Virus record (IMG/VR): IMGVR_UViG_3300017967_008125
Location: 1 to 27,831 of that record
From: a virus
DNA: 27,831 nt
Strand: one strand, 5' to 3'
Shown: in pieces, positions 1 to 27,831 of the stretch
Position numbering within the stretch: the first letter of the stretch is position 1
How the letters are laid out: every line of letters begins with the position of its first letter
The notes under the pieces: generated by a model
Database searches by the model: none
What the model was told of the DNA's origin: nothing
Seen by the model: only the letters and a program-made list of their open reading frames with translations
Position numbers and translations under genes: made by a program

Positions 1-7
1 AAACCAA

Positions 8-661
8 TTGGACATAAATCAGTTTACTATAGCATGTGAAAACATAATCTATAATGTATTCAACCCGGACAATACTAGAATTGTACTTGAATTGAATCAC
101 AAAGGTGATATATTATTAAATCAGTTTAGAGAAAACGATCAATATTGGCCAGGTCAAATAATATACACTAAGCACACTCAAGCTGCAGTTTCATTTAAGC
201 CTGGCTTACGTTTAGGCCCAACTAATAAAATTAAGTATTGTGAAAAATTTAAGTATTTAGTTTCTATTAATAGGATTATTCCAAACGACGAGTACACGAT
301 ATCTGAGCTCGGATCTTTTGGAAAATCTACAGGCGGAGTATATCGAGGACAAAATGGAAACGATGATTTAGCCATGACGTCTGTTAACATGTCTTCAATA
401 TTCGAGTCAAGTCAATTCTGGGAAATAGCAGTTGAGACCTATGAAAGAATGGGAGACGAATACTCTAAAGAAGTAGAAGAAAGGGTATTCAGCTTAAGTA
501 GGGGAGAGGGACGAGGATCCGGCTTTGATTTTGATGAAATTAGAAGGATGAATTCGCCTAAAGCATTTGGCCCCGGGGCTAAAAATCATTCCAAAAACGT
601 GTTTGACATAGACACCCTGGATCAAATAGAAAAAATAAGATCTAAATTTTTTAAATCTTAA
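8..661 (+). CDS. Unknown protein, possibly cut by the window start
   Basis: This frame is open to the left edge of the window. The only start visible is a TTG at 8, so the gene may begin upstream. The 217 visible residues are soluble, with no membrane segment or signal peptide. The middle (about residues 95-120) is rich in Gly, Ser and Asn, and another Gly/Arg-rich stretch lies near residues 164-172; the C-terminus is helical and charged. I do not recognise a family. It ends 41 bases before the next gene, and a promoter-like element lies in that gap, so it probably ends one transcription unit and the sigma-factor group begins another. Confidence 0.6.
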   Translation: MDINQFTIACENIIYNVFNPDNTRIVLELNHKGDILLNQFRENDQYWPGQIIYTKHTQAAVSFKPGLRLGPTNKIKYCEKFKYLVSINRIIPNDEYTISELGSFGKSTGGVYRGQNGNDDLAMTSVNMSSIFESSQFWEIAVETYERMGDEYSKEVEERVFSLSRGEGRGSGFDFDEIRRMNSPKAFGPGAKNHSKNVFDIDTLDQIEKIRSKFFKS

Positions 662-676
662 CATTGTTTTAAGTAT

Positions 677-690
677 TATATTTGTATAAC
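677..690 (+). promoter_or_regulatory. Candidate promoter before the sigma-factor group
   Basis: TATATTTG at 677-684 fits the Bacteroidota -7 consensus TAnnTTTG. It overlaps GTATAAC at 684-690, which resembles the GTATAAT elements elsewhere in this window. No TTTG is seen at the expected upstream distance, and there is no AAACC box, so the call rests on the -10 region only. It sits 13 bases before the ATG at 703. Confidence 0.4.
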
Positions 691-702
691 AACGTTAATC
701 CT

Positions 703-1029
703 ATGCCAGCAATGAAGAAGATACATTCTACCGGCGGAGAGACACTGGACGACATCTTTAAGACACACGAAGAAGATATCTACAATCAGGTTCTCTATTC
801 CATCCGCGAAAATTACAAAAATCCATCTAATGACAATATTGGAGTCATTAGCATTTCAACAAAGGACATTGACTATTCGGTAAATCTCAACCGAGAAAAG
901 TTTGTTCCAAGCCTTGAAAAATGCATCTCATTCTTTGAATTAATCGAAGAGTATGAGAAGTGCCAAGAGTGTGTAGACATAATAAACCAATTAAAAGATA
1001 AGCAACCAATAGAATATGATATCCAATAA
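703..1029 (+). CDS. Small protein next to the sigma factor, unknown function
   Basis: This codes for 108 residues. I chose the ATG at 703; a TTG at 682 lies inside the promoter-like element and is unlikely, and an ATG at 712 is also possible. The last 45 residues are helical, with a pattern (LEKCISFFELIEEYEKCQEC) that resembles the UVR/coiled-coil motif found in UvrB and several small adaptor proteins. The gene overlaps the sigma factor by 14 bases, so the two are translationally coupled. In T4 the late sigma gp55 works with a small co-activator, gp33. This protein has the right size and position for such a partner, but I see no sequence likeness to gp33, so that role is only a guess. Confidence 0.75.
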   Translation: MPAMKKIHSTGGETLDDIFKTHEEDIYNQVLYSIRENYKNPSNDNIGVISISTKDIDYSVNLNREKFVPSLEKCISFFELIEEYEKCQECVDIINQLKDKQPIEYDIQ

Positions 1030-1648
1030 GACACCTAACCAAATAATCAATGAAAGAATTCAAGAAATCGCAATCGGACTACATCAAAAAACTATAACTG
1101 AACGTCAAAGAAACGAGCTTGCTGGCTTAGTTTATCCAAAGCTTAGGTATTACATATGGTCAATCTGTAAAAACGACGACGACACGTCTGAAGCCCTACA
1201 GTGGTCCTTTAAAAAGATATTCAATAACGTTGAAAAGTTTGACCCAAGTAGGGCTAAGTTCACTACTTGGGTTTACAGTATAGCAAGAAATGAGACCCTC
1301 TTCTACTTACATAAAAAGAAGAAGGATAGTGGAGTGAGTCTCGATGATATGTATGATGGATTCGCTGGATTTACCACAGATGAAGTAGGAGGATTTGAGG
1401 AAGAATTCGACGCTCTGTATGAAATTACGATTGCCGAAATCTATAAGATAGAGGATCCAACACTAAAGGGCATCGCGATTGATAAGATGATAAATAATGA
1501 TCGAGTAAAATCAATTGCAGTTAAATATGATATCAACGAGAATACAATCAAAACAAAGCTTCGAAAGATTAGATCTGACATCAAAACAAAAGTGATCAAG
1601 GAAAATCCAAATCTAAAAGAAGTGCTAAATCATTTATTTAAGATATGA
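1016..1648 (+). CDS. Phage RNA polymerase sigma factor (sigma-70/ECF-like; candidate gp55 functional equivalent)
   Basis: The protein has 210 residues. Residues about 35-100 match sigma region 2: FDPSRAKFTTWVYSIARNE at 75-93 is the typical region 2.3-2.4 pattern, followed by a basic stretch. Residues about 153-190 form a helix-turn-helix like region 4 (IAVKYDINENTIKTKLRKIR). An acidic linker of about 45 residues joins them. It would redirect host RNA polymerase to phage promoters. T4 gp55 recognises TATAAATA and lacks a normal region 4, so this protein is closer to an ECF factor. It may read the GATAAATAAT late promoters, or the two-part AAACC/GTATAAT promoters, both seen in this window. It overlaps the gene before it by 14 bases and the next by 4 (ATGA). 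Confidence 0.88.
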   Translation: MISNKTPNQIINERIQEIAIGLHQKTITERQRNELAGLVYPKLRYYIWSICKNDDDTSEALQWSFKKIFNNVEKFDPSRAKFTTWVYSIARNETLFYLHKKKKDSGVSLDDMYDGFAGFTTDEVGGFEEEFDALYEITIAEIYKIEDPTLKGIAIDKMINNDRVKSIAVKYDINENTIKTKLRKIRSDIKTKVIKENPNLKEVLNHLFKI

Positions 1649-2106
1649 ACATTAAAGACTACTTATATCCATCTAGAATAGTAAAGACTATTTCTAAATC
1701 TCTGAGAATTCTAAAAAATAAGAGAAGATATTCTCAGATCATAAAATCACTGGATGAAGAGGGAAAGCTCGAGGCTATAGGTCTAAAAAGAGAAAAAGAC
1801 TTTCTCTACGTCGGGATTAATCTTAATCCTGAACTTCTGATCTATGATGAATCTACCCAGGAATCGGCTGAACTTAAGTTTATCTCAGACAAAATGAGAA
1901 AATACACTGATTTTCTACAGAAGGAATCAGTTCTAGACTCAGTTATCGCTGATTACGATCGAGTTAGAACCGAAGAATTCTATGGATACATAGTTCAAAT
2001 AAAATTCTCTGATAAAGGATACTCAAAGAACCAATTTTATTACTCCTTAGCTTATTTTCCTGTTGTCATAGGAATCATGCTATCGGTGATTGCGTTGGTA
2101 TTTTAA
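1645..2106 (+). CDS. Tail-anchored membrane protein, unknown function
   Basis: This 153-residue protein starts in an ATGA overlap with the sigma-factor stop. The N-terminal 45 residues are very basic and the middle is charged and soluble-looking. The last 23 residues are a hydrophobic helix with no charged residues, as in a C-terminal membrane anchor with the bulk of the protein in the cytoplasm. I do not recognise a family. A late promoter begins 2 bases after its stop codon, so it closes the sigma-factor transcription unit. Confidence 0.75.
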   Translation: MNIKDYLYPSRIVKTISKSLRILKNKRRYSQIIKSLDEEGKLEAIGLKREKDFLYVGINLNPELLIYDESTQESAELKFISDKMRKYTDFLQKESVLDSVIADYDRVRTEEFYGYIVQIKFSDKGYSKNQFYYSLAYFPVVIGIMLSVIALVF

Positions 2107-2107
2107 A

Positions 2108-2123
2108 GATAAATAATAAAAAG
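2108..2123 (+). promoter_or_regulatory. T4-like late promoter
   Basis: GATAAATAATAAAAAG, 9 bases before the ATG at 2132. It matches the copies at 14512, 19365 and 24312 over at least the first 14 bases. The core resembles the T4 late -10 element TATAAATA. Confidence 0.75.
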
Positions 2124-2131
2124 TCATTATT

Positions 2132-2443
2132 ATGAAATTAGTTGATAATGTGAAAAAGTGGGCATGGCAAATTCTTGCAATCGTGTTCTTTTTTCTATTC
2201 CTAGGTAAAGGATGTACGTCTAAAAAGGTTTCTAAGATTAACAATAATGTTGACGACGTCCACGTGGCAATTGATTCCTTAAATAGCGAAATTAACGCTT
2301 TAAAGGAAAAAACCTTCACCAAAAAAGAGCTGAAGGATGAGATGGAGCGTGTAATGCTGAATTATCTTATATATGAAGATGATTTAGATAGAGGCAAAAC
2401 AAGCCTATCTCAGATAAAGAACAAGATCGAATCTAATGATTAA
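2132..2443 (+). CDS. Small membrane-anchored coiled-coil protein
   Basis: The protein has 103 residues. A single hydrophobic helix spans about residues 10-25, after a basic N-terminus. The sequence FLGKGC follows it, but this is not a good lipobox. The remainder is charged, with heptad-like spacing from about 38 to 65, so it probably forms a coiled coil outside or inside the membrane. It is the first gene behind a late promoter and overlaps the next membrane protein by 8 bases. A role in lysis (holin or spanin partner) or in the envelope is possible, but nothing in the sequence proves it. Confidence 0.75.
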   Translation: MKLVDNVKKWAWQILAIVFFFLFLGKGCTSKKVSKINNNVDDVHVAIDSLNSEINALKEKTFTKKELKDEMERVMLNYLIYEDDLDRGKTSLSQIKNKIESND

Positions 2444-3179
2444 CTGGATTAAGAACAATAAAAATGTTGTAATACGAAATACTTTTTTACTCCCGATATT
2501 ATTAGTAGTAATAATGTCGATCAGCCACGTTGTGAGCTGGTATGATCTTGGTAATCCAATTAGCTGGGCAGTATACCTATCAATCGCGATAGAAATATTT
2601 GCCCTTTCTTCTGTTGCTGCTGCGACAATTAAAATAAACCGAGCATCCATCTGGTTTCTATTTGGATTGGTCACCTTTATTCAAATTGTAGGAAACATAT
2701 TCTTTGAATACAAGGATATTGATATAACTAGCGCAGATTTTTTAGCATGGGTAGACTTAATATATCCTTTCTTCGAAGATTGGAATGCAACTGACCACCG
2801 GAGACTTTTAGCTATAGTTCAAGGGGGAACGCTTCCTCTTATGTCGCTTACTGCTCTTCATTACTACATAAAGTTCACAGATTTAGAGTCAGACTTAGAT
2901 GAGCCTAAAGCTGAAGAAGTAGAAGAGATAGTTGAAGATGTTAGAAACAGTGGAGAAAAGTACGATCAGGCAGAATTTAGAGAAGCCTTGAATATATGGG
3001 GACAAACTAAAGGATCTATGGACGGAATATCAGATGAAGATATAATGGATAACTATAGAAGCTTTCTAAAGCAGAGAGATAAGAATTTAATTAAGGCCTC
3101 TAAAAAGCCTGAAATTAAACCTAAAAGATCAGATGAATGGATTGCTAGCGAAAAAATAAACAAAAAAACCAATCTATAA
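2436..3179 (+). CDS. Four-helix integral membrane protein, unknown function
   Basis: The protein has 247 residues with hydrophobic segments at about 11-33, 41-65, 71-90 and 124-145. These are followed by a long charged tail of about 100 residues, acidic at first (EPKAEEVEEIVEDV) and Lys-rich at the end. The segment between helices 3 and 4 is rich in aromatic and acidic residues. The gene overlaps its neighbours on both sides (8 bases before, 1 base after) and is expected to be co-transcribed from the late promoter at 2108. I do not recognise a family. The tail length argues against a simple holin. Confidence 0.75.
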   Translation: MINWIKNNKNVVIRNTFLLPILLVVIMSISHVVSWYDLGNPISWAVYLSIAIEIFALSSVAAATIKINRASIWFLFGLVTFIQIVGNIFFEYKDIDITSADFLAWVDLIYPFFEDWNATDHRRLLAIVQGGTLPLMSLTALHYYIKFTDLESDLDEPKAEEVEEIVEDVRNSGEKYDQAEFREALNIWGQTKGSMDGISDEDIMDNYRSFLKQRDKNLIKASKKPEIKPKRSDEWIASEKINKKTNL

Positions 3180-3709
3180 TGCTACCTAAGATTAATAACG
3201 TATGTGATTGCTGTGATTCAGATCAGGCAATACTTCAATTATTTGAAGATAAGTGTTTCAAAGTAGTCGACGGAGCAGATACCAAAGGATCTTTTTGTCT
3301 TGGGGATTTCGCTTTTCCATCTGACGGATACTCGTGCCTAGATATAAATCTAAACGTATCAAACGGAGAATCTACTCTCTTCGATAATGAAATTATTTCA
3401 GTTGGATCTCCAGCATCTACCCTAACTAAGGGTCAAAATTATGCAAGGGGTGTATTGATAAAGGTTACATACCCTATCAATGATGACAATGGAGAAGAAA
3501 TATCGATAGTTGATAAGAGTGTAGAACTGTGGATCGAAGATGTTGCTACATTACAATACAAGAAGTATCCACTATATAACTTATTCACGTTGTTCACTAA
3601 CCCTAAATCAAACGACCCAACTGAATTGATAAATAGAATAAAGATAGTAAACCCAAATGACTATAAAGTAAAGATTACTGGACTGGTTATATTCGGGGAG
3701 TCACAATAA
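3179..3709 (+). CDS. Unknown beta-rich protein, probable virion component
   Basis: The protein has 176 residues, and its start overlaps the preceding stop as TAATG. The N-terminus carries four Cys within about 20 residues (VCDCCDS and DKCF), which could bind a metal. The rest is a run of short beta-like segments with Gly, Asn and Asp turns and almost no helix. It lies in a late-promoter operon before two similar-sized beta-rich proteins, which suggests a tail or head accessory protein. I do not recognise a family. Confidence 0.7.
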   Translation: MLPKINNVCDCCDSDQAILQLFEDKCFKVVDGADTKGSFCLGDFAFPSDGYSCLDINLNVSNGESTLFDNEIISVGSPASTLTKGQNYARGVLIKVTYPINDDNGEEISIVDKSVELWIEDVATLQYKKYPLYNLFTLFTNPKSNDPTELINRIKIVNPNDYKVKITGLVIFGESQ

Positions 3710-3726
3710 AATAAAAACTAACTAAG

Positions 3727-4134
3727 ATGAACGCAAGTACACCTACTGAAATTCTAGAATTAACCGCAGCAACATCTTACTCTCCGGTGTGGATTAGCAC
3801 TGACCGAAGACAGCAAGATGTAACAAAAACAACCTTAAAGTACGCGCAAGTTGGTGGACCTACTGCTGCTGATAAGGTAGGTAATGCGCACGGTCCTATA
3901 TTCAGAATTGAAGTTTTAAACTTTGGAACCGCTAATGGAATCAAGATTTGGGGATTAGATAATGACGACGATAATGCAGTAGAGTATCCAAAGTCAAGAT
4001 TTACTAATGAACCTATTTTAGATATCTGGCTTCAAAAATATGAGTTTACTAATGGCTCTGGAACTACAGTAGATGCAGGAGCAAGTGCTAAGGTTTTTGG
4101 CCATAGAAGTAGACACTATCCAGCATCATTCTAA
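3727..4134 (+). CDS. Unknown beta-rich protein, probable virion component
   Basis: The protein has 135 residues, starting 17 bases after the preceding stop at an ATG with no Shine-Dalgarno sequence. Composition is rich in Thr, Ala, Gly and Asn, with an acidic cluster (GLDNDDDN) near residues 76-83 and a basic C-terminus (GHRSRHYP). No membrane segment or signal peptide is present. The composition suits a small beta-sandwich decoration or structural protein, but no family is recognised. Its stop overlaps the start of the next gene. Confidence 0.7.
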   Translation: MNASTPTEILELTAATSYSPVWISTDRRQQDVTKTTLKYAQVGGPTAADKVGNAHGPIFRIEVLNFGTANGIKIWGLDNDDDNAVEYPKSRFTNEPILDIWLQKYEFTNGSGTTVDAGASAKVFGHRSRHYPASF

Positions 4135-4610
4135 TGAAGAGGATTAACGAAAATATGTCAGCTGGGGCAATGACTGCCTTCCAGAATAGGGACCACATGC
4201 GCGGTTTACCCTTCTATGGAGAAAAGGGTGACTTTAATTTCGTTACAGGTAAAAGCCAATTTACCCCAGGAGTATCAATAAAAAGTCTGCCACTCAGTGA
4301 TATGTCTAGAAAGGGAGATCCTGGGATTGGAGATTTTGATAGAAACGTAAATCTAATAAAGTATTACTATCAACCTGGAGATAGGGTTAGAGGGACCCTG
4401 GTGAATTCTCAGATCGATTCAGACAAAGGAAGAACAGTCGTTGGCAAACTAAATAAAGTTGAGGTCAACTATAGAGATAATACGATAAAGGTATACATCA
4501 AAGACCCTAGTACTCTAGAGATCATGGAAATATATGTAGATTCAATGGAACGCCTATATGAATCAAGCCCATGGAAAGCCAAGAGTTTTTCTGAATTTTT
4601 AGGATCCTAA
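4134..4610 (+). CDS. Probable virion protein with capsid-targeting-like termini
   Basis: The protein has 158 residues and its ATG overlaps the preceding stop by one base. It begins MKRINENMSAG: the I4-N5-E6 site fits the (I/L)xE rule of the T4 prohead protease gp21. The C-terminus ends KSFSEFLGS, which resembles the T4 capsid-targeting core (KTYQEFIAE). Residues about 75-140 alternate hydrophobic and charged residues around PGDRV and look like a small beta barrel. I infer a packaged or head-associated protein; the family is unknown. Confidence 0.7.
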   Translation: MKRINENMSAGAMTAFQNRDHMRGLPFYGEKGDFNFVTGKSQFTPGVSIKSLPLSDMSRKGDPGIGDFDRNVNLIKYYYQPGDRVRGTLVNSQIDSDKGRTVVGKLNKVEVNYRDNTIKVYIKDPSTLEIMEIYVDSMERLYESSPWKAKSFSEFLGS

Positions 4611-4625
4611 GATAATCAATCTAAG

Positions 4626-4632
4626 GTATAAT
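4626..4632 (+). promoter_or_regulatory. GTATAAT element, upstream copy
   Basis: GTATAAT stands alone here, without an AAACC box at the expected distance. It is the first of two copies in the 77-base gap before the gp26-like gene. It could be a second start point or a chance match. Confidence 0.3.
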
Positions 4633-4636
4633 CCTG

Positions 4637-4664
4637 AAACCACATGTCAATTTACTGGTATAAT
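4637..4664 (+). promoter_or_regulatory. Two-part promoter AAACC-N16-GTATAAT before the baseplate operon
   Basis: AAACC at 4637-4641 is separated by 16 bases from GTATAAT at 4658-4664, and the ATG at 4688 follows 23 bases later. The same pair with 15-16 base spacing lies before the genes at 12757, 23769 and 27556. Confidence 0.6.
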
Positions 4665-4687
4665 TTTATAAAAAATCACAACATGTT

Positions 4688-5698
4688 ATGAGTGATCCAA
4701 TTGACGATATGGACGCTATTTCCCATCTAGATGCTCTTGATAAAGAAGGAGGGGTAAACGTCGATATCAATAAACAAACAGAAGAAGCTGAAATTAAAGT
4801 AGAAGCTTCTCCTACATCTCTAGGTAAAGCAAAATCATATGAGGCAAGTGAGATGAGCGCCTCAGAGGAATCTCCATGGAAGATATTAAATTTAGATCTT
4901 CTCCCGTCTAAGGGTATGTTCTACCCTGAAAATATGGAGCTCCTTATACGTTCAGCGAAAACAAAGGAGATTAGACATTGGTCTACTATGGATGAACACG
5001 ATCCAGTTGACGTTGAAGAAAAGATAAACTTTGTTTTAAATGCTTGTACTAAATTTAAAATTAAGGGAAATCCTAGACCCTTCAATTTTAATGATTTTAT
5101 GGCAGTAGATAGATATCACATTTTGTTTAGGATATACGAGCTCACTTTTCCGAATCAGGAAAACAAACTCATGGCAAATATTAGATGTTCTAATGATAAA
5201 TGTAAGCACGTAAATAAGATTCAAGTGACGAGTAGAAATCTATTAGGATTCAGCATACCTGATGAATATCTTAAGTGGTATGATCCTTCTGAAAGATGTT
5301 TTGTTATACCGTCTGAAAAGCTTCAAGAGACTCTAAGATTCTACATGCCAACTAGTGGAATTAACACAGCATTGAAAAAAAGAGCAAAATTTGACCAGAG
5401 CCGAGGAATTGAGATTGACAAGTCATTTTACTCAATGGCACCTTATCTTCTATCAGAATGGAGGTCTATAAGGCCTGAGAATTTGCACGAGTTCAAAATG
5501 GAATCTAATTCCTGGTCTAATCAAAAGTTCAGCGCAATTCACAGATTTACTGAAGACATAAAAAAATCATCCTTAAATAAAGCAACTGGAGTTTGCGAAA
5601 AGTGCAAGGAAAGTATGGAGAGCCATATTTTTTTGGGAGGAAGCTTCACTGTTAAGGATATTTTCATTGTTTCAGCTAGATTTGATGAACTTATTTAA
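4688..5698 (+). CDS. 26: Baseplate hub assembly protein, T4 gp26-like
   Basis: The protein has 336 residues. After an acidic, disordered N-terminus of about 60 residues comes the segment LPSKGMFYP (72-80) ... TKEIRHWSTMDEHDP (92-106). This is typical of gp26-like hub proteins of T4-type phages, which help assemble the central hub of the baseplate. Two Cys pairs, C167/C172 and C303/C306, could together bind a zinc ion. T4 gp26 has 208 residues, so this version carries an N-terminal extension and extra insertions. It overlaps the next small gene by 14 bases, as baseplate chaperone genes often do. It is read from the two-part promoter at 4637. The family call comes from recalled motif likeness, without alignment. 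Confidence 0.65.
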   Translation: MSDPIDDMDAISHLDALDKEGGVNVDINKQTEEAEIKVEASPTSLGKAKSYEASEMSASEESPWKILNLDLLPSKGMFYPENMELLIRSAKTKEIRHWSTMDEHDPVDVEEKINFVLNACTKFKIKGNPRPFNFNDFMAVDRYHILFRIYELTFPNQENKLMANIRCSNDKCKHVNKIQVTSRNLLGFSIPDEYLKWYDPSERCFVIPSEKLQETLRFYMPTSGINTALKKRAKFDQSRGIEIDKSFYSMAPYLLSEWRSIRPENLHEFKMESNSWSNQKFSAIHRFTEDIKKSSLNKATGVCEKCKESMESHIFLGGSFTVKDIFIVSARFDELI

Positions 5699-5906
5699 GC
5701 TTAACGCTCAATTGGCGGTGAAGCTGGGTCAGTCCCTAGATACTCTTTATGAATTAGAATATTTTGAATATTCACTGTTGCTCAACATCGTTAATGAGGA
5801 AATCGAGGAGCACAACGAGAAAATTCAAAAGATCAACGAATCTGATAAAAAGTCGTCAGGTTCTCCATTAAAAGTTAACTTACCTTCTCACTTAAAGCTC
5901 AAATAA
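5685..5906 (+). CDS. Small baseplate assembly protein, possibly gp51-like
   Basis: The protein has 73 residues from the ATG at 5685, which overlaps the gp26-like gene by 14 bases. A TTG at 5667 would give 79 residues but is less likely. It is largely helical with an aromatic and acidic centre (LEYFEYSLLLNIVNEEIEEH) and a basic C-terminus. T4-type phages often have a short protein of this shape beside the hub genes, where gp51 catalyses hub assembly. The call rests on position, size and general pattern, so it is tentative. A late promoter overlaps its stop codon. Confidence 0.6.
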   Translation: MNLFKLNAQLAVKLGQSLDTLYELEYFEYSLLLNIVNEEIEEHNEKIQKINESDKKSSGSPLKVNLPSHLKLK

Positions 5907-5917
5907 ATAATAAAAAA
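5901..5917 (+). promoter_or_regulatory. T4-like late promoter, variant
   Basis: AAATAAATAATAAAAAA overlaps the stop codon of the preceding gene and ends 12 bases before the GTG start at 5930. It differs from the consensus GATAAATAATAAAAA only in its first base, so the preceding gene's end constrains the site. Confidence 0.6.
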
Positions 5918-5929
5918 TAGATACTCTAA

Positions 5930-7732
5930 GTGAGTGAAAAACTAAACGCTTTTATAGCTCTATTTAACGAAAGAGTAGATGCAGATATCTCTAAGGCTCA
6001 ATCTAAAATAGAAAAGGCTCAAGAGAAATTAGATGAAGCTGAAAAGATATGGAATGAAGCTCAGGAAGGCTTAAGCGGAGATATCTTAGAAAATTTCCTT
6101 GAAGTATTTCCTGCTCCAACTGGTGGAGCACAAGGAAACGCCATAACTGGAGTTGACCCTAGATTCGTAAACCTATTAGAGTTCGGAGACCCACTCAAGA
6201 GTCAGGCACATCAATTATTCAAGCTTAGATATTCAGACCGGCGCATGATAAATGCGCAAAATTATCTACAGGAATCTGAGAAACTTAAAGAAGAAGGTGC
6301 TGAGCTAACTCTATCTAGATTGTCTAGTAAGTTAAAAGAAACTGCTCTAAGAACTCAATCTCTAGGAGGATCAAACGCATATTCGTTAATCAAGCTAATA
6401 TTTAAAGACTATGAATCATTTGAAGACGTAGCGTACAGCGAACTCAATGATGTCAGTTCTCCAAGTCAAGTAACAACAAGTCAAGAAGCTTACGAAGCTC
6501 TTAAGGAAAAAATGGAAGGGGCTTCCCAAGGCGAGGAAGTTGAGCCTAATGAGGAAGAGACCAGCCCATTAAATGAGCCAGAGTCTCTAGAAGAGGAAGT
6601 ATCTTCAGATGAAGAAATAAGCCCAATAAATCCAGCAGAGGACGTTGAACCTGAAGAAGTAACTACTGAAGTTTCTACGACAGGTCCTGAAATAGAGCAA
6701 GCTGAAGAAACTCCGTCTGAGCCAATTGTAGCCAATATAAACTTAGAACAGCCAGACATTGCTGAGGATCTTGAAGAACCTGAAGAAGTTCAAGATCAAC
6801 AACCAGCTGTGAGTCCCATTTCTGAAATATCCAGCAACCTAGTTGAAGATAACGTAACAGAAGTATCTAACGAGACTTCTAATATTAATAATACAACAAC
6901 TAACGTTACTGGAGAAAATACGGCCGTTAATAACAATACTAACGTTACTGGAGAAAATACAGCCGTTAATAACAATACTAATGTAACCTCTGAAAAACCA
7001 AAAGTCAGCAGCTTAAAGGATTTCATAAGCAAGCTAAAGGGACTTAGGGATTCACTGAATCCTGAGTCACCTCCTGGCGATGCTGAAACTTTAGAAATAG
7101 AAAAGGGTGGAAATACTCCGTCTATATCTAATATATTCGAAGGCGCAAAGTCCGTTGTAGCTGATTCATTTGAGGGCGGAGACATTATAGGGGGAATAAC
7201 AGACGTAGTAAGCAATACAACCAACTTAAACCAGGTTCTTGAATCAGGATCAGATAGTCCTATTAATAATATTGAAAGAGCACTAAGCAGACCTTTATCT
7301 GATAGACTCCCAGAAGGATTTTCAATGGATTCAGCGACAGATTTTATAGAATCTAAAACCGGCGCGAGTATTCCATCAGTTGAATCAGTAACCAGCAACA
7401 TATCTGAAACAGTTGAGAGATCGGCTAAATCCCTATCTTCTCCAATTACTAATATATCTAATATATCTGAAAGAAGTGAGTCAAATACTGAAGGCAATCA
7501 AATATCTAATATTTCTGAGGTTGATAGCTCAACTTCAACTGAGTCTAATTCAGTAAGCACTAGCACGAACACATCCAGTTCAAATACTAAAAATGAGGAA
7601 AACGTTGAAAATAATTCCTCGAGTTCTTCTATGACTAGCATGCCAACTGTTGATAATTCGGAAATTGTAAGTAGATTGAAGAAACTAGAGAGATTGTTAT
7701 CAGGTCCACTCGAAGTTAAAATAGTAGAATAA
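5930..7732 (+). CDS. Large acidic, mostly disordered virion-type protein
   Basis: The protein has 600 residues from a GTG start 12 bases after a late promoter. Residues 1-190 are helical, with a coiled coil near 15-50. Residues about 190-300 are very acidic (Glu, Pro, Ser). Residues about 315-355 are Asn/Thr-rich and contain two copies of a 13-residue repeat. Residues 480-580 are Ser/Asn/Thr-rich, and the last 20 residues are helical (KKLERLLSGPLEVKIVE). Its size and place after hub genes recall the T4 tape measure gp29 (590 residues), but a tape measure should be helical throughout, which this is not. It may be a flexible linker protein of the head or baseplate. Function unknown. Confidence 0.75.
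   Translation: MSEKLNAFIALFNERVDADISKAQSKIEKAQEKLDEAEKIWNEAQEGLSGDILENFLEVFPAPTGGAQGNAITGVDPRFVNLLEFGDPLKSQAHQLFKLRYSDRRMINAQNYLQESEKLKEEGAELTLSRLSSKLKETALRTQSLGGSNAYSLIKLIFKDYESFEDVAYSELNDVSSPSQVTTSQEAYEALKEKMEGASQGEEVEPNEEETSPLNEPESLEEEVSSDEEISPINPAEDVEPEEVTTEVSTTGPEIEQAEETPSEPIVANINLEQPDIAEDLEEPEEVQDQQPAVSPISEISSNLVEDNVTEVSNETSNINNTTTNVTGENTAVNNNTNVTGENTAVNNNTNVTSEKPKVSSLKDFISKLKGLRDSLNPESPPGDAETLEIEKGGNTPSISNIFEGAKSVVADSFEGGDIIGGITDVVSNTTNLNQVLESGSDSPINNIERALSRPLSDRLPEGFSMDSATDFIESKTGASIPSVESVTSNISETVERSAKSLSSPITNISNISERSESNTEGNQISNISEVDSSTSTESNSVSTSTNTSSSNTKNEENVENNSSSSSMTSMPTVDNSEIVSRLKKLERLLSGPLEVKIVE
6899..6976 (+). repeat. Two tandem 39-base direct repeats inside a coding region
   Basis: Units 6899-6937 and 6938-6976 differ at one base (G or A at unit position 24). 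A degraded third unit begins at 6977. Each encodes TNVTGENTAVNNN. The repeat is in frame, so copy-number change would lengthen the disordered linker without breaking the gene. Confidence 0.9.
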
Positions 7733-7977
7733 TGAATATATCATCAGAATTAAAGAACAAGGCCTTAGAAATATCTAACGAGTTTAGTCAAATACATCAA
7801 GAATATAAAGATCTTGATAAAAGATTGCATGAATTAACCGTTAAAAGGAACGGGCTATTTGAGCGACTAAACAAGCTTAGAGCATTGGAAAAAGATCTGA
7901 TAAATAAAATAGAAGAAGAATCTGGTGTAAAGTTTACAGCAGATATTGCAAATGATATAATATATGAAGAGTCTTAA
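7732..7977 (+). CDS. Small coiled-coil protein
   Basis: The protein has 81 residues, with its start overlapping the preceding stop (TAATG). Residues about 8-62 form an almost unbroken coiled coil with regular Leu/Ile spacing (KDLDKRLHELTVKRNGLFER). The C-terminus is acidic. There is no membrane segment. It overlaps the next, membrane-anchored gene by 14 bases, so the two products may interact. Function unknown. Confidence 0.75.
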   Translation: MNISSELKNKALEISNEFSQIHQEYKDLDKRLHELTVKRNGLFERLNKLRALEKDLINKIEEESGVKFTADIANDIIYEES

Positions 7978-8752
7978 AGATAGAATACTATTCGGAGCGA
8001 TTGGCGGGTTGATCATAGCTCTATTGCTCGTTCAGTGCAACGGAAAAAGAGCGCAGGAAAAGCTGTATGAGCAACTTACCGCTGCTAATAAGGAAGTAAT
8101 AAGGCTCGATACTCTTAGAAAGGAAAAAGAAGGACAATATGCCAAGCTTGTAGATTATTATAAAACTGAGAAAGATCTAAGAGAAGAGATCTCTAGTAAA
8201 AACAAGGAGCTCGCAAAAATAATCAAGCAGAAGGATGAAAGAATCTTAATGCTAAATAATACTGTTATTTCTCTTGAATCTCAAATAAGTTCAGGGGAAG
8301 TTACTGTAAGTGAGTCTGATAGCACTGTAATAGATTTGAGCATTAGATATCCAGAGTCTGAAAATCCATTCATAAATTGGAACGGAAGTATATTTATGAG
8401 TACTCAAAAATACTCAGGAGAGTGGACCTTCGGCAGACTTCCGATCCAAGTAATATTAACTGAGACTGACAGGGGTCTATGGAACTCAAGATTAGTTGGT
8501 CCAGATTGGCTTAATGTAGATAGCATAGAAGTTAAGAGTCTTCCACCAGATGAGATAGTAGAACCCGAGGTTGATAATCTAGGATTTATAGTTGGCGGAG
8601 GATACCTAAGTTCTCTTCAACCAAATTCTACAAATGGAGTAACATTTGGAGTCGGCTTGCAATATAAAAACAGTTCGGTGATGTTAAACTATGGTTCAAT
8701 AATGGATTACATAGGATTAAGCTACTATCACAGAATTAAATTGAACAAATAA
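7964..8752 (+). CDS. Membrane-anchored coiled-coil protein with beta-rich C-terminus; spanin candidate
   Basis: The protein has 262 residues. A basic N-terminus is followed by a hydrophobic helix at about 9-24 and then Cys25 (LLVQC), which could be a lipid-attachment site although Gln at -1 is unusual. Residues about 30-112 are a long coiled coil. Residues about 115-200 are mixed, and 207-262 alternate Gly and aromatic residues (GFIVGGGYL ... VTFGVGLQYK), as in outer-membrane beta strands. This order, inner anchor then coiled coil then outer-membrane-seeking end, is what a protein bridging both membranes for lysis would need. Its place in a structural operon also allows a virion role. The call is inference. 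Confidence 0.6.
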   Translation: MKSLKDRILFGAIGGLIIALLLVQCNGKRAQEKLYEQLTAANKEVIRLDTLRKEKEGQYAKLVDYYKTEKDLREEISSKNKELAKIIKQKDERILMLNNTVISLESQISSGEVTVSESDSTVIDLSIRYPESENPFINWNGSIFMSTQKYSGEWTFGRLPIQVILTETDRGLWNSRLVGPDWLNVDSIEVKSLPPDEIVEPEVDNLGFIVGGGYLSSLQPNSTNGVTFGVGLQYKNSSVMLNYGSIMDYIGLSYYHRIKLNK

Positions 8753-8759
8753 TATTAAA

Positions 8760-10853
8760 ATGGCAGCACAAAGCAGATTTATTAGCTTATCATCCTATTG
8801 CGTAGTCGAGTACATATTTGAACCTCTAGGATCCTTGAATTTTTTAACAGAAGATTTTACACTGTTGACTAATTCAACATCAGATGTAAATCAGATATTT
8901 AATCCAGATGGATCCCTATCTGCAACTAAAAATATTAGAGATATTTCAGTTGTTCCAATTGGTAATAATAAGTTTGCGTATACTGATTCTGAAAAGCTGC
9001 CTAATTATATAGATTACGATTCAAATATTACTGAGACTTCAATTACTGGATATAACGTAGTTTGCGATAAAGTTAAATTTCACTTTATAGCAGGCTTTGA
9101 TATCGATGGATTTGAAGGTCTAATATTGAGCGTAATAAATCAGCAGAATAACGGAAAGAATAACATATTTGCTAACATTCTGTTGTCTCCCGAAACAATA
9201 GATGATCTAATAACATTTAACGCAAAACCTATGTTTCTATCTAATGCAACATATGATAGATACGTAGAAATAAAAGTTCCATCTATAAAGAATATCAATG
9301 AGGAGCTTAGAGTTGCATTGACTCCAGCTAGTACATTTGCGGCTGCTATAACTCCAACAGATACCGGATACAGCGGATTTATATATAATAATCCAATAAC
9401 AATATCATTATCTGAGTGTGGAACTCGAGAGAAGTATAATCCAACTGGGTCCACTAAATACGACGTATTCCAAGTAACTGAAAACTATCAAGCTTCACTA
9501 TCTCAAAGCAACGAGTTTGATGGGGTAGGAGCAAGCATTGCTGAGTCAGCCACTGGAGATTTCATAGAATATTACTTGACATATAATTCAGGATTTCCAG
9601 AAGATTTAATATCCATTTTAAATCGTAGAAACCCAGCTGATGATTGGATCATAATTCATCAGCTAAGTGTATTTGAGCAAATCGGATCTGCCTTTGTAAA
9701 TACTTCTAGACAGGTAATATTCCAAGAAGAAGATTTTGACGAGCCTCTCGTATATAGACCTGTTTTAAAGAACGCTGGAACAGCTGTTAGTATGTCTATT
9801 GATTTACTAAGTAGGTTGACCAATAGAAGAAATGGCGATCAGGTAATTAGAGAGGCATCGTTTAATTTAATATCTCCTAAAAAATACGGCAAAAAGCTTA
9901 ATGTTATACCTTTAAGTGATGAGCCACAATCACAAAAGGTATATAACAAGATCATAAAGAAAAACTTTGAATCGACTAATTTATTCATTGAGCCGACATT
10001 TGCACCTGGATTTGGAAACACACCTGCTGAAACTACAACAGCAACTACTACTACTACTACTACTACAGTTACTCAAGTTGAATATGTACCTGTCTTTTTT
10101 AGCAATAATAACATTTCAGTATCCAATAATAGTGGAATTGTTAAGAATAACGACACAAGCGAGGAGGTGATATTCGGCCCCGGAAAACTAAGGTTTGTAA
10201 TGGGTCCATTTGATAATGCAATTAAGCTTAAAATGTACAATGTCGTTAATGGTAAGAATATTCCTCTAGATTTGAATGTAAATGCTGCCAAATATAGAAT
10301 GGTATTCGAGACTGATAATGGAAAGATATCAGTAGACAATGCTAATAGTCAATCACTTGAGAATTTATCAAGCGGAGAGCTACTATTTAGAATATCCAAG
10401 GAAGATAGTTCTAAAATAGTTAAGTCTAATTCTAAGGTTGTTCATATTACTTCAATTGCTCAGGACTCGACTGAAACTCTAATGTATAGTGCAGAGTGGA
10501 GAACATCTAAAGAAATACCTGAGATAGAAGCTGCAATTGCTGAAGCAAAAGCCGAGGTAAATGAACTTACTGCGGCGTTGGATAGAATATCTGAACTTGA
10601 GGCTCAGATAAACACTCTTGAAGTAAAGAATAGCAAACTTAGAAATCAAATTGATCGATCAATCAAGAGCCCAGTTAAGAAGGTGGCTAAAGCCGGGGTA
10701 GTAAATAAGATTGGTATGCCTAACCCTAAAAAAATTAGGACTGATATTTCTAATTCTGGAAAGAACGCCAGCAAATCTAATGTCAAGGTTTCGACGAAGC
10801 AGATTGCCAAAAGCACAAATATCAAGAATAACCGTAACAGAAACATAGATTAA
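8760..10853 (+). CDS. Large structural protein with poly-Thr hinge and C-terminal coiled coil
   Basis: The protein has 697 residues, starting 7 bases after the preceding stop without a Shine-Dalgarno site. Residues 1-420 are beta-rich with many Asn and Ser, like tail or fibre proteins. Residues about 422-437 are a nearly pure Thr run, encoded by an ACT microsatellite. A second beta domain follows at about 440-580. Residues about 586-632 form a coiled coil (IAEAKAEVNELTAALDRISE), and the last 65 residues are Lys- and Asn-rich. The layout of two rigid parts joined by a Thr hinge plus an oligomerising coil suits a fibre, whisker or adaptor of the virion. No family is recognised. Confidence 0.7.
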   Translation: MAAQSRFISLSSYCVVEYIFEPLGSLNFLTEDFTLLTNSTSDVNQIFNPDGSLSATKNIRDISVVPIGNNKFAYTDSEKLPNYIDYDSNITETSITGYNVVCDKVKFHFIAGFDIDGFEGLILSVINQQNNGKNNIFANILLSPETIDDLITFNAKPMFLSNATYDRYVEIKVPSIKNINEELRVALTPASTFAAAITPTDTGYSGFIYNNPITISLSECGTREKYNPTGSTKYDVFQVTENYQASLSQSNEFDGVGASIAESATGDFIEYYLTYNSGFPEDLISILNRRNPADDWIIIHQLSVFEQIGSAFVNTSRQVIFQEEDFDEPLVYRPVLKNAGTAVSMSIDLLSRLTNRRNGDQVIREASFNLISPKKYGKKLNVIPLSDEPQSQKVYNKIIKKNFESTNLFIEPTFAPGFGNTPAETTTATTTTTTTTVTQVEYVPVFFSNNNISVSNNSGIVKNNDTSEEVIFGPGKLRFVMGPFDNAIKLKMYNVVNGKNIPLDLNVNAAKYRMVFETDNGKISVDNANSQSLENLSSGELLFRISKEDSSKIVKSNSKVVHITSIAQDSTETLMYSAEWRTSKEIPEIEAAIAEAKAEVNELTAALDRISELEAQINTLEVKNSKLRNQIDRSIKSPVKKVAKAGVVNKIGMPNPKKIRTDISNSGKNASKSNVKVSTKQIAKSTNIKNNRNRNID
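10044..10066 (+). repeat. ACT trinucleotide microsatellite
   Basis: There are seven full ACT units plus two bases, in frame, encoding Thr in the hinge of the 8760-10853 protein. In-frame slippage would change hinge length only. Confidence 0.9.
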
Positions 10854-10867
10854 CAGCGATTTCGAGA

Positions 10868-10887
10868 GATAAATAAAATAAAATAAA
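10868..10887 (+). promoter_or_regulatory. T4-like late promoter, AAATA-extended variant
   Basis: GATAAATAAAATAAAATAAA ends 10 bases before the ATG at 10898. The core GATAAATA is conserved; downstream it has AAATA repeats instead of ATAAAAA. The minus-strand promoter at 19346-19361 shares this variant form. Confidence 0.7.
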
Positions 10888-10897
10888 CTTAACGAAA

Positions 10898-12652
10898 ATG
10901 AATGATTTCGTAAATAATGTTCTGTCGGAGCTACAGAATAACCAAAATATTAAAGATAACGGATTAGTTAAGCTGGTTGTTGAATCAGCTAATAAATCGA
11001 TCGCTAATAGTGAAAGCTCGGATGTAATCTATAGCGAGTTAAAGAGAAGCATATCTGCTATAAATGAGCAGATAAACTCAGCAGATCTTGATAACATCAT
11101 ATCTCAGTTTGAAAAGATTGAAGATACCAGCGAATCCAGACTATCTAAATTAGCTAAAATAGGTAATTTATCAGGAAAGATCGTCGCAATCAAAGAATCT
11201 ACTGCTTACTCTAATCCTATCATTGCAGATAAGGTTAATAGATACGAAGCTAACTTAAAATCAACTAGCTCTGAGTTTACCCTTTATCCTGCGTTCATCA
11301 ATGATTTTAGATCTCATCTAATTGAAGAGTCAGTAAAGAGAGCAGTATCATCGATCGAAGCTATTATGGAGAAGAATGCAGCTAAATTTGAAGTTCTATT
11401 TGCAATCAATCAAATGGGAGGAATGAATGCTAAGCTATATTCAGGTATCAAGGAAGGACTAGAAGAAATGTTAGTCAGCGAGTCATTCACGTCTGATATA
11501 ATCAACTTGAAATATGGATCAACTAACCTTCCGATTGTGAGCTCTCTAGTTAACTCGCTTAAAGTAGTAGAATCTAGATCAGCAGGAACATTTACTATGG
11601 GAGCAGGAAATAGTGATACTAGCGTTAGAAACGTTATTTGCCCAGCAATCAAGAGTGCTAAAAAGTCAGTTATGACTTACATCGACGGCAGATTCATTAG
11701 ATTAACAGAATCTGAAAAATTAAATGGATCTGAAGTAGAAGTTAATGCAAAGTCAAACGGATTCAGCATCTCAACAATAGATCCTGAATGGGTAAAGAAA
11801 AAGCATACTAGCTTCTATAATGTATGTGAATCTTATGCAAAGCTTGGATTTAAAACAGCCGATAACTTTGCAGGAGTTGAATCTAACGCAGTTAGTAAAT
11901 TCAATATCGGACTTTCAGTCAACGAGAATAGAGATCTAGATCTTTACATCAACGGCAGTAAGGTAGACAACGCAAAAGAGGTTAATCTATCAGAAGCTTT
12001 AATAATGGTTGACGAAAAAACTAAGAACAACATAAAGACTGTTCTAGAAAATACGAGCATGATCTTAAATCTAGAATTCATTAAGAACGTAAGAAATGAC
12101 AGAACTTTATCTGAATCGTTTGTATTTAACCTAGGACCTAACTATTTCCTATGTGATATACTAAATGAAGCAGAAAGAAATTGGACTACAGCTAACGAGT
12201 ATAAGATGTACGAGCACTTTATCAGTAAATTCAATTACGACATTAGCCCAATCTTTGGAACAAAGATTAATGAAGCAGCTGCTAAAATTAAAGCAGTTGA
12301 ATCTAGAAAAGCTGAAATAATTGAGAACATTAAGAAACTAGAAGAATCAGTTGCTAAATTAAGTCAAACATCAGAATCCAAGGATATTGATCCTTCTAAT
12401 ATTGCTAAATTAGACGAACTTAAGAATTCAATCAACGATTCGATCTCAATGCTAAAAGAGGAATATATCAAGCTTGATCTAAGCGAGAAAGCAAGACCTG
12501 ACTATCCTGATGTTGACGGAGACGGAGACAAGAAAGAATCAATGAAAGACGCTTTAGAGGATAAGAAGAACAAATATTGCCAGAAGCATTTCAAATGCGA
12601 TTATAAAGATTGCACTAAGGAACAAAAGAAAGAGTGCGACGAAAATTGCTAA
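10898..12652 (+). CDS. Late protein with Ca-binding-like loop and Cys-rich tail
   Basis: The protein has 584 residues and is transcribed alone between a late promoter and a strong terminator, so it is probably abundant. The N-terminus (MNDFVNNVLSELQNN) has a possible LxE protease site at L10-S11-E12. Most of the protein is helical and Ser/Asn/Lys-rich, with coiled-coil stretches near 460-535. Residues 538-549 (DVDGDGDKKESM) resemble an EF-hand-type calcium loop. The last 24 residues hold five Cys (561, 567, 572, 580, 584), which could bind metal or form disulfides. I recall similar DxDGDGDK tails in core or structural proteins of T4-like marine phages, but cannot name the family. A head-core or internal protein is my best guess. 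Confidence 0.7.
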   Translation: MNDFVNNVLSELQNNQNIKDNGLVKLVVESANKSIANSESSDVIYSELKRSISAINEQINSADLDNIISQFEKIEDTSESRLSKLAKIGNLSGKIVAIKESTAYSNPIIADKVNRYEANLKSTSSEFTLYPAFINDFRSHLIEESVKRAVSSIEAIMEKNAAKFEVLFAINQMGGMNAKLYSGIKEGLEEMLVSESFTSDIINLKYGSTNLPIVSSLVNSLKVVESRSAGTFTMGAGNSDTSVRNVICPAIKSAKKSVMTYIDGRFIRLTESEKLNGSEVEVNAKSNGFSISTIDPEWVKKKHTSFYNVCESYAKLGFKTADNFAGVESNAVSKFNIGLSVNENRDLDLYINGSKVDNAKEVNLSEALIMVDEKTKNNIKTVLENTSMILNLEFIKNVRNDRTLSESFVFNLGPNYFLCDILNEAERNWTTANEYKMYEHFISKFNYDISPIFGTKINEAAAKIKAVESRKAEIIENIKKLEESVAKLSQTSESKDIDPSNIAKLDELKNSINDSISMLKEEYIKLDLSEKARPDYPDVDGDGDKKESMKDALEDKKNKYCQKHFKCDYKDCTKEQKKECDENC

Positions 12653-12671
12653 AATCAACTACTGAACTAAT

Positions 12672-12700
12672 AAAAAGGTAAGCGAAAGCTTACCTTTTTT
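12672..12700 (+). terminator. Rho-independent terminator
   Basis: AAAAAGGTAAGC pairs perfectly with GCTTACCTTTTT around a GAAA tetraloop, followed by T residues. It lies 20 bases after the preceding stop. The A-run before the stem makes it potentially active in both directions. Confidence 0.93.
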
Positions 12701-12711
12701 AGTTTATAGGT

Positions 12712-12739
12712 AAACTTTAGTATAATTAACAGGTATAAT
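12712..12739 (+). promoter_or_regulatory. Two-part promoter AAACT-N16-GTATAAT
   Basis: AAACT at 12712-12716 is separated by 16 bases from GTATAAT at 12733-12739, and the ATG at 12757 follows. A second GTATAAT lies at 12719-12725, inside the spacer. It starts the DUF6378 / DUF2452 / glucosyltransferase operon directly after a terminator. Confidence 0.6.
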
Positions 12740-12756
12740 ACAAGTAAAAGATTATA

Positions 12757-13056
12757 ATGTCAGATCACGAAGAATTATCAATTTGCGAGCGCGCCCACAA
12801 AATAATTAACGAAAGAGGAGAAGAAAAAGACCGAATGTATGGTCCATTCTCAGAAGGAATGGATAGAGCTGCGGCCATCTTTACCGCTTCAACTGGTATT
12901 AAAATAGAGGGTAGACATATGTACCTAGCAATGGTTGCTCTAAAACTTTCTAGACAGAGCTATAATCATAAGCAAGATAATTTATTAGACGCAATCGCAT
13001 ATCTTCAAGGATTAGAGAATTACGAAAACGAGAAAAGTGAGCAAGAAAAAGGATAA
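12757..13056 (+). CDS. DUF6378 family protein (MazG-like helical fold)
   Basis: The protein has 99 residues, which is the usual length for the family. It shows the family pattern: an N-terminal helix (ERAHKIINERG), YGPF at 28-31, a conserved ALKLSRQ helix at 61-67, and DNLLDAIAYL at 74-83, the acidic motif at the end of the domain. The fold is like all-alpha NTP pyrophosphohydrolases (MazG type), but activity has not been shown for DUF6378 as far as I know. It opens a three-gene operon with the DNA glucosyltransferase. A role in nucleotide metabolism for modified DNA would fit, but is inferred only from that context. Confidence 0.8.
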   Translation: MSDHEELSICERAHKIINERGEEKDRMYGPFSEGMDRAAAIFTASTGIKIEGRHMYLAMVALKLSRQSYNHKQDNLLDAIAYLQGLENYENEKSEQEKG

Positions 13057-13444
13057 AAAATATCCAGATCAAGTAGTGTACGATGAGGAAAGAGGATTCT
13101 ATTCTTCAGTTCTTCCTTATGCTACAAATGTAGGGGCTCCAGCTATAAAACATGAAGATGTAGATTCATGGAAAGCAAGAGGAATCAACAAGGTTAACCA
13201 TCAATTAAAATCTAAGTTTGAGGAATTAAAGGAAGAGTTTAAGCTCATGATTGAAGAATACAGGTGGAATGAACTTGTATATTCATCTAAGTTCAACTTT
13301 GAGCCCGTGATAGGAGAGACATATCATCTATATACCGGCGATGACGGGAACGTATTTCTTTCTTTAATATCTCCAACTGAATGGAACCGAGAATGTATAG
13401 GATCATTCCAATTAAATAGTGAACATAAATGGATAAAAAAATGA
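13037..13444 (+). CDS. DUF2452 family protein
   Basis: The protein has 135 residues from a GTG start inside the end of the preceding gene (20-base overlap). The C-terminal half carries the family signature: FEPVIGETYHLY near residue 90, then FLSLISPTEW and a final beta strand SEHKWI. The N-terminal part is charged and helical, with a segment VLPYATNVGAPAI near 26-38. DUF2452 is common in Bacteroidota, where its function is unknown, so this supports the host inference. It overlaps the next gene by 4 bases (ATGA), which implies translational coupling with the glucosyltransferase. Confidence 0.8.
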   Translation: MSKKKDKKYPDQVVYDEERGFYSSVLPYATNVGAPAIKHEDVDSWKARGINKVNHQLKSKFEELKEEFKLMIEEYRWNELVYSSKFNFEPVIGETYHLYTGDDGNVFLSLISPTEWNRECIGSFQLNSEHKWIKK

Positions 13445-14454
13445 GTAAAAAAGTAGCAATAACATCAGTATTCGCAAATTTAACTTACAATGATAAGAAT
13501 CATCGAGGACTAGAAGCAATGTTCTTTAAAAAGATGATGGAAGAAAAAGGAGCAGAAGTTGACGTAGTAGGATACAAGAACAGGAACGTTAAAGACCTAG
13601 ATTTCTATATCGATTACAATGACACCGATTTCTCAGAATATGGAGCAGTTATAATTCAGTTAAGTACTGCCAACTTCTTTGGAGGAGTAATGGGAGAACA
13701 TTGTGAGAAAATATGCAATGATCTTGCTAACTTTACTGGAAAAATATACATGTTGGTAAACGATCCTAGAATTCCGCCTATTAATTATGCAAAGGTAATT
13801 AATGATAGATTTAATCTATGCGGAGACTCAGTAGAAGCTTGGGATAAGATAATCGAAGAATCAACCTATTTATTCTCAGGAAAAGACGTCTCTAAGTTTC
13901 TAGGATGGCAACCTAAGAACTGGAAACAGGTTGATTGGTTCACTTATATATTCAAGCATCGATTCACTCAGAGTGACTCTATTGATCTCACGTCACCCAC
14001 AAGCAGTGATATTGAGAAGTCATGGGATCTTGTTTATTATGGAGACCGGAGAGGAGCATTTAGAGAAAATCAAGTACGCAAGTATTTTCCAAAGGATACT
14101 AATAACCTTCTCATAGGATATAAATCAGACAAAGTTCCAGCAACCTTCATGAAAAAGTTGAAGCATTCTGATTTAATGAAGGAGCTAGATAAAGTAAAAG
14201 TCTCTCTAATTACAGGAGATGAGGAACATCTAGATAATGTAGCAACATATAGATTCTACGAAACTCTTGCTTCTAATTGCTTAGCTGCAATTCAAATTGA
14301 ATATGACCCCCAAAAGAGTCTCATACAGGATCCAGTATTACAGGAGTTACTCTATGTTGAAGATCAAGCAGATATTAAGAAATTAGTAGATGCGTGGTCC
14401 CCTGAACTGATTGATCGCCAAAAGGCAGAACTCAGAAGAATCTTTAAAATGTGA
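13441..14454 (+). CDS. bgt: DNA beta-glucosyltransferase, T4 Bgt-like
   Basis: The enzyme transfers glucose from UDP-glucose to a hydroxymethylated base in phage DNA, protecting it from host nucleases. From the ATG at 13441 (in an ATGA overlap; an ATG at 13429 is also possible) it has 337 residues, close to the 351 of T4 Bgt. Landmarks align in order: ANFFGG (T4 INFFGG); MLVNDPRIP (T4 LFTDIRLP) with the catalytic Asp at 108 (T4 D100); YYGDRRGAFRE with Arg204 and Arg208 (T4 R191, R195); ITGDEEHLDN with Asp260 (T4 D258); YRFYETLAS with Arg271 and Glu274 (T4 R269, E272). All the key active-site residues I can check are kept, so it should be active. It ends a three-gene operon closed by a terminator. 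The base it glucosylates is not known from this window. Confidence 0.88.
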   Translation: MSKKVAITSVFANLTYNDKNHRGLEAMFFKKMMEEKGAEVDVVGYKNRNVKDLDFYIDYNDTDFSEYGAVIIQLSTANFFGGVMGEHCEKICNDLANFTGKIYMLVNDPRIPPINYAKVINDRFNLCGDSVEAWDKIIEESTYLFSGKDVSKFLGWQPKNWKQVDWFTYIFKHRFTQSDSIDLTSPTSSDIEKSWDLVYYGDRRGAFRENQVRKYFPKDTNNLLIGYKSDKVPATFMKKLKHSDLMKELDKVKVSLITGDEEHLDNVATYRFYETLASNCLAAIQIEYDPQKSLIQDPVLQELLYVEDQADIKKLVDAWSPELIDRQKAELRRIFKM

Positions 14455-14481
14455 TCCGCCTGACAAATATCGATAACAATT

Positions 14482-14510
14482 AAAGGAGGACAAATAGTCC
14501 TCCTTTTTTT
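14482..14510 (+). terminator. Rho-independent terminator
   Basis: AAAGGAGGAC pairs with GTCCTCCTTT around an AAATA loop, followed by a T-run. It ends the glucosyltransferase operon and sits directly against the next late promoter. Confidence 0.93.
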
Positions 14511-14511
14511 A

Positions 14512-14528
14512 GATAAATAATAAAAAGG
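14512..14528 (+). promoter_or_regulatory. T4-like late promoter
   Basis: GATAAATAATAAAAAGG starts 2 bases after the terminator T-run and ends 14 bases before the ATG at 14543. Confidence 0.78.
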
Positions 14529-14542
14529 CGAATTAAGCATAG

Positions 14543-16423
14543 ATGAAGCACGTTTCTCCATATTTAGAAATGCCTAATCACGATAGATTAGGATTATACA
14601 TAAACGAAAGCATATCAGGTCTTGAACATGTTATCAATAAAGTTTTAAGCCCAGAATCCTTCAAAGAGGAAGCAGAATTCTTGAATAAAGTTGAGTCTAT
14701 GATCCCAGAGGATCTACAATTTCAACTTCATTTGAACATGATATTTGATGAATCTAAAAAGTCTCTATCTAGATATAATAGATCGATTTCAAATGGAGCA
14801 AATTCACTAATTGAAAGCGCTTCTTCTTTTCTATCAAAGGATCAAATGGATACTATTAAAGATGCATTTGAAAGAATGTCAAAAAGCTTTAGAGAATCTA
14901 GAACTAGTGATCCTATCTTTGAGCAAGCTACATTGAATATGCCAACATCTTCAGCTGATATAGCTGGGAGTATGGGAGACGATTTTAATGATGTTATGCA
15001 AAACATCGAGAGTCCAGATGATATACCAAGCGATTTAACTAATTCAGAAGGTGGAATATGGAGCCTTTTAAAGAGCTTATGGAACGGTCTAACTGAAGGT
15101 GGAAGCCCAATCGGAATCTTTCAATTTATATTAGATATAGTAGGTTTAGTCGGTGATTTCTTTGGACCAGTAGGTCTAATAGCAGACGTTATAAACGGAT
15201 TGATATATCTATATAGAGGAAAGTACGTTCTAGCTGGAATATCATTCATAGCTGCTATGATTCCTCTTGGAGGAAATGTTCTAAAAGGATTCTTACAAAC
15301 TAGCAAATCTGCTAAGCCTTTTATGAAAGCCGGCGAATTATATCTAGGAGGAGCTGGAAAAGCAGGTGCTAAAGTATCTGATGAAGCTGCGCAGGTAATT
15401 GCAGCAGCGGCCCCAGAGTCAGCTAAAGCATTAGAATACATTTCTAAAACTGGAAAAAAAGCTATGAGCGGACTATCAGGTTTCATTGGCAAGTTTTTTA
15501 GTGGTTTCCTAGCTAAATTAGTAGGATGGATTCCATTTATTGGAAAACCGCTAAAGGCGTTCTTTGAAGGAGTAGCAAATACGATTGCTTCATTCTCATC
15601 TAAAATGACTAAGTTTGCTGATGATATACCACAAATATTGAAGAAGGCTGATTTAATCAACATGAATAAATTCTTTAAGGCGGCCGGAAAAGAAGGAAGC
15701 GAGATAGTTGTGAAAGGAGGAGACTTAGTCGTAACTTCAGCTAAAGGTAAATCCTTCCAGATTCCAGCTCAGTTCTTAAAGGGAACTGATTTCATGGTTC
15801 AAAGATACGGTAAAGGAGCAGGTAAAGAGCTTCAAAAGCTTTTGAGGAAGACTGAGATGAATTCCCTTGACTTTTATAAATCCTTATCTGATGGTCTTAA
15901 ATTCTCGAGCAGGGCATATGGCAAGCCGGGCTGGATAAAGGCTGGAAATAGGGTACTTGCATCAATTCAATTCGGTAAAAAAGTTCCGCTATTCATCGGA
16001 AAAGAAGTATATAAGTGGATCACAGACGCAAAATCTTACCTAACCGATAGCGAATATGAAGCTTGGGGAAATGCCGCAATTCATGATATGATTCAAGGCA
16101 GAATAGATAAAGCACTTGAGGAAAATCCAGATGCGGTTTATGATGTTCCTTACTTAGATTCTGAAGACAATGAGGCTCGGGACGTTTTAAGAGAATATCA
16201 GCAGACTCAAGCGGATCTATTCAATTTACCAAATATCGGTGTAGTAGGATATTACGCACGTGGAGAAAAAGATAAAGTACCTGCTGAGGTAAATAAGTTC
16301 TATCAGGACTTATATCAGGGAGATACCAAACAACTAGATGCTATGAACAATATGTTTAAGCCGTTTGAGTCAGACTCTTCAAGTATGAGATACATTACCC
16401 CATACTCTCAATTTATTTCTTAA
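14543..16423 (+). CDS. Probable internal/ejected virion protein with hydrophobic pre-toxin-like core
   Basis: The protein has 626 residues and is transcribed alone behind a late promoter. The N-terminus ends in I20-N21-E22 followed by Ser, a fit to the T4 prohead-protease site. Residues 23-180 are helical and charged. Residues about 187-255 are hydrophobic and Gly-rich (LIADVINGLIYLYRGKYVLA ... MIPLGGNVLKG), very like the pre-toxin segments before the toxin domain of bacterial polymorphic toxins. More Ala/Gly-rich amphipathic helices run to about 370 (IGKFFSGFLAKLVGWIPFIG). The C-terminus is mixed and acidic. I infer a protein packaged in the head and ejected into the host, perhaps crossing or inserting in the membrane. 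No catalytic motif is recognised. Its 3' end overlaps a convergent gene by 11 bases. Confidence 0.65.
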   Translation: MKHVSPYLEMPNHDRLGLYINESISGLEHVINKVLSPESFKEEAEFLNKVESMIPEDLQFQLHLNMIFDESKKSLSRYNRSISNGANSLIESASSFLSKDQMDTIKDAFERMSKSFRESRTSDPIFEQATLNMPTSSADIAGSMGDDFNDVMQNIESPDDIPSDLTNSEGGIWSLLKSLWNGLTEGGSPIGIFQFILDIVGLVGDFFGPVGLIADVINGLIYLYRGKYVLAGISFIAAMIPLGGNVLKGFLQTSKSAKPFMKAGELYLGGAGKAGAKVSDEAAQVIAAAAPESAKALEYISKTGKKAMSGLSGFIGKFFSGFLAKLVGWIPFIGKPLKAFFEGVANTIASFSSKMTKFADDIPQILKKADLINMNKFFKAAGKEGSEIVVKGGDLVVTSAKGKSFQIPAQFLKGTDFMVQRYGKGAGKELQKLLRKTEMNSLDFYKSLSDGLKFSSRAYGKPGWIKAGNRVLASIQFGKKVPLFIGKEVYKWITDAKSYLTDSEYEAWGNAAIHDMIQGRIDKALEENPDAVYDVPYLDSEDNEARDVLREYQQTQADLFNLPNIGVVGYYARGEKDKVPAEVNKFYQDLYQGDTKQLDAMNNMFKPFESDSSSMRYITPYSQFIS

Positions 16424-16622
16424 GATATTCTTCGAGTTCTTGCTTACTTGGATAAGCAAGAAATGCTCCACAATCGGAGCATTCCCACTTTATTTCCTGC
16501 TTTTTCTGCTTTAGAATCTTATTAGGATGAGAGCAATCAGACTGAATTTGATTAATTTCCTCTTCAATCCTATTCTTCTCAGAATTTAATTGATTAATTC
16601 TAGATTTATGAGAATCTTCCAT
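16413..16622 (-). CDS. Small zinc-ribbon protein
   Basis: The protein has 69 residues. A coiled coil spans about 8-28, followed by C30-S-H32 and C48-S-D-C51, a spacing that suits a single zinc site. ECSDCGAFLAYPS is the second knuckle. Many large phages carry short proteins of this kind with unknown roles. It is the last gene of the minus-strand operon, 32 bases after the preceding stop, and its end overlaps the convergent gene by 11 bases. I see no terminator between the two transcription units. Confidence 0.7.
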   Translation of the reverse strand: MEDSHKSRINQLNSEKNRIEEEINQIQSDCSHPNKILKQKKQEIKWECSDCGAFLAYPSKQELEEYLKK

Positions 16623-16654
16623 AGTTCTAGATTTAAATTTAATCGAAGATTCGA

Positions 16655-18220
16655 TTATGCTTTAATCTTACCTAAGATATTCTGAACTGGACCAACATAT
16701 GCTCCTTCTCCAGTACAAGCTGACCAGTATGCTTTAGCAAACATTCCAAGATCTCCTCCAAGTTCGTCATCAATTACTGCGTAAACACTCATTTGAGGAT
16801 CTATTTTGGAATATGCTTGAGCAACATCCTTAGCTCCTTTAGGAGTTAGCGCTGTTACAATTAGTGCAAGAGCTAATTCTTCTTGATCAGTAGTATTTCC
16901 CCAGATTCCAGTACCTTTCTTCAAGTTTAAGATCATTTCGGCTAAACCTTCTGCACTTTGACCTTCTAGACTTCCCATAAAGGCGTTTGGATCTGCTGCA
17001 AGAGTATCATACCATCCCATTACTTCGGCTGAGGTTCCAACCCATCCTGGTCCTTCTGCACCTTGATCTACTGCCCCAGAACTAACAGCGTCTGCTGTTT
17101 TCTTAGTTGCTAAAGCTACTCCAGCTGTTGTTGCGTTAATTTTAGCAGCATTTAATATCTTGTTAGCTAAACCTGGATCTACGCTAATTAAGAAATCAGC
17201 GTGACTTGCTTTAAATATTTGATTAGATGCTCCTTGCATCTGAACTCCATCCTCAGCAATATCAAGTACTTTAACTGTAGAAACTTTACCAGCATTCTTT
17301 CCAGTTCTGGTTACATATTGAATATTTTCTCCTTTTTGGATTGCTTTACCTAAATATGTAGCTCTAGTTGAACCTGCAAGTTTGCTCCATCCTGGAATTC
17401 TAGAAAGAACTCCAGAAGTTCCTTTGAGTACTTTGCTACCTGCTTTAACAACTCCTGCTCCTACTCTAGTAGATTTAGCTGCTACACTTGCTCCCTTAAG
17501 AGCTCCTCTAAGTGCTGTTCCTCCTCCGAACGTTGCCACTGTTAAAACAACATCAGCTAATATTGTAGGAAGATTAAGACCTCTAGTTACTGATGATGAT
17601 ACTGGTTGTCTAAATGTTGCAAGAGCAGCTGTTTCAGCTCTTCCAGAAAATTCAGTTTCTAGGAAATCAACCATGTTTCCATATTTGCGATTAAAGGCCG
17701 AGGCTAATTTATCGTAGTATAACTTAGGATCAGCATTTCTTTCTGCTGCAATTGCTGCCATAGCTCCTGCAACAGCAACTACTGTTTCCTCATCAGTTCC
17801 AGCATCGCCTGGATCTCCGATTCCGATCAAGGATCCTAGGTAATTTCCAACGTAACCAATAACTCCTCCCTCATTGCCCGCTTGATACAATAAAGTTGCA
17901 GCAGTATCGAAATCAATACCTCCGAACAATACCTCATCGTTAACAATCCACATTGTGTACTTAGGATCTCTAGCATCTCCGGGCTCAAGTCTAACGTATA
18001 GCCTATCCTTAGCCTGAATTCCATAAGTGGCATTTTCTAGATTTATCTCATAGTCTTCTCCCTGCTCTAGGGTTGGAAATACTGTGGTTAAATACTCAAC
18101 TAGACCATCGTCCTCCAGATATTGTTTTAATCTAGGATCAGCGTCAGCCGAAAGAACTGCGCTCTGTTCAACGATGCTAGTTCCGTAATTCTTATAAATG
18201 TTATTTAAATTATAGATCAT
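16655..18220 (-). CDS. Large late protein with hydrophobic core and annexin-like C-terminal repeat
   Basis: The protein has 521 residues. The N-terminal 130 are mixed. A Gly/Ala-rich hydrophobic stretch spans about 214-270 (LPTILADVVLTVATFGGGTA), similar in character to the core of the 14543-16423 protein. A beta segment follows (300-345). Residues about 436-503 (GIWGNTTDQEELALALIVTA ... AYSKIDPQMSVYAVIDDELG) read like an annexin-type repeat: short Gly turn, TDQEEL helix, then an AYSK ... DDELGGDL helix pair. I infer a virion protein that meets or enters a membrane. It is the second gene of the minus-strand late operon, 15 bases after the gene before it. No enzyme motif is seen. Confidence 0.65.
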   Translation of the reverse strand: MIYNLNNIYKNYGTSIVEQSAVLSADADPRLKQYLEDDGLVEYLTTVFPTLEQGEDYEINLENATYGIQAKDRLYVRLEPGDARDPKYTMWIVNDEVLFGGIDFDTAATLLYQAGNEGGVIGYVGNYLGSLIGIGDPGDAGTDEETVVAVAGAMAAIAAERNADPKLYYDKLASAFNRKYGNMVDFLETEFSGRAETAALATFRQPVSSSVTRGLNLPTILADVVLTVATFGGGTALRGALKGASVAAKSTRVGAGVVKAGSKVLKGTSGVLSRIPGWSKLAGSTRATYLGKAIQKGENIQYVTRTGKNAGKVSTVKVLDIAEDGVQMQGASNQIFKASHADFLISVDPGLANKILNAAKINATTAGVALATKKTADAVSSGAVDQGAEGPGWVGTSAEVMGWYDTLAADPNAFMGSLEGQSAEGLAEMILNLKKGTGIWGNTTDQEELALALIVTALTPKGAKDVAQAYSKIDPQMSVYAVIDDELGGDLGMFAKAYWSACTGEGAYVGPVQNILGKIKA

Positions 18221-18235
18221 ATCTGTTTTCTTTTT

Positions 18236-19336
18236 TTAGAATGTTCTTTGTTGGTATATATCAACTGCCGTTGGTCCAAGATCTGAAACTGCTCCGTCTC
18301 CAAGATCTGCAGGTTCTGGTTCAGGTGAACTTGCTTCAGGGAATATTCTTTCTCCACTGGTGTAATACAACATTTTTCTAATGTTTTCGGCAGTGAGCTC
18401 TGAATCTCCCCACTCATCTTCATATTCCTTAATTATTCTGTCTCTAAATTCAGAATCTTTGAAGATCTTAGTAAAGAAATCCTTATCAATTCTGTTCATT
18501 ATTTCCTGATCAGAATATAGAGGCATCGCTGCTTCACTCCATCCTTCAACCCATCCGGCAGATCCTTCATCTTCATCAGTAATCCACATAACTTTTGGAT
18601 CCTGCCAAGATACTACTCCGTTTGGTTTGTTGTCTTCTATTGCTCTTGCATCTATTGCACCATCTTCCGTGAACTCCATTAGATATAGCTTCTGATTAGT
18701 TCTCATGGTATATCTAAACTTCTTACCTACTAAAGTTTGAGTTTCTTCAGTTCCTTCAGCGTCTCCAGTTGAAAGATCGTCCTGTAAAATGTTTGCACCC
18801 TCATCGGTGTCATCAACTGCAACCGTTTGCTGGTTATCTTGAACTACATCTTGTATAATAGGTGAAGATTCTGCTCCACTGGTCGCAACGTTAGTATTTA
18901 CGAATTTAGCGCCTGCTGGAATATTAGGAAAATCAGCTCGGTTAACAATAGTTAGCTGTATCTTTTCCCTTCCGTTCTTTGCAGGTCCCTCGTCTTCCCT
19001 AGTTTGTGTGTCTTTTAAAACAGTATATATGAAAAAGTGATTCTTAAACCACTCGTCATTAATTGATTTAGTTGCACCTGGGATAGAGTTTAATATAGCA
19101 AGTTGGCTATTCATAAACTCGGTTAGAATGCTAGCTCCTTGTGCTGTAATATTTCCAGCAGCATCAACAATACTTAACATCTTAACTAATCTAATTAAGA
19201 TCTTATTGTCGTTTTGAACCTTGAATGCGATTTTTTGTCTTTTACCTGATTGAGGGTCTTTGATTACTTGTTTTCCTCTAGCTTTTGCACCAAAGGCCTC
19301 ATTCATAGAATTCCATGTACTATATGAGTTTCCCAT
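18236..19336 (-). CDS. Late protein with capsid-targeting-like N-terminus, unknown function
   Basis: I chose the ATG at 19336 (366 residues). An ATG at 19345 (369 residues) is in frame but would leave almost no leader after the promoter. The N-terminus MGNSYSTWNSMNEAFGAK contains M-N-E followed by Ala, close to the T4 prohead protease rule, and recalls the aromatic-spaced capsid-targeting peptide. Residues 25-145 are helical and basic. The centre (about 165-200) is acidic and probably disordered. Then comes a beta-rich part with MWITDEDEGSAGWVEGWSEA, and a helical acidic end. It is first in a three-gene minus-strand operon with two other large late proteins. Family unknown. Confidence 0.68.
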   Translation of the reverse strand: MGNSYSTWNSMNEAFGAKARGKQVIKDPQSGKRQKIAFKVQNDNKILIRLVKMLSIVDAAGNITAQGASILTEFMNSQLAILNSIPGATKSINDEWFKNHFFIYTVLKDTQTREDEGPAKNGREKIQLTIVNRADFPNIPAGAKFVNTNVATSGAESSPIIQDVVQDNQQTVAVDDTDEGANILQDDLSTGDAEGTEETQTLVGKKFRYTMRTNQKLYLMEFTEDGAIDARAIEDNKPNGVVSWQDPKVMWITDEDEGSAGWVEGWSEAAMPLYSDQEIMNRIDKDFFTKIFKDSEFRDRIIKEYEDEWGDSELTAENIRKMLYYTSGERIFPEASSPEPEPADLGDGAVSDLGPTAVDIYQQRTF

Positions 19337-19345
19337 CTTAGTCAT

Positions 19346-19361
19346 TTTATTTTATTTATTC
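19346..19361 (-). promoter_or_regulatory. Late promoter on the minus strand
   Basis: On the minus strand this reads GAATAAATAAAATAAA, matching the variant at 10868. It lies back to back with the plus-strand copy at 19365, making a divergent late promoter pair. It drives the three minus-strand genes. Confidence 0.65.
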
Positions 19362-19364
19362 GAC

Positions 19365-19380
19365 GATAAATAATAAAAAG
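19365..19380 (+). promoter_or_regulatory. T4-like late promoter, divergent partner
   Basis: GATAAATAATAAAAAG, 13 bases before the GTG at 19394 but only one base before a TTG at 19382. The spacing argues for the GTG start. Confidence 0.75.
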
Positions 19381-19393
19381 GTTGAAAATTCAA

Positions 19394-20257
19394 GTGAATA
19401 TAAAGAGCTTTACTGAATTTGAGAAGCATAACTCTAAGGATCTATCATCGTATTTAGGACAGGTTGGAATTGCTACTTTTAGCAAGAAAGATCACCCATA
19501 CTATTCCATAATATCTGAACAGAGCTCGCTTATAGAGAATCAATATGACTTCCCGATAATTCTAGATTCAGGATTTAATGTTAGTATCCAAGCGATCAAC
19601 GAAAATAGTTCAATTGTGTACAACTCTGTGAATTCTCCAGATAAGTATCAAATGCTGGAAGGACTCAAGGATTCTAAATATTCTCCAAGGATTGTTAGGA
19701 ATATAAGAGATCTTAAGAAAGGATTCAGATTTCCAGTAATTGCTAGTAACGATCATACTACTGACGACTATAAAACTATAGGCAAGCTTAGAAATTCAGG
19801 AGTAAATTATTCTAAATTCGTTGAAAATCCGGTTCCTAAGACCCGATTTAAACTATTATCTTTCAAAGGAGAACCGATTAGCATTGTAGAAAGAATAAAC
19901 AAGTTTGAAGCAGATGTCGATCTCAACCATTTTGATTATATCAAGGAATCCAAGGAAATTTGCAAGAATGTAAATGAAAAATTTGGATTAGATATATGTA
20001 ATATCGAGATAATAGAATCAGTAAAAGGAGATCTTCTTATTAGATCTATTAATACCGATATGAATTTAAACCCTTTACAGGAGTCTATTATATATGAGAA
20101 GATTTACGAAGACTTCTACGAATGCAGACTCCCTAACTTTGTTAAAGATCACATATTTGAGAAAAGCGTTGATCCCTATAAAAAAAGAATGGAATTAGAC
20201 CTAAAATTAATTAAATCCAAACATGCTTTGGATTACTCTAAATTAAAGAGACAATGA
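19394..20257 (+). CDS. ATP-grasp fold protein, RimK-like and possibly degenerate
   Basis: From the GTG at 19394 it has 287 residues; a TTG at 19382 would add four. RimK-type ligases join amino acids to a target, and E. coli RimK modifies ribosomal protein bS6. Three blocks read in RimK order: SPDKYQMLEGLKDSKYSPRI (like ARDKLRSMQLLARQGIDLP); FVENPVPKTRFKLLSFKGE with ISIVERI (like YIKEAQGCDIRCLVVGDE with VAAIERR); and KFGLDICNIEIIES with LLIRSINTDMNLNP (like ALDVAGVDIL with LVMEVNASPGLEG). The Gly-rich ATP loop is poor (SNDHTTDDYKTIG), and the final metal-binding Glu is replaced by Ser (RSIN for MEVN), so activity is uncertain. It overlaps the bS21 gene by 4 bases (ATGA), which makes a ribosome-related role attractive but unproven. 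Confidence 0.6.
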   Translation: MNIKSFTEFEKHNSKDLSSYLGQVGIATFSKKDHPYYSIISEQSSLIENQYDFPIILDSGFNVSIQAINENSSIVYNSVNSPDKYQMLEGLKDSKYSPRIVRNIRDLKKGFRFPVIASNDHTTDDYKTIGKLRNSGVNYSKFVENPVPKTRFKLLSFKGEPISIVERINKFEADVDLNHFDYIKESKEICKNVNEKFGLDICNIEIIESVKGDLLIRSINTDMNLNPLQESIIYEKIYEDFYECRLPNFVKDHIFEKSVDPYKKRMELDLKLIKSKHALDYSKLKRQ

Positions 20258-20433
20258 TAATTATATCGAATATAAAGAGAATAGAATATGCCTTAAAGGA
20301 ATATCGAAGAAAGGTTAATTCAACTAAATTGTTAGATGAAGTAAAATCTAGAAGGGAATACAAGAAAAAATCTCAAAAGCGAAGGGAACAAATGAAAAAG
20401 GCAAAATATAAAAGCTCTAGAGGATGGGAATAA
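20254..20433 (+). CDS. rpsU: Phage-encoded ribosomal protein bS21
   Basis: This short gene codes for 59 residues, starting at ATG 20254 in an ATGA overlap with the ATP-grasp gene and ending TAA at 20433. The protein is strongly basic. It shows the bS21 pattern: MIII strand, then IEYALKEYRRKVNSTKLLDE (compare E. coli [20 protein letters not shown]), then VKSRREYKKKSQKRREQMKK (compare [20 protein letters not shown]). Length fits Bacteroidota bS21 (about 60-65 residues). bS21 sits by the anti-Shine-Dalgarno end of 16S rRNA, and in Bacteroidota it helps mask that sequence. A phage copy could enter host ribosomes and favour late phage messages. It has no clear Shine-Dalgarno site of its own. Confidence 0.88.
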   Translation: MIIISNIKRIEYALKEYRRKVNSTKLLDEVKSRREYKKKSQKRREQMKKAKYKSSRGWE

Positions 20434-20912
20434 TGAATTTTAACGATTTCATCAATGAATCTTGGGAGGATATAGATTACTCAGCAAACAAGAACGCGGC
20501 TGGAGTTGCGATTGTTTGGCAAGATTCAGTGTTATTAGTTCATCCAACTAATGCTAGTTGGAAAAAGAACTCGTATGGTATACCCAAGGGAGGAATCGAG
20601 CCAGGAGAAGATCCTATGAGTGCCGCGATTAGAGAGTTATATGAAGAAACTGGAATTAGGATAGATTCAAGTAAGCTTGATCCAGAACCTTATGTTGCTA
20701 ATAATTATAATCAGTCTGGAAAATTGAAATGGCAGCTAGTATATTTTGTGATGAAAATAGAAGATCCTTCGGAAGTAGGAATCGAAGGTACTAAGATACC
20801 TAAGAATCAGCTTCAGCTAGAGGAAATAGATTGGGCCGGCTTTGTACCTATTAAGAGTGCTTATCCAAAAATGCATAGATCTCAACTAATTATATTAGAT
20901 AGATTAAGATAA
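20433..20912 (+). CDS. Nudix hydrolase with capsid-targeting-like N-terminus
   Basis: From the ATG at 20433 (sharing its A with the bS21 stop) it has 159 residues; an ATG at 20424 would add three. The Nudix box is perfect, GX5EX7REUXEEXGU at residues 53-75: Gly53, Glu59, Arg67-Glu68, Glu71-Glu72, Gly74. These Glu residues bind the metal that drives cleavage of a nucleoside diphosphate linked to another group. The flanking strands (GVAIVWQDSVLLVHP; LQLEEIDWAGFVP) complete the fold. The substrate cannot be told; MutT-like, ADP-ribose, Ap4A or mRNA-cap types are possible. The start MNFNDFINES closely mirrors the T4 capsid-targeting peptide MKTYQEFIAE, with I7-N8-E9 as protease site, suggesting that the enzyme may be packaged and delivered on infection. 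Confidence 0.9.
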   Translation: MNFNDFINESWEDIDYSANKNAAGVAIVWQDSVLLVHPTNASWKKNSYGIPKGGIEPGEDPMSAAIRELYEETGIRIDSSKLDPEPYVANNYNQSGKLKWQLVYFVMKIEDPSEVGIEGTKIPKNQLQLEEIDWAGFVPIKSAYPKMHRSQLIILDRLR

Positions 20913-20917
20913 ATAAT
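20908..20917 (+). promoter_or_regulatory. Late promoter core
   Basis: GATAAATAAT overlaps the end of the Nudix gene (TAA at 20910-20912 is not disturbed) and lies 8 bases before the ATG at 20926. The A-run after the core is missing. An ATG at 20919 closes after six codons and is not a gene. Confidence 0.55.
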
Positions 20918-20925
20918 CATGTCAG

Positions 20926-23706
20926 ATGAAGCCAGATAATAAGATATATGAAGTAATGTCATCAGCAGGAGAAGTCGAAATCGACGACTTTGGCAAGACT
21001 GTCGGAATTAATGATAAGTCCGAGGGTAGATCAGTATCTGGTCTAGAATTACCTGAGTCAGGTCCAATAGGGAGCATCAGAGATTCAGCATATGCGAATG
21101 TAAATGTTCCGACTAGAGCAATCAAATATACTCAGAATGGAAATCTAGGATGCGCAGCCGCAGTATCCATCATATTCTATAGAGCAACTGGATACACTAT
21201 AGTGCCTGGAAAAAAGTTGGAGCTATCTACCAGCGGCATGTGGAATGCTCTTAACTCGTCAGATGATTGGAAGAGAATAGACAATTGGAAGAGCGATTAT
21301 AGGCCTGGTGATATCATATTAACAGCTAGAGGAAGCAGACCAGGTCACGTTGGAGTTGTGGTTGACGGAGGAAAGGTTATATCTAATTCATCAGGAGGAT
21401 TTAACGGAGATAGAAAGGGTCAAATTGAACAAAACTATAGCGTATCAGGTTGGAGATCTGTTGAGGCTAGAAACCCAGCTAAAACCGCAATATTTAGATA
21501 TATTGGGCCATTTAGAGAAAAATGGGGAGGTCCTGAAACCTCAAGAGGAGAAAGCCAAGAAAGAAGACTTAGTAGAGGCGGAACAACTGTAGTTTTTGGA
21601 GGATTAAGTTATGCCACTGCGGACTGGATGAAACAGCAATGGACAGAAGCTATCGGAGAACCTGGATCAAGCGTAATATTTGAGGAATATACTAAAGATT
21701 TAAGTCAAGTTAAGGCTGAAAATCCTGGAGCTAATATTACCAAGCTAATTGGATTCTCAGCAGGGGCTAGAAAGGTATGGCCTCACATAAATGATTCATC
21801 CATTACATTTATAGGCCTAATAGATCCCTCAACTCGACAAACCGACTGGAACAACATTGATTCAATACCAGATAAGGTTAAAATTATGTCCAATTCCTCG
21901 AACTGGGTGAGTTATAAAAACACTTATGCCGCTCTGCAGGAACTAGAGCAGTCGGGTAAATCTGAGTACGTTAAAATGGGGCACAGTAAGATTCCTCAAA
22001 ATTTCCTTAATCAATACAAAGATCAGCTACTTGATGATAACTCTCAAACTATCTCTAGATCAGACGATAGTCAAGATACTAGAGATGTATTAAACATTAA
22101 ATATGGATCTAAGGGCAAGGCAGTAGTAGATTTACAAAGAGCTCTTATATCTTCAGGATACGATCTTCCTAAATATGGCGTAGATGGAAAGTTTTATAAA
22201 GAAACACAAGGAGCACTTAAAAGATTTCAAAAGGACAATGGTTTAGCAGAAACCGGAGAACTTGATGGGAACACTAAAGATCTATTAATGTCATCTGGTG
22301 AGGTTGTTAACACTTCGACCTCAACTGGGGGCTCTAAATTCTCTATTCCTAAGAACAATAAGTTTAAGATCTTTGATAACGAGAATAAAAAAGTTGTAAT
22401 TGCAAGCTTTAAGGATGCTAATAACATAGTTATTAAAAGTAGATCTGGAAGTGAATTAGGAACAGCAACAAGAACTGGATCTAATATAACTTTAAATTAC
22501 AACGGAAAGGAAATTAATGCAACTGAAGGCTCTGAAAATCAGGTTGCTAGATCGATCTACAGGATATTTAACAGAACGAGTGGAGCTATAATATCAGGAT
22601 CAGGTTCGCCCTCTCAAGGAGGATCTACCTCGTCGTCTAGCACTGGTATACCAGATTTAGGAAGCTCTAGTGATCAGGCTGAAATTGCTAAAAAGGGAGC
22701 AATTATAGCATCTAAACTAACCGGTGATCTTGGTATAACCAAAGAACAGGCAGCAGGCGTAGTAGGTAACTTATGGGCAGAAAGCAGATTGATTCCAGAT
22801 AGAATTCAAGGATCTGGAATTAAGAGAGGTACGATAACTCAATCTGGAAGAGGTGGATATGCATGGGCACAATATACATCTCAAAATCTAAAGGATAGCT
22901 TTATTTCTCATGCAAAATCTAAAGGATTAGATATAACTAAGTATCCTGCAACTGACGATGTGAACTATTCCTATTTAGTTAATTGGATATCTAGTAGATC
23001 TAGTAAATTAAACAATTTGAAGTCTAAGAAAACTGTTAGAGATTCTGCTGAATTCTTTGTCAGAGAATTTGAAAAACCAGCTAGTATAATAAGAGGGAGT
23101 CAATCTCAACAACAAGAGACTATTAATAAGAGAACTTCATATGGAAATTTAGTCTTATCCGCAATGGGAGTCGATGTTTCCCAACCTGAGAAAAAGCTTA
23201 AAGTTTTATTTGTCGGAGATTCTCAAACTGCAGGATCGAATAGTTACGCAAATAAACTACTAAAGTCTGGAAGAGTTGACGGGAAGATATTAGCAAAAAC
23301 TGGGGCTAATACTTATGTTTTAGCAACGACTCTAAAGAAGGAACTTGATTCTGGCGAAAAGTATGATGTTATTTCCATCATGGCTGGAGGAAACGATGCT
23401 TGGAGAGATACACCAGCTGTTCCTATGCAGAATTTAGCATATATGTATCGTATATCTAAAGAATCAGGCGCACGTGTAGTTGCTATATCTAATCCTAGTA
23501 AGAAAAACGTTGAGGATCCTTCTAAATATCCTTCAAACGATCTAATTGCTAAATTTGTTGAAACCGGAGAACATAAGGCGGATAATAGAATATATGTTAA
23601 TGGAAATCTATCATATAAGTCTAACTTTGAACCTGATATGGTCCACCTAAATAATGGAGCACACAATACTATAGCCCTTAAATGGGAAAGAGACATTCTG
23701 GCATAA
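20926..23706 (+). CDS. Five-module hydrolase: Cys peptidase, GxSxG hydrolase, PG-binding, tail lysozyme, SGNH esterase
   Basis: The protein has 926 residues. Module 1 (about 60-195) looks like an NlpC/P60 or CHAP cysteine peptidase: Cys76 in NLGCAAAV, GDIIL at 128-132, His141 in RPGHVGVV, Asn154. Module 2 (about 218-370) has GFSAG with Ser278 and possible partners Asp300 and His353, as in alpha/beta hydrolases. Module 3 (about 390-455) is a PG_binding_1 domain (LQRALISSGY ... GKFYKETQGALKRFQ). After a beta segment and a Ser/Gly linker, module 4 (about 585-748) resembles phage tail lysozyme, with Glu619 in GNLWAES. Module 5 (about 758-926) is an SGNH hydrolase: GDS with Ser766, GGND with Asn823, DMVH with Asp904/His907. 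Together these could open a peptidoglycan wall and remove acyl groups. The length and late promoter suggest a virion-associated enzyme. The start MKPDNKIYEV contains an IxE site. Confidence 0.85.
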   Translation: MKPDNKIYEVMSSAGEVEIDDFGKTVGINDKSEGRSVSGLELPESGPIGSIRDSAYANVNVPTRAIKYTQNGNLGCAAAVSIIFYRATGYTIVPGKKLELSTSGMWNALNSSDDWKRIDNWKSDYRPGDIILTARGSRPGHVGVVVDGGKVISNSSGGFNGDRKGQIEQNYSVSGWRSVEARNPAKTAIFRYIGPFREKWGGPETSRGESQERRLSRGGTTVVFGGLSYATADWMKQQWTEAIGEPGSSVIFEEYTKDLSQVKAENPGANITKLIGFSAGARKVWPHINDSSITFIGLIDPSTRQTDWNNIDSIPDKVKIMSNSSNWVSYKNTYAALQELEQSGKSEYVKMGHSKIPQNFLNQYKDQLLDDNSQTISRSDDSQDTRDVLNIKYGSKGKAVVDLQRALISSGYDLPKYGVDGKFYKETQGALKRFQKDNGLAETGELDGNTKDLLMSSGEVVNTSTSTGGSKFSIPKNNKFKIFDNENKKVVIASFKDANNIVIKSRSGSELGTATRTGSNITLNYNGKEINATEGSENQVARSIYRIFNRTSGAIISGSGSPSQGGSTSSSSTGIPDLGSSSDQAEIAKKGAIIASKLTGDLGITKEQAAGVVGNLWAESRLIPDRIQGSGIKRGTITQSGRGGYAWAQYTSQNLKDSFISHAKSKGLDITKYPATDDVNYSYLVNWISSRSSKLNNLKSKKTVRDSAEFFVREFEKPASIIRGSQSQQQETINKRTSYGNLVLSAMGVDVSQPEKKLKVLFVGDSQTAGSNSYANKLLKSGRVDGKILAKTGANTYVLATTLKKELDSGEKYDVISIMAGGNDAWRDTPAVPMQNLAYMYRISKESGARVVAISNPSKKNVEDPSKYPSNDLIAKFVETGEHKADNRIYVNGNLSYKSNFEPDMVHLNNGAHNTIALKWERDILA

Positions 23707-23724
23707 ACCCCTACTATAATTTTA

Positions 23725-23751
23725 AAACCTTAACTAAGTTTCAAGTATAAT
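23725..23751 (+). promoter_or_regulatory. Two-part promoter AAACC-N15-GTATAAT
   Basis: AAACC at 23725-23729 is separated by 15 bases from GTATAAT at 23745-23751, 17 bases before the ATG at 23769. It shares AAAACCTTA with the promoter at 27511. Confidence 0.6.
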
Positions 23752-23768
23752 ATACTAAACTTAAAAGA

Positions 23769-24281
23769 ATGGCAAATACAAGCACTGAAAATCAGATCGC
23801 AGAGGAAGTAGCAGAAGTTAATGAGCAACTTTCCGAACAGGTGGATAACGTTGAGGAATCTACTGAAGAAACCAAGGAGCTTACACCTGAGGAAAAACTA
23901 AAGGAGATGCAGGCTAGAAGAATGGGCATGTTTAAACTAGAAATGTCCTATTCTGATGCTGTGTACTTTAGAAATACGTTAGATAAGGCTCCATATAAAG
24001 GACCTCAACAGGCTTATTTGTTAATTATATCTAAACTTGAAATATCTCAAATCTGCGAATCTTTAAAGGGAGGAGCAAAGGAAGATAAAAATCAGGTTCA
24101 ATTAACTTCAGCTACATTAGAATCAATTAGTTATTTCTTAAATAATAGAGAAGGAATAGGAGCAGATTCGGCGCAAAAACTATTTACAGCTTCCATGGTT
24201 CTAAGACCTGCGATCTCAGAAATTAATAAATTGGACTCTGAGATTGAGGAATTAAGCCAATCCTTAAAATCGAACGATTAA
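23769..24281 (+). CDS. Unknown helical protein with acidic N-terminus
   Basis: The protein has 170 residues. The first 45 are very acidic and probably disordered; the rest is helical, with a motif MGMFKLEMSYSDAVYFRNTL near 52-71 and a C-terminal coiled coil (ISEINKLDSEIEELSQSL). There is no membrane segment. It has its own two-part promoter and is followed by a late promoter, so it is a single-gene unit and probably expressed before the virion genes. I do not recognise a family. Confidence 0.72.
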   Translation: MANTSTENQIAEEVAEVNEQLSEQVDNVEESTEETKELTPEEKLKEMQARRMGMFKLEMSYSDAVYFRNTLDKAPYKGPQQAYLLIISKLEISQICESLKGGAKEDKNQVQLTSATLESISYFLNNREGIGADSAQKLFTASMVLRPAISEINKLDSEIEELSQSLKSND

Positions 24282-24311
24282 CTAATTTTTGATTTTTTGT
24301 TAGATTTTGCT

Positions 24312-24330
24312 GATAAATAATAAAAAATTG
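24312..24330 (+). promoter_or_regulatory. T4-like late promoter
   Basis: GATAAATAATAAAAAATTG ends 8 bases before the ATG at 24339. The short T-rich gap upstream has no convincing terminator hairpin. Confidence 0.78.
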
Positions 24331-24338
24331 ATTTAAAC

Positions 24339-24674
24339 ATGAAGGTTAAAAACTTTGCAGGATTCATGAAGACTAAACTAAATGAGTCTGAAGAAATGGA
24401 AAAATACGAAGCTGGTCTTTACGGTGCTAACCCTGAAGACGAGGACATGGCCGCTGAACTAGAAGGACTCGAAGACGAGGACATGGAAGATGAAGGCATG
24501 GAAGAGGAAGAGGTTACTCTAGAAGACCTCAAAGCTATGGTTGAAGAACTAACAGCCAGAGTTGAAGCACTTGAAGGCGGAGACGAAGAAGAAGACGAAG
24601 ACGCTGAAGGTGAAGAAGACGAAGACCTAGAAGGTGAAGAAGACCTAGAAGGCGAAGAAGAAGAAGAAGTTTAA
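24339..24674 (+). CDS. Highly acidic protein, T4 gp67-like prohead core candidate
   Basis: The protein has 111 residues, nearly half of them Glu or Asp. The N-terminus MKVKNFAGFMKTKLNESEEM resembles the T4 capsid-targeting peptide, with L14-N15-E16 followed by Ser as a prohead-protease site. A short coiled coil lies at about 60-78 (LEDLKAMVEELTARVEALEG), and the last 35 residues are an almost pure Glu/Asp tail. T4 gp67 is a small prohead core protein with a similar acidic tail, cut to peptides that stay in the head. The likeness is in composition and logic only, not alignable sequence. It is a single-gene late unit with its own strong promoter and terminator, which fits an abundant product. 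Confidence 0.75.
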   Translation: MKVKNFAGFMKTKLNESEEMEKYEAGLYGANPEDEDMAAELEGLEDEDMEDEGMEEEEVTLEDLKAMVEELTARVEALEGGDEEEDEDAEGEEDEDLEGEEDLEGEEEEEV

Positions 24675-24702
24675 AATTCTGCCCTGTATATACCTTGAAC
24701 TG

Positions 24703-24738
24703 AGGGATAGATGCCAAGCATCTATCCCTTTCTTTTTT
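24703..24738 (+). terminator. Rho-independent terminator
   Basis: A 12-base-pair perfect stem (AGGGATAGATGC / GCATCTATCCCT) with a CAA loop is followed by TTCTTTTTT. It is the strongest hairpin in the window and sits against the next late promoter. Confidence 0.95.
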
Positions 24739-24739
24739 A

Positions 24740-24750
24740 GATAAATAATC
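24740..24750 (+). promoter_or_regulatory. Late promoter core
   Basis: GATAAATAATC lies 2 bases after the terminator and 47 bases before the ATG at 24798, a longer leader than at the other late promoters. Confidence 0.6.
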
Positions 24751-24797
24751 TAAACTAGAGTAAGATCATAACCCTGGTTACGATAATAATCTTTTTA

Positions 24798-25643
24798 ATG
24801 AAATATATCAAGAAAATATTTGAAGTATCCAATAACGTAAAGATACTATCAATTGATGGGTCACGAGTTCAATTGATTAATCCAGATGGAAAAGAAGTAA
24901 CTGTTGAATTTGAAGAAGATGGTCAATGGTCTGAATGGGTTGATCCTCCTTATGTAAAGGAAGTATCGATATCTGGAGATGATGGTAAATATCAGTATTC
25001 AATGGGAGCCAGCACCGATGAGCATGGGCATCATTTTGAAATTAATACTGAAGACATAGAATGGGAATCACTAGATAAAATAAGAGAAGAACAGGCGAGA
25101 AGAGCCAAACAGGCCGAGGAAGCCAGAGAAAAGAGAGAACTTGAAGCTCAACAAAAAGCTGAGCAAATTGAGCGCGAGATACTTGATCGAGGAATAACCA
25201 GACTTGATTATGAAGTAGAGAAACAGATAGAAATCCTAAATAATCAAGCTGATCATTTTAATATTCCGCAGGATTCAAATCTAACAAGTTATGCAATAGC
25301 TAAAACGAAATTCTGGGACCCAAGTGAACAGATGTACTTTAATTCATATTTTAAAATTCCTCTAAGTGGGCAGAGCTTCGAAGAATTCGAGTCTACTTTG
25401 AATATGTTTAAAGATCTTGGAATGGAAGAGGCGATGAGTGGAACATTTGCTGGTATATCGAAGGATCATGAAGTTATTCGAATACTTAAAAAAGGATCGG
25501 ACTCAAGGATAGCAGGATTTTCAGACTCAAACCTATTCACTATTAAGAATCTCGAGCCATATCTAGATCTGGCTCCATTCGGAGTAAATCTAGATTCCCT
25601 ATTTTGGACTGTATATAGATACGATAAAAATATGAAGAAATAA
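24798..25643 (+). CDS. Unknown protein with central charged coiled coil
   Basis: The protein has 281 residues. The N-terminus MKYIKKIFEVSNN contains an IxE site (I7-F8-E9) and resembles the start of the 926-residue hydrolase (KIYEV). Residues 12-90 are beta-rich, with repeated short strands around GKEVTVEFEEDGQ. Residues about 92-131 are a Glu/Arg/Lys/Gln coiled coil. The C-terminal 140 residues look globular. There is no membrane segment or enzyme motif. Its stop overlaps the start of the DUF192 gene by one base, so the two are expressed together from the late promoter at 24740. Confidence 0.72.
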   Translation: MKYIKKIFEVSNNVKILSIDGSRVQLINPDGKEVTVEFEEDGQWSEWVDPPYVKEVSISGDDGKYQYSMGASTDEHGHHFEINTEDIEWESLDKIREEQARRAKQAEEAREKRELEAQQKAEQIEREILDRGITRLDYEVEKQIEILNNQADHFNIPQDSNLTSYAIAKTKFWDPSEQMYFNSYFKIPLSGQSFEEFESTLNMFKDLGMEEAMSGTFAGISKDHEVIRILKKGSDSRIAGFSDSNLFTIKNLEPYLDLAPFGVNLDSLFWTVYRYDKNMKK

Positions 25644-26074
25644 TGCAACATCGATCAGATATTCAAATCCCTCTTTTCGAAAGCTATTGTAGACAAAATG
25701 CAATCGATGGAAAAAGAATCCAAGCCGAGGTATCTGGCATTCCACTTTCTTTAAAGGTTTCTAGCACACAAGATTCAATAACCCGGGGATATAGAGATCT
25801 TCCTGAGCCCAAGTCTGGAGAAGGAATGTTATTCGTATATGAGGATGAGACTCCACTTGAGTTCTGGATGAAGGGAGTAGACTATCCATTGGACATAATG
25901 TTTTTTGATTCTAATATGAATCTGATTGAATACATGACTATGGAGCCATGTCGAGACCTAAAAGATCAGGATCTTCCTAAATATAAATGTAAAAAACCAG
26001 CTAGATTTGCGGTTGAAGTACCTGGAGGCTGGTGTGAGAATAACATTGACCGAGACTGTACTTTAAGCTTTTAA
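25643..26074 (+). CDS. DUF192 family protein
   Basis: The protein has 143 residues. The family signature is clear: GMLFVYEDE at 61-69, FWMKGVDYPLDIMFFD at 74-89, EPC at 101-103, and ARFAVEVPGGW at 120-130. DUF192 proteins are small beta-barrel proteins of unknown function found in many bacteria, usually secreted and 130-170 residues long. This copy has no signal peptide; its N-terminus is polar. Five extra Cys could form disulfides. It overlaps the preceding gene by one base and ends 49 bases before the ligase gene. Confidence 0.85.
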   Translation: MQHRSDIQIPLFESYCRQNAIDGKRIQAEVSGIPLSLKVSSTQDSITRGYRDLPEPKSGEGMLFVYEDETPLEFWMKGVDYPLDIMFFDSNMNLIEYMTMEPCRDLKDQDLPKYKCKKPARFAVEVPGGWCENNIDRDCTLSF

Positions 26075-26091
26075 TTATACTCAATAATTTA

Positions 26092-26098
26092 GTATATT
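26092..26098 (+). promoter_or_regulatory. Weak promoter candidate before DNA ligase
   Basis: GTATATT at 26092-26098 resembles GTATAAT, but no AAACC box is present upstream. A further TA-rich element (GTAATATAC) lies at 26109. The ligase may instead be read through from upstream. Confidence 0.3.
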
Positions 26099-26123
26099 TA
26101 TAGTAATCGTAATATACTAGGAT

Positions 26124-27512
26124 ATGTCAATTAAGAAAGTATTTGATAACATAAGAGCTGAATCTGGAACTAATAAAAAGATGGAGGTTCTAAAACTTCA
26201 CTCAGATCTTGAAAATTTAAGTAAGGTCCTGTATAATACTTATTCAAATCGGGTTAAATATCACATCAAACAGATTCCCAATTATTCTACTTCAGGTTCT
26301 AATCTGCCTATTTCATGGGCTTTAGAAAAACTTGAGGACATATCAAATCGAGAGGTAACTGGTAACGAAGCGATTGATTATCTATCTTATATTTTATCGT
26401 CGGTTAGTTCAGAAGATGCTCACGTAATTGAGCGCATCATCGAAAAAGACGCAAAGATAGGAATGGCAAGAACAAATATCAATAAGATATTTCCTAACCT
26501 GATCGAAACTACTCCTTATCAAGGGGCTCAATCATTTAGTGAAAAGAGAGCCAAGGAAATCTTAAGCGAAGGTCAAGCTTGGAGTCAAGTTAAGATGGAT
26601 GGAAGATATTGTAATGCGATTATTCAAGAAGGTCAAGCATTCCTTGAAAGCCGATCAGGAGAACCTACAGTGATTATCGGAGCAACTATCCTAGATGAGC
26701 TCTCTAATTGGGATGACTGTGTTCTTAACGGGGAATTGACAATAGATGGAGTAGATCGAAATACGAGCAACGGTATTATCAATTCTATCATCAGCATCAG
26801 TAAAAAGATTCAGGAAGATGAAGATTATTCTAAGGATATCAAACAAATTCAAGATAGACATGGAATGTCATATGAAGAGGCTCTAGGGCTCATCAGATTC
26901 ACTCTATGGGATCGAATTGAAATTGAAGAATACTTCAACGGCAGATCTGATAAGGTTTACCAGGATCGATTCAATGACCTCTCTACAAGCATCGATGAAC
27001 TTAAATGCAAGATGATTAGCTTAGTTGAAACTAAGACTGTTGCATCTTATCAGGAAGCAATGGAACATTTTGTTGAGGTCCTAAATAGAGGACTTGAGGG
27101 AACTATTTTGAAGTCAGTAAAAGCTCCTTGGAAAGACGGAAAGCCCAAGTGGCAGATCAAGATGAAACTGGAAATAGATCTGGAAATGGAGATCATTGGT
27201 TTTAATTATGGAACACCTGGAACTAAGAACCAGGATGTAATATCTTCACTCACAGTGACATCTAGTTGTGGTAAAGTAGTAACACGTCCAGGTGGAATTG
27301 ATGAATCCACGATGTCCTGGATCACTCAGAATCAAGATAAATTAATGGGCTCAATTATTACTATGAAATGTTGTGGCCTTTCTCATGATAGTGAAGGAAA
27401 TTATTCAACTCTACATCCAGTATTTAAATCAATCCGCGACGATAAAGACGTAGCTGATTCTCTAGAAAAAATCATTGAGATAGAAAATGCAGCAAAGAGC
27501 TTAAGCAGGTAA
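26124..27512 (+). CDS. 30: ATP-dependent DNA ligase, T4 gp30-like
   Basis: The enzyme seals nicks in DNA through a lysine-AMP intermediate and is needed to join Okazaki fragments in phage replication. It has 462 residues; T4 gp30 has 487. Motif I is KMDGRY, with nucleophile Lys157 (Lys159 in T4). Motif III region FTLWDRI lies at 259-265 and the VLNGEL segment, with Glu204, at about 200-205. Motif IV GLEGTILK is at 323-330 and motif V WQIKMK at 343-348. The C-terminal OB-fold domain follows (MEIIGF ... SSCGKVVTRPGG). The N-terminal 140 residues match the helical DNA-binding part of T4-type ligases. All motifs are intact, so it should be active. Confidence 0.95.
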   Translation: MSIKKVFDNIRAESGTNKKMEVLKLHSDLENLSKVLYNTYSNRVKYHIKQIPNYSTSGSNLPISWALEKLEDISNREVTGNEAIDYLSYILSSVSSEDAHVIERIIEKDAKIGMARTNINKIFPNLIETTPYQGAQSFSEKRAKEILSEGQAWSQVKMDGRYCNAIIQEGQAFLESRSGEPTVIIGATILDELSNWDDCVLNGELTIDGVDRNTSNGIINSIISISKKIQEDEDYSKDIKQIQDRHGMSYEEALGLIRFTLWDRIEIEEYFNGRSDKVYQDRFNDLSTSIDELKCKMISLVETKTVASYQEAMEHFVEVLNRGLEGTILKSVKAPWKDGKPKWQIKMKLEIDLEMEIIGFNYGTPGTKNQDVISSLTVTSSCGKVVTRPGGIDESTMSWITQNQDKLMGSIITMKCCGLSHDSEGNYSTLHPVFKSIRDDKDVADSLEKIIEIENAAKSLSR

Positions 27513-27539
27513 AACCTTACACATCTTATCTTGTATAAT
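27512..27539 (+). promoter_or_regulatory. Two-part promoter AAACC-N16-GTATAAT
   Basis: AAACC at 27512-27516 overlaps the ligase stop codon. GTATAAT follows at 27533-27539 after 16 bases, and the ATG at 27556 comes 16 bases later. Confidence 0.6.
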
Positions 27540-27555
27540 CTATTAAACATACAAT

Positions 27556-27759
27556 ATGAGATATTACTTAGGCAAAATTCAATTTGAGACGATCGACGAT
27601 AACAACGGTCGAGTTAAGAAAACCAAAGAACAGTATTTGGTTGAGGCGCAAACTATTTCAGACGCCGAGGCTAAATTAAACGAGATGTTTAAGGATACTA
27701 TGGCAGAATTTACAGTCATCAGTGTTTCAGAATCTCCAATCATGGGGATCGTTAAGTAA
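27556..27759 (+). CDS. DUF4494 family protein
   Basis: The protein has 67 residues and reads like a short DUF4494 domain: an N-terminal strand (YYLGKIQFET), a basic turn, then EQYLVEAQTISDAEAKLNEM, which matches the family pattern of YLV-A followed by an AEA helix, and a final strand (EFTVISVSESP). The family is found mostly in Bacteroidota and its function is unknown, so it supports the host inference. Usual members are over 100 residues, so this is a short version. It has its own two-part promoter. Confidence 0.75.
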   Translation: MRYYLGKIQFETIDDNNGRVKKTKEQYLVEAQTISDAEAKLNEMFKDTMAEFTVISVSESPIMGIVK

Positions 27760-27783
27760 TCATTATTTACCTTTTATTTTATC

Positions 27784-27831
27784 ATGGAAAGATTGCCAGG
27801 TTCATCTGCTGATCGAATCTATAATGTTCTA
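27784..27831 (+). CDS. Start of a gene cut by the window end
   Basis: An ATG at 27784 opens 16 codons (MERLPGSSADRIYNVL) that run off the window. It follows the DUF4494 gene by 24 T-rich bases. Too little is visible to name it, and it could be a chance opening. Confidence 0.4.
   Translation, partial: MERLPGSSADRIYNVL

Follow-up and report, generated by a model that had tools for sequence, protein, structure and literature searches.

A multi-enzyme envelope hydrolase from a module-swapping family of T4-like phages, with a possible capsid-targeting peptide

Tail lysins that combine two wall hydrolases are already known, and in phage phi29 the tail-knob protein gp13 (Morphogenesis protein 1) joins a lysozyme to an M23-type peptidase. 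Wall-cutting activity can also travel inside the head, as in the internal virion protein gp16 of T7, a transglycosylase of the podovirus core that is carried there and ejected. In phage T4, the otherwise unrelated internal proteins IPI, IPII, IPIII and Alt share a short N-terminal peptide ending in L/I-x-E; capsid-targeting sequences of this kind have been described previously, with gp21 as the protease that cuts after L/I-x-E, and in IPIII the first 10 residues suffice for targeting (PMC9026906). As reviewed, the T4 internal proteins serve anti-restriction and host takeover, not wall hydrolysis. Long chains of a different kind, the polyvalent proteins of phages and conjugative elements, combine 2-15 domains for host conflicts (PMC5512222).

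Here, we describe a 926-residue protein of an uncultured phage, encoded in a stretch of 27,831 bases (hereafter, the window) that constitutes the entire source record, IMGVR_UViG_3300017967_008125 of IMG/VR. The protein contains a lysozyme domain of the Phage_lysozyme2 type, to which that of phi29 gp13 is related (weak match, E 0.005); gp13 differs in having two enzymes, no SGNH or PG-binding module, and a tail-tip location. The corresponding domain in the hub protein of Caulobacter phage Cr30 is 34% identical, but the hub lysozymes of Cr30 and T4 (gp5) share their chain with a hub fold, and none was recognized in the window protein. T7 gp16 resembles the role proposed below in how it works. 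In contrast to the polyvalent proteins, the modules identified here are mostly envelope hydrolases. The window protein shares with the T4 internal proteins a short N-terminal peptide ending in I-x-E.

Modules and maintenance of the 926-residue protein

The initial annotation had proposed an open reading frame carrying five enzyme or binding modules, and both the frame and the residues named in it were found where they had been placed. Four of the five modules (peptidase, PG_binding_1, lysozyme and SGNH) withstood closer analysis, the alpha/beta hydrolase was not confirmed, and two features had been overlooked, namely a beta-rich module at about residues 478-560 and an N-terminal KIYE/V peptide (here and below, a slash follows the glutamate). 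The features of the protein are as follows:

20926..23706, plus strand: modular envelope hydrolase, 926 aa, ATG start
20926..20952, plus strand: possible capsid-targeting propeptide MKPDNKIYE, residues 1-9, with I-x-E before Val10
21073..21525, plus strand: NlpC/P60-CHAP-like cysteine peptidase, residues ~50-200, with Cys76, His141 and Asn154
21574..22044, plus strand: orphan module with GFSAG, a possible alpha/beta fold, residues 217-373, with Ser278, Asp300 and His353
22114..22287, plus strand: PG_binding_1 domain, residues 397-454
22357..22605, plus strand: family-specific beta-rich module (LINK), residues 478-560, with predicted strands
22705..23091, plus strand: Phage_lysozyme2 domain, residues 594-722, with Glu619
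23200..23703, plus strand: SGNH/GDSL hydrolase, residues 759-926, with Ser766, GGND and Asp904-x-x-His907

A protein 98% identical to this one is encoded, in the same gene order, by a 62-kb IMG/VR contig (L001, in the relative G001). The two copies differ by approximately 63.5 synonymous and 23.5 nonsynonymous changes, giving a dN/dS of 0.10 for the whole chain, and per-module values for six modules ranged from 0.04 (GFSAG and SGNH modules) to 0.26 (beta-rich module), all indicating purifying selection. The low ratio overall and in each module therefore argues that the entire chain is a maintained protein. The 98% copy, the dN/dS and the existence of relatives with related architectures ruled out a one-off chimera or artefact.

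The peptidase scored below the curated Pfam cut-offs (CHAP, residues 75-147, E 3e-4; NLPC_P60, E 0.0016), and its relatives at loci L012, L008 and L181 passed the cut-off for CHAP. Cys76, His141 and Asn154 were invariant across the alignment with relatives, and the AlphaFold model, with pLDDT mostly 75-95 in this domain, placed Cys76 at the start of a helix and His141 and Asn154 on successive strands, as expected for such an enzyme. A divergent NlpC/P60-CHAP cysteine peptidase with a Cys-His-polar triad and a papain-like fold is thus a well-supported prediction. The PG_binding_1 match (E 4e-13) covered positions 2-57 of the 57 in the profile and exceeded its curated cut-off, as did those of Phage_lysozyme2 (E 7e-14) and, over residues 762-881, Lipase_GDSL_2 (E 1e-9). 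Glu619 was kept by every lysozyme-module sequence compared, this module being 40-48% identical in L008 and L009, and the beta-rich module was 40-43% identical in L007. For the SGNH module, a fold search returned TesA-type SGNH hydrolases with probability 1.00 but E values of only ~0.005-0.05; its GDS, GGND and DxxH (904-907) blocks aligned with a stand-alone SGNH protein of the relative G002, and its last 70 residues, including Asp904 and His907, were poorly modelled by AlphaFold. Taken as a whole, the assignment of the window protein as a multi-enzyme envelope hydrolase is well supported.

The GFSAG module presented a different picture. No Pfam family matched it even at E=10, a PDB sequence search gave two weak and unconvincing matches only, and its AlphaFold model had a pLDDT of 46 when folded alone and below 50 nearly throughout within the full chain; a fold search yielded no significant match. 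Single-sequence scans of viral contigs, bacterial genomes, phages and plasmids, which can detect close relatives only, returned nothing other than the 98% copy. An alpha/beta hydrolase would be compatible with the order in which strands and helices are predicted and with where Ser278, Asp300 and His353 lie. The motif alone was rejected as proof of such an enzyme, given its near-chance occurrence (GxSxG is expected by shuffling 1.04 times per copy of the whole chain and 0.1 times within the module). MAFFT alignments that mixed domain fragments placed those fragments wrongly, so whole or trimmed chains were aligned for the structure model; this alignment is noisy around the GFSAG module because it includes relatives that carry different modules.

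A family that exchanges hydrolases around one peptidase

Eighty related loci were gathered through the neighbouring DNA ligase gene, and 24 loci were then obtained through the family alignment. In the relatives, the peptidase upstream of the ligase was followed by M23+PGB+LINK+GH19 (L007), GH73 (L067), Phage_lysozyme2 (L009) or, with a weak profile match, GH19 (L012), and L008 and L181 had the architecture CHAP+PGB+Phage_lysozyme2. The loci from L118 to L133 encoded proteins of 252-301 aa that consist of the peptidase and at most a short tail, excepting L119, L131 and L132, which were repeats of longer forms. In the close relative G002, the SGNH enzyme is a separate protein of 282 aa directly beside a separate NlpC/P60 protein. 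An independent chain of 844 aa on contig L254 combines SGNH-like, PGB, Phage_lysozyme2, M23 and a second SGNH-like module, suggesting that multi-hydrolase chains probably arose more than once. The window chain belongs to a family of T4-like phage proteins in which the peptidase is conserved and the wall-cutting domains joined to it are exchanged. The combination of modules, which had been singled out as unusual, is indeed so, but given this family and the L254 chain, it is not unique.

A peptidase, a lysozyme and PG_binding_1 together form an endolysin-like set, and the PHROGs matches to the PG-binding part were mostly annotated as endolysin, raising the question of whether the protein acts inside the host to bring about lysis when infection ends. 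We regard this role as unlikely because the relative G012 has, in addition to its homologue, two further lysin-like genes of compact size (PGB+GH19 and PGB+amidase). Moreover, a chain of 926 aa with up to four enzymes would be unusually large for an endolysin, and no holin was recognized among the window genes scanned, small holins being easily missed.

Hydrophobic-x-E peptides in the window and in related phages

The hydrolase gene lies in a block of the window (14.5-26.1 kb) in which most genes have an N-terminal hydrophobic-x-E, largely kept in homologues that are 33-60% identical. These genes include the following:

14543..16423, plus strand: 626-aa protein, N-terminal LYINE/S, hydrophobic-x-E kept in homologues 33-41% identical
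16655..18220, minus strand: 521-aa protein, N-terminal hydrophobic-x-E, conserved beside the hydrolase in relatives
18236..19345, minus strand: 369-aa protein, N-terminal STWNSMNE/A, a conserved neighbour
20424..20912, plus strand: Nudix hydrolase directly upstream of the envelope hydrolase (Pfam NUDIX, 6e-14), strict tag FNDFINE/S
24339..24674, plus strand: 111-aa acidic protein, strict tag FAGFMKTKLNE/S
25643..26074, plus strand: DUF192 protein (Pfam, 5e-17), N-terminal PLFE/S

Several further observations were made in the window. The product of 24798-25643 is near-identical to that of L001:9869-10660 over its first ~90 residues and divergent thereafter (52% overall), and the next gene, encoding the DUF192 protein, differs from its L001 counterpart at the start and matches over the remainder; judging from these alignments, this is a spot of recombination or swapping. 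A match to a PHROG named beta-glucosyltransferase (13429-14454, 3e-15) may relate to DNA modification, a sigma-factor-like protein (PHROG 1740, 3e-11) is encoded at 1016-1648, and a 600-aa low-complexity protein of repeated NVTGENTAVNNNT units at 5930-7732 is accompanied by long spurious open reading frames on the reverse strand.

Many unrelated proteins of G002 begin with a tag of two aromatic residues three apart, then hydrophobic-x-E, then a small or polar residue, and a strict pattern of this type (the strict tag) was scored. Observed counts exceeded shuffled means in G002 (16 versus 0.8), G001 (5 versus 0.3), G012 (4 versus 0.3) and the window itself (3 versus 0.1). The strict pattern was defined after inspection of G002 and G012, so that only G019, G021, G029 and T4 count as tests; scored after it had been fixed, the tag occurred 10 times against 1.1 in G019, 18 against 1.4 in G021, and 6 against 0.2 in G029. 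Enrichment was absent in the controls, namely Flavobacterium phage immuto (1 versus 0.5), a 32-kb part of T4 (1 versus 0.2), and Cr30 plus S-H38 (0 versus 0.1), so T4, over the 32 kb tested, differs in this respect from the lineage of the window. A loose count of hydrophobic-x-E showed weak enrichment and is not our main evidence.

Pfam names within a set of 34 proteins from G002 and G021 that bear the strict tag included Gp23, CHAP, NlpC/P60, SGNH, Clp protease, RimK-like ATP-grasp, PolyA polymerase and metallopeptidase. The major capsid protein gp23 bears the strict tag in both G019 and G021 (in the latter as MKLINEQEIYDTWSPIIE/S), the core-region genes adjoining gp23 in these two relatives encode N-termini the same as or similar to the gp23 tag, and both possess an S77 prohead protease. 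The proven capsid-targeting sequence of T4 IPIII also fits the strict pattern. The S77 domain of G019 and G021 (L141 and L142) lies in a frame of ~680 residues, compared with ~210 in T4 gp21, and is perhaps fused to scaffold. In G002, a run of tagged genes on the minus strand (L105:8959-14695) encodes two long proteins without Pfam matches (566 and 594 aa), a stand-alone SGNH and a stand-alone NlpC/P60, with a tagged MoxR-type AAA ATPase and a tagged DUF2201 metallopeptidase nearby. Free-standing proteins of 265-271 aa at L204-L209 and L227-L236, with Phage_lysozyme2 and LysM in L204, have tag-like N-termini such as MIRLKSLLNE/S.

Within the hydrolase family, all 17 free-standing relatives, the window protein included, have hydrophobic-x-E within residues 1-24, against 12.4 expected by shuffling, and 15 of 5000 shuffles reached 17. 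The strict pattern was passed by four of the 17 and failed by the window protein and 12 others; the start of the window protein, MKPDNKIYE/V, retains the minimal I-x-E core and lacks the aromatic part of the lineage tag. Searches of the contigs nearest to the window, which are fragments, found no gp21, gp23 or portal (those for gp23 and portal were negative or marginal), and prohead protease and gp23 were found in the relatives G019, G021 and G026. Because the tag of the window protein is minimal and these fragmentary contigs yielded none of the three head proteins, we infer its packaging in the head from its relatives.

An N-terminal peptide of this kind might instead be a signal for a phage GroEL/GroES or another late compartment, in which case the hydrolase would not be packaged in the head. 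In T4, proteins are brought to GroEL by the gp23 N-terminus (Snyder and Tarkowski 2005, as cited in PMC10052503), and inspection by eye suggests that G002 has genes for GroEL and GroES. Against such a signal, the last part of the tag is the L/I-x-E core at which prohead proteases cut, and the tag is not enriched in immuto, which also has GroEL/GroES; we consider this explanation highly improbable.

Proposed delivery of the hydrolase at infection

The initial annotation had treated the protein as a tail protein. The same peptidase does occur on a probable hub protein in other phages, but the free-standing members bear a capsid-targeting-like peptide. At L134-L137, the peptidase forms the C-terminus of proteins of 1,030-1,119 aa, whose N-terminal part is 26% identical to an immuto protein with a C-terminal VanY, encoded shortly after the tape-measure region; the L134-L137 proteins are therefore probable tail-hub proteins, and their N-termini differ from the start of the free-standing relatives. 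A search for homologues of the hub-like protein among the genes of the window and of G001, G002, G012, G019 and G021 found none. These fusions, along with the Phage_lysozyme2 domain within the annotated baseplate hub subunit of Cr30, would favour a tail-associated lysin, located in the baseplate hub or at the tail tip like T4 gp5 or phi29 gp13, that opens the wall during tail contraction and in which the N-terminal peptide is irrelevant. However, the window gene lies among tagged genes and not among tail genes, and no hub or tail-protein domain was recognized in its product. The hydrophobic-x-E N-termini of the free-standing relatives, like those of the capsid proteins, also speak against a tail lysin, which we retain as the main alternative, though a distinctly less probable one.

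Since all free-standing relatives carry an N-terminal peptide like the capsid-targeting propeptides of T4, the head interior is a better-supported address than the tail, and the hub-fused versions of the same peptidase support virion delivery in general. Delivery with the virion, by the head or the tail route, is quite probable in our estimation. The more specific reading, in which the head of a T4-like phage would carry the window protein, as a modular envelope hydrolase, and eject it along with the DNA, is our best explanation, and we hold the balance for it to be about even. We infer where the protein is carried, its cleavage and ejection, and what each enzyme acts on, as follows. The propeptide MKPDNKIYE would direct the chain into the prohead core, where a gp21-type prohead protease would cleave after its glutamate, and the mature chain would be packaged along with the DNA, to be ejected when the phage infects a cell. 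PG_binding_1 may then anchor the ejected chain on peptidoglycan, allowing the CHAP/NlpC peptidase to cleave peptide stems and the lysozyme domain to cleave glycan strands, and the SGNH esterase may strip ester groups that block lysozyme or that sit on envelope glycans.

More tentatively, a widespread lineage of uncultured T4-like phages may load a large enzyme cargo into its heads by means of a capsid-targeting tag shared with the major capsid protein, comprising modular envelope hydrolases as well as Nudix, Clp-protease-like, ATP-grasp, PolyA-polymerase-like and metallopeptidase proteins, with the window multi-hydrolase as one member. A literature search that covered few subscription journals found no description of a hydrolase-shuffling lineage with a capsid-targeting tag; the exchange of several wall hydrolases around a single peptidase within one lineage, with such a tag apparently addressing them, thus appears to be new. 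If the tag is indeed a mark of head cargo, sequence alone would allow prediction of the internal proteins in a large group of environmental T4-like phages, and a location could be assigned to many hypothetical genes. A T4-type phage would, in that case, also be seen to use its head to deliver peptidoglycan hydrolases and esterases.
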